From Streptomyces sp. DvalAA-14 (GTDB lineage Bacteria; Actinomycetota; Actinomycetes; Streptomycetales; Streptomycetaceae): 43,123 bases of DNA. The notes below the pieces were generated by a model. That model saw nothing but the letters and a program-made list of their open reading frames with translations, had not been told where the DNA came from and did not search any database. The stretch lies in the NCBI RefSeq assembly GCF_900091855.1, contig NZ_FMCH01000273.1, forward strand, positions 1 through 43,123, written 5' to 3'. Below, piece after piece: positions 1 to 43,123 of this stretch (the stretch's first letter is position 1; each line of letters starts with the position of its first letter). Position numbers and translations under genes: made by a program.

Positions 1-625
1 GGTCGGTCGCGGCGGCGGACGCCTCGGAGCGGGCCCGCAGCCGGCGCGCGGCCTCGACGGCGCCCCGCTGGTCGAGCCGCACCTCGTACCGGCGGCGCTC
101 CTGGCGGCGCATCTGCCCGATGTAGAAGGTCAGCAGCACGGCGGGGACGGCCGGCACCCACAGCAGCGCCACCCCGCCGACGGCTGCCACGATCGCGCCG
201 ATGGTGAAGACGAAGAACAGCATCGTGGTGGTGCGGCGGCGGCGCGCCAGTACCTTTGCGCGCGGACTGCCGGGCGCGGGAGCGGCAGGCGAGCCGGATG
301 CCGGCGCCGAAGCGCCGACCGGCCGGGCGGCGGGGCGGCGCACCTCGGTCGCGGGCACGGCGAGGCCCCGGACGTCCACCGGGCCCACCAGGCCGGTGTC
401 GTCCTCGAGTTCACTTACGTCGGCCGTGGGATCGACGCCCTCACCTCGCGCCTTCGCGACCCGCCGCTCCATTGCCGCGCGCCCGGACAGGAGCCGGATG
501 GCGGTGCTGAAGCGTTCGGTCGGACGCGCTTCGTTGAGCTCGTCCTGCCTACGGAGCCACATCGGCACCAAGTAGGCAGCCCAGGCCCCGACGATGACTG
601 CGTAGATGAGGCCGCTACTGCTCAC
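1..625 (-). CDS. sepX: SepX/GlpR-type divisome membrane protein (C-terminus beyond window)
   Basis: The GTG start at 625 follows an in-frame TAG by two codons, so the N-terminus is fixed. The protein opens MSSSGLIYAVIVGAWAAYLV, a single membrane helix, followed by the conserved stretch MWLRRQDELNEARPTERFST. A Pro/Ala-rich linker (about residues 70-125) precedes two closely spaced hydrophobic helices near residues 130-170 and then an Arg-rich cytoplasmic stretch that runs off the window edge. This start and topology match SepX, a membrane protein needed for septation and sporulation in Streptomyces, and its corynebacterial relative GlpR, the receptor for the MoeA-like protein Glp. The glp/moeA homologue lies four genes upstream in the same run, which supports the call. 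No strong ribosome binding site is visible. The family assignment rests on remembered similarity. Confidence 0.85.
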   Translation of the reverse strand, partial: MSSSGLIYAVIVGAWAAYLVPMWLRRQDELNEARPTERFSTAIRLLSGRAAMERRVAKARGEGVDPTADVSELEDDTGLVGPVDVRGLAVPATEVRRPAARPVGASAPASGSPAAPAPGSPRAKVLARRRRTTTMLFFVFTIGAIVAAVGGVALLWVPAVPAVLLTFYIGQMRRQERRRYEVRLDQRGAVEAARRLRARSEASAAATD

Positions 626-742
626 GTCCTACACGGTAGGGGTGATCGCGACACGCCATACGCAATTCAGCCCGGTGTGTCGCACGATCCGGCTCATATG
701 CCGAGATTTTCTTAGGATTGGCATCATTTTCGAACAATAGTT

Positions 743-1369
743 TTATTTCTGTGACGTGCCGGGTGCGGGCCTCGCCTGTCGCCAGCGGTGCAGCAAGCCG
801 TCGGGTACTTCCTCGGCGGTCAGGGCGTAGACAAGATGATCACGCCATCCTCCGTCGATATGGAGATAGCGAGGGCGAAGCCCTTCTTCCCGGAAGCCGA
901 GCTTTTCGGCCACGCGCCGACTCGGTGCGTTCTCGGGGCGAATGCACACTTCGATCCGGTGCAGGCCGACCCGGTGGAAGCAGTGGTCGACCGCCAGTGC
1001 CACCGAAGTGGGCATCACGCCCCGGCCGGCCACCGCCTCGTCGACCCAGTAACCGATGTGCGCCGAGCACATCGAGCCCCAGGTGATTCCCGCGACGGTG
1101 AGTTGACCGGCCAGGCGACCCTGGTACTCGATGACGAACGGCAGCATGCGCCCCGCGTGCGCCTCACTGCGCAGATGGCGAACCATCTGACGATATGTCG
1201 GACGTTGCGCGATATGACCGGGCGGGGCGGGGGGCACCGTGGCCTCCCACGGCCGCAGCCAGTCGCGGTTCCGGCGATTCACCTCGCGCCAGGCGCGCTG
1301 GTCACGCACCCGGATCGGGCGGAGGGTGACGTCACCTTCCACCAACTCAACCGGCCAGGACCCGTTCAG
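743..1369 (-). CDS. rimJ: GNAT N-acetyltransferase, RimJ-like, probable CTG start
   Basis: This is a GNAT-fold acetyltransferase of the RimJ/RimL group, which acetylates the N-terminal amine of ribosomal or other proteins using acetyl-CoA. The diagnostic segments are the start of the fold (VTLRPIRVRDQRAW), the acetyl-CoA region around GYWVDEAVAGRGVMPTSVAL, and the late motif NAPSRRVAEKLGFREEG. The first ATG/GTG/TTG codon (TTG 1345) would remove the conserved-looking lead-in WPVELVEGDV. Reading back to CTG 1369 gives [12 protein letters not shown], preceded by GGGAG six bases upstream. That CTG overlaps the mog stop as CTGA, the same 4-base coupling used between moaC and mog. No ATG, GTG or TTG lies between the upstream in-frame stop and this CTG. 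The gene sits between mog and sepX in the division/molybdenum cluster. The acetylation substrate is unknown. Confidence 0.85.
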   Translation of the reverse strand: MNGSWPVELVEGDVTLRPIRVRDQRAWREVNRRNRDWLRPWEATVPPAPPGHIAQRPTYRQMVRHLRSEAHAGRMLPFVIEYQGRLAGQLTVAGITWGSMCSAHIGYWVDEAVAGRGVMPTSVALAVDHCFHRVGLHRIEVCIRPENAPSRRVAEKLGFREEGLRPRYLHIDGGWRDHLVYALTAEEVPDGLLHRWRQARPAPGTSQK

Positions 1370-1983
1370 CTCGGTCTCCCAGGGACGGAACTCTGATGAT
1401 CATTCTTCCGGTCATGCGATCGGTCGGGTGATGCGCCGGGCGATCGGTCGCCCGCTTGCCCAGCGTCGGGCTCGCCCGCGTGGTCATACGGCCGACTATT
1501 CGGATGATCGCCGCCCCGAATCTGATCAACCGCATGTACGACCAGTGACGCGAGCACCGCCAAACCGTCCTTCACCCCGCCGGTCGAACCAGGGAGGTTC
1601 ACCACGAGCGTGCGGCCGCCGACCCCCGCCACGCCACGTGACAAGGCGGCGGTGGGCACCTTCTCGCGGCCCGCGGCGCGGATCGCTTCCGCGATGCCGG
1701 GGACCTCGTAGTCCAGGACCGCGCGGGTGACCTCCGGCGTGCGATCGGTCGGCGAGATCCCCGTCCCACCGGTGGTGACCACCAGGTCGTACCCCTCGGC
1801 CACCGCATCCCGCAGCACCTGGCCCAGCGGCTCACCGTCCTCCACCACCCGGGGGCCGTCCACCGCGAAACCCAGTTCCTCCAGCGCGGCGACGATCAAC
1901 GGGCCGCCGCGATCCTCATACACGCCGGCGGCGGCCCGGTTGGAAGCGGTCACGGCGAGCGCCCGCAGCGCGGCGGCCGTCAC
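1366..1983 (-). CDS. mog: MogA/MoaB-family molybdopterin adenylyltransferase
   Basis: This enzyme adenylylates molybdopterin to prepare it for molybdate insertion by MoeA. The GTG start at 1983 overlaps the moaC stop as GTGA, indicating translational coupling. The MoCF-binding domain shows the family signature [11 protein letters not shown] at residues 70-80, with a conserved Asp at 80, and ends near [13 protein letters not shown]. Members are usually about 160-170 residues. This one is 205 because of a hydrophilic Asp/His/Arg-rich tail of roughly 40 residues that runs into the next gene's start. The tail has weaker third-position G/C than the domain. It may be a non-conserved extension created by loss of an earlier stop. 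It lies between moaC and rimJ. Confidence 0.9.
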
Positions 1984-2462
1984 GACCGGTGCCAGTCGCC
2001 GGACGCGCCGCCGGTCTTCTCCTCGACACGGACATCGGTGATGACCGCACCCTTGTCGACGGCCTTGACCATGTCCACCAGGGCCAGCGCGGCGACACTG
2101 ACCGCGGTCAGCGCCTCCATCTCCACACCGGTTCGGTCGGTGGTCCGCACCGTCGCGGTGATAGCGACCGCGTCGTCGGTGACCTCCAGGTCCACGGTCA
2201 CCCCCGAGACGGCCAGGGGATGGCACAGCGGAATCAGGTCCGGGGTGCGCTTGGCACCCATGATTCCGGCGATCCGCGCGGTGGCGAGGGCGTCGCCCTT
2301 GGGGACGCCCCCGCCCCGCAGCAGTTCGATGACACGCGGCGCGACCAGGACCCGCCCGGTGGCGCGCGCCGTGCGCGCGGTGACGTCCTTGGCGGACACG
2401 TCGACCATGCGGGCCGCGCCTGCCTCGTCGAGGTGGGTGAGGTGCTGCTGGGCGCTGCTCAT
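1980..2462 (-). CDS. moaC: Cyclic pyranopterin monophosphate synthase MoaC
   Basis: MoaC converts the GTP-derived 3',8-cyclo intermediate made by MoaA into cyclic pyranopterin monophosphate, the first stable precursor of molybdenum cofactor. At 160 residues it has exactly the usual size. The conserved motifs are the KGD box (residues 55-57), [22 protein letters not shown] with the catalytic-region LCHPL at 79-83, and DMVKAVDK at 130-137, which carries conserved lysines. Two ATGs occur in tandem (2465 and 2462). The second is better spaced, four bases, from the GGGAG site. It lies 88 bp downstream of glp/moeA and overlaps mog by four bases. moaA, moaE and moaD are not in this window. Confidence 0.95.
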
Positions 2463-2550
2463 CATTCTCCCGGTGCGGTCTCTGAGGCAGACACCGTACC
2501 GGCACGGGCCCAGGTAGGGACGGCTGGCCCGCAGGCCGGCGAGCGCGCGG

Positions 2551-3870
2551 CTAGTCCAGCAGAACCACGTCGACTTCCTCGCCCGCCTCGATCGAGGTGA
2601 CCGCCTCCGGTACGACAATCAGCGCGTCGGCGTAAGCGAGTGCCTTGACCAGGTGCGAACCGGCGCCACCCACAGGAGTGACCGTTCCGGTCAGACGATC
2701 GTAGTGCCCGCGCAGAAACTGGCGTCTTCCTTCGGGTGAGCTGTCGATCGCCGTGACGCAGGCGGCCCGTACGACTTCCCGATGAACGTCACTCAAGCCC
2801 ATCAGCGTCCGGATCACCGGTCGTACGAACAGCTCGAAGGACACATACGCGCTCACCGGATTACCGGGCAGTGCCAGCAACGGGGTACGCGCGGGGCCGA
2901 TCCGGCCGAAGCCCTGCGGCTTACCGGGCTGCATGGCCAGCTTGCGAAACTCCACGTGTCCGGCGGCACTCCGCGCGTCGTCCCCGAAGGAGTCGCCGAG
3001 CGACGACAGCGCCTCCTTGACCACGTCGTAGGCGCCGACGCTGACACCCCCACTGGTCACGACCACATCCGCGCGGATCAATTGGTCCTCAATGGCGGCC
3101 CGGAGCGTCTCGACCTCGTCGGTGACCGCCCCGACCCGGTACGCGATGGCTCCCGCCGCCCGCGCGGCGGCGGTGAGGGCGAAGCTGTTGGAGTCGTGGA
3201 TACGGCCCGGGCCGAGTGCCTCGTCGGGCTGGACGAGTTCGCTGCCGGTGGACAGCACCACCACCCGGGGCCGCGGCCTGACAGTGACCGTGCCGCGGCC
3301 GATAGCGGCCAGCAGCCCGATCTGCGGCGGCCCGAGCACCGTACCCGCGGCCAGGGCCAGTTCACCGGCTGTCGCGTCGCTGCCCCGGGCCCGGACGAAC
3401 AGCCCTGCCTCCGCCGGCCGGTGGACCCGCACTTCACCGGCCGCGCCCGAGGGGTCCACGCTGTGCGGAGCCATGGTGCTCGCCGGTCCGCCGCCGGCGC
3501 CGCCGTCCGTCCATTCGACCGGGACGACGGCCTCGGCGCCGGGCGGGATCGGCGCGCCGGTCATGATCCTTGCGGCCTGGCCGGGACCAACGGTCGGCAG
3601 GTCGCCGCGGCCGGCCGCGACATCGCCGACCACGCCGAGCACCGCGGGGTGCTCCGCCGTCGCGGCCTTGGTGTCGGCGATCCGCACCGCGTAGCCGTCC
3701 ATGGAGCTGTTCTCGAACGGCGGCAGCGCGACCGGCACCGTGACGTCGTCGACCAGTACGCACCCCTGGGCGTCGAGCAGCGGCAGCTCGATCGGGTCGA
3801 GCGGGGCGAGTTGCCCCAGGATGCTTTCCAGATGTTCGGTGACGGTCCATAGGCGGTCGCCGTGACTCAC
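2551..3870 (-). CDS. glp: Gephyrin-like molybdotransferase Glp / MoeA
   Basis: The protein has MoeA architecture: domains I/II with [14 protein letters not shown] (residues 50-63) and [17 protein letters not shown], the MoCF-binding domain III with [22 protein letters not shown] and [10 protein letters not shown], and a small C-terminal domain IV. MoeA enzymes insert molybdate into adenylylated molybdopterin. The actinobacterial paralogue encoded beside galU, rimJ and sepX/glpR is the gephyrin-like protein Glp, shown in corynebacteria to bind FtsZ and the membrane receptor GlpR. This neighbourhood matches that of Glp, so a cell-division role is likely in addition to, or instead of, cofactor synthesis. 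GTG 3870 overlaps the galU stop as GTGA. Upstream in-frame codons within galU were not used because they lie in galU's own frame-constrained sequence. Confidence 0.9.
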
Positions 3871-4787
3871 TCGTGCATCTCCTCGGTGACGTAGCCGCGC
3901 AGCCAGGTACGGAATTCCGGGCCGAGGTCCTCGCGCTCGCACGCCAGCCGCACGATCGCCCGCAGGTAGTCCCCGCGGTCGCCCGTGTCGTAGCGGCGGC
4001 CGGTGAAGACCACGCCGTGCACCGGACCCCCTTCATCATCCCGCTCCGCCAGTACCCGCAGTGCGTCGGTCAGCTGGATCTCCCCGCCCCGGCCCGGCGC
4101 GGTCTTGCGCAGCACCTCGAACACGCCCGGATCCAGTACATACCGGCCGATCACGGCGAACGACGACGGCGCCTGGTCCCTGTCCGGTTTCTCCACCAGA
4201 CCCGTGACCTGCACCACGTCGTCCTCATCGGTGGGGATTATCGCCGCCGAGCCGTACAGGTGGATCTGTGCCGGGTCCACCGCCATCAGTGCGACCACGC
4301 TGCCTCCGTACTGCCCCTGTACTTCCGTCATCCGGGCCAGCAGCGGGTCACGCGGGTCGATCAGGTCGTCACCCAGGAGTACCGCGAACGGCTCGTCCCC
4401 CACGTGCGGCTCGGCACACAACACCGCGTGGCCCAGCCCTTTGGGAGCCCCCTGTCGCACGTAGTGCATCGTGGCCAGATCACTCGACTCCCGCACCCGT
4501 GCGAGCCGCGACGCGTCACCCTTGCGGGTGAGCGCTTCCTCCAGCTCGTAGTTGCGGTCGAAGTGGTCCTCCAGCGGACGCTTGTTCCGACCCGTGATCA
4601 TCAGAACATCGGACAAGCCTGCCGCGACCGCCTCCTCCACTACATACTGAATAGCTGGCTTGTCCACCACCGGCAGCATCTCCTTCGGCGTCGCCTTGGT
4701 GGCCGGCAGGAACCGGGTCCCCAGACCCGCCGCGGGGATGACAGCCTTGGTGATCCCGGTACGCGTATGTGTCATGCCGTGCACCAT
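3867..4787 (-). CDS. galU: UTP-glucose-1-phosphate uridylyltransferase GalU
   Basis: GalU makes UDP-glucose from UTP and glucose-1-phosphate, supplying trehalose, glycogen-related glucans and cell-envelope sugars. The nucleotidyltransferase signature AAGLGTRFLPATKATPKEML is followed by VVDKPAIQYVVEEAVAAG. Further landmarks are LLGDDLID (metal-binding Asp), TGLVEKPDRDQAPS and RGGEIQLTDALR, all typical of bacterial GalU. The length, about 302-306 residues, is normal. The start could be ATG 4787 or ATG 4775. Neither has a Shine-Dalgarno sequence, and an AT-rich CATAAG eight bases before 4787 is compatible with a leaderless transcript. It heads the minus-strand cluster and is divergent from the formyltetrahydrofolate cyclo-ligase gene. 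Confidence 0.95.
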   Translation of the reverse strand: MVHGMTHTRTGITKAVIPAAGLGTRFLPATKATPKEMLPVVDKPAIQYVVEEAVAAGLSDVLMITGRNKRPLEDHFDRNYELEEALTRKGDASRLARVRESSDLATMHYVRQGAPKGLGHAVLCAEPHVGDEPFAVLLGDDLIDPRDPLLARMTEVQGQYGGSVVALMAVDPAQIHLYGSAAIIPTDEDDVVQVTGLVEKPDRDQAPSSFAVIGRYVLDPGVFEVLRKTAPGRGGEIQLTDALRVLAERDDEGGPVHGVVFTGRRYDTGDRGDYLRAIVRLACEREDLGPEFRTWLRGYVTEEMHE

Positions 4788-4847
4788 AGCGGGCGCTTAT
4801 GTGCGGAAGGTGAAGAATCGATTGATTGCGGCTGATAGGTGACGTTT

Positions 4848-5450
4848 GTGCATGATATGAGCGAAGTCCGTGCGCATAAGAAGGAACTGCGGGCGCGTCA
4901 CCTGAGGGCAAGGCGCGGGTTGACCACCGAGGAACTCCGAGCCGGGCAAGCGGCGCTGGCCGAGAGGGCAGACGACCTGCCGTCCGCCGCCGCGCGGGGA
5001 ACCGTGGCCGCCTATGTGTCCACGGGCACCGAGCCCGGCACCCGCGATCTGATCGACAGGCTGCGGGAATCCGGCACCCGGGTACTGCTGCCCGTCCTGC
5101 TGCCGGACAACGATCTGGACTGGGCCGAATACGGCGGCCGAGCGGACCTCGAGCGGACCTCGCGGGGCCTGCTGGAACCCACCGGCCCCCGTCTCGGCCC
5201 GCTCGCCGTGACCCAGGCCCGCACCGTCCTGCTGCCCGGCCTCGCCGTCGACAGCCGAGGCGTCCGGCTGGGGCGCGGTGGTGGCTCGTACGACCGCGTC
5301 CTGGCGCGCCTGGAGGCGGCGGAAACGCGGCCGGCGCTCGTCGTGGTGCTCTACGGGCACGAGGTGGTCGAAGCGGTCCCCCGCGAACCGCACGACCACC
5401 TCGTGGATGCCGCGATGACCCCCGACGGCGTACGGAGATTCCTCCGATAA
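4848..5450 (+). CDS. 5-formyltetrahydrofolate cyclo-ligase
   Basis: The enzyme uses ATP to convert 5-formyl-tetrahydrofolate into 5,10-methenyl-tetrahydrofolate, recycling a stored folate form. The family hallmarks are the basic N-terminal helix (RAHKKELRARHLRARRGL), the central LLPVLLPDNDLDW region and the C-terminal glycine-rich RLGRGGGSYDRVLARL motif, which binds nucleotide and substrate. In-frame GTG codons at 4839 and 4848 and an ATG at 4857 are all possible. GTG 4848 is chosen because AGGTG at 4837-4841 lies six bases upstream. The resulting 200 residues match the family. It is divergently transcribed from galU across a gap of about 60 bp. Confidence 0.93.
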   Translation: MHDMSEVRAHKKELRARHLRARRGLTTEELRAGQAALAERADDLPSAAARGTVAAYVSTGTEPGTRDLIDRLRESGTRVLLPVLLPDNDLDWAEYGGRADLERTSRGLLEPTGPRLGPLAVTQARTVLLPGLAVDSRGVRLGRGGGSYDRVLARLEAAETRPALVVVLYGHEVVEAVPREPHDHLVDAAMTPDGVRRFLR

Positions 5451-5501
5451 CCGCCGCTCGGACCCTGGGGCGACAGCCGCAGGCGCTCACAGGCCCCCGG
5501 C

Positions 5502-8222
5502 TTATGGAGTCAGCACCATCTTCGCCTTCGCGGCCTTGTCCACCGCGCTGTCGGAGAAGTACCAGGGCAGGAGTTCTCCGGCCGCCCATTTGGCGGTCTG
5601 GTCCGTGTAGTGGGCGTCGTAGGCGTGCCCCGACGCGCCGGTGAGGTTGATCCAGCGGGACTTGTCGAAGTCGTCGAGGTTGACGATCATCCGCATCGAC
5701 GGGACCCAGTCGACGTCGTACCCGCCCGCGGCGTTCCAGCCGCTGGCGTCGACGGCCGCCTCACCGCCGCTGAGCTGCCACGGGCCCCGGTTGAGCATCC
5801 ACTTGACGACGCTGGGGCCGTCGGTGCCGAGCGTCTGGTTCTTCAGCTCCAGCTTGTGCAGCCGTCCCCAGCTCCAGGTGTCTATGTCCTTGCCGAGCTT
5901 GGCGGTCAGCTCGTAGCGGGCGTCCTTCATGGCCTGCGCGAGGAGCTGGTCGCGGGTGCTGTGGTGGGACTTGTCCGGGTCGGAGCTGAAGAAGGCCGTC
6001 GTGGACATCGTCCACCAGGGGCTGTTGGGGTTCTTCAGTATGTCGTCGACGACCTCGAACCACCGGTCGCCGCCGTCCGGCTGCGCTTCGGCGAGATCGC
6101 GCTCGCCGCACTCCTCGACGGTCGGGTTCTTGCCGTCCAGGTTGTCGACGGGGCCGGTCTGGCCGACGGGCAGCACGCGCAGGCACTGACCCTTGGGGCG
6201 CAACTCCTTGGGCAGCTTGTTGCCGAAGGCGAGTTTCAGCACATTGCGCCACACGGCGTTGAAGTACGCCGCCGCTGCCGAGTCGGAATCCTGTTTGTAG
6301 TCCCATCCGTCGAGCAGCTGTTGCGCCTGTCGTACGTAGCCGCCCTTGTCGCCCTTGATGTCGATCTTCTGCAGGTACGGCACCAGGAGTCTGGCGATCT
6401 CGCTGTCGTCGTCGTTCTGCATGGACTGCATGTCGTCCATGGAGATCTTGCCGTTGTCCTTGGTCTTGTCCGCGATCAGGGAGTTTATCCGCTGACTGCG
6501 GGTGCCGTAACCCCAGTCCTCCGTCAGAAGATAGGGATATTTGTCCTGATCGATCACGGCCTGGTTGGCGGTGACGATGTAGCCGATCTTCGGATCGTAT
6601 TCGTACGGCATCGACTTGAACGGGATGGGGTTCTTGGCCCACTCGTACTGGGAGTTCCAGCCGGGCACCGGGTAGGTGCCGTCGTCGCCCTTGGGACGGA
6701 TCGGGATCTGGCCCGACGCCTGGTAGCCGATGTGCCCCTTGGTGTCCGCGTAGATCAGATTCTGCGACGGCGCGGCGAAGTTCTTCGCGGCGGCCTGGAA
6801 CTCCTTGAAGTTGGTCGCCCGGTCCAGTTCGAAGACCGCGTCCATCGTCTTCGAAGGAGTGAGCGCCGTCCACTTCAGGGCGACCGCGTAACCGCTGTTG
6901 ACGCCACCCGGTGGGTCGGTGACGGGTGCGGTCTTCCCGACGTCGCTGATCTCGTCGCTGCGGTCGGAGATGATCGGACCGTCGTCCTGGGTCTCTCGAA
7001 CGGTAATCGTACGAGCCTTCCCGCCGGCGACCTTGATGGTCTCCTTGCGGGTGATGAACGGCACCTGCCTGCCGTTGTGGAGATAGGTGTTGGCGGTGAC
7101 CTTCTCCAGGAAGAGGTCGGTGGTGTCCGCACCGAGGTTGGTCATACCCCAGGCGATGCTCTGGTTGTGGCCGATGACGACGCCCGGCATTCCGGAGAAG
7201 GTGTAGCCGACGACGTCGAACGGGCAGGCCTTGCTCACGGTCCGGCAGTGCAGACCCATCTGGTACCAGAGCGAGGGCAACTGGGGCGCCAGGTGCGGAT
7301 CGTTGGCGAGCAGCGGCTTCCCGGTGGTCGTGTACTTGCCGCCGATCACCCATGAATTGGAGCCGATGCCGCTGCCCGAGGGCCCGAGCAGAGCCGGCAT
7401 CTGGTCGACGATCTGACTGATGCCGGAGAGCTGCGCGTCCACCGTGGTGTTCAGGTCCTGTGGCTGGCTCGAGTCCGCGGGCTCGTATTGTCCGGTGGTC
7501 TTGTCAACGGTCCCGGCCTGGACAATCGGAAGATTGCGATCATACGGATACGCCGGGTACAGCTGCTTGATCTGCGCCTGGCTGAGGCGACTGGTCATCA
7601 GGGCGCGGTCGATCTCGTCCTGCATGTTGCCGCGCAGGTCCCAGGCCATCGCCTTGAGCCAGGCGACCGAGTCGATGGGCGACCACGGCTGCGGCTTGTA
7701 GTTGTTGCTGAACGACAGCGCCGCGTACTCCAGTGAGATCGCCGCGCCGCTGTGGTCCTTCAGGTACTCGTTCACGCCGTCGGTGTATGCCTGCAGGTAT
7801 GCCTTGGTGGTGGCGTCGAGCTCGGTGTCCCATTCCTTCTGCGCGACGCCCTGCCAGTCGAGGGTGCGCAGGAAGGCGTCGGTCTCCACCTGGCTCTTGC
7901 CGAACATCTCCGACAGCCGGCCGGAGGTGAGATGGCGGCGGACGTCCATCTCGTAGAAGCGGTCCTGCGCCTGCACGTACCCCTGGGCGCGGAAGAGGTC
8001 CGCGGAGGTGTCGGCGTAGATCTGCGGGATGCCGTTGGCGTCGCGTTTGACGTCGACTGGCCCCGACAGGCCCTTGAGCTGCAACGAACCCGTCGTCTGC
8101 GGGAAGGAGGCGCGTACGGTGCTGACGCCCCAGTACGACCCGTATCCGATACCCGCCACCAGCATCAACACGATCGCGATCACGACCAGGCGTACGCGGC
8201 GAGATTTCTTCCGTGCGGGCAT
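5502..8222 (-). CDS. Penicillin acylase-family N-terminal-nucleophile hydrolase
   Basis: This 906-residue proenzyme belongs to the Ntn-hydrolase amidase family that includes penicillin acylases and acyl-homoserine-lactone acylases. A signal anchor spans residues 11-29 (RLVVIAIVLMLVAGIGYGS), so it acts outside the membrane. The alpha chain holds the family segments AQGYVQAQDRFYEMDV and RHLTSGRLSEMFG. The spacer ends at GIG and the beta chain would begin at Ser288 in SNSWVIGG, the autocatalytic cleavage site and nucleophile. ANDPHLAPQLPSLWYQ follows. ATG 8222 is preferred over upstream in-frame starts because GAAGGA lies five bases before it. The real substrate (N-acylated amino acids, lactone signals or beta-lactams) cannot be read from sequence. 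Confidence 0.93.
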   Translation of the reverse strand: MPARKKSRRVRLVVIAIVLMLVAGIGYGSYWGVSTVRASFPQTTGSLQLKGLSGPVDVKRDANGIPQIYADTSADLFRAQGYVQAQDRFYEMDVRRHLTSGRLSEMFGKSQVETDAFLRTLDWQGVAQKEWDTELDATTKAYLQAYTDGVNEYLKDHSGAAISLEYAALSFSNNYKPQPWSPIDSVAWLKAMAWDLRGNMQDEIDRALMTSRLSQAQIKQLYPAYPYDRNLPIVQAGTVDKTTGQYEPADSSQPQDLNTTVDAQLSGISQIVDQMPALLGPSGSGIGSNSWVIGGKYTTTGKPLLANDPHLAPQLPSLWYQMGLHCRTVSKACPFDVVGYTFSGMPGVVIGHNQSIAWGMTNLGADTTDLFLEKVTANTYLHNGRQVPFITRKETIKVAGGKARTITVRETQDDGPIISDRSDEISDVGKTAPVTDPPGGVNSGYAVALKWTALTPSKTMDAVFELDRATNFKEFQAAAKNFAAPSQNLIYADTKGHIGYQASGQIPIRPKGDDGTYPVPGWNSQYEWAKNPIPFKSMPYEYDPKIGYIVTANQAVIDQDKYPYLLTEDWGYGTRSQRINSLIADKTKDNGKISMDDMQSMQNDDDSEIARLLVPYLQKIDIKGDKGGYVRQAQQLLDGWDYKQDSDSAAAAYFNAVWRNVLKLAFGNKLPKELRPKGQCLRVLPVGQTGPVDNLDGKNPTVEECGERDLAEAQPDGGDRWFEVVDDILKNPNSPWWTMSTTAFFSSDPDKSHHSTRDQLLAQAMKDARYELTAKLGKDIDTWSWGRLHKLELKNQTLGTDGPSVVKWMLNRGPWQLSGGEAAVDASGWNAAGGYDVDWVPSMRMIVNLDDFDKSRWINLTGASGHAYDAHYTDQTAKWAAGELLPWYFSDSAVDKAAKAKMVLTP

Positions 8223-8401
8223 CGCTGTCCTTCGAGGGGGCAGGGCGGACCGGGTGATCAATGCTCGTTGTGCAAGGGCAACCATAGGCGCACAGCCTGG
8301 GGACCCCGGACGCGGCATCTGGGTGATGGGGCCGCGAGCCGGGAATAGTCAAGGGCAGGTAAAATGTTAGCTAAGGCAATGAAGTTGAAAGGATCAGGCC
8401 C

Positions 8402-9895
8402 CTGACTGTTCACCACCTCAACGAGATCCTCCTGATCGGCGCCGCGGTCCTCCTGGTCGCGGTCGTGGCCGTGCGACTCGCCTCGCGCAGCGGCCTGCCG
8501 ACCCTGCTCATCTACCTCGGCATCGGTGTCGCGATCGGCCAGGACGGCCTGTTCGGCTTCACCTTCGACGACGTTCAGCTCACCCAAGTGCTCGGATACG
8601 CCGCCCTCGTGGTGATCCTCGCCGAGGGCGGACTCGGCACGAAGTGGCACGAGATCAAACCGGTGCTGCCGGCCGCTTCGGTGCTGTCCACCTTCGGCCT
8701 ACTGCTGAGCGTCTTCATCACCGCCGGCGCCGGACACTACCTCGTGGGGCTGGACTGGCGGCAGGCGCTGATCATCGGAGCGGTGGTGTCGTCCACGGAC
8801 GCGGCCGCGGTCTTCTCCGTACTGCGGAACGTTTCGCTGCCCAAGCGGGTGACAGGCGTGCTGGAGGCCGAATCGGGGTTCAACGACGCTCCGGTGGTGA
8901 TCCTGGTGGCGGCCTTCTCGACCGCGGGACCGGTCGAGCACTGGTACAGGCTGCTCGGCGAGATCGCCCTGGAGCTCACGATCGGGGCCGGCATCGGCAT
9001 CGCGGTCGGCTGGATAGGTGCCTACGGGCTCAAACGACTGGCCTTGCCCGCCTCGGGTCTCTATCCGATCGCCGTGATGGCGATCGCGGTGACCGCCTAC
9101 GCGGCAGGGGCCATGGTGCACGGCTCCGGCTTCCTCGCCGTCTATATCGCCTCGCTCGTCCTCGGGAACGCCAAACTCCCGCACCGTCCCGCCACTCGGG
9201 GCTTCGCCGAGGGCCTCGGCTGGATCGCACAAATCGGATTGTTCGTACTATTGGGTCTTCTGGTCACGCCGCATGAACTGGGTGACGACATCCTTCCCGC
9301 CATTGTCATCGGACTTTTCCTCACCCTGGTCGCCCGCCCGGCGTCCGTGGTCGCCAGCCTGTTGCCGTTCCGCATCCCCTGGCGGGAGCAGGCGCTGCTG
9401 TCCTGGGCGGGGCTGCGTGGTGCGGTACCGATCGTGCTGGCGACAATCCCGGTGGTCGCCGGGGTCGCGGACAGTAAGCGCATCTTCAATATCGTCTTCG
9501 TACTGGTGATCATCTACACCTTGGTGCAGGGACCGACGCTGCCATGGGTGGCGAGGTCACTCAAACTCGCCGACGGCGACGAGACGGACGCCGCCGACCT
9601 CGGCATCGAATCCGCGCCGCTGGAGCGCCTCCAGGGGCATCTGCTTTCGGTCGCCATCCCGCAGGGCTCACGGATGCACGGTGTGGAGGTCACCGAATTG
9701 CGGCTGCCCGCAGGGGCGGGCGTCACGCTGGTGGTACGCAGCGGCGCCAGCTTCGTACCGCTGCCGTCGACAGTCCTGCGACAAGGCGACGAACTGCTCG
9801 TCGTAACCACCGACCCCGTGCGGGACGCCGCCGAGGAACGACTGCGGGCGGTTGGACGTGGCGGCAAGCTCGCGGGGTGGCTCGGAGGCGCGTGA
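8402..9895 (+). CDS. CPA-type cation (K+/Na+):proton antiporter with TrkA_C domain, probable CTG start
   Basis: The N-terminal roughly 385 residues form a multi-helix Na+/H+ exchanger domain. It contains SSTDAAAVFSVLR and AESGFNDAPVVIL, the ion-binding ND/Asp region, and WAGLRGAVPIVLAT. The C-terminal portion (about residues 415-490, LERLQGHLLSVAIPQGS to GDELLVVTT) is a TrkA_C-like regulatory domain, as in cell-volume-regulation K+/H+ antiporters. The first conventional start, GTG 8465, would cut into the first membrane helix. CTG 8402 gives LTVHHLNEILLIGAAVLLVA, a complete helix matching the remembered family N-terminus (MTVHHLN...). AAAGGA at 8388-8393 lies eight bases upstream, and the in-frame stop is at 8372. 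No other initiator lies between. Confidence 0.9.
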   Translation: MTVHHLNEILLIGAAVLLVAVVAVRLASRSGLPTLLIYLGIGVAIGQDGLFGFTFDDVQLTQVLGYAALVVILAEGGLGTKWHEIKPVLPAASVLSTFGLLLSVFITAGAGHYLVGLDWRQALIIGAVVSSTDAAAVFSVLRNVSLPKRVTGVLEAESGFNDAPVVILVAAFSTAGPVEHWYRLLGEIALELTIGAGIGIAVGWIGAYGLKRLALPASGLYPIAVMAIAVTAYAAGAMVHGSGFLAVYIASLVLGNAKLPHRPATRGFAEGLGWIAQIGLFVLLGLLVTPHELGDDILPAIVIGLFLTLVARPASVVASLLPFRIPWREQALLSWAGLRGAVPIVLATIPVVAGVADSKRIFNIVFVLVIIYTLVQGPTLPWVARSLKLADGDETDAADLGIESAPLERLQGHLLSVAIPQGSRMHGVEVTELRLPAGAGVTLVVRSGASFVPLPSTVLRQGDELLVVTTDPVRDAAEERLRAVGRGGKLAGWLGGA

Positions 9896-9910
9896 CGCGG
9901 GGCCGGAGCC

Positions 9911-9941
9911 CGTAGTGACGTGGGAGAGCCACGTCACTACG
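9911..9941 (+). terminator. Perfect 13-bp hairpin after the antiporter
   Basis: Arms 9911-9923 and 9929-9941 pair perfectly around a GAGAG loop, 16 bases after the antiporter stop. No T-tract follows, as is common for streptomycete terminators. The same symmetry could be an operator for the MFS gene that starts at 9997. Confidence 0.6.
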
Positions 9942-9996
9942 TATGATGATCAGGTCATTGTCGACTGCAACATCTGTCTGACGCAGGGCCGGCGCG

Positions 9997-11388
9997 GTGA
10001 ACCGCGCTGAGCGGACGGCCCTCGGTGCGACCGCGCCCCTCGACGCGCACGCACTACCAGACGGCGGAAAGCTTCATCCTGTGGCAGCCACGTTGCCCAC
10101 TCCACCCTCCCGTGCGCCGAGGCATCCCGCGCGCGCGAAATCCGGCTACCGGGAGCTGCTGGGTACGCAGGGCGCCTGGACGTTCCTGCTTCCTGGCTTC
10201 GCCGCTCGCCAACCCTTCGCGATGCTCACCATCAGTCTGGTGCTGCTCGTCGAGCACACCACCGGCTCCTACGGCGCGGCCGGCGCCGTCGCGGCCGTCA
10301 CCGGGGCGTCCATGGCCCTGTGCGCGCCTCGCGGCGGCCGGCTCGCCGACCGCTTCGGGCAGCGGGCCGTCCTGCTCCCCGGTGTGCTGCTGCACGCCGG
10401 TTCCGTCATCGGACTTGTCGTACTGGCCCTCGCGCACGCCCCGACCTGGACGCTGTTCGCTGCCGCCGTACCCGCAGGCGCGACTGTCCCGCAGGTCGGC
10501 CCCATGGTGCGTTCGCGCTGGGCCGTCGCGCTCCGCGGATCCTCGTCGGCCTTGCTGACGACCGCCGCGGCCTTCGAGTCGGTGACCGACGAGTTCACTT
10601 TCGTGATCGGTCCGGTGCTGGCGACCGCGCTGTGCACCGGGGTCCATCCGGCCGCCGGACTCATCACCGAAGCCGCGCTGACCCTGGTCGGCGGAATGCT
10701 CTTCGCGACCCGTCGCAGCTCTGTCCCCGTCCCCCACCGGGCGGTGTCCGCCGCTGATGCCCGGGCCGCCTCCGCGCTGTCCGTGCCCGGAGTCCGCGCC
10801 CTCGCTGTCGCTTTCCTCGGCATCGGCGCGGTCTTCGGCGGGATGCAGGTGTCACTGACTGCGTTCACCGACGAGATCGGCCAGCCCGGAATGAACGGTG
10901 TGCTTTACGGAACATTCGCCGCCGGCAACATGCTCGCCGGCATCGTCTACGGTGCGGTCTCCTGGCGCCGAAGCCCGCGCACGCGGCTGCTCGCGGCCTA
11001 TTCAGCCCTCACGCTGGCCTGCGTGCCGCTGTGGACGGTGCGCGCCGCGGCGCCGCTGGGTCTGCTGGGCCTGGCGGTAGGACTGTGCATCGCGCCGGCC
11101 CTCATCACCGGCTACACGCTGGTGAACACCCTCGCCCCGGCATCGACCCGGACCGAGGCGTTCACCTGGCTGACCGGAGCGGTCGCGTTCGGTCAGGCGG
11201 TGGCGGTGACCGCGGCCGGTCTGCTGGCGGATCGATGGGGATCGGATGCGGGTTTCACCGTGCCGCTGGCCGGTACCGCGACGGCGCTCGCGGTCCTCGC
11301 CTGGATGCACGGGCGGCTGGTTGCCCACCCGCGCCAAACGGTCGCACAGGGTGTGATCAGTCACCGTCCGCCGGTCGTGGTGGACTGA
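9997..11388 (+). CDS. MFS transporter
   Basis: This is a 12-helix major facilitator protein. The loop 2-3 motif appears as RGGRLADRFGQR, and hydrophobic segments recur from FLLPGFAARQPFAMLTISLV to the C-terminus. The cytoplasmic lead is Pro/Arg-rich. The start is uncertain. GTG 9997 has AGGG eight bases upstream. GTG 10081 would give the shorter, more family-like VAATLPTPPSRAPRHPARAK before the first helix. The substrate is unknown. No regulator lies adjacent. It stands alone between a hairpin and the fmdB gene on the same strand. Confidence 0.85.
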   Translation: MNRAERTALGATAPLDAHALPDGGKLHPVAATLPTPPSRAPRHPARAKSGYRELLGTQGAWTFLLPGFAARQPFAMLTISLVLLVEHTTGSYGAAGAVAAVTGASMALCAPRGGRLADRFGQRAVLLPGVLLHAGSVIGLVVLALAHAPTWTLFAAAVPAGATVPQVGPMVRSRWAVALRGSSSALLTTAAAFESVTDEFTFVIGPVLATALCTGVHPAAGLITEAALTLVGGMLFATRRSSVPVPHRAVSAADARAASALSVPGVRALAVAFLGIGAVFGGMQVSLTAFTDEIGQPGMNGVLYGTFAAGNMLAGIVYGAVSWRRSPRTRLLAAYSALTLACVPLWTVRAAAPLGLLGLAVGLCIAPALITGYTLVNTLAPASTRTEAFTWLTGAVAFGQAVAVTAAGLLADRWGSDAGFTVPLAGTATALAVLAWMHGRLVAHPRQTVAQGVISHRPPVVVD

Positions 11389-11418
11389 CGGCGGGAAATA
11401 CTGCACTATTGAGCGTCG

Positions 11419-11445
11419 TTAGCACTCAATGAGTGAGAGTGCCAG
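11419..11445 (+). promoter_or_regulatory. CIRCE-like (HrcA) operator upstream of fmdB
   Basis: TTAGCACTC at 11419-11427 is a perfect left CIRCE arm. A nine-base spacer and GAGTGCCAG (11437-11445) follow. The right arm matches the consensus GAGTGCTAA at seven of nine positions. The arm length and nine-base spacing are those of the HrcA heat-shock operator. It ends ten bases before the fmdB start and overlaps its Shine-Dalgarno region, so HrcA binding would block both transcription and translation initiation. Confidence 0.75.
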
Positions 11446-11454
11446 GAGGAACAA

Positions 11455-11808
11455 GTGCCGACGTACCAGTACCAGTGCACCGAGTGCGGCGAGGCCCTTG
11501 AGGCGGTGCAGAAGTTCAGCGACGACGCGCTGACGGTGTGCCCCAACTGCGCGGGACGCCTGCGCAAGGTCTTCTCGGCGGTGGGCGTGGTCTTCAAGGG
11601 GTCCGGCTTCTACCGGACCGACAGCCGCGGCTCATCGACGAGCACCGCGCCCGCAGCAAAGAGCAGCGCCGGTTCGGACAACAAGTCCTCCGACAGCGGC
11701 AGCTCGTCATCGAGCAGTTCGTCGTCTGGTTCGTCGTCGAGCGGATCATCGACCGGTGGCTCGTCGTCCGCCGCCACCCCGTCGTCGAGCAGCACCTCGG
11801 CGGCCTGA
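11455..11808 (+). CDS. FmdB-family zinc-ribbon protein with poly-Ser tail
   Basis: The first ~55 residues (PTYQYQCTECGEALEAVQKF ... CPNCAGRLRKVF) form the FmdB/CxxC regulatory zinc ribbon, with Cys pairs CTEC and CPNC. The family was named from an amidase regulator, but its biochemical role is unsettled. Residues ~60-117 are a low-complexity Ser/Gly/Thr/Ala tail, common in actinobacterial members. The GTG start has AGGAGG (11444-11449) five bases upstream. The CIRCE-like site directly in front suggests induction by heat or protein-folding stress. The MTA phosphorylase gene follows after about 100 bp on the same strand. Confidence 0.9.
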   Translation: MPTYQYQCTECGEALEAVQKFSDDALTVCPNCAGRLRKVFSAVGVVFKGSGFYRTDSRGSSTSTAPAAKSSAGSDNKSSDSGSSSSSSSSSGSSSSGSSTGGSSSAATPSSSSTSAA

Positions 11809-11912
11809 CCACAGCTTCGGCACTCGTCCAGGCGGCCGAAGTTCCCACCGACCCCCACCGTTTCCGCGGCGGGGGTTCGTGGTCTTTCCCGGCCCCGAAT
11901 AGGGTGATCGCC

Positions 11913-12770
11913 ATGATGCGGAGCGATGGTGGGACGCAAGCGCGGGCGGAGATCGGCGTCATCGGCGGATCGGGGTTCTACTCCTTTCTCGACGACGTGA
12001 CGGAAGTCATGGTCGACACCCCCTATGGTCCGCCCAGTGACTCGCTGTTCCTGGGTGAGGTCACCGGGCGGCGGGTCGCCTTCCTGCCCCGGCACGGCCG
12101 CAAGCACCATCTGCCGCCACACAAGATCAACTACCGCGCCAATCTCTGGGCCCTCGCTTCCGTCGGCGCCCGCCAGGTGCTCGGACCTTGTGCTGTCGGT
12201 GGCCTGCGCGCGGAATACGGCCCCGGGACGCTGCTCGTACCGGATCAGCTCGTGGACCGTACGAAGTCGCGCGCCCAGTCGTACTTCGACGGCGAGACCC
12301 GCGCCGACGGCCAGACGCCCAACGTGGTCCATGCGACATTCGCCGACCCGTACTGCCCCGTCGGACGGCGGACGGCCGTGGCCTCGGCAGACGCCGACGG
12401 CTGGGAGGCAGTGGACGGCGGGACGCTCGTCGTGGTCGAAGGACCGCGCTTCTCCACCCGGGCCGAGTCGCTGTGGCACGCGGCACAAGGATGGTCGGTG
12501 GTCGGTATGACCGGTCATCCCGAGGCGGTCCTCGCCCGTGAGCTGGCTCTCTGCTACACATCGCTGAATCTGGTGACCGACCTGGATGCCGGTGCGGACA
12601 CCGGCGAGGGCGTGTCGCACGAAGAGGTACTCGAGGTCTTCGCCGCCAACATCAGCAGGATGCGCGACGTGCTGTTCGAGATCATCCGCACACTGCCGGA
12701 CAACAGCGAGCGGGACTGCCTGTGCACGAACCCGCTCGGTGGCCAGGAGCCGGGCATCGTCCTGCCGTAG
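11913..12770 (+). CDS. mtnP: S-methyl-5'-thioadenosine phosphorylase-family nucleoside phosphorylase
   Basis: This is a trimeric PNP/MTAP-family phosphorylase that cleaves methylthioadenosine or a related 6-oxopurine nucleoside to base and (methylthio)ribose-1-phosphate. It shows the phosphate-binding start IGVIGGSGFYSFL, LPRHGRKHHLPPHKINYRAN, VPDQLVDRT, VVVEGPRFSTRAES and VGMTGHPEAVLARELALCY, a complete MTAP motif series. ATG 11913 is preceded by AGGG eight bases upstream. GTG 11904 and ATG 11916 are alternatives. The 285 residues are normal for the family. Many actinobacterial members prefer other nucleosides, so substrate specificity is open. It lies downstream of fmdB. Confidence 0.9.
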   Translation: MMRSDGGTQARAEIGVIGGSGFYSFLDDVTEVMVDTPYGPPSDSLFLGEVTGRRVAFLPRHGRKHHLPPHKINYRANLWALASVGARQVLGPCAVGGLRAEYGPGTLLVPDQLVDRTKSRAQSYFDGETRADGQTPNVVHATFADPYCPVGRRTAVASADADGWEAVDGGTLVVVEGPRFSTRAESLWHAAQGWSVVGMTGHPEAVLARELALCYTSLNLVTDLDAGADTGEGVSHEEVLEVFAANISRMRDVLFEIIRTLPDNSERDCLCTNPLGGQEPGIVLP

Positions 12771-12868
12771 TGGCACAAAAGGCTCGTGCCCAGCCAGTGC
12801 CGACAGCCGCCGCGCATTCCCTTGCGAGCAACCGCACAACCCCCCACTCATTCGTACGGGTGGCCGGG

Positions 12869-12895
12869 TTTTCCACAACCGCTCGGTTATCCACA
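12869..12895 (+). promoter_or_regulatory. Pair of DnaA-box-like sites
   Basis: TTATCCACA at 12887-12895 is an exact canonical 9-mer. TTTTCCACA at 12869-12877 differs by one base. Both face the same way, 18 bases apart, in the intergenic region before the SAF-domain gene. No oriC or dnaA lies nearby. They could titrate DnaA, regulate transcription or be chance matches. Confidence 0.45.
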
Positions 12896-12986
12896 GGGCT
12901 TCGGGGCGATGTCGGGCACATGCGCGATGGTGGGTGGGTCGACCGGTTCGCGGCCGGCCCCATCCACGTCAGGCGGGTGCTTCACC

Positions 12987-13604
12987 ATGCTTTCTCTTCC
13001 CGGGCAGTTCTCGTCCTCCCCGAGGCCGCTCCTCCCGTCCGAGGACGTCTCCCGTGACGCCGATTCCGGCCCGCCCGGTGTACCGGAGCCCTTCACCCCG
13101 CCCAGATGCGCGGTACCTTCCTTTCCGCCCATCCATGCGGGCGGCCGTGGCGGCAGGCGATTGCTGCGCCGGGCCGTCCGACGCAGGCGCAAGGCGCTGG
13201 CTGTCGGCCTGCTGGTCGCCGCGGCGGCGCTGGCCGCTTCCGCTGCCCACGGCGCGGCTCCTCGCCATCCCCGGGCCGTTTCCCGCGGTTCTGCGACAAC
13301 CGTGGCGCGCTCCGTGCCGCCCGAAACTCTCGTACGGGCTCCCGTCCGGATCGCTGACGCGGCCGTCGCCGGCCTCCTGCACCCGGGTGATCACGTGGAC
13401 GTCCTGGCCGGCACCCGGGTAGTCGCGTCGGGCGTCAGGGTGGTCGCCCTACCCGAATCGTCCTTGCCGCGGCCGGCCACCAGCGCCGTACCGGACGGAG
13501 CAGGTCCAGGGGGCGCACTGATCGTCCTTGCCGTGCCGCGTCGTACGGCCGCCTCGCTCTCGGGCGCCGCCATGTCCACACCCCTGGCGGTGACATTGTG
13601 CTGA
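12987..13604 (+). CDS. SAF-domain (CpaB/RcpC-like) membrane-anchored protein
   Basis: The protein begins with a Pro-rich cytoplasmic segment, then a basic stretch and one transmembrane helix (about residues 70-87, KALAVGLLVAAAALAASAA). Its outer portion carries a SAF/RcpC-like domain, visible as VPPETLVRAPVRIADAAVAG followed by LLHPGDHVDVLAG. CpaB/RcpC proteins assist Flp/Tad pilus secretins, but stand-alone SAF proteins are common in Streptomyces with no known function. ATG 12987 lies ten bases after AGGCGG. An in-frame GTG at 12786 would add a poorly coding extension across the DnaA-box region and was not used. No pilus genes are adjacent. Confidence 0.75.
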   Translation: MLSLPGQFSSSPRPLLPSEDVSRDADSGPPGVPEPFTPPRCAVPSFPPIHAGGRGGRRLLRRAVRRRRKALAVGLLVAAAALAASAAHGAAPRHPRAVSRGSATTVARSVPPETLVRAPVRIADAAVAGLLHPGDHVDVLAGTRVVASGVRVVALPESSLPRPATSAVPDGAGPGGALIVLAVPRRTAASLSGAAMSTPLAVTLC

Positions 13605-13932
13605 ATCATGCCCTCAAAGAGCCCGACCGGACACCGGGGCCACTTACCGCAGCGGACGAGGTGACGCGCCATCTCGACGCCCAGGCATCAGGCGATCGCC
13701 ATGAAGCGGATCACCGTCACGAGCGAAGCCGGCCTGGTGCGGGGCTTGCGAGAGCGCGTCATCCTGGAGAGGGCAAGCACTGCAGTCACCGCCACAAGGA
13801 ACTGCGTATCCGACGTTGCGGCCAACCGGCTCGCCGGATTCGGTACGAAGGACCACGCTGGTCCGTCGACCTGTCGCTGAGCGACCGAGCGGACGCCGCG
13901 GTCCCTCGGGCCCGGCGGGAAGCAGAGCGGCT
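13605..13932. other. 328-bp stretch without a supportable gene
   Basis: Third-position composition is poor in every frame. The only plus-strand ORF with an ATG is a 59-codon frame at 13701-13880, and it has no recognisable motif. I see no hairpin with a T-tract, no RNA motif and no repeat here. Confidence 0.5.
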
Positions 13933-14208
13933 TCAGAGGTGGTGGGGCGGCTTCTCGTTGAGGAACCGCGTGAAGTCGTCCTCTGCGGTGCCGGAGAACG
14001 AACCACCCCAGCCTCCGTCGGAGTCGTCAGAAGACGGGCGGTCGAACGGATCGTCGAAGACGAGCTGGCCGGATGCACCGCTCGTTCCTCCGGAAGGCTC
14101 TACGGCCGATGCGTCGGAGGTGGCGCCCTCGGTGCCGGACTCCCCGGGCGGCGTGCCATCTGCCCGCCCGGGACCGGACGCGCTCTCGGAGTCGGGGGCG
14201 ATGCTCAT
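13933..14208 (-). CDS. Small acidic Ser/Gly-rich hypothetical protein
   Basis: A 91-residue soluble protein with no membrane segment. The first ~45 residues are low-complexity Ser/Gly/Glu/Pro, with repeated Glu and Asp. The end is more structured-looking (LVFDDPFDRPSSDDSDGGW then EDDFTRFLNEKPPHHL). Codon use has the strong third-position G/C of a real gene, and GAGGGA abuts ATG 14208. I do not recognise a family with certainty. It is divergent from the Cds1-like gene at 14322, separated by 113 bp. No function can be assigned. Confidence 0.65.
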   Translation of the reverse strand: MSIAPDSESASGPGRADGTPPGESGTEGATSDASAVEPSGGTSGASGQLVFDDPFDRPSSDDSDGGWGGSFSGTAEDDFTRFLNEKPPHHL

Positions 14209-14321
14209 TCCCTCAGCTTACGGCGATCCGCGCGTACCCGGAGAGCCGTCCCCGTCCAAGCGGGTCGACGGAGAGTCCCCAAGTGCCCGTTTGAGGCGGT
14301 CGGCCGGATATACCTGGCCGC

Positions 14322-15494
14322 ATGAGGACACCCGAGCCGACACCGCCCCTCGCAGCGGCGCCAGAAACCGCTCAGGAACTGGACATCGACCGAAGCGACC
14401 CCGCGTACCGTCGCTGGTTGAGCGAGGCTGTGGGGAAGGTCCATGCCGACGCGAACAGGTCGGCCGATACCCATTTGCTGTCAGTTCCGCTCCCGGCGGA
14501 CTGGGGCGTCGACCTCTATCTGAAGGACGAGTCGACGCATCCGACCGGCTCGTTGAAGCATCGCCTGGCCCGGTCGCTCTTCCTGTACGCGCTGTGCAAC
14601 GGGTGGATCCGCCCCGGGTCCCCGGTGATCGAGGCATCCAGCGGGTCTACGGCCGTTTCGGAGGCCTACTTCGCCCGGCTGATCGGTGTCCCCTTTGTGG
14701 CCGTGATGGCACGTGGAACAGTGCGGGCGAAGGTGGAGCTGATCGAGTTCCAGGGCGGCCGGTGCCATCTGGTGGACAATCCGCAGCAGGTCTACGAGAC
14801 GGCGACCCGGCTGGCCAGGGAGACGGGCGGCCACTACATGGACCAGTTCACGTACGCGGAGCGGGCGACGGACTGGCGGGGCAACAACAACATCGCGGAG
14901 TCGATCTTCCGGCAGATGTCGGCGGAGCCCCATCCCGTCCCGTCGTGGATCGTCACGACGGCGGGAACCGGGGGGACTTCGGCGACGCTGGCCCGCTACG
15001 TCCGGTACGCGCAGGCGACCACCGGGATCTGCGTCGCCGATCCGGAGAATTCGGCGTTCTTCCCGGGGTGGCGGGACAACGATCCAGCAGCGACCACGGA
15101 CACCGGATCACGGATCGAGGGCATCGGCCGCCAGCGGGTGGAGCCGAGCTTCGTACCGGGCGCCGTCGACCGGATGATGCGGGTCCCGGACGCGGCCTCG
15201 ATCGCGTGCGTCCGCGTGCTGGAACGTCTGCTGGGGCGCCGGGCGGGCGCGTCCACCGGGACCGGGCTGTGGGCGGCCTTCCGGATCATCTCCGAGATGA
15301 GGAGCCGCGGTGAGCGCGGCAGCGTGGTCGGCCTACTGTGCGATCCCGGTGAGCGATACGTGGAGAAGTACTACTCGGACGACTGGCTTGCCGCACAGGG
15401 CATCGACATCAGGCCGTATTTGGAACGGGTGGAGTGCTTCCTGACCGGGGGCACGCTGGGTGAGCCGTCCGCCGGTCGAGTTCAGCACCGCTGA
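14322..15494 (+). CDS. PLP-dependent cysteine synthase-fold enzyme, Cds1 (cysteine desulfhydrase)-like
   Basis: This is a fold-type II PLP enzyme. The Schiff-base lysine is probably Lys79 in [10 protein letters not shown]. The phosphate/substrate loop [20 protein letters not shown] and the later [19 protein letters not shown] are typical of the family. The end-region sequence EKYYSDDWL resembles the mycobacterial Cds1 group, which releases sulfide and pyruvate from cysteine, rather than CysK/CysM. The length, 390, exceeds CysK (~310) and fits Cds1. No Shine-Dalgarno is evident. TATACCT at 14309-14315 lies where a -10 box for a leaderless transcript starting at ATG 14322 would be. No CysE or sulfur-assimilation neighbours are visible. 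Confidence 0.85.
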
Positions 15495-15595
15495 GACGAC
15501 GGCGATCGACGCGGCCGGGGCCTGCGCCGGAGCCGCTCCGTCCCAAAGCGACCTCTGCCCGTGGTTCCGGCTGCCGCGTGGCTGATTGCTGCGGC

Positions 15596-16345
15596 TCAGA
15601 CGCCGCTGGCGCCGAGGAGAGCGCCGACGGCATAGGTGACGGCCATGGCGATGGCCCCGCCCGCCGCGTTGCGGGCGATGGCCGGGCGCGCGGGCGCGCC
15701 GCCCAGGCGGGCACTGCCCCAGCCACAGGCGACCAGCGCGGCGACAACCGAGACCACGGTGATGGGCAGCCGCCACTCGTGGGGCGGGAGGACGATGGCC
15801 AGCAGGGGCAGCAGCGCCCCAAGAGTGAAGGAGATGAAACTGGCCAAGGTCGCATGCCAGGGGTTCGCCAGTTCCTCGGGATCGATGCCGAGTTCGACGC
15901 GGGCATGGGCGGCCAGTGCGTCGCGGGCGGTGAGCTGTTCGGCGACTTCCCGGGCGAGATCTTCGCTGATGCCCTGGTTCTGGAGAAGCCGGGTCAGTTC
16001 GTCGAGTTCGGCCTGCGGGGTGGCGGCGAGCTCTTCCCGTTCCAGGGCAAGGGCTGCCTGCTCCGAGTCGCGCTGGGTGCTGACCGAGACGTACTCCCCG
16101 GCTGCCATGGACAGGGAGCCGGCCAGCAGTCCGGCGAGACCCGCGGTGAGCAGTGCGGATCGCGAGTCGGTCGCGCCGGCGACCCCGACGACGAGGCCAG
16201 CGGTCGACACCACCCCGTCATTGGCGCCGAGAACGCCGGCCCGCAGCCAGTTCAGTCGGGTCCCCAGCGCTTCACGGTGCGGCTCTTCGGGATGCGATGG
16301 GGTCGTGTCGGCTCCGCCGCCTGCGGTTTCGTCGCTCATGGGCAT
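15596..16345 (-). CDS. VIT1/CCC1-family membrane transporter
   Basis: The family exports Fe2+/Mn2+ or stores it in compartments. The diagnostic first helix GVLGANDGVVSTAGLVVGVAG is followed by AGLLAGSLSMAAGEYVSVSTQRDSE, which carries the conserved metal-path residues. A Glu-rich cytoplasmic metal-binding region (about residues 85-150, EREELAATPQAELDEL) comes next, then three C-terminal helices ending AMAVTYAVGALLGASGV. The total is about five helices, as expected. The start is ambiguous: ATG 16345 or ATG 16339, with no clear ribosome site. An in-frame GTG at 16387 would lengthen it by 14 residues. It lies downstream of hrdD on the same strand, beyond a terminator-like hairpin. Confidence 0.9.
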   Translation of the reverse strand: MPMSDETAGGGADTTPSHPEEPHREALGTRLNWLRAGVLGANDGVVSTAGLVVGVAGATDSRSALLTAGLAGLLAGSLSMAAGEYVSVSTQRDSEQAALALEREELAATPQAELDELTRLLQNQGISEDLAREVAEQLTARDALAAHARVELGIDPEELANPWHATLASFISFTLGALLPLLAIVLPPHEWRLPITVVSVVAALVACGWGSARLGGAPARPAIARNAAGGAIAMAVTYAVGALLGASGV

Positions 16346-16392
16346 AGGAGGCAGGGTCTCATCCCGCGGCGGATACACGTGCAGCACACAAG

Positions 16393-16430
16393 CCGGACCC
16401 CGGCGCGGGGGGGATGGCGCCGAGGTCCGG
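16393..16430 (-). terminator. Terminator-like hairpin after hrdD
   Basis: Arms 16393-16406 and 16417-16430 pair at 13 of 14 positions around a ten-base loop. The hairpin lies about 50 bases past the hrdD stop. There is no T-tract, as usual in this GC range. Confidence 0.6.
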
Positions 16431-16480
16431 GTCTATGGGGCGGCTTCCCTGGCGGGAGGCCGCCGGTTCTGGGCTGCCGG

Positions 16481-17476
16481 TCAGGCCGCTTCGTAGTCCA
16501 GGCCGGTCGCTCGCGCCATGCGCTTGAGATCGGCCAGGGCGTGCTTCTCGATCTGACGGATGCGCTCGCGGGTGAGGCCGTGTTCCTTGCCGACCTCGGT
16601 AAGCGTGCGCTCACGCCCGTCCACGATGCCATAGCGGGCGCGGATGATCGAGGCGGTGCGGTCATCGAGCCGGTCGATGAGGCCGTCGAGTTCCTCGCGG
16701 CGCAGCATGACCAGAACGGAGTCCTCGGGGGACGGCGCGGCGCCGTCCTCCACCAGGTCGCCGAACTCGGTCTCGCCCTCGGCGTCGACCGACATGTTCA
16801 GCGACACGGGGTCGCGGGCCCAGTCCAGGACGTCGATCACGCGCTCCGGAGTGGAGTCGAGTTCGGCGGCCACCTCCGCGGGCTCGGCGTCGCGGCCGTG
16901 CTCACGGTTGAATTCGCGCTGTACGCGCCGGATACGTCCGAGCTCCTCAACGAGGTGGACGGGCAGCCGGATGGTGCGGGACTGGTCCGCGATGGACCGG
17001 GTGATGGCCTGACGGATCCACCAGGTCGCGTAGGTGGAGAACTTGAAGCCCTTTGCGTAGTCGAACTTCTCGACGGCGCGGACCAAGCCCGCGTTCCCCT
17101 CCTGGATCAGGTCGAGCAACGGAAGGCCGCTGCGCGGGTAGCGACGGGCGACTGCCACCACCAGGCGGAGGTTGGAGCGGATGAAGATGTCCTTGGCCCG
17201 CTCTCCTGCGTCGACAAGTGCCTGGAGTTCCTCGCGCTGGGCGTCGCCTCCCGCTGTGGCGGGCAGGTCGGTGTCGGTTGCGAGTATGCGTTCGGCGTAG
17301 ACGCCCGCTTCGATGTCCCGGGACAGCTCGACCTCCCTGGCGGCGTCGAGCAGCGGAGTGCGCGCGATCTCGTCCAGGTACATGCCGACGAGGTCGCGAT
17401 CGGCGACTTCCCCGCCTGCGGCGCGAACGCTGCTGGTCCCGCCGGAGTTACGACGGGCGACGGCACGGGTTGCCAT
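16481..17476 (-). CDS. hrdD: RNA polymerase group 2 sigma factor HrdD
   Basis: A 331-residue sigma-70 family factor lacking the long N-terminal region of the principal sigma factor. Region 1.2 (DLVGMYLDEIARTPLLDAA), regions 2.1-2.4 (IRSNLRLVVAVARRYPRSGL through STYATWWIRQAITRSIADQS and TIRLPVHL), region 3 and region 4.2 helix-turn-helix (TLTEVGKEHGLTRERIRQIE) are all present. The residues that read -10 and -35 elements resemble those of HrdB, so it should recognise similar promoters. ATG 17476 is preceded by AAGGGAG with five-base spacing. A sigma-R-type promoter lies upstream, linking it to thiol-oxidative stress. HrdA or HrdC are alternatives, but the size and promoter favour HrdD. Confidence 0.9.
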   Translation of the reverse strand: MATRAVARRNSGGTSSVRAAGGEVADRDLVGMYLDEIARTPLLDAAREVELSRDIEAGVYAERILATDTDLPATAGGDAQREELQALVDAGERAKDIFIRSNLRLVVAVARRYPRSGLPLLDLIQEGNAGLVRAVEKFDYAKGFKFSTYATWWIRQAITRSIADQSRTIRLPVHLVEELGRIRRVQREFNREHGRDAEPAEVAAELDSTPERVIDVLDWARDPVSLNMSVDAEGETEFGDLVEDGAAPSPEDSVLVMLRREELDGLIDRLDDRTASIIRARYGIVDGRERTLTEVGKEHGLTRERIRQIEKHALADLKRMARATGLDYEAA

Positions 17477-17581
17477 GCGAGCTCCCTTACGAAAGTGCGG
17501 TCGGTCTCGGTGGGATGGGGCCGCTGCTCGGGCTTGCACCCTCGCGGCTCACGCCTTCCGGTTGCCCCGTCCGATCTGAAT

Positions 17582-17608
17582 AACGACTGGAATCCGGACA
17601 CAATTCCC
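17582..17608 (-). promoter_or_regulatory. Sigma-R-type promoter for hrdD
   Basis: On the minus strand, GGGAAT (17608-17603) and GTT (17584-17582) are separated by exactly 18 bases, matching the sigma-R consensus GGGAAT-N18-GTT. The predicted transcript starts near 17575, about 100 bases before hrdD ATG. hrdD is an established sigma-R target in S. coelicolor. Confidence 0.8.
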
Positions 17609-17671
17609 ATGTCGTCACCTATTTTTTATGATCATGCAGTACCCTGTCCCGCCACATAGAGAGGCCATGTG

Positions 17672-18193
17672 ATGTCGGGTCGTATGAATGTGCAGGTCAG
17701 CCCCGGCAAAGAGGCAGATCTGGGCGCACTCACCGATATCTACAACCACTACATCCGTGAGACGGCCGTCACCTTTGACGTAACCCCCGTGACCCCCGAC
17801 GAGCGCCGACCGTGGCTGCTCTCCCACCCGGAAGACGGACCCCACCGTCTTTTGGTTGCCCGCGCCCCCGGTTCGGGCGGCCAGGTCCTCGGATACGCGA
17901 CCAGCAGCCCCTTCCGGCCAAGGGCGTCGTACGCAACCTCGGTCGAGACGAGCATCTACCTCGCACGGGGCGCCGGCGGCCGCGGGATCGGCACATTGCT
18001 CTACACGAGGCTTTTCGAGGCGCTCAGGGGCGTGGACGTACATCGTGCCTACGCGGGTGTCACTCTCCCTAACGCTGCATCCGTGCGTATTCATTGCCGC
18101 TTCGGATTCCGGCAGGTCGGCGTGTACGAAGAGGTCGGCCGGAAGTTCGGGATCTATCACGATGTGGCGTGGTTCGAGAAGCCTCTGGACTAG
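17672..18193 (+). CDS. GNAT acetyltransferase, phosphinothricin/methionine-sulfoximine acetyltransferase-like
   Basis: A 173-residue single-domain acetyltransferase resembling the PAT/Bar and YwnH group, which N-acetylates phosphinothricin, methionine sulfoximine or other amino acids. Visible family features are DIYNHYIRETAVTFDVTPVT near the N-terminus, the acetyl-CoA loop YLARGAGGRGIGTLLY, and the late VTLPNAASVRIHCRFGFRQVGVYEEVGRKFGIYHDVAWFEK. ATG 17672 is chosen with GAGAGG seven bases upstream. GTG 17669 is an alternative. The gene is divergent from hrdD. Detoxification of a self-made or environmental amine is possible, but the substrate is unknown. Confidence 0.88.
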   Translation: MSGRMNVQVSPGKEADLGALTDIYNHYIRETAVTFDVTPVTPDERRPWLLSHPEDGPHRLLVARAPGSGGQVLGYATSSPFRPRASYATSVETSIYLARGAGGRGIGTLLYTRLFEALRGVDVHRAYAGVTLPNAASVRIHCRFGFRQVGVYEEVGRKFGIYHDVAWFEKPLD

Positions 18194-18253
18194 GGAAGAC
18201 GTGGACGAGGCCGATGGCCTGCCGCCATGCGCGCGACAGTCCACTGAGACCAG

Positions 18254-18310
18254 TTGTTTGAAGGTTCAAACAAGTTGGGTTACGGTCCTACCGTACGTTT
18301 GAAACTTCAA
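18254..18310 (+). promoter_or_regulatory. MarR-type operators overlapping the dioxygenase promoter
   Basis: A perfect 9-2-9 palindrome occupies 18254-18273 (half-site TTGTTTGAA). A second, TTGAA-AC-TTCAA, occupies 18299-18310 and abuts the Shine-Dalgarno. A plausible promoter has -35 TTCAAA (18265-18270) and -10 TACCGT (18289-18294), so the first operator covers -35 and the second lies near the transcription start. A third symmetric element, TACGGT-CCT-ACCGTA (18281-18295), overlaps the -10. Confidence 0.75.
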
Positions 18311-18320
18311 GGAGGGCGCG

Positions 18321-19106
18321 ATGTCCACCGCAGCTCCGGAGCGCATGCCCGCGCTCTACCTCTCGCACGGCGCCCCGCCGCTCGCCGACGACCCGGTGTG
18401 GCCGGGCGAGCTCGCTGCTTGGGCTGCGGGCCTGTCGCGGCCGAAAGCGATCCTGGTGATCTCGGCGCACTGGGAGGAGGCTCCGCTGGCGATCGGAGCG
18501 ACAGCGACGGTCCCCCTCATGTATGACTTCTGGGGTTTCCCGGAGCACTACTACCAGGTGACCTACGCCGCCCCCGGTGCCCCCGCCCTCGCCGAGGACC
18601 TCCGCAAGCTTCTGCGCGGCGCGGGCCACCGGGTGCAGGACATCCCGGACCGCGGGCTGGACCACGGTGCGTACGTCCCTCTTGTGGAGATGTTCCCCGC
18701 CGCGGACATCCCGGTACTCCAGGTGTCGATGCCCAGCCTGGACCCCGGGAAGCTGCTGGAGATCGGACGGCGCTTGGCGCCGTTGCGCGACGAGGGCGTT
18801 CTCATCGTCGGCAGCGGTTTCTTCACCCACAACCTGGCCGCTCTGCGGCACGTGGGCGAGCGTCCGCCGAGCTGGTCGGCGGAGTTCGACGACTGGGGGA
18901 ACCGCGCGCTGGGCGCCGGGGACCTCGATGCCCTGCTGGACTTCCGGCACAAGGCGCCGGCGGGCCGACTGGCACACCCGCGCACGGAGCATTTCGCGCC
19001 GCTGTTCGTTACGCTCGGCGCCGCCGAGTCCGAACTCGGCAGCCAGCGCAGCATCATCGACGGCTTCTGGATGGGCCTGGCGAAGCGCTCCATCCAGTTC
19101 GGCTGA
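18321..19106 (+). CDS. Class III extradiol ring-cleavage dioxygenase, DODA/LigB-type
   Basis: This 261-residue protein belongs to the LigB superfamily group containing plant 4,5-DOPA dioxygenase and E. coli YgiD. These open catechol rings with a non-haem metal. Probable metal and catalytic histidines are His16 in LSHGAPP, the His in VISAHWEEA, the His in GSGFFTHNLAAL and that in TEHFAPLFVTLGAA. The size and motif order fit the family, and the protein is cytoplasmic. ATG 18321 follows AGGAGG by five bases. The upstream palindromes match the one before the MarR gene at 22633. Control by that regulator and a role against catechol or quinone stress are inferred. The lipoprotein gene follows after 18 bp. 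Confidence 0.88.
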   Translation: MSTAAPERMPALYLSHGAPPLADDPVWPGELAAWAAGLSRPKAILVISAHWEEAPLAIGATATVPLMYDFWGFPEHYYQVTYAAPGAPALAEDLRKLLRGAGHRVQDIPDRGLDHGAYVPLVEMFPAADIPVLQVSMPSLDPGKLLEIGRRLAPLRDEGVLIVGSGFFTHNLAALRHVGERPPSWSAEFDDWGNRALGAGDLDALLDFRHKAPAGRLAHPRTEHFAPLFVTLGAAESELGSQRSIIDGFWMGLAKRSIQFG

Positions 19107-19124
19107 ACAGGAAGACTTCTCTTC

Positions 19125-19769
19125 ATGCCCAAGTTCGCGCACAAGCGACGCATCACGACCGGTGTGGCCGTCCTGGCCGGAGCGGCGGCGCTGGCCGCCT
19201 GCAGCTCAGGGTCCGGTACCGGTTCCGGCCGTGAGGACTCCGGCGCGGCGGCCACTTCGCCCGCGGCCGACAGCAAGCCCTCAGCACCTCCGTCGTCGCT
19301 CTCCTGGCCGGCTCCCGCAGACGCCTCCGCCCAGGTGAAGGCCGCGGGCCTGCCGATGCTGGGCCAGGAGGGGCAGGTGCTGCACATCCACAGTCACCTG
19401 GACGTGTTCGTTGACGGCAAGGCCGTCACCGTCCCGGCCGAGATCGGCATCGACCTCGTCAAGCAGCAGATCAGTCCGCTGCACACACATGACACGTCGG
19501 GCGTGGTGCACATCGAGTCGCCGGTGAAGACCGACTTCACCCTCGGCGAGTTCATGACCGAGTGGAACGTACCGATCAGCAAGGACGCCCTCGGCCCGCT
19601 GAAGAGCGGCGGCGGCAAAGAGCTGCGCCTTTACGTCAACGGCAAGGAGCAGACCGGTGACCCGGCGGCGCTGAAGCTCGTGGCGCACGATGAGATCGCC
19701 GTCGTCTACGGGTCGCCGAGCGATCCGGTGAAGGTGCCGAGTTCGTACGACTGGCCCGAGGGGCTGTAG
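19125..19769 (+). CDS. Secreted lipoprotein with HxHxHLD and PLHTHD motifs, function unknown
   Basis: The 214-residue precursor has a signal sequence with lipobox ALAAC; Cys26 is the expected lipidation site. A Ser/Ala/Pro-rich linker (to about residue 70) leads to a soluble domain. It opens LHIHSHLDVFVDGKAVTVPA and contains SPLHTHDTSGVVHIESPV, then FTLGEFMTEWNVPIS and a beta-rich end YVNGKEQTGDPAALKLVAHD. Two His clusters close in sequence suggest a metal site on a small beta domain, but I know no demonstrated function. It is 18 bp behind the dioxygenase and probably co-transcribed. The perfect 22-bp hairpin after it ends that unit. Confidence 0.8.
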   Translation: MPKFAHKRRITTGVAVLAGAAALAACSSGSGTGSGREDSGAAATSPAADSKPSAPPSSLSWPAPADASAQVKAAGLPMLGQEGQVLHIHSHLDVFVDGKAVTVPAEIGIDLVKQQISPLHTHDTSGVVHIESPVKTDFTLGEFMTEWNVPISKDALGPLKSGGGKELRLYVNGKEQTGDPAALKLVAHDEIAVVYGSPSDPVKVPSSYDWPEGL

Positions 19770-19861
19770 ATCAGGCCGTCGTACAGTCCGCTTCTCCGTA
19801 TAGGGCTGGAAAGCTGATACGCGGGGATCGCGCGTCGTCGCCGCTTCCATCAGAAACGACA

Positions 19862-19916
19862 AACGGCAGGCCGCCACCCCTCCGGGTGATGTCTGGAGGG
19901 GTGGCGGCCTGCCGTT
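19862..19916. terminator. Bidirectional terminator, perfect 22-bp stem
   Basis: Arms 19862-19883 and 19895-19916 are perfectly complementary around an 11-base loop. The hairpin lies between the convergent lipoprotein and DHA2 exporter genes and can serve both strands. Confidence 0.9.
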
Positions 19917-19962
19917 CAGTGTCACCGCCGGCCGTACTGTCGTATCGGCCGAACAGCGGTGA

Positions 19963-21483
19963 TCAGTGAGCGATGACCGGAATGGCGAAGTCCTCGATCG
20001 ACTCGTCGCCGTCGGCGCGCTCCGCGTGATTCTGGACCTCGGCGTTGACCAGGAAGAACGCCAGCAGGGCGGCGACTGCCAGGATGCCCGTGGCCCAGTA
20101 GATGGCCACCGAGTAGCCGTGAACGTTCGCCTCGTTGATCAGGAGCTGGCTCTTCGTGCCGCCCGCTCCGGTGGCGCGGTCCTTGATCCAGGAGGCCGTT
20201 GCGCTGGCCGCGAGGGTGTTCAGCAGGGCGGTACCGATGGAGCCGCCGACCTGCTGCGAGGTGTTGACCATCGCGGACGCGACGCCCGAGTCCTCGGGCC
20301 GCACGCCGTGCGTGGCCAGACTCATGGCGGGCATGAAGGCCGTGCCCATGCCGAGACCCATGAGGATCAGGCCCGGCAGCAGAACTTCGGCGTAGTTGGA
20401 GTCGACCTTGATCTGGGCCAGGATGCCCATACCGATCGCGGCGACCAGGAATCCCGGCGCCATCAGCAGGCGCGGGCGAACCCGCAGCATCAGGCGGGTA
20501 CCGATCTGGGTGGAGCCGACGATCATGCCACCCACCATCGGCAGGAAGGCGACGCCCGACTTCAGGGCGGAGTAGCCCATGACCGTCTGCAGGTAGTAGG
20601 TCAGAAACAGGAAGAGGCCGAACATGCCGATGATGGCCAGGCCCAGCGAGGAGTAGACGCCTCCGCGGTTGCGGTCCGTGACGACGCGCAGCGGCAGGAG
20701 CGGTGCCTTGACCCTGCTCTCGACGAACGCGAATGCCGCCAGCAGCAGCACGGAAGCAACGAGCAGGCTGATCGTCGAGGCGGATGCCCAGCCGGCGGAC
20801 TCGGCGCGGCTGAAGCCGTAGACGAGGGCGACGAGGCCGACGCTGGCCAGGACCACACCGGGAATGTCGAGGCGGTTGTGGTTGCGCCCCTGTGCCGGTT
20901 CATTGACGAACTTGACCGCGCCGATGACGGCGATGATCGCGAAGGCGATGTTGACGAAGAGCGCCCAGCGCCAGTTCAGGTACTCGGTGAGGACGCCGCC
21001 GAGGATCAGGCCGACGGCCGCGCCGGCGCCGGCGATGGCGCCGTACACGCCGAATGCCTTGGCGCGTTCCTTGGCGTCGGTGAACATCACCGCGAGCAGC
21101 GACAGGGCGGCGGGCGCGAGCAGCGCGCCGAACAGGCCCTGGAGGGCGCGGGCACCGAGCAGCATGGCGGTGTTGACGGCCGCGCCACCGAGAGCGGAGG
21201 CGGCGGCGAAGCCGAGCAGGCCGACGATAAAGGTGTTCTTGCGTCCCCACAGGTCGGAGACGCGTCCACCGAAGAGCAGAAGGCCACCGAAGGCCAGGGT
21301 GTAGGCAGTGACGACCCACTGGCGGTTGCCGTCGGAGATGCCGAGGTCGGCCTGGGCGGACGGCAGCGCGATGTTCACCACGGTGGCGTCGAGTACGACC
21401 ATCAGCTGGGCGAGCGCTATGAAGGTGAGCGCTGTCCAGCGCTTCGGATCGGGCTGGAGCGTTTCAGGCATGGCTGGTCTCAC
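19963..21483 (-). CDS. DHA2-family (EmrB/QacA-like) drug:proton exporter
   Basis: A 506-residue, 14-helix MFS exporter. The DHA2 hallmarks are LDATVVNIALPSAQADLG in helix 1, the QWVVTAYTLAFGGLLLFGGR helix-2 region followed by VSDLWGRKN (motif A), and the antiporter motif C region GAIAGAGAAVGLILGGVLTEYL in helix 5. Probable roles are export of antibiotics, dyes or biocides. The start is GTG 21483 or ATG 21471; neither has a clear ribosome site. The TetR gene lies directly upstream on the same strand with a strong promoter between them, so repression by that TetR is likely. A paralogue with the same architecture lies at 24144. Confidence 0.92.
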   Translation of the reverse strand: MRPAMPETLQPDPKRWTALTFIALAQLMVVLDATVVNIALPSAQADLGISDGNRQWVVTAYTLAFGGLLLFGGRVSDLWGRKNTFIVGLLGFAAASALGGAAVNTAMLLGARALQGLFGALLAPAALSLLAVMFTDAKERAKAFGVYGAIAGAGAAVGLILGGVLTEYLNWRWALFVNIAFAIIAVIGAVKFVNEPAQGRNHNRLDIPGVVLASVGLVALVYGFSRAESAGWASASTISLLVASVLLLAAFAFVESRVKAPLLPLRVVTDRNRGGVYSSLGLAIIGMFGLFLFLTYYLQTVMGYSALKSGVAFLPMVGGMIVGSTQIGTRLMLRVRPRLLMAPGFLVAAIGMGILAQIKVDSNYAEVLLPGLILMGLGMGTAFMPAMSLATHGVRPEDSGVASAMVNTSQQVGGSIGTALLNTLAASATASWIKDRATGAGGTKSQLLINEANVHGYSVAIYWATGILAVAALLAFFLVNAEVQNHAERADGDESIEDFAIPVIAH

Positions 21484-21757
21484 TAAAGAAGATGCGGAGT
21501 GACAGGACGTGGGGACGTGTGTCAGCGGTCCCGGCCGTGATGCCGGTCCTGGGTCGGTTCGTGGACCCGGTGCCGGGCGTCCGGGGGACGAGCGGTCTTG
21601 TCTGACGACGGTCGTTTCTCAGTGTTTCGCGGTCGGTCGTTCTCGCTTCGGGCTACGGATGGGACCCGGCGGATTCCGGGTGCCTGGTGGTGTCTGGTGG
21701 CTTCACCGGCCTGGTGGGCTTCGCGAGCCTCACGAGCCTGACACCTGCGACGAACCG
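21484..21757 (-). other. Long 5' leader of the DHA2 exporter
   Basis: From the predicted start point near 21757 to the exporter start is about 270 bases with no credible gene. A 79-codon frame (21522-21761) is open but has poor coding composition. The early leader holds CCACCAG-like repeats near 21680-21715. I do not recognise a known riboswitch. Confidence 0.4.
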
Positions 21758-21762
21758 CCAAC

Positions 21763-21791
21763 GTTATAACCCGACTCGTACGACTTGCGAA
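21763..21791 (-). promoter_or_regulatory. Promoter with candidate TetR operator for the DHA2 exporter
   Basis: On the minus strand TTCGCA (21791-21786) and TATAAC (21768-21763) are 17 bases apart, a good sigma-70-type promoter just past the tetR stop. The 8-bp palindrome TCGTACGA sits in the spacer and is a candidate operator for the adjacent TetR protein. Confidence 0.6.
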
Positions 21792-22448
21792 CTATTTATG
21801 GCAGCCTTGCAGCTCCTCCAGGGTCGCCGCGGTCCCCACGAGCTTCGAATGCGCTGGCGCGCGCAGCCCGTCGAGGAAGAGTTGAAGGTAGCGGGTGGCG
21901 AAACGGTCGAAGCCGACGCAACCTGTGCCCGGGAGAGGGCGGGTGAGTTGTGTCAGTACGACCATCAGATCGCCGACGGCGATGTCGGCGCGCAATTGGC
22001 CTGCGGACTGGGCCCGTTCCACGATCGCGTTGACCGACCCGCTCAGGCGCGCGACCTCGACGGTAACCTGCGGATCCAGGTGGTCGAAGGCCTCGGAGAG
22101 CATGGGGCACAACGCCCCGATGCGCTCCTCCGCCGCCTCGAAGACGAATCTGCGCAACGCCGAGAAGGCATCGGGCTCTTCGGCGAGAGCATCCTCCGCC
22201 CGTTGCGCGGTGCGGGCCATCACCGAGAGCATGACCTGTCGGATCAGGTCCATCCGATCAGCGAAGTGCCGATAGAGAGTGGCGTTGCCGACGCCGGCCC
22301 GGCGCGCCACTTCGTCCAGCGCCACATCGGGGCCGAACTCGACGATCGCCTCGCGGGCGGCGCTGACGATCCGCTCGCGGTTCCGGGTGGCGTCCGCGCG
22401 CAGCCGTGCCGTGCGGGGCCTGACGACGGTGTCGGCTTCCGGTGTCAC
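21792..22448 (-). CDS. TetR/AcrR-family transcriptional repressor
   Basis: The 218-residue protein has the N-terminal TetR helix-turn-helix domain: RERIVSAAREAIVEFGPDVA, then LDEVARRAGVGNATLYRHFADR, the recognition helix with the invariant Tyr-Arg-His-Phe pattern. A C-terminal ligand-binding domain follows. The GTG start at 22448 is supported by AAGGGAG six to seven bases upstream. It removes a poor-coding extension that could be read back to 22526. It precedes the DHA2 exporter on the same strand and is divergent from marR. The obvious job is ligand-relieved repression of the exporter and possibly of itself. Confidence 0.9.
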   Translation of the reverse strand: MTPEADTVVRPRTARLRADATRNRERIVSAAREAIVEFGPDVALDEVARRAGVGNATLYRHFADRMDLIRQVMLSVMARTAQRAEDALAEEPDAFSALRRFVFEAAEERIGALCPMLSEAFDHLDPQVTVEVARLSGSVNAIVERAQSAGQLRADIAVGDLMVVLTQLTRPLPGTGCVGFDRFATRYLQLFLDGLRAPAHSKLVGTAATLEELQGCHK

Positions 22449-22572
22449 GTCAGGCTCCCTTCGCCTTCGGGGTCGGTGCGATCTGTACTGAGAGGCGAAA
22501 CGGAAAGCAACTCCCCACTTGCCCACTTGAGATCAAACGGGGAAGCAGTCCCCGGATATTTCATCCGACCGG

Positions 22573-22588
22573 TGTGAACCACGTCACA
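22573..22588 (+). promoter_or_regulatory. Crp-like palindrome upstream of marR
   Basis: TGTGA-N6-TCACA is a perfect palindrome, and it also fits a GTG-N6-GNCAC pattern attributed to streptomycete Crp. It lies about 45 bases before the marR start and upstream of a TATTTT -10 candidate (22600-22605). Confidence 0.45.
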
Positions 22589-22606
22589 TTGTGGGATGAT
22601 ATTTTA

Positions 22607-22618
22607 TTGAACCTTCAA
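22607..22618 (+). promoter_or_regulatory. MarR-type operator before marR (autoregulation)
   Basis: TTGAA-CC-TTCAA is the exact reverse complement of the 12-base core of the dioxygenase operator at 18258-18269. It lies directly after a -10 candidate and overlaps the AAGGAG ribosome site of marR, the arrangement expected for autorepression. Confidence 0.7.
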
Positions 22619-22632
22619 GGAGTGCACGTACC

Positions 22633-23118
22633 ATGAACACCATGCGATGGCTGACCGAAGAAGAGCAGGCGACCTGGCGAGCATTCCTGCACGCCACGAC
22701 TCTGCTGGACGACCACCTCGACCGTCAGCTGCAGCGCGACGCGGGCATACCGCACATGTATTACGCCCTGCTCAGCACACTGTCGGAGACGCCCGGCCGG
22801 CAGATGCGGATGACCGAACTCGCCGAACAGACCAAGATCACCCGTTCACGTCTCTCCCATGCCGTCGCCCGCCTCGAGGGCAACGGCTGGCTGCGCCGGG
22901 AGAGCTGCCCCTCCGACCGCCGCGGGCAAGTGTGTGTGCTGACGGACGCGGGATACGAGGAGCTGGTGCGGACGGCTCCCGGGCACGTCAGCGCGGTACG
23001 GACGGCGATCTTCGACCGGCTCACCCCCGAGCAGACCGCACGCCTCGGTGAGATCTCCCGGATCATCGCGGAGGGCCTGCATCAGCCGGAGGATGCCGAC
23101 CTGCCCTGGTTGCGCTGA
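22633..23118 (+). CDS. MarR-family transcriptional regulator
   Basis: A 161-residue winged-helix protein with an N-terminal dimerisation helix (WLTEEEQATWRAFLHATTLL). The HTH is MRMTELAEQTKITRSRLSHAVARLE, and the wing carries SCPSDRRGQVCVLTDAGYEEL, the DxRxxxVxLT motif of MarR proteins. ATG 22633 follows AAGGAG at ten bases; ATG 22642 is less well placed. A TTGAA-NN-TTCAA operator lies immediately upstream. The same core recurs before the DODA-type dioxygenase and, in relaxed form, before the monooxygenase operon. That suggests a small regulon responding to phenolics, quinones or oxidants. Ligand and regulon are inferred. It is convergent with the ABC ATPase gene. Confidence 0.9.
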   Translation: MNTMRWLTEEEQATWRAFLHATTLLDDHLDRQLQRDAGIPHMYYALLSTLSETPGRQMRMTELAEQTKITRSRLSHAVARLEGNGWLRRESCPSDRRGQVCVLTDAGYEELVRTAPGHVSAVRTAIFDRLTPEQTARLGEISRIIAEGLHQPEDADLPWLR

Positions 23119-23134
23119 GTCCTCGGCACCGACC

Positions 23135-23180
23135 GCGGCCCGGGGCCGCCGCGCCGGAGAGGCGCGGGTCGTCACCCGCG
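23135..23180. terminator. Paired short hairpins between convergent marR and ABC ATPase
   Basis: A GC-rich palindrome at 23135-23149 is followed by a perfect 7-bp stem with a four-base loop at 23163-23180. The second hairpin contains the ABC gene's stop codon. Together they probably terminate both transcripts. Confidence 0.5.
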
Positions 23181-24002
23181 GCCGGACCTGGCCAGCCAGC
23201 GCCCCTCGTGCCGACTGACCTCGATCGGCCGACCGAAGCATTCCGTCATACGATCGCCGGTCAGCACATCGGCGACCGGCCCGGAAGTGAGCACCCGGCC
23301 CTCTTTGAGGAGCAGCACATGCCCGATCGCGGGTGACAGCTCCTCCAGGTGGTGCGTGACAGTAATGGTCGCCAGCCCCGTACGAGTGACTGCGAGGCGA
23401 TGCATGGCGTCGATCAGATCTTCACGTGAAGGCAGGTCCAGGGCGTTGAACGGTTCGTCGAGCAGCAGGAGCGACGGGTCGGCCATCAGTGCCCGCGCCA
23501 CCAGGACGCGGGCGCGCTGCCCCCCGGAGCACACGCCGTAGGGTCGCTCGGCCAGCTCCTTGATCTCCAGTTCCGCCAGCAGGGCGTGCGCCCGCTCCCG
23601 CACCTCGGAGTCGTAGCTGCGCCAGAGCGGCTGCACCGTGCCGGTATGACCGGTCAGTACGACTGTGTGTGCGGTGGCGTCCTGCGGGACCTTTTGGGCG
23701 GAGGACACCAGACCGATGTGCGCACGCAACTCGCGCATGTCGACACGACCGAGCCGGTGGCTCAGCACCTCGACCGTTCCCGTGGTGGGGTGCGTCAGCG
23801 CACCGATGAGCCGAAGTACGGTCGTCTTACCGGCGCCGTTCGCACCCAGCAGCGCCCAGTGCTCACCGGCGCGAACGGTCCAGGTGACGTCGTCGAGGAT
23901 GATCTGGCCGGTGGTGTAGCGGCGCACGCTCACCGCGTCGAGCGCCGCGACCGCCAGCGGCGCGCCTTCCCCGGCACCTGGCGGCGTCCCGTTGGCTGTC
24001 AT
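23172..24002 (-). CDS. ABC transporter ATP-binding protein (orphan)
   Basis: A complete 276-residue nucleotide-binding domain: Walker A GANGAGKTT (about residues 54-62), Q-loop region LVSSAQKVPQ, signature CSGGQRARVLVARAL, Walker B LLLLDEP, D-loop NALD and H-loop TVTHH. No permease or binding-protein gene is adjacent. Its arrangement resembles stand-alone ATPases of the YlmA/ModF type, so the partner is either encoded elsewhere or absent. No Shine-Dalgarno precedes ATG 24002. TAACGT a few bases upstream could be the -10 of a leaderless message. It lies downstream of the second DHA2 exporter on the same strand after a 141-bp gap with nothing evident. Confidence 0.9.
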   Translation of the reverse strand: MTANGTPPGAGEGAPLAVAALDAVSVRRYTTGQIILDDVTWTVRAGEHWALLGANGAGKTTVLRLIGALTHPTTGTVEVLSHRLGRVDMRELRAHIGLVSSAQKVPQDATAHTVVLTGHTGTVQPLWRSYDSEVRERAHALLAELEIKELAERPYGVCSGGQRARVLVARALMADPSLLLLDEPFNALDLPSREDLIDAMHRLAVTRTGLATITVTHHLEELSPAIGHVLLLKEGRVLTSGPVADVLTGDRMTECFGRPIEVSRHEGRWLARSGRG

Positions 24003-24143
24003 ACGAAAACGTTAGCTGTACCCGCCACCTTCTCGTGCGGCCTTCCGCGATGTGGATGCCGGCCGGATTCCCGGACTCTTCTCGCGCCGAGGGCCGCTGC
24101 CGAGGGCGACAGCTCCGGTGCCCGGGATCCGGCACCGATGGAG

Positions 24144-25673
24144 TTACGCCGCAGATCGGGTGGCCGGGTCGCCGGCCAGGCTCTTGGGCACGCCACGCCG
24201 GTACAGGAGCAGGGTGACGACGAAGCCGACGCCGAAGAAACCGGCCGACCACCAGTACGCGACCATGAAGCTGTGCAGCTGCGCCCGTGCGGCCAGCGAG
24301 GGGGACGGCCGTTTGCCCGTCTCGAAGTTCGTGGCGGCGCTGGTCGCCAGCGTATTGAGCAGCGAGGTGCCGATGGAGCCTCCGACCTGCTGCGAGGTGT
24401 TCACCATCGCCGAGGCCACGCCCGCGTCCCGCTCCGTGACACCGGCCGTTGCGAGGTTCAGGCCGGTGGCGAAGATCATGCCGAGACCCAGTCCCAGGAT
24501 GAGTGTCGGTGGCAGCACGTGGGGCGCGTAGCTGCTGCTGCGATCGAGCGTGGTCAGCCACGCCATGGCCCCGGCGGACAGCAGCATCCCGGTCGGCACC
24601 ACCGGCTTGGCACCCACGCGCGGCACCAGCACATTGGTGGTGATTACCGAGGTGGCCATGATGACCGCGACCATCGGCAGGAAGGCAAGGCCGGTCTTCA
24701 CCGGTGAGTAGAACAGGGTGCGCTGCAGATAGAAGGTCAAGAAGAGGAACACACCGAAGATGCCGGCACCCGAGATGAACAACGCAAGATACGACGCGCC
24801 TCGGTCCCGGTCGGTGACCACCCGCAGCGGCAGCAGCGGGTTCGGCGCACGCCGCTGCCACCATACGAAGACGATGAGCAGTACGCCGCCGGCCACCAGG
24901 AAGCCCCAGGTGCTGGGCGCGCTCCAGCCGTGCCGTTGAGCGTTGGAGAACCCGTAGACGATGCAGAACAGGCCGCCGGACACAACCACCGTCCCCGGGA
25001 TGTCCAGATCGGGCCGGTTGGGCGTCGCCTCCGAACTCAGCAGCCGCAGGCCGCCGAAAAAGGCGATGAACGCGAAGAGCAGATTGACGTACAGGCACCA
25101 GCGCCAGTCGAGGTACTCGGTGAGCAGGCCGCCGAGAAGCAATCCGACCGCGCCGCCGCCGCCCGCGATGGCGCCGTAGATGCCAAAAGCCTTCGCCCGC
25201 TCCTTGGGGACGGTGAACGTCGTCGTCAGAAGTGACAGCGCGGCCGGCGCGAGCAGCGCCCCGAACAATCCCTGCACCGCACGGGCCACCACGAGCACCT
25301 CGAAGCTCGGCGCGCCACCACCGACCGCGGACGCCACCGCGAAGCCGATCAGGCCGATCAGAAAAGCCCTCTTGCGGCCGATGAGGTCGGCGAGCCGGCC
25401 ACCGAACAGCAGCAGGGACCCGAATGCCAGTGCGTAGGCGGTCACGATCCACTGCCGGTTGCCATCGGAGAATCCGAGAGCCCGCTGAGCGGACGGCAGG
25501 GCGATGTTCACAATGGTCGCGTCCAGTACGACCATCAGCTGGGCGAGGGAGACCACGCTGAGCACCCACCAGCGGTGGGCCGGAGCGTCCACGTCGGGGG
25601 TGTGGTGGGACTTGTGCTGCCCGCCACCGCCCTGCCCCGGAGGCGTAGAGCCGTCATCGGTGCCACGGGCCAT
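24144..25673 (-). CDS. Second DHA2-family drug:proton exporter
   Basis: A 509-residue 14-helix exporter closely resembling the one at 19963: LDATIVNIALPSAQRALG, DGNRQWIVTAYALAFG, RLADLIGRKRAFLIG, GAIAGGGGAVGLLLGGLLTE. The shared late segment GVASAMVNTSQQVGGSIGT shows they are paralogues. Its N-terminus has a distinct Gly/Gln/His-rich cytoplasmic lead. ATG 25673 has AAGGAG eight bases upstream. Unlike its paralogue it has no dedicated regulator gene directly upstream. Export of a toxic small molecule is the likely role; the substrate is unknown. Confidence 0.92.
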   Translation of the reverse strand: MARGTDDGSTPPGQGGGGQHKSHHTPDVDAPAHRWWVLSVVSLAQLMVVLDATIVNIALPSAQRALGFSDGNRQWIVTAYALAFGSLLLFGGRLADLIGRKRAFLIGLIGFAVASAVGGGAPSFEVLVVARAVQGLFGALLAPAALSLLTTTFTVPKERAKAFGIYGAIAGGGGAVGLLLGGLLTEYLDWRWCLYVNLLFAFIAFFGGLRLLSSEATPNRPDLDIPGTVVVSGGLFCIVYGFSNAQRHGWSAPSTWGFLVAGGVLLIVFVWWQRRAPNPLLPLRVVTDRDRGASYLALFISGAGIFGVFLFLTFYLQRTLFYSPVKTGLAFLPMVAVIMATSVITTNVLVPRVGAKPVVPTGMLLSAGAMAWLTTLDRSSSYAPHVLPPTLILGLGLGMIFATGLNLATAGVTERDAGVASAMVNTSQQVGGSIGTSLLNTLATSAATNFETGKRPSPSLAARAQLHSFMVAYWWSAGFFGVGFVVTLLLYRRGVPKSLAGDPATRSAA

Positions 25674-25767
25674 GATGGGGTCTCCTTAACCGCGACAGCT
25701 CGTCCCGATTTAACACGCTATGTGCCGCACTACGGGGATGCCATGCGGGCCAGGGGTGACATGACGC

Positions 25768-25804
25768 GGGGCCGGCCCCGGACTCGTGGTCCCGGACCGG
25801 CCCC
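25768..25804 (-). terminator. GC-rich terminator hairpin
   Basis: Arms 25768-25783 and 25789-25804 pair at 14 of 16 positions around a five-base loop, 20 bases past the stop of the minus-strand hypothetical gene. Confidence 0.65.
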
Positions 25805-25823
25805 GTTCGGTGCGCGGCTCGCA

Positions 25824-26228
25824 TCAGATCCGCGGCAGCGCGGGCGCGCGGGCGGGTGGCCCGATTCGCGCCCCGGGAAAGGCGCCGAGGAGTTGGCCGC
25901 CCCTGATCCCCGAGCCGGGCGCGGTCACACCTCCTCCGCGCGAGAGCGTTGGGGCGGTGGCTTGTCCGAAGATCAGGCGATCGACGGCGAGTGTCGTCGA
26001 CATCGGCGCGGGCGCGGGCATGAGTACGGGCTTGGGCGCCGGCATCCGGTGACCGTTCGTTCCGGCCGCGGCGCCGCGGGCGTCGTCGGCGTGCTGCCGC
26101 GAGCGCGACTTCCCCTGTGCGAAGGCGGTCAGCACAGCGGTGAGCACCTCGGCGACCACGCGCACGGCTCGCGTCCACCACGCGAATGCTGCCGTACCCG
26201 CCCGGTCGAGCAACTGAGGAGTGTTCAC
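25824..26228 (-). CDS. Hypothetical protein, Ala/Pro/Gly-rich
   Basis: A 134-residue protein with consistently high third-position G/C. It starts at GTG 26228, about nine bases after AAGGG. The first ~35 residues could form an amphipathic or membrane-associated helix (FAWWTRAVRVVAEVLTAVLTAFA). The remainder is Pro/Ala/Gly-rich with repeated Met-Pro-Ala-Pro segments (PAPKPVLMPAPAPMSTT). I recognise no family. It stands alone between two terminator-like hairpins, so it is probably its own transcription unit. Confidence 0.5.
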   Translation of the reverse strand: MNTPQLLDRAGTAAFAWWTRAVRVVAEVLTAVLTAFAQGKSRSRQHADDARGAAAGTNGHRMPAPKPVLMPAPAPMSTTLAVDRLIFGQATAPTLSRGGGVTAPGSGIRGGQLLGAFPGARIGPPARAPALPRI

Positions 26229-26421
26229 GCGGTGCGCCCTTCTCGAAACCGGCCGCCGCGGCGTCCCCGTTTCACCGGATGTGCGGCACCAACACAGTCA
26301 TCAGTAACCGCGCGTTCGAGAGGACTAACGCATCGTCACTCCAATGGCGCGGTCTGACGAGCAGATCAGCGCCAACGGGTGTAGGGCCCCAGGTGCCACG
26401 ACAGAACGCATCTCGCGTCAG

Positions 26422-26448
26422 TGGGGTGATTACGGCGTAATCACCCCA
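26422..26448. terminator. Perfect 12-bp hairpin after the FMN reductase operon
   Basis: Arms 26422-26433 and 26437-26448 pair perfectly around GGC, about 60 bases past the reductase stop. This is a good terminator for the minus-strand monooxygenase operon. Confidence 0.7.
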
Positions 26449-26506
26449 GTCCGCGTCGCCGCTCAGCGCCCACTCGGCACCGATTACTCAGCGCCTGCCT
26501 AAGACG

Positions 26507-27121
26507 TCATTCCTCAGCGGCCAGAGCCGCGAGTTGCTCCGCGAAGGGGACGACCGTCTCGTCGGCCTCCGAGCGGCGCGCGAGGGGGCGTGCCTCGATC
26601 AGGGCAGCCAGCTCCAGCGCCGCCCGGTCGACACGGCTGTCGAGCGCGCCGTCCCCACCCGTACCCCAGTCCTCGGAGGCCGCGTACACCGCTGTCGGTA
26701 TGACAATCGCCCGCAGATAGGCGAAGAGGGGGCGCATCGCGTGCTCGAGCACCAGCGAGTGACGGGCGCTGCCACCCGTTGCCCCGATCAGCACAGGAGT
26801 GCCGGCCAGCGCGTCCTTGTCGATGGTGTCGAAGAACGACTTGAACAGGCCGCTGTACGAGCCGGTGAAGACCGGCGTGACGACGATCAGACCGTCGGCA
26901 CCGGTCACGGACTCGACGGCGTCGCGCAACCGCGGACCCGGGAAACCGGTGACCATGTTCTGGGCGATCTCGTTCGCCAGCTCGCGCAGCTCGATCACCT
27001 GGACATCGAGGTCTCCCTCCCCTGTCTGCCGCCGGGTGGCCTCGGCCAGCCGGTCGGCGAGCAGCCTCGTCGAAGACGGGAGGCTGAGCCCGGCCGTGAC
27101 CACCACGAGGTTCTTTGTCAT
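26507..27121 (-). CDS. NADPH-dependent FMN reductase
   Basis: A 204-residue flavodoxin-like oxidoreductase of the MsuE/SsuE/CE1759 type. It supplies reduced FMN to a partner monooxygenase. The FMN phosphate loop is AGLSLPSSTRLLADRLAEA near the N-terminus. VVTPVFTGSYSGLFKSFFD and IGATGGSARHSLVLEHAMRPLFAYL are the flavin- and NADPH-binding segments. Its ATG overlaps the stop of the upstream luciferase-like monooxygenase as ATGA. This tight coupling matches the well-known two-component pair in actinobacteria. Regulation is expected from the palindrome at 28243. Confidence 0.92.
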   Translation of the reverse strand: MTKNLVVVTAGLSLPSSTRLLADRLAEATRRQTGEGDLDVQVIELRELANEIAQNMVTGFPGPRLRDAVESVTGADGLIVVTPVFTGSYSGLFKSFFDTIDKDALAGTPVLIGATGGSARHSLVLEHAMRPLFAYLRAIVIPTAVYAASEDWGTGGDGALDSRVDRAALELAALIEARPLARRSEADETVVPFAEQLAALAAEE

Positions 27122-28224
27122 GCCTGTGCCTCCTGCGGCTCAGTAACTTCGGCGTCACGGCTCGCGACGAGCGCCTGGTGCGTAGGGCCGTCCGGCACGT
27201 CCGCCGGGCGCTTCTTGGCGAATTCCTCGCGCAGCACCGGCACGATCTCCTCACCCAGGATGTCCAGTTGCTCCAGAACGGTCTTCAGGGGCAGACCGGC
27301 GTGGTCCATCAGGAACAGCTGACGCTGGTAGTCGCCGAAGGTGTCCCGGAAGGCCAGCGTCTTGTCGATGACCTCCTGCGGGGAGCCGACGGTCAGCGGC
27401 GTCTGGTCGGTGAAGTCCTCCAGCGACGGACCGTGCCCGTAAACCGGTGCGTTGTCGAAGTAGGGCCGGAACTCGCGCACCGCGTCCTGGGAATTCTTCC
27501 GGACGAAGACCTGCCCGCCGAGACCGACGATCGCCTGTTGGGGCGTGCCGTGGCCGTAGTGGGCGTAGCGCTCGCGGTAGAGGTTGATGAGGCGCTTGAA
27601 GTGGTCCTTCGGCCAGAAGATGTTGTTGGCGAAGAAGCCGTCGCCGTAGTACGCGGCCTGCTCGGCTATCTCCGGGCTGCGGATGGAGCCGTGCCAGACG
27701 AACGGGGGCACGCCGTCGAGAGGGCGCGGCGTGGACGTGAAGGACTGCAGCGGTGTGCGGAACTTGCCCGCCCAGTCCACCACGTCCTCACGCCACAGCT
27801 TGTGCAGCAGCGCGTAGTTCTCGACGGCCAGCGGTATGCCTTGGCGGATGTCCTTGCCGAACCACGGATAGACGGGGCCGGTGTTGCCGCGCCCCAACAT
27901 CAGGTCGACGCGCCCGTCGGCCAGGTGTTGCAGCATCGCGAAGTCCTCGGCGATCTTCACCGGGTCGTTCGTGGTGATGAGGGTGGTCGACGTGGAGAGG
28001 ATCAGACGCTCGGTGCGTGCGGCGATATAACCGAGCATGGTCGTGGGAGACGACGGCACGAAGGGCGGATTGTGGTGCTCACCCGTCGCGAAGACGTCGA
28101 GTCCGACCTCCTCGGCCTTGAGCGCAATGGTGACCATCGCCTTGATCCGCTCGTGCTCGCTGGGGGTCCGCCCGGTGGTCGGGTCCGCGGTGACGTCGCC
28201 GACCGTGAAGATACCGAACTGCAT
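27118..28224 (-). CDS. Luciferase-like flavin-dependent monooxygenase
   Basis: A TIM-barrel bacterial luciferase-family monooxygenase of 368 residues that uses reduced FMN and oxygen. Family landmarks are MQFGIFTVGDVT at the N-terminus, EEVGLDVFATGEHHNPPFVPSSPTT, RLILSTSTTLITTNDPVKIAEDFAMLQHLADGRVDLMLGRGN and the C-terminal VGSPQEVIDKTLAF. It pairs with the FMN reductase that overlaps its stop. ATG 28224 is preceded by GGGAG within three bases. The upstream in-frame extension is poorly coding. A palindrome lies 19 bases upstream. The substrate (a carbonyl, sulfonate or xenobiotic) cannot be told from sequence. Confidence 0.92.
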   Translation of the reverse strand: MQFGIFTVGDVTADPTTGRTPSEHERIKAMVTIALKAEEVGLDVFATGEHHNPPFVPSSPTTMLGYIAARTERLILSTSTTLITTNDPVKIAEDFAMLQHLADGRVDLMLGRGNTGPVYPWFGKDIRQGIPLAVENYALLHKLWREDVVDWAGKFRTPLQSFTSTPRPLDGVPPFVWHGSIRSPEIAEQAAYYGDGFFANNIFWPKDHFKRLINLYRERYAHYGHGTPQQAIVGLGGQVFVRKNSQDAVREFRPYFDNAPVYGHGPSLEDFTDQTPLTVGSPQEVIDKTLAFRDTFGDYQRQLFLMDHAGLPLKTVLEQLDILGEEIVPVLREEFAKKRPADVPDGPTHQALVASRDAEVTEPQEAQA

Positions 28225-28242
28225 TTCTCCCACCGTCCCATT

Positions 28243-28260
28243 TGGTTGATTGTTCAACCA
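28243..28260 (-). promoter_or_regulatory. Palindromic operator of the monooxygenase operon
   Basis: TGGTTGA and TCAACCA are perfect inverted repeats around TTGT. Its core TTGAT-TG-TTCAA resembles the TTGAA-NN-TTCAA sites before marR and the dioxygenase. Confidence 0.55.
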
Positions 28261-28608
28261 CTCGAACATCCCGGTCCGGGCCGCTATTCCCGCCGCCCAC
28301 AGCCCCCGGCCGCGCCCCCACCCCATGGGCCCCCGACCCAGCGGGCTCCCCGTCCCAGGGCGCTCCCCCGGCCCTGGCGACTTACTCGGCGGGCCGCCGC
28401 CCGAGCGGTCGTGCACGCCAGCGGCAGATCCCGGCCGGGCCCGAAGCATCCCCTACCCACCCCTGTCCATTGTCCCGCCGCCGATGGGGGACCTGCGACC
28501 GCGGCCGAGGAACTCCCACCCCCTTAACGTGCTGCGTCTCGATGACTGCGGTCAGCGGTCGTCGTCCGCAGGTGATCCGGTACTCTGTCGGTGGTTCAGA
28601 CACTCCCC
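28261..28608. other. Non-coding stretch before tRNA-Arg
   Basis: This C-rich region has no frame with credible coding composition. Near its end TACTCT (28581-28586) is a plausible -10 for the tRNA. Nothing else is recognisable. Confidence 0.5.
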
Positions 28609-28681
28609 GCCCCAGTAGCTCAGGGGATAGAGCACGGCTCTCCTAAAGCCGGTGTCGCAGGTTCGAATCCTGCCTGGGGCA
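28609..28681 (+). tRNA. tRNA-Arg (anticodon CCU)
   Basis: The acceptor stem pairs GCCCCAG (28609-28615) with CTGGGGC (28674-28680), with discriminator A at 28681. The anticodon stem CGGCT/AGCCG encloses loop CTCCTAA, giving anticodon CCT at 28642-28644, which reads the rare AGG codon. The T-loop GTTCGAATC is intact. CCA is not encoded. Confidence 0.97.
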
Positions 28682-28935
28682 CAGACATCGCCGCCGGGCC
28701 TCGGCGAGCGAGTGGGGCGACGACCCCGTTGGCAGCGCCGCCGACCCGGCCGTTCGCCGCCCCCCGACGCAGGACTCGTGATGACCGTGGGCCCGTTGCG
28801 CGCCGAAGGCCGGCGAGGGGGCCGACCGCCGTTCGGACCTCGACGCGCTCAGGGGGACCATCCGAACTGACCAACGAATGCGGGACGACTGCGGTTGTTC
28901 CCTCGTTCGAGTGAACGCGTGTTCGACAGTCGCCC

Positions 28936-29136
28936 TCACCGGTCGTGCGTGATGGCAGCGGTCGGCACGTCGAGGGCGTGGGCGTAACGGCGGATGGTCT
29001 CATCGCTCGCTCCGACGAGCCCGCGCTCCAATCGGGACAGATGGCCCCGGTCGAGACCGGTCCTTGCCTGCATGTCCCGCAGGCTCATCTTCCGAGCCGT
29101 GCGGAGTGCCCTCATGGCCGCGCCGTTCGGTCTCAC
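28936..29136 (-). CDS. Small XRE-family HTH protein
   Basis: A 66-residue protein that is almost entirely a Cro/C1-type helix-turn-helix: MRALRTARKMSLRDMQARTG, the recognition helix LDRGHLSRLERGLVGASDE and the closing TIRRYAHALDVPTAAITH. GTG 29136 is the longest start, with AGGA only one base upstream. ATG 29115 would still keep the HTH. It lies downstream of the tRNA and is convergent with it. Size and type resemble regulators left by mobile elements, but no integrase is present. Confidence 0.75.
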   Translation of the reverse strand: MRPNGAAMRALRTARKMSLRDMQARTGLDRGHLSRLERGLVGASDETIRRYAHALDVPTAAITHDR

Positions 29137-29252
29137 ATCCTGAAATTAGCCGCATACGGCCCGACTCGCAAGCAGGTTTCCGAGCCTCAGACGCTCCCTT
29201 AAGAGCAGTGAGGCTCATACGCGTAAGGGCATGCCGTTCCTCCGATGCGCCG

Positions 29253-29332
29253 TCATGCAACCCAGCGGCGGCTTCCGCTCCCCTCCCCCGCAGGTCAAAA
29301 GCTCGAAAGTCGCCTCCTTGGTTGCATGGACT
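29253..29332. repeat. Inverted decamer pair upstream of the XRE gene
   Basis: GGTTGCATGA lies on the minus strand at 29262-29253 and GGTTGCATGG on the plus strand at 29323-29332. They are in opposite orientation, flanking the promoter region of the XRE gene at 29351. A third copy lies at 29967-29976. They are candidate operators. Confidence 0.5.
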
Positions 29333-29350
29333 ACGGCATGATGGGGCCCC

Positions 29351-29884
29351 ATGGACGGAGACTGGTTGCGACTGGGCAGAGCCGTACGGGCAGCACGCGG
29401 CAGCAAGGGGCTCAGCCAGGTGAAACTCAGCGAGTTGGCCGGCGTCGGGCGGACGGTGATCCAGACGATCGAACGCGGCGGCGGCTTCGATCGCGTCACC
29501 TCGACTCTGCGAAGCCTCGAAGTCGCCCTCGACTGGAAGCGGGGCTCGATCGAGAGCATTCTCGACGGCGGCGACCCGCTGCCACTGAGCGAACCAGGGA
29601 AACAGGACTCCGCCGGGCAATTCTCGCAAGGCGCCTACGCGAGCCTGCCGTTCCGGGTGACTCATACGCTCCTCGAGGGCACCACCCTCGATACCAGGAT
29701 CGTGCCTCTGACACCGAACGCCGACATGGTCGTGGTCGTGATGGGGAAGCCGAGGTCGACGCCCGAGCAGCTGAAAACGGCACTGCTGGCCTGGGAGGAG
29801 GAGCAGGGTCACCTGGCGCGGCTGGACAGGCTCTCCGAGGAGCCGCAGGCCGTATCGGAGCAGCGGCGCGAGCTGGGCTCGTAA
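29351..29884 (+). CDS. XRE-family transcriptional regulator
   Basis: A 177-residue protein with an N-terminal Cro/C1 HTH (residues ~8-65): LGRAVRAARGSKGLSQVKLS, ELAGVGRTVIQTIERG, then TLRSLEVALDWKRGSIESIL, the typical fifth-helix end. The C-terminal ~110 residues form an unrecognised domain (FRVTHTLLEGTTLDTRIVPL, then MVVVVMGKPRSTPEQLKTAL) that may bind a ligand or partner, and a short Glu/Arg-rich end. The start has only a weak GGGG upstream. Decamers GGTTGCATG(A/G) flank the gene on both sides, suggesting autoregulation and control of the following gene. Confidence 0.85.
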   Translation: MDGDWLRLGRAVRAARGSKGLSQVKLSELAGVGRTVIQTIERGGGFDRVTSTLRSLEVALDWKRGSIESILDGGDPLPLSEPGKQDSAGQFSQGAYASLPFRVTHTLLEGTTLDTRIVPLTPNADMVVVVMGKPRSTPEQLKTALLAWEEEQGHLARLDRLSEEPQAVSEQRRELGS

Positions 29885-29920
29885 GCGGCTCGATCAGGCT
29901 CGGCTCCCGCCGCGGCGGAG

Positions 29921-29929
29921 TTATCCACA
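29921..29929 (+). promoter_or_regulatory. DnaA-box-like 9-mer
   Basis: An exact TTATCCACA lies 37 bases after the XRE gene. It is isolated, with no second box nearby. Confidence 0.35.
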
Positions 29930-29966
29930 ACCCATCGCTTTCCGCTCACATCGGGCACTTTTTTGT

Positions 29967-29976
29967 GGTTGCATGA
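29967..29976 (+). repeat. Third copy of the XRE-associated decamer
   Basis: GGTTGCATGA lies after a T-tract (29959-29964) and 45 bases before the small ORF at 30021. It is identical to the minus-strand copy at 29262-29253. Confidence 0.45.
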
Positions 29977-30020
29977 TCGCACCGGCGAGGGGGCCACCGC
30001 CCGGGTGTTCAGGGGGCCGA

Positions 30021-30194
30021 GTGATTCGGGTTCTACGCACGTCCAGCCTGCCCGACGGCGTTTTGCTGTGGATCAGGCCCTACAAGCAGGGTTATGTGGT
30101 GTACGTGGCACCGGCGCTTCTTTCCACGACCGCGAGCTCCCGGCTCCGGACACCGCTGTGGAAGGACGGGCCTGACGTCCTGGTGTGGAGGTAG
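30021..30194 (+). CDS. Small hypothetical protein
   Basis: A 57-codon frame starting at GTG 30021, four bases after AGGGGG (30011-30016). The peptide VIRVLRTSSLPDGVLLWIRP continues with a hydrophobic, Tyr/Val-containing middle (YKQGYVVYVAPALL) and a basic end. Third-position G/C is fairly high but lower than in neighbouring genes. It lies between the XRE gene, with its third decamer, and the permease. I recognise no family, and it could be chance. An in-frame start at 29973 would overlap the decamer. Confidence 0.4.
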   Translation: MIRVLRTSSLPDGVLLWIRPYKQGYVVYVAPALLSTTASSRLRTPLWKDGPDVLVWR

Positions 30195-30254
30195 CGGCAG
30201 CGCGCCGAGAAGTCGCGGCGGCTGCGGGCCGCGACAGAGGAACGGGGGCGCCGC

Positions 30255-31478
30255 ATGCACGCCGTCTGGCACGCACTGTCCATCACCTGGTCGATGACCT
30301 GGGAGATCACCTGGGCACTGATTCTGGGGTTCGCGCTCTCCGCGGTGGTGCAGGCGTTGGTCCGCAAGTCGACCGTGGTGCGGCTGCTGGGGGACGATCG
30401 CCCGCGGACTTTGGGGATGGCGGCGCTGCTGGGGGCGGCGTCGTCCTCCTGCTCGTATGCGGCGGTGGCGCTGGCCCGCTCACTGATCGTCAAGGGGGCG
30501 GATTTCACAGCGGCGATGGCCTTCGAGATCGCGTCGACGAATCTGGTGGTCGAACTCGGCGCAATCCTCGCCTTGCTGATGGGGTGGCAGTTCACCGCTG
30601 CGGAGTTCATCGGCGGGCCCGTCATGATCCTGGTACTGGCCGTGCTCTTCCGGCTACTGCTGCGGGAGCGGTTGCTGCGGGCGGCCCGGGAGCAGGCGGA
30701 GCGCGGGGTGGCCGGGTCGATGGAGGGACATGCCGCGATGGACATGTCCGTGGGGGGTGAGGGATCGTTCCGGCGGCGACTGCTGTCCCGGGAGGGGTTC
30801 ACCTCAGTGGCGCATGTGTTCGTCATGGAGTGGGCGGCCGTGCTGCGCGACCTCGTGCTGGGTTTGCTGATCGCGGGGGCTATCGCGGCGTGGGTGCCGG
30901 ACTCGTTCTGGCGGACGTTCTTCTTCGAAGGCCACCCGCTGGCGGCGAAACTGTGGGGGCCGATCATCGGACCGCTGGTGGCGGTGGTGTCCTTCGTCTG
31001 CTCGATCGGCAATGTGCCGCTCGCCGTGGTGCTGTGGAAGGGCGGCATCAGCTTCGGCGGAGTGGTCGCGTTCATCTTCGCGGACCTGCTGATCCTGCCG
31101 ATTCTGAACATCTACCGCCGGTGTTACGGACTACGTATGACCGGCTTTCTTGCGATCACCTTCTATGCGGCGACCGTGGTGGCCGGCTACGTGGTGGAAG
31201 TGATCTTCGGTGGTGGCGGCCTCGTCCCGGACCAGGCGGACGCGACCGTGCCCGCGGACGGCGTCATGTGGAACTACACGACATGGCTCAACATCGTCTT
31301 CCTGCTGCTGGCGGCCGCGCTCATCGTCCGCTTCTGGCGCAGCGGCGGCCTGGCGATGCTGCGCATGATGGGTGGCGCGCCGACGCGGCCCGACAGCGCC
31401 CACGACAGCGATGACAGTGATGACAGCCATGACGACCACCACGACCACGGCAACCACGGCGGTCAGGCGCCCACATAA
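30255..31478 (+). CDS. Predicted permease (ArsP/DUF318-like) with His/Asp-rich tail
   Basis: A polytopic protein of 407 residues, about 8-9 helices, in two halves. The first half has GAASSSCSYAAVALARSLIVKG, a Ser/Cys membrane motif. The second has SFVCSIGNVPLAVVLWKGGISFGGVVAF. These paired motifs match the predicted permease superfamily that includes ArsP, an exporter of trivalent organoarsenicals, though other members have unknown substrates. A central cytoplasmic loop (residues ~140-180) contains Met/His residues. The last ~30 residues are an Asp/Ser/His repeat (HDSDDSDDSHDDHHDHGNH) suited to binding metal ions. ATG 30255 follows a G-rich site. No ars operon regulator lies adjacent. Confidence 0.85.
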   Translation: MHAVWHALSITWSMTWEITWALILGFALSAVVQALVRKSTVVRLLGDDRPRTLGMAALLGAASSSCSYAAVALARSLIVKGADFTAAMAFEIASTNLVVELGAILALLMGWQFTAAEFIGGPVMILVLAVLFRLLLRERLLRAAREQAERGVAGSMEGHAAMDMSVGGEGSFRRRLLSREGFTSVAHVFVMEWAAVLRDLVLGLLIAGAIAAWVPDSFWRTFFFEGHPLAAKLWGPIIGPLVAVVSFVCSIGNVPLAVVLWKGGISFGGVVAFIFADLLILPILNIYRRCYGLRMTGFLAITFYAATVVAGYVVEVIFGGGGLVPDQADATVPADGVMWNYTTWLNIVFLLLAAALIVRFWRSGGLAMLRMMGGAPTRPDSAHDSDDSDDSHDDHHDHGNHGGQAPT

Positions 31479-31518
31479 CCTGGCAGCGGCGGGCGGGCGA
31501 GCAGGAGGTGAGGGCACG

Positions 31519-32535
31519 ATGGCGCGCAGACCTGGTCGGAAGGCGCCGCCCTCACCGCTGGAGCAGCGCGACGGGGTGGACCCGGTGTGTCTCCGGCTGC
31601 CGGGTGGTTCCGGCCACGACGGAAAGACCGCCGGGCCCGAGGGCGCCGGGCCGACGACCATACGCGGATACCTGCTGGAGCGTTACGCCGCGGCCATCGG
31701 CCCCGAGCGGGTCGAGGCGATGCTGGCCGCCGGGCGCTTCGTGGGCGAGGGGGGCCGCCCGGTGGACACGATGACGCCGTACGAGGCGGGGAGTCATGTC
31801 TGGTTCCACCGCGACTTCGCACCGGAGTCGCCAGTGCCCTTCGCGATCGAGGTCGTCCACCGCGACGACCGGATCGTGGTCGCCGACAAGCCGCATTTCC
31901 TCGCCACCACCCCGCGCGGGCGGCACATCACGCAGACCGCGGTGGCCAGGCTGCGACGGGACCTGGGCCTGCCGCGTCTTTCCCCGGCGCATCGGCTGGA
32001 CCGGTTGACCGCGGGGCTAGTGTTGTTCGTCGTGCGGCCCGAGGACCGCGGCGCTTACCAGACGCTGTTCCGGGACCGCAGGGTGCGCAAGGAGTACGAA
32101 GCCGTCGCCGCCTACGACCCGGCAGTCGAGCTGCCACGGACTGTCCGCAGCCGGATCGTGAAGGAGCACGGAGTGCTGGCCGCGCAGGAGGTGCCCGGGC
32201 CGGTGAACGCCGAGAGCCGGATCGAGCTGCTGGCCCATCGCGGGGGCCTCGGGCACTATCTGCTGCTGCCCTCGACGGGCCGCACCCACCAGCTGCGGGT
32301 CCATATGAACGCCCTCGGCCTGCCCCTGCTGAACGATCCGCTGTATCCCGAGACCGCACCGGAACTCGCCGAGGACGATCCCGGCCGCTTCGATGGTCCG
32401 CTGCAACTACTGGCTCGAACGGTGGAGTTCTCCGATCCGTGGACGGGACGACCGTTGCGCTTCGAGAGCAGGCGGGAGCTGGCCTCCTGGCGGGACGCCG
32501 AGAAGCATGCGGATGAGCGGGATGACGCGGGATGA
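31519..32535 (+). CDS. RluA-family pseudouridine synthase
   Basis: This enzyme isomerises uridine to pseudouridine in rRNA or tRNA. The catalytic motif HRLDRLTAGLVLF contains the essential Asp. It is followed by RDRRVRKEYEAV and the C-terminal LLPSTGRTHQLRVHMNALGLPLLNDPLY, all RluA-type. The N-terminal extension (first ~55 residues) is Pro/Gly-rich, then YLLERYAAAIGPERVEAMLAAGRFV forms an S4-like or linker segment. ATG 31519 is downstream of AGGAGG. It lies 40 bp behind the permease gene. Target RNA and position are not predictable from sequence. Confidence 0.9.
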   Translation: MARRPGRKAPPSPLEQRDGVDPVCLRLPGGSGHDGKTAGPEGAGPTTIRGYLLERYAAAIGPERVEAMLAAGRFVGEGGRPVDTMTPYEAGSHVWFHRDFAPESPVPFAIEVVHRDDRIVVADKPHFLATTPRGRHITQTAVARLRRDLGLPRLSPAHRLDRLTAGLVLFVVRPEDRGAYQTLFRDRRVRKEYEAVAAYDPAVELPRTVRSRIVKEHGVLAAQEVPGPVNAESRIELLAHRGGLGHYLLLPSTGRTHQLRVHMNALGLPLLNDPLYPETAPELAEDDPGRFDGPLQLLARTVEFSDPWTGRPLRFESRRELASWRDAEKHADERDDAG

Positions 32536-32600
32536 CGCGGCCGCTGGGCGGGAGCCCGACGCGGTGACCGCGGCCTGCGGGGGTACGACGCGGGCGGACT

Positions 32601-33392
32601 TCAGGACATGCTCTCCTCGGGGGTGAGCAGGGCGAAAAAGGCACCCTCGGGGTCCTTGAGCAGCGCCATCCGCCCGACGCCCTCCATGTCGGTGGCGGGC
32701 ATGAGGACGGTGCCGCCGCTCGCGGCCGCCTTGGCGGCGACGGCGTCGCAGTCCGCGACCGCGAAGTACGGCTGCCAGTAGCTGAAGCCGTCCGGAAGCA
32801 TCTCCGTGCCGAGCTGCATGATGCCGCCGTGCGATCCCTCCTGGCCCCCGCCGGAGCGCGAGACGACGACGTAGTTCCCGGCGCCGCCGGGGAGGGGTGT
32901 GTCCTCGTAGTCCCAGTCGAACACGCTGTCGTAGAAGCGCTTGGCCTGCTGGGCGTTGGTGGTGTAAAGCTCGGTCCAGCACAGCCCTCCGCCGCCGACG
33001 CGGTCCAGGCCCTTGTTGGTGCCGGGCTGCCACACGGCGAAGTCCGCCCCGTCCGGATCGGTGTAACCGGCCAGGCGGCCGTGGTCGGCCACGTCCATCG
33101 GCGCGAAGCGGACGGAGCCGCCGGCCTGCTCGACGGCTTCGGTGGTGGCGTCGGCGTCGGCCGTTTCGAAATAGACGATCCACGCGGGCTTGGCGTTGTC
33201 TCCCTGCAGCGGCCCCATGGCGGCGACGGTCTGGCCGGCCAGCTCGAACATGCCGTAGCCGCCCGCCTCGGGGCCCGCGGAACGGAAGTCCCAGTCGAAC
33301 AGGGCCTTGTAGTACGCGGCGGCGGACGCGATGTCGCGGGTGCCCAGATCGATCCAGCTGGGCGCGCCGGGCACGTAGTCGTTGGTGAGCAT
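32601..33392 (-). CDS. Two-domain VOC (glyoxalase/bleomycin-resistance fold) protein
   Basis: A 263-residue protein made of two VOC domains, residues ~8-130 and ~138-258. Each shows the pattern of a beta strand, helix, FYDSVFDWDY-type turn and metal-site positions: domain 1 WIDLGTRDIASAAAYYKALFDWDF, domain 2 WTELYTTNAQQAKRFYDSVFDW. The superfamily includes glyoxalases, extradiol dioxygenases and antibiotic-binding proteins. Streptomycete members of this exact layout (for instance those labelled hydroxylase by similarity) have no settled activity. GGAGGT lies seven bases before ATG 33392. It is convergent with the pseudouridine synthase gene. Confidence 0.9.
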   Translation of the reverse strand: MLTNDYVPGAPSWIDLGTRDIASAAAYYKALFDWDFRSAGPEAGGYGMFELAGQTVAAMGPLQGDNAKPAWIVYFETADADATTEAVEQAGGSVRFAPMDVADHGRLAGYTDPDGADFAVWQPGTNKGLDRVGGGGLCWTELYTTNAQQAKRFYDSVFDWDYEDTPLPGGAGNYVVVSRSGGGQEGSHGGIMQLGTEMLPDGFSYWQPYFAVADCDAVAAKAAASGGTVLMPATDMEGVGRMALLKDPEGAFFALLTPEESMS

Positions 33393-33592
33393 CGTGCTGA
33401 CCTCCGTGGACTGAGGGATATGCCGGATTCGAACGCTGTGTCCTCCCTCACATCAGCATGGCAGCAGGCAGTGACAAGCGCCGTCCGCAGGCAGGTCACG
33501 GGTGACGACCGGCTGCACCGCGTGAGCCGGCGCACACAGGGATGGGCCAAACGGATTCGGGATTGTCAGTGGTGCCGTCTAGGGTTGTTCAC

Positions 33593-33796
33593 ATGTACGG
33601 GGGAAGACTCGATCAGGCGAATACGGCTCTGCGCGCTTATGTGCAGGAGCACGGTGACCGTCCTTGGACGGCCGAAGAGCTCGCGGAGCTGGCGCGGCTG
33701 CGCGCCCGCTGGACGTCCGCGGCGCGCGAGTCCCGGATGCAGATACGCCCGGTGGCCGGCCCGGTCAGCGGTTCCGCGGTGATGACCGCGGCCTGA
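33593..33796 (+). CDS. Small conserved hypothetical protein
   Basis: A 67-residue hydrophilic helical protein: MYGGRLDQANTALRAYVQEH, then RPWTAEELAELARLRARWTSAARE and a short Val/Ser/Gly end. ATG 33593 is nine bases after AGGG. TAGGGT could also be the -10 of a leaderless transcript. Coding composition is strong, and a perfect 7-bp hairpin followed by a short T-run lies downstream. I recall similar small proteins in Streptomyces but no function. It is convergent with panD. Confidence 0.6.
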   Translation: MYGGRLDQANTALRAYVQEHGDRPWTAEELAELARLRARWTSAARESRMQIRPVAGPVSGSAVMTAA

Positions 33797-33872
33797 TCCC
33801 CGGCGGGGCGTATGTCCCGCGGGTCACGCTTCCCGGCCGGCCCTCTTCCGGTGGTCCTCGGGTCAGTCCTCC

Positions 33873-33890
33873 GGTGCCGCTGCCGGCACC
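33873..33890 (+). terminator. Terminator hairpin with short T-run
   Basis: GGTGCCG and CGGCACC pair around CTGC, and TTTT follows about ten bases later. It serves the small plus-strand gene and lies between convergent genes. Confidence 0.55.
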
Positions 33891-33909
33891 TCGGGTGCGC
33901 TTTTCCGCT

Positions 33910-34332
33910 TCAGGCGTGCGCGGCTGCGTGCGGCGGGCGAACGGTGTCCGTACCGGGGGCGGGCTCGGCGGTGTCCTCGCCCAATGCGGTGATCCGGTTG
34001 GCGGCGTCCACATGGACGACGGCCGGGCGCAGGGTGCGGGCCTCCGCGTCCTCCACCTGGGCATAGCTGATCAGGATGACCAGATCGCCGGGATGCACGA
34101 GGTGCGCTGCCGCGCCGTTGATACCGATCACGCCCGAGCCGCGCTCACCCTCGATGACGTACGTCTCCAGGCGGGCGCCGTTGCTGATGTCGACAATGTG
34201 GACCAGTTCGCCCGGCAGCAGGTCGGCGGCGTCCATCAGGTCGCGGTCGACGGTCACGGAGCCCACATAGTGCAGATCCGCCTGGGTCACCGTGGCCCGG
34301 TGGATCTTGGACTTGAACATGGTGCGCAGCAT
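33910..34332 (-). CDS. panD: Aspartate 1-decarboxylase PanD
   Basis: PanD decarboxylates aspartate to beta-alanine for pantothenate and coenzyme A. The proenzyme self-cleaves between Gly24 and Ser25 in [10 protein letters not shown], leaving the pyruvoyl cofactor on Ser25. The N-terminal [16 protein letters not shown] and the core [40 protein letters not shown] are diagnostic. ATG 34332 has AGGAGG eight bases upstream; ATG 34320 is an internal alternative. The C-terminal ~25 residues are a Pro/Thr-rich extension. panB/panC are not adjacent; a FUSC membrane protein gene lies upstream on the same strand. Confidence 0.97.
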
Positions 34333-34449
34333 GCCGCCGCCTCCTGGTGATGAGCGGGTCGCGTCCTTGAGGGGGTACGCGCCGACGCATCCAGGGTAGA
34401 GCCGGCGTCGGCGGCTGCGGTCGGGGGGTGCGGGGGAGTGCGGAAGATC

Positions 34450-36432
34450 TCAGCGGTCGGCTGTCCGGCCGCCCACCGGCGTCAGCCGGCGGGCAGGGAG
34501 TCCGGTACGGGGGCGGCGGGGGTCTGTGGCGCGGCGGGCGCGGGCAGCCGGTCGTAGAGCTCGGCGAGGGAGGTGTTGAGCCGGAGGAGGGGGGCGGGGC
34601 CGCGTGCGCGGCAGGCGGGGCGGGAGAGCGCCGGGTCGGTGGCCGAGACGGCGGCGGACCTGACCGATGTTGAGCGCGGTCAGACCGAGTTGGGGGCCGG
34701 CTGTGGCAAGCGCCGCGCCTTCGGTGGCGGCCAGCGCGCGGGCGGCGTGGGCGCAAGCGATCAGGGCGTCGGCCCAGTCGGCGGGGTGCGAGGTACCGGC
34801 GGGGCGTCGGCGGGGCACGGCGCCGGGGCTGGGGACGCGGCGGCTGAGGACGCGGCTGCCGAGGAGGCGGCCGTTGAGGAGGCGCCCTTTGAGGAGGCGG
34901 TGTGCCCGGGCGGGGGCGGAGGCGTCGTTCAGGTCGCCGGCGGCGCGATCGATGCGGCGGGCAAGGCGTCGTACGGCGGCGGGTTCGGGGTCGGCTTCGC
35001 GGACGGCGCCCAAAAGGTCCTGGAGTGCTTGGAGAGCGCGGGCGGCGCGGCCGCGCATGACCGCTTCGGTCCGGAGCGGCAGCACGAAGAAGGCGGCGGC
35101 TATGGCGCAGGCCGAGCCGAGCAGGATGCCTTCCGGACGCTGGACGAGCAGGGCGGTGCCCCGTTCGCCGTTCAGGTTGTAGAGGACAGCGAGCAGGCTG
35201 GTGACGCAGAACGCCCAGATCGCGTAGTTGAGGTCGCGCAGCCAGACGCCGATCAGCAAATAGCAGAAGATGACGGTCACCGCGGCGACCGGGGCGCCGG
35301 CTACCAGGTGGGCGATGAGGGTTCCGGTGAGCGCACCGGTGAAGGCACCGGCGACTCGCAGGCCGCTGCGGTGCACGACGTCGCCGCGGCCGCGTGCGGC
35401 GCTGCACACCACGAACGCGGTGATCACCGTCCACATCCAGTGCTGGGGGAAAAGCAGGTGGCCGATGGCGAAGGCGGCAGCCATGGCCATGGTGAGCTGG
35501 GCGGCCAGCCGGGTCTGGGGCTGCAGGTCGCGCAGGCCGCCGGTTCGGCGGCGAGGGGCGGCTGCCTCGGGGTCCGGGCGTTCGCGCGCCCGTATGCGGC
35601 GGACCACGACGGCCTGCTCGCGGACCGCGGACAGCGCGGTGTCCAAGGCCGCCTCCGCGCGGTGGGTTTCGGCGTCCGACATGCCCGGGGGCCGGTCGGC
35701 TCCGACTTCGGCGTGGAGTACGGCGGTCGCCAGGGCGTCGAGCGGGGCGCGGTCGGCGCCGTCGCGGAGGACGGCGGCATCGAGTCGGTCCTCGATGGTG
35801 AGGGCGGTGCGATGCACGGTGGCGGCGGTCCGGGTGTGCCCGCGATCACCTGCGGGCGCGGCGCGCAGACGGGCTACGGCGAGTGGCAGATCGAGCGCGG
35901 CCGCCGCGGCCTCCCGGGTGGGCCGGGTGGGCAGCAGCGACTGGACGGCGATCACGCAGGCGACCGCGATCAGACCGGCGACGCCGCCCCACAGCGGACC
36001 GGTTGTCCTGGCGGCGCCCGGCGGGATGGGGACGACCAGAACGGAGATCAGCGGAGTCAGGGCGAGCCGGCCGAAGCGGCGCACCTTGCCGCCGAACCGC
36101 ATCAGGTACCGGGAAGCACCGACCGCCGCGACGAAGGCCCCGGCGCCCAGCCAGGTGTGGTGGATCATGAAGCGGCCGGTGAAGGCCGCGAGAATGCCGA
36201 TCGCGGGCACGTAGAACAGCGCGGAGAGTCGATGCGGGAGGCTGGTCGCGTGCAGCGTGCGCGAGACCAGGACGGCGACGACGGTGGCGATGACCACCAT
36301 GCCGCCGGGCAGATCAGCGGATCGGCAGACCGCCCAGGCGGTGAGCAGCGCGGCAAGGGCGGCGATGATCGTACGTATGGCGATGTGCAGCAGCACCCGG
36401 CCGGGATCGAGCAGCCGCAGTCGGATCAGCAT
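34450..36432 (-). CDS. FUSC-family inner-membrane protein, C-terminus apparently frameshifted
   Basis: A FUSC/aromatic-acid-exporter-like protein with two blocks of helices: residues ~15-165 (IAIRTIIAALAALLTAWAV to ACVIAVQSLLPTRP) and ~300-430 (LTMAMAAAFAIGHLLFPQHW, then VTVIFCYLLIGVWLRDLNYA). Cytoplasmic domains follow each block. ATG 36432 has GGA six bases upstream. The frame stays open to 34450, but after about residue 590 its codon use loses third-position G/C and reads Arg/Pro-rich. The next frame instead reads VSATDPALSRP ... LLRLNTSLAELYDRLPAPAA with near-complete third-position G/C, ending at TGA 34484-34482. A single-base change around 34640-34679 therefore probably displaced the end. 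The divergent MarR gene is likely its regulator. Confidence 0.85.
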   Translation of the reverse strand: MLIRLRLLDPGRVLLHIAIRTIIAALAALLTAWAVCRSADLPGGMVVIATVVAVLVSRTLHATSLPHRLSALFYVPAIGILAAFTGRFMIHHTWLGAGAFVAAVGASRYLMRFGGKVRRFGRLALTPLISVLVVPIPPGAARTTGPLWGGVAGLIAVACVIAVQSLLPTRPTREAAAAALDLPLAVARLRAAPAGDRGHTRTAATVHRTALTIEDRLDAAVLRDGADRAPLDALATAVLHAEVGADRPPGMSDAETHRAEAALDTALSAVREQAVVVRRIRARERPDPEAAAPRRRTGGLRDLQPQTRLAAQLTMAMAAAFAIGHLLFPQHWMWTVITAFVVCSAARGRGDVVHRSGLRVAGAFTGALTGTLIAHLVAGAPVAAVTVIFCYLLIGVWLRDLNYAIWAFCVTSLLAVLYNLNGERGTALLVQRPEGILLGSACAIAAAFFVLPLRTEAVMRGRAARALQALQDLLGAVREADPEPAAVRRLARRIDRAAGDLNDASAPARAHRLLKGRLLNGRLLGSRVLSRRVPSPGAVPRRRPAGTSHPADWADALIACAHAARALAATEGAALATAGPQLGLTALNIGQVRRRLGHRPGALPPRLPRTRPRPPPPAQHLPRRALRPAARARRATDPRRPRTGLPARRLTPVGGRTADR

Positions 36433-36685
36433 TCTTGTCCGCCCCCTGTCACCCGTCCGCGTGCTGTCGCGTATCGCATGTCGCGTGCGGCCGTATGCCG
36501 TCGCGTGCGGCGCCGCGCGGCCACGCGCCTCCACCTGCTGCCGAACCGCTGCGGCGCCGCACGCCATCGCGCGCAGAAGATCACCCGTACGACGACGCGA
36601 AAGTCCGATATTACGAAGCCTTGCGTACGACTATCGCATCTTTCGAGGCGAAGATGCCGTCCAATCAGTCACTTCACAGCCATCA

Positions 36686-36701
36686 TACGATGAAGATCGT
36701 A
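36686..36701. promoter_or_regulatory. Palindrome between FUSC and MarR genes
   Basis: TACGAT-GAAG-ATCGTA is a perfect 6-4-6 inverted repeat 15 bases before the MarR start, within the shared divergent region. It is a candidate operator for both genes. Confidence 0.55.
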
Positions 36702-36716
36702 CGCTTTGCTTAGAAA

Positions 36717-37160
36717 ATGGCAGCCATGTTTCCTCCTCCGCCTCTTGACTCCGCCGCCGTTGTCCGCCGCGCGGTGAACCGGCTCAGCCGCCGCATGCGC
36801 GCCGAGCGGCTGCCCGACAGCCTGCCGAACGGCAAGCTCGGCGTCCTCGCCCACCTCTACCGGTCCGGAGCGGGCAGTCCCAGTGCGATCGCGGCCGCCC
36901 TGCACGTGCAACCGCAGTCGCTGACCCGCTCGCTGGCGGCATTGGAAGAGGACGGCCTGGTCACCCGTACCCGGGACGCGGTCGACGGGCGACAGCAGCG
37001 GATCGATCTGACGCCGGACGGCTTCGAGGCGATGGCGCGCGATGTGAACCACCGTGACGCCTGGCTGCGTGCGCGGATGGAATCGGAGCTGAACGAGACC
37101 GAGCGGGAGGTGCTGCGGTTGGCCGCCCGGCTGCTCGACCGGTTGGCGGAGGACGACTGA
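36717..37160 (+). CDS. MarR-family transcriptional regulator (second)
   Basis: A 147-residue winged-helix regulator: N-terminal helix VVRRAVNRLSRRMRAERLPD, HTH LSxLAHLY-like region (LGVLAHLYRSGAGSPSAIAA, then VQPQSLTRSLAALEEDGLV) and wing motif TRDAVDGRQQRIDLTPDG, the MarR DxRxxxxxLT pattern. The start is ATG 36717 or ATG 36726; neither has a clear Shine-Dalgarno. It is transcribed away from the FUSC gene with a palindrome between them, the usual arrangement for a MarR repressor controlling an exporter for phenolic acids. It also lies just before the copper operon, which has its own operators. Confidence 0.9.
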   Translation: MAAMFPPPPLDSAAVVRRAVNRLSRRMRAERLPDSLPNGKLGVLAHLYRSGAGSPSAIAAALHVQPQSLTRSLAALEEDGLVTRTRDAVDGRQQRIDLTPDGFEAMARDVNHRDAWLRARMESELNETEREVLRLAARLLDRLAEDD

Positions 37161-37203
37161 CTCCTGCGCGGGCAGGTCAGACGGTCGTATCAGCAGCTCT
37201 CCA

Positions 37204-37243
37204 TACCCCCAGGGGGTAGTATCGCTCTTACCCCTAGGGGGTA
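37204..37243 (+). promoter_or_regulatory. Two CsoR-type operators before copZ-copA
   Basis: TACCCCC-A-GGGGGTA (37204-37218) and TACCCC-TA-GGGGGTA (37229-37243) are near-perfect palindromes with starts 25 bases apart. They match the G/C-tract pattern bound by the copper sensor CsoR. Two and a half helical turns separate them. csoR itself is not in the window. Confidence 0.85.
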
Positions 37244-37274
37244 TACCGTGGAGGACGTGTAGGAGGGGAAGACA

Positions 37275-37526
37275 GTGAAGAGTCACCTTCGCGCGCATCA
37301 CGAGGAGCACAGCATGAGCGAGACCGTCTACTCGGTGACCGGGATGAGCTGCGGCCACTGCGAGTCGGCCGTCACCAAGGAGGTCACCGGCATTCCCGGG
37401 GTCACCTCCGTGACGGCTGTGGCGAAGACCGGGCTGCTGACCATCGCCTCCGAGCAGCCGCTCGATGTGGAGTCGGTGCGGGCGGCGGTGGACGAAGCGG
37501 GTTACGAGCTCGTCGGCCCCGCCTGA
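37275..37526 (+). CDS. copZ: Copper chaperone CopZ (heavy-metal-associated domain)
   Basis: A single HMA domain that carries Cu(I) to CopA. The metal motif GMSCGHC is followed by [21 protein letters not shown] and the closing [11 protein letters not shown], the complete ferredoxin-like fold. Two starts each have a good ribosome site. GTG 37275 has AGGAGG eight bases upstream and adds a 13-residue lead [13 protein letters not shown] with four histidines. ATG 37314 has GAGGAG six bases upstream and gives the usual ~70-residue CopZ. Two CsoR-type boxes lie directly upstream. copA follows after 130 bp. Confidence 0.93.
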
Positions 37527-37656
37527 GACCCGGCCCAGCCGACCCCGGCCAACCACCAGCAGACCGCCGCCCCGCGACCCGCAAGGCTGCGCACCGAGAC
37601 GGACCGCACCCCCGCACACCCGCCCGACGGACCGACCGACCGACCAGGGAGTGGAA

Positions 37657-40082
<2,426 letters not shown>

Positions 40083-40086
<4 letters not shown>

Positions 40087-40252
40087 GGGCTGTCCCGTAA
40101 TCCCCGGCGGGCGCGCGACGACAGCTACGGCACCTCGCTGCGTTGTCGGGCCCGTCCGAATACGACCCGGTATGAGGACGACCCACCGCCTTGCGATGCA
40201 CCGCATCTGACGCCGCACGCTGATCCACCGCGGATTACGGGACAGCCCTTAG
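40083..40252. mobile_element. 170-bp MITE-like element
   Basis: Perfect 21-bp terminal inverted repeats occupy 40083-40103 and 40232-40252 (each beginning CTAAGGGCTGTCCCG from the outside). The interior has no ORF. The ends include a possible TA-type target. I recall similar GGGCTGTCCCGTAA ends in streptomycete insertion sequences and dispersed small repeats. The element supplies the last codon region of copA (its TAA). Confidence 0.7.
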
Positions 40253-40325
40253 GGCCTCGCCGGTCCCGGGGGCGGCTTCTCCCCTCCGGCTGCCCCGCCG
40301 CGACCGGCATGGCACCGTTGGGCCC

Positions 40326-41513
40326 ATGCGTGCTCAGGCGGTGCTGATCGGGGTCGAGGAGCGGCGGGCGCGGGTCCGGGCGCGGCAGTTGGCGAAGGTG
40401 GCGGACGTCGGCGGCGTGGTGGACGGGTTGGTCGCTCTGCACGCGACCGATCCGGCCACCGTGTTCCTGTCGGTCGCCGCGCGGCTGCGCCGGCCGCACG
40501 GCGTCTTCACGGCGGTGGAGGAGGCGCTCTACGGCTCGGGGCCGGCTTCCCCGCCCCGGTTGGTGCGGATGCTGGCGATGCGGCGGACGATGTTCGTGGT
40601 GGGCCGGGAGCGCGCGCCGGAGGTGTTCGCGGCGGCGGGACGGGACATCGCGGTGCGGGAGCGCGGGAAGCTGCTGGCGTATCTCGCGGAGGGCGGTGGC
40701 TGGGACGCCGGGTGGCTGGCCGAGGTCGAGGCCGAGGTCGAGGCCGCGCTGGACCGGCACGGGGACAGCAGCGGCGCCCAACTCTCCAGACTCGTGCCGA
40801 GGTTGCGCGAGCAGGTGGTGGTCGCGCGCGGGAAGCCGTACGAGGCGACGCAGAATGTGGCGAGCCGTGTCATCCGCACCATGGCCGCCGAGTACCGGAT
40901 CGAGCGGCGTCGGCCGGCCGGTTCCTGGACGAGCAGCCAGTTCCGCTGGGCGAGGGCGCAGCCGCTGCCGGACCGGCCCGTGGGGCAGGCGCGGGCGGCG
41001 GTCGTACGGGCCTGGCTGCGCGCGTACGGACCCGCTACGGAGGCCGACGCCAAGTGGTGGACGGGTTGGACGCTCGCCGAGGTCCGCAAGGCCCTGAAGG
41101 CGGTGGACGCCGAACCCGTGCGGCTGGACGAGGCCGCGGGGCAGCCGGGTTGGGTGCTGCCGGGCGACACCGGCCCGACGCAGCCACCGCCGCTCACCGC
41201 TCTGTTGCTGCCCGGGCTCGATCCCACGCCGATGGGCTGGCAGGACCGGGACTGGTTCCTGCCGCGCACGCACCGGGACGCGCTCTTCGACGGGACCGGG
41301 AATGTGGGCCCGACCGTGTGGTGGGGCGGCGAGGTGATCGGCGGCTGGGCGCAGCGGCCCGACGGGGCCGTGGTGTGGCGGCAGTTGACGGATCGGGGTG
41401 CGACGGCGGCGCGGGCGGCCGACACGGCGGCGGCCGAACTGACCGAGCTGCTCGGGGGCGTACGGATCACACCGCGCTTCCGTACGCCCCTGGAGCGGGA
41501 ACTGTCCGCCTGA
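40326..41513 (+). CDS. HTH_42 winged-helix protein, AlkZ/YcaQ DNA-glycosylase-like
   Basis: A 395-residue protein of the HTH_42 (DUF1006) superfamily, which includes AlkZ, a glycosylase unhooking azinomycin-type crosslinks, and YcaQ. Landmarks are GLVALHATDPATVFLSVAARLRR near the N-terminus, RMLAMRRTMFVV, and the C-terminal LLPGLDPTPMGWQDRDWFL then TVWWGGEVIGGWAQRPDGAV. AlkZ relatives place a catalytic Gln-x-Gln/Asp at the position that here reads His39-Ala-Thr-Asp42, so activity may differ. ATG 40326 has only a weak GGG site. It stands alone downstream of the MITE and convergent with the carboxypeptidase gene. A role in DNA-damage resistance is inferred. Confidence 0.8.
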   Translation: MRAQAVLIGVEERRARVRARQLAKVADVGGVVDGLVALHATDPATVFLSVAARLRRPHGVFTAVEEALYGSGPASPPRLVRMLAMRRTMFVVGRERAPEVFAAAGRDIAVRERGKLLAYLAEGGGWDAGWLAEVEAEVEAALDRHGDSSGAQLSRLVPRLREQVVVARGKPYEATQNVASRVIRTMAAEYRIERRRPAGSWTSSQFRWARAQPLPDRPVGQARAAVVRAWLRAYGPATEADAKWWTGWTLAEVRKALKAVDAEPVRLDEAAGQPGWVLPGDTGPTQPPPLTALLLPGLDPTPMGWQDRDWFLPRTHRDALFDGTGNVGPTVWWGGEVIGGWAQRPDGAVVWRQLTDRGATAARAADTAAAELTELLGGVRITPRFRTPLERELSA

Positions 41514-41546
41514 CAACCTGACAACGCGCCTTTCGGCGATCGGCGT

Positions 41547-43123
41547 TCAGCCGAGCCGGACGAGTTTCTTGCCGAACGACGGTTCGTGCAGGCCGCTCTG
41601 CAGCACCACCGGCACGCTCGTGAGGGCCTTGCCGGTGCCGAAGCTGAGCTTGCCGACCGCGGTGCCGGCCTCCGCGTTGTGCGGCACACCGCTGGAGTTG
41701 GGGCTCAGCGTGAGGCGCACCTTCATGCCGGGCCAGCCGATCGCGGTCAGGTTCTGCGCGGCCACCACCGGGGTGGTGCCGCCCATGTGGTCGCTGACCT
41801 CGCCGACGACCTCGCCCTTCTTCACTATCGTCGTCGAGGTCAGGCCGCCTTGAACGGACTCGATCAGCTTCTGGCTGTTCGCCAGCGCGACGGTGAGGCT
41901 GTCGAAGACGGTGTCGCCGCCGCGCTGCTGGAGCACGACGCCGAGGATCAACTGCTCCTTGCCGTCGACCTTCTTGTTGGCCGCCCACATCAGGGCGCCG
42001 CCGGCCGGGGTGCTGGAACCGGTCTTGACGCCGATGACGCCGACATGGACCAGGTCGTTGTTGTTGTTGTAGATCGTGCCGACGCCGGGGATGTCGACGT
42101 TGGGCTGTGCGACGACGGACCGGAAGACGTCGTTGTTCATCACCTGGCGGGCCAGCTTGAGCTGGTCCTCGGCGGTGCTGACGGTGGTCTCCTCGAAGCC
42201 GCTGGCACCGGTGTAGGTGGTGTGGGTCATGCCGAGGCCGGCGGCGGCCTTCGTCATCTTGGCGACGAACGCCTGCTGCGTTCCGGCGTCCCAACGGGCC
42301 AGCAGCCGGGCGATGTTGTTGCCGGACGGGATCAGCAGCAGCTGCAGCATCTGCCGTTCGCTGAACTTCTGCCCCATCTTGACCGCGGCGGTGGACTCGT
42401 CGGTGGACGACGACTCGTCGGCGGCCTGCTGGTCGACGGCGATCTGCGGGCCGTTCTGCTTACCGCTGATCGGATGGTCGCGCAGTATCAGGTACGCGGT
42501 CATCACCTTCGTGACGCTCGCGATCGGTACGGGCGTCTGGGCACCGTGCACCCCCAGCGAGCCGAGGCCTTCGACCTCGGCGACCGACTGGCCCTGCTTC
42601 GGCCACGGCATGGACTGCGGGAGCGGGGCGCCGTCGAAGGTGAACGACGGGGACGCGGTCAGCTCCACGTCCGGAGCCGGCAGCGGGCGCACCGCCTGCA
42701 CCACGACGAAGACCACCGCGAGCAGAACGACCAGCGGCGTCCAGATCTTGAAGCGGCGCAGGGTGCTGCGCCAGGCGGTCTGGCGCGGGGGCGGGGTGTT
42801 GGTCAGTTCGGCGAGCAGTTTCAGGGGGGCCTGCTCGGGGGGCGGCGGCACGGCCATCCCCCGCGTGCCCTCGGGCCCGATCGGCTCCCCCTCGACGGGT
42901 TCGGTGACCGTGGCGCTCCCGTCCGCGGCGGCGCCGTCGGCGCGCTTCGTCCGAGCGGGCTTCTTGGCGGCGGGCGGCAGCGGCACGGGGGCCGGCCGCA
43001 TCGGCGCGTACGGGCTCGTACGGGCCGCGACGGGCCTGCCGGGGGCGCCGAACACCACCGGGCCGTCGCCCTCGCCGTCGGGGCGCGGCGGGAGGTCGGA
43101 GACGAGCGGCTTCACCAGGCGCC
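41547..43123 (-). CDS. D-alanyl-D-alanine carboxypeptidase (low-molecular-weight PBP, S11), start possibly beyond window
   Basis: A membrane-anchored peptidase S11 enzyme that trims the terminal D-Ala from peptidoglycan stems. The penicillin-binding motifs are SVTK (counting from GTG 43115, Ser200-Lys203, the SxxK nucleophile), SGN in PSGNNIARLL and KTG in VKTGSSTPAGGALMW. A transmembrane helix spans residues ~125-141, preceded by a long Pro/Ala-rich cytoplasmic region and followed by the extracellular domain. A C-terminal beta domain (PBP5_C-like) ends VRLG. GTG 43115 has no ribosome site. Because the reading frame is open to the window edge, the cytoplasmic region may start further upstream. 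Confidence 0.9.
   Translation of the reverse strand, partial: RLVKPLVSDLPPRPDGEGDGPVVFGAPGRPVAARTSPYAPMRPAPVPLPPAAKKPARTKRADGAAADGSATVTEPVEGEPIGPEGTRGMAVPPPPEQAPLKLLAELTNTPPPRQTAWRSTLRRFKIWTPLVVLLAVVFVVVQAVRPLPAPDVELTASPSFTFDGAPLPQSMPWPKQGQSVAEVEGLGSLGVHGAQTPVPIASVTKVMTAYLILRDHPISGKQNGPQIAVDQQAADESSSTDESTAAVKMGQKFSERQMLQLLLIPSGNNIARLLARWDAGTQQAFVAKMTKAAAGLGMTHTTYTGASGFEETTVSTAEDQLKLARQVMNNDVFRSVVAQPNVDIPGVGTIYNNNNDLVHVGVIGVKTGSSTPAGGALMWAANKKVDGKEQLILGVVLQQRGGDTVFDSLTVALANSQKLIESVQGGLTSTTIVKKGEVVGEVSDHMGGTTPVVAAQNLTAIGWPGMKVRLTLSPNSSGVPHNAEAGTAVGKLSFGTGKALTSVPVVLQSGLHEPSFGKKLVRLG

Follow-up and report, generated by a model that had tools for sequence, protein, structure and literature searches.

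The MarR-family protein encoded at position 22633 of the window, the whole 43,123-nucleotide stretch of Streptomyces sp. DvalAA-14 DNA that we analysed, is very probably an SCO3205-type repressor of its own gene and of a DODA-type dioxygenase gene, a pair probably split by rearrangement, and a nearby monooxygenase gene is probably mainly under the control of a RosR-like paralogue. The sites and genes concerned are:

18254..18273, no strand: distal DODA operator, TTGTTTGAA-GG-TTCAAACAA, core at 18258-18269; most orthologues have a site here
18299..18310, no strand: proximal DODA operator, TTGAAACTTCAA, immediately adjacent to the ribosome-binding site GGAGG
18321..19106, plus strand: DODA/YgiD-type class III extradiol dioxygenase with a LigB domain (Pfam PF02900, 6.4e-33; PDB 8in2, 3.3e-54; ygiD 2pw6, 1.7e-42)
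19963-21483, minus strand: DHA2 MFS efflux gene, between DODA and marR
21792-22526, minus strand: TetR gene, between DODA and marR
22607..22618, no strand: marR operator, TTGAACCTTCAA, with the ribosome-binding site GGAG immediately next to it
22633..23118, plus strand: predicted MarR repressor, SCO3205 orthologue (PDB 3zpl, 6.1e-73 over residues 4-161), DNA-contact residues conserved
26507..27121, minus strand: CE1759-family FMN reductase (TIGR04037, 1.3e-83), overlapping the monooxygenase gene by 4 bases
27118..28224, minus strand: CE1758-family FMN-dependent luciferase-like monooxygenase (TIGR04036, 1.3e-217), probable start 28224
28246..28257, minus strand: relaxed site before the monooxygenase gene, window-strand letters TTGATTGTTCAA, minus-strand GTGG-TTGAACAATCAA-CCAA, nearer the RosR-like operator class

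The repeated palindrome is genuine and goes beyond chance. By direct reading, the core at 18258-18269 is TTGAAGGTTCAA, its exact reverse complement lies at 22607-22618 and a second copy is found at 18299-18310, all where the sequence-only reading had located them. That reading had also described 18254-18273 as a perfect 20-base palindrome; the two 9-base arms are perfect but flank an unpaired GG at the centre, so the 20-mer is not fully palindromic. The relaxed copy it had noted before the monooxygenase gene exists, two bases away from the proposed 28248. The window contains four matches at no more than one mismatch against a shuffle mean of 0.06, and four were reached in 0 of 100 shuffles. 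In the 7.94 Mb genome, the strict motif TTGAANNTTCAA occurs at exactly three places (control motif, 0), all of them in the window and all preceding either the DODA/LigB gene (18258, 18299) or marR (22607). The looser TTGANNNNTCAA has 9 places genome-wide compared with 4 for its control, and its match list places the proposed TTGAW-NN-TTCAA palindrome only at the four window sites; of three remaining TTGANNNNTCAA places, those on C309 and C450 are inside open reading frames and that on C308 is 23 bases before a PadR-type gene. Across 35 genomes of the genus, probably Actinacidiphila, forward counts gave 126 strict sites versus 13 control matches, and 79 of the 126 fall in the fetched marR and DODA loci. 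Since two copies abut a ribosome-binding site, AT-rich ribosome-site sequences could in principle happen to be palindromic. The shuffles, the genome-wide count and the presence of the operator ahead of marR in 30/30 fetched orthologues, with varying centre bases, speak against such a chance origin, which we reject as having a negligible probability.

A structure search with the 22633 protein returned SCO3205 of S. coelicolor as the best match, followed by the next MarR structure at 1.3e-30. The SCO3205 DNA-contact residues R60, M61, T62, R72, S73, R74, S76, H77, R81, R90, D96, R98 and Q100 are identical in the 22633 protein, where the aligned residues are numbered one lower; Lys97, a main-chain contact that corresponds to Arg in the window protein, was left out of the count. 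Across our named homologue set, which comprises the best 80 of 467 relatives, each of these 13 side-chain positions is invariant (80/80), apart from R80, which is R in 79/80. As in the SCO3205 group, marR itself and a class III extradiol dioxygenase gene are each preceded by an operator of the form TTnAAnnnTCAA, the published SCO3205 consensus (PMC3737563). Judged from its sequence, the 22633 protein is an orthologue of S. coelicolor SCO3205. The latter (PDB 3zpl) binds both operators in vitro with 24-bp footprints and KD values of 1.3 and 2.4 nM, data that concern the same gene pair, sco3205/sco3204 (PMC3737563). Control by one MarR of itself and of the dioxygenase gene is already published for S. 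coelicolor. We had also considered a connection with SCO4121, an MFS pump of S. coelicolor, and a MarR, but dropped it, as the structure search gave SCO3205 instead; in the accessible portions of the literature, the pump SCO4121 is mentioned and SCO4122 appears only as a MarR in a table. The published consensus has 12 places in the genome, six of which are the four window sites and those on contigs C229 and C625. A simple ORF reading shows none of the other six to be an operator: C515 and C595 are inside open reading frames, C60 and C304 are ambiguous, and C372 (before a flavoprotein oxidoreductase gene) and C554 lie in apparent gaps.

The LigB domain of the 18321 product scores 114.4 bits against a Pfam cut-off of 26.3, and the product resembles solved 4,5-DOPA dioxygenases such as 8in2. 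Its score on the 4,5-DOPA-extradiol-dioxygenase equivalog NF007914, 166.5 bits, is below the cut-off of 233. We classify it from these profiles as a LigB/DODA superfamily member and do not assign it to 4,5-DOPA-extradiol-dioxygenase proper. The gene is likely the sco3204 orthologue, judging by its place beside marR rather than by a comparison with sco3204. Two related sites precede DODA in 26/30 fetched orthologues, spaced 38-46 bp apart (mean 41.0); with the 30/30 marR sites, this is the outcome of the comparison of upstream regions in relatives that had been proposed. One DODA orthologue, in G022 (L069), has no such site and adjoins a different MarR.

In 67 of the best 80 of 467 marR relatives, DODA and marR are divergent neighbours, and the published consensus is present on either strand in 67/67 of these divergent intergenic regions (mean 0.125 loci in 200 mononucleotide shuffles). 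The window genes are about 4 kb apart, are not divergent and share no intergenic region; the window therefore has a known pair in rearranged, split form. The sequence-only reading was right that the proposed regulon is not contiguous here; this is probably a derived state, since the two genes adjoin in those 67 loci, as they do in some genomes of the genus. A divergent pair also occurs in G010, G014 and G030 (among the matches listed); G008 and G026 have it too, with a GTP cyclohydrolase II gene as the first gene of the DODA operon. Most fetched Streptomyces loci carry the MFS and TetR genes on the far side of marR; the MFS gene is present in 65/69 fetched loci and both genes in 64/69. We do not regard gene order as strictly defining for the SCO3205 group, and take the window as an example of two genes that a rearrangement separated while their operators were retained.

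The palindromes could instead be bound by another MarR-family paralogue of this genome, the 22633 protein not being their regulator. The MarR query has 15 matches in the genome, 22633 included, and in G001 and G009 TTGAANNTTCAA is also found near MarR paralogues that lie by second DODA genes (among the matches listed). We consider this very improbable: the operator stands before the marR gene itself in 30/30 fetched loci, the structurally characterised orthologue SCO3205 binds the corresponding positions (PMC3737563), and in one genome, G034, where the marR gene was not found among the matches listed, the proximal DODA site has decayed. Control of itself and of a ring-cleavage enzyme by one MarR is strongly supported by the conserved operators, the divergent neighbours and SCO3205 binding in vitro.

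The site before the monooxygenase gene behaves differently from those before marR and DODA. It lies 22-33 bases ahead of the probable start; the longest open reading frame extends to 28449, and the TIGR04036 profile begins only at residue 76. In C. glutamicum, the regulator RosR recognises TTGTTGAYRYRTCAACWA and controls FMN reductases and monooxygenases. A RosR-like MarR paralogue, 53% identical to the 22633 protein, is encoded on contig C625, divergent from a YceI gene. Site scoring took 29/30 fetched monooxygenase loci, all but L081, which was cut because of wrong placement close to the end of a contig, and the 25 with a site were scored; the loci of G004, G008, G016, G026 and G030 were read separately from the model scoring, and site counts refer to the best monooxygenase copy per genome. 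Independent scores are those of the monooxygenase and GTP cyclohydrolase II sites, as it is circular to score marR/DODA or RosR-like sites with the models built from them. The monooxygenase sites are closer to the RosR-like model than to the MarR model in 24/25 cases. G/C flanks, as in the flanked RosR-type operator GTTGA-N4-TCAAC, occur in 22/25 of them versus 0/30 marR and 0/55 DODA sites, and TTGAANNTTCAA itself in 0/25. The site is intact in 25/25 genomes with the RosR-like paralogue and in 4/9 without it (Fisher p 4.5e-4, not corrected for kinship). All five paralogue-less genomes without the site retain the SCO3205-type MarR. Three of them, G007, G019 and G020, have one common altered site, GTTGAATCAGCAAC, which is still a palindrome with other spacing, so these three losses probably represent one event. 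The site is intact in G034, where the marR orthologue was not found among the matches listed. In G005, which has the RosR-like paralogue, a second monooxygenase copy lacks the site. These flanks and this presence/absence pattern suggest that the RosR-like paralogue is probably the main regulator of the 28246 site.

The sequence-only reading had placed all three promoters, its own, that of DODA and that of the monooxygenase/FMN reductase operon, under the single 22633 MarR. The conserved operators and SCO3205 binding bear this out for itself and DODA, whereas for the monooxygenase the evidence above favours the RosR-like paralogue, and we regard control of all three by one protein as unlikely, if by no means far-fetched. 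The minus-strand TTGAACAATCAA at 28246 fits the published consensus TTnAAnnnTCAA, which makes the 22633 MarR a possible regulator of this gene. The site also survives in G008, G014, G022 and G026, where the RosR-like orthologue was not found among the matches listed; another regulator, possibly a 22633-type MarR, may serve it there. In S. coelicolor, SCO3205 also binds a site before another gene, which we interpret as YceI-type (PMC3737563), so its regulon reaches the kind of gene that adjoins the RosR-like paralogue here. The recognition helices of the two paralogues are mostly common (SRSRLSHAV versus TRSRLSHAV) and 5/25 RosR-like operators are themselves TTGAANNTTCAA; together with the YceI-type target, this suggests that the two regulons may overlap. 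In view of the published consensus and of the four genomes that keep the site without the paralogue, we softened an initial assignment of the monooxygenase site to the RosR-like paralogue alone; cross-binding by the SCO3205 orthologue is possible.

Two further genes are possible targets of the SCO3205 orthologue. One is the GTP cyclohydrolase II gene, assigned mainly because it lies directly behind marR operators in G008 and G026; 18/21 of its sites score slightly higher on the RosR-like model (means 15.8 MarR versus 16.3 RosR-like). A literature search combining GTP cyclohydrolase II, Streptomyces, MarR and dioxygenase found no paper. The other is a VOC-superfamily gene that lies behind paired operators in four DODA-less species. 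We tentatively propose, at somewhat short of even odds, that two sister repressors with near-identical recognition helices run a dispersed aromatic-detoxification regulon, the SCO3205 orthologue acting on an interchangeable ring-cleavage enzyme (DODA in most species, the VOC-superfamily enzyme in those four) and on GTP cyclohydrolase II, and the RosR-like protein on the monooxygenase and YceI. The authors of the SCO3205-DNA crystal structure gave no known function for SCO3205 (PMC3737563), and the accessible part of a 2022 paper still lists it among proteins of unknown function. If the two-repressor proposal is true, this functionally unassigned, structurally solved protein gains a physiological role.

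In the mechanism we favour, a dimer of the 22633 protein would occupy TTGAANNTTCAA in the promoter/ribosome-site region of its own gene as well as at two sites, about four helical turns from each other, before the DODA gene, and would repress both genes; operator contact is published for the orthologue, while repression and the action of the window protein are inferred. Release of the repressor would presumably involve a small aromatic or electrophilic ligand, acting via a salicylate-type pocket (W15/H118) or via cysteine C92 in the wing. The enzymes and the conserved ligand pocket make a role in phenolic/quinone stress plausible. In most fetched Streptomyces loci, divergent DODA and marR genes flank one common intergenic region. 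A rearrangement in the window and in its nearest relatives would have placed a lipoprotein-like gene, an MFS gene and a TetR gene between DODA and marR, with the operators of both retained. The related site of the monooxygenase/FMN reductase pair would be served mainly by the RosR-like paralogue, with cross-binding by the SCO3205 orthologue possible. The comparative evidence ties SCO3205, in one genus, to a ring-cleavage enzyme and to itself. It also yields candidate targets: GTP cyclohydrolase II, a VOC-superfamily substitute and perhaps, either directly or by way of a paralogue, the monooxygenase.

Under quinone stress in B. subtilis, a ring-cleavage dioxygenase and a DoxX-like protein are controlled by the MarR repressor MhqR; MhqO belongs to the VOC type rather than the LigB type, and the MhqR operator is different. 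In C. glutamicum, RosR (Cg1324) has cg1322 as its neighbour, and the C625 MarR sits beside a YceI gene; this likeness in gene neighbourhood serves as a lead concerning the 28246 site rather than the 22633 protein. In the accessible part of its source, cg1322, the gene adjacent to rosR, is proposed to bind an octaprenyl compound. AbsC (SCO5405; PDB 3zmd), which is implicated in zinc-dependent control of antibiotic production (PMC3737563), is a MarR paralogue that shares the Trp/His pair of the salicylate pocket with the window protein, but is a far weaker match to it (1.3e-30 versus 6.1e-73 for 3zpl). The closest system is SCO3205/SCO3204 of S. coelicolor (PMC3737563; 3zpl), which resembles the window in the MarR contact residues, the core operator, a class III extradiol dioxygenase gene as target and the position of an operator immediately ahead of the regulator gene itself. 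It differs in that the window genes are separated and not divergent, with DODA preceded by its own two perfect operators. All fetched marR loci in the genus of the window have the symmetric TTGAA-NN-TTCAA, in contrast to the pseudopalindromes of S. coelicolor.

The sequence-only reading had placed three strict palindromes (TTGAANNTTCAA) in the window, and all three are present when read directly in the sequence. The relaxed copy (TTGANNNNTCAA) it had reported is also there, two bases from where it had been put, at 28246-28257. The genes concerned are listed here.

Genes beside the palindromes, with the reductase partner of the monooxygenase
22633-23118, plus strand: MarR protein (marR); nearest solved structure 3zpl, 6.1e-73 over residues 4-161
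18321-19106, plus strand: LigB/DODA-type extradiol dioxygenase (DODA), by domain and structure matches
27118-28224, minus strand: CE1758 monooxygenase, pairs with the FMN reductase gene
26507-27121: CE1759 FMN reductase, pairs with the monooxygenase gene

We take 3zpl as the structure of Streptomyces coelicolor SCO3205, because the SCO3205 paper holds this PDB code alongside many mentions of the protein. The DODA product scores below the NCBIfam 4,5-DOPA dioxygenase cut-off (166.5 vs 233 bits), and it is therefore placed in the superfamily without a substrate assignment. Two minus-strand DHA2-type efflux MFS genes (19963-21483 and 24144-25673) flank the TetR-marR-ABC stretch. A GNAT gene at 17669-18193 resembles arsinothricin/phosphinothricin N-acetyltransferases, with scores below the NCBIfam cut-offs; it adjoins DODA here, as it does at many named loci (the best 80 of 467 found with the marR alignment).

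In the whole 7,942,353-base genome, TTGAANNTTCAA occurs at exactly three places, 18258, 18299 and 22607, and its reversed control at none. The relaxed motif occurs at nine places vs four for its control, four of the nine being the window sites. The published SCO3205 consensus, TTnAAnnnTCAA, has 12 places vs 1 for the control (10 matches on the forward strand and 5 on the reverse, three of the places being palindromic and so matched twice). On contig C308, TTGACAGGTCAA lies 23 bases upstream of a PadR-type regulator gene (L005:1501-1512).

Upstream comparison in relatives, proposed along with the palindromes, bore out the marR and DODA sites. The search covered 35 genomes of the genus (G numbers below). 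TTGAANNTTCAA precedes the marR orthologue in 30/30 fetched genomes; its distance to the match start is 26-32 bases in 28 of them and 52-53 bases in two, which carry a second copy further upstream. G008, G026 and G030 have a marR orthologue at 68-69%, its adjoining sites being counted with the DODA loci; in G016 (71% complete) and G034, the best marR matches among those listed reach at most 54%. DODA orthologues of at least 75% were fetched from 30 genomes: two TTGANNNNTCAA sites lie upstream in 26, one in three and none in one. Of these 55 sites, 51 are exactly TTGAANNTTCAA, and pairs are spaced 38-46 bp apart (mean 41.0), near four helical turns without strict phasing. Genus-wide there are 126 strict sites vs 13 control matches, 79 of the strict sites falling within the fetched marR and DODA loci. 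Conservation thus establishes the marR and DODA palindromes as operators at the level of sequence; contact between protein and operator is demonstrated in print for the orthologue SCO3205 and by analogy would hold here. From the operator positions, repression would block the promoter or ribosome-site region. Release may come through an aromatic ligand or modification of C92, and the target enzymes point to a possible role in quinone or phenolic stress.

Among the matches listed, several genomes have a second DODA gene, 50-54% identical, no more than ~3 kb from another MarR paralogue (G001:C11, G009:C21, G015:C15, G024:C2, G028:C1, G029:C1, G033:C18), so the MarR-DODA pairing recurs. In G022, a GTP cyclohydrolase II-DODA-DoxX row (L069) is divergent from a different MarR, with no TTGANNNNTCAA.

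The best 80 of 467 loci from the genome-collection scan form the named set; five of the eleven closest bear the name Actinacidiphila and the others Streptomyces, and the genus of the window is probably Actinacidiphila. In 67/80, marR and a DODA orthologue are adjacent and divergent, the window gene order occurs in eight, and DODA is absent from the fetched stretch in five. The published consensus, on either strand, is found in 67/67 divergent intergenic regions (mononucleotide shuffles: mean 0.125 loci). TTGANNNNTCAA occurs in 46/67 of these regions, and only 27/80 marR loci have a strict symmetric copy no more than 200 bases away; on these counts the symmetric operator is constant in this genus and looser in Streptomyces. 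Among the named loci L201-L269, marR is followed by a convergent MFS gene in 65/69, with a TetR gene beside it in 64/69; the window has both in the interval separating DODA from marR, which suggests an inversion.

The monooxygenase had been assigned to the same MarR as marR and DODA. Contig C625 encodes a second, RosR-like MarR, 53% identical and divergent from a YceI gene (L009:933-1481 and 1599-2150). The site between them, TTGAACTCTCAA, is one of the nine TTGANNNNTCAA places and matches letter for letter the footprinted S. coelicolor O3204 core in excerpts of PMC3737563. Sites upstream of monooxygenase orthologues (25) give the consensus GgGTgGTTGAAca.TCAACCAAat; those upstream of RosR-like paralogues (also 25) give, reversed, ggGTGGTTGAACTCTCAAcaCCag. 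When models were trained on marR/DODA and on RosR-like sites, 24/25 monooxygenase sites were nearer the latter (means 20.7 vs 14.6). Counting one best copy per genome, among the matches listed the monooxygenase site is intact in 25/25 genomes with the RosR-like gene vs 4/9 that have the monooxygenase and lack the RosR-like gene (Fisher p 4.5e-4, kinship ignored); the altered sequence is one and the same in G007, G019 and G020. G034, which has the RosR-like gene and no marR orthologue among the matches listed, keeps the monooxygenase site intact; upstream of its DODA, one relaxed site is kept and the second has decayed. Given the model scores, this co-occurrence and the G034 pattern, the RosR-like protein is more likely the main regulator of the monooxygenase site. 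Four observations count against this: the site persists in G008, G014, G022 and G026, which lack the paralogue; 5/25 operators of the RosR-like group have the sequence TTGAANNTTCAA; no site precedes a second monooxygenase copy in G005; and the 28246 site fits the SCO3205 consensus. Overlap with the 22633 MarR is possible. Control of marR and DODA by a single MarR is strongly supported, with conserved operators and the orthologue binding described in excerpts of PMC3737563; at the monooxygenase the RosR-like protein is the likelier main regulator.

Two further gene families are candidate targets. On contig C229, another of the nine TTGANNNNTCAA places, TTGAGATTTCAA (L004:711-722), begins 36 bases upstream of a gene for GTP cyclohydrolase II (747-1376), and an extended GAGCTTGA-N4-TCAAG-type palindrome is kept upstream of its orthologues. 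One site of the form GAGC-TTGA-N4-TCAA precedes 20 of 24 such loci; G008 and G026 instead have a strict marR-type pair, and there the gene follows the paired operators, with marR on one side and DODA on the other. Among these 24 loci, G022 has no upstream site, and in L170 the gene was not located by the script; a separate scan gave 21 sites. The DODA search of 35 genomes gave no match in G007, G019, G020 and G021, and in G016 the sole match among those listed was 36%. The first four carry a strict TTGAANNTTCAA pair, 21-23 bases apart, before a Glyoxalase/VOC-superfamily gene (family called by Pfam on the G007 protein only).

Paired TTGAANNTTCAA sites before VOC genes
L136: G007
L147: G019
L282: G021
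L283: G020

This hints that one ring-cleavage enzyme may have been displaced by another in DODA-less genomes, VOC proteins having other activities too.

The closest known system is SCO3205. Excerpts of Stevenson et al. 2013 (PMC3737563) describe two operators in the region separating sco3205 from its divergent neighbour sco3204, a gene for a class III extradiol dioxygenase, with 24-mer footprints and KD values of 1.3 and 2.4 nM. In these excerpts, sites upstream of sco5533 and sco5049 are judged likely genuine, the sco5533 product is a homologue of a polyisoprenoid-binding, base-induced periplasmic protein (which we read as YceI-type), and the authors could assign SCO3205 no function; an excerpt of PMC9739823 likewise describes its function as unknown. 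All named loci (80/80, the best 80 of 467) and all genus loci (30/30), two overlapping sets, have the wing cysteine C92, which the C625 paralogue lacks. The DNA-contact residues and the salicylate-pocket Trp/His pair given for SCO3205 in the PMC3737563 excerpts are conserved in the window MarR.
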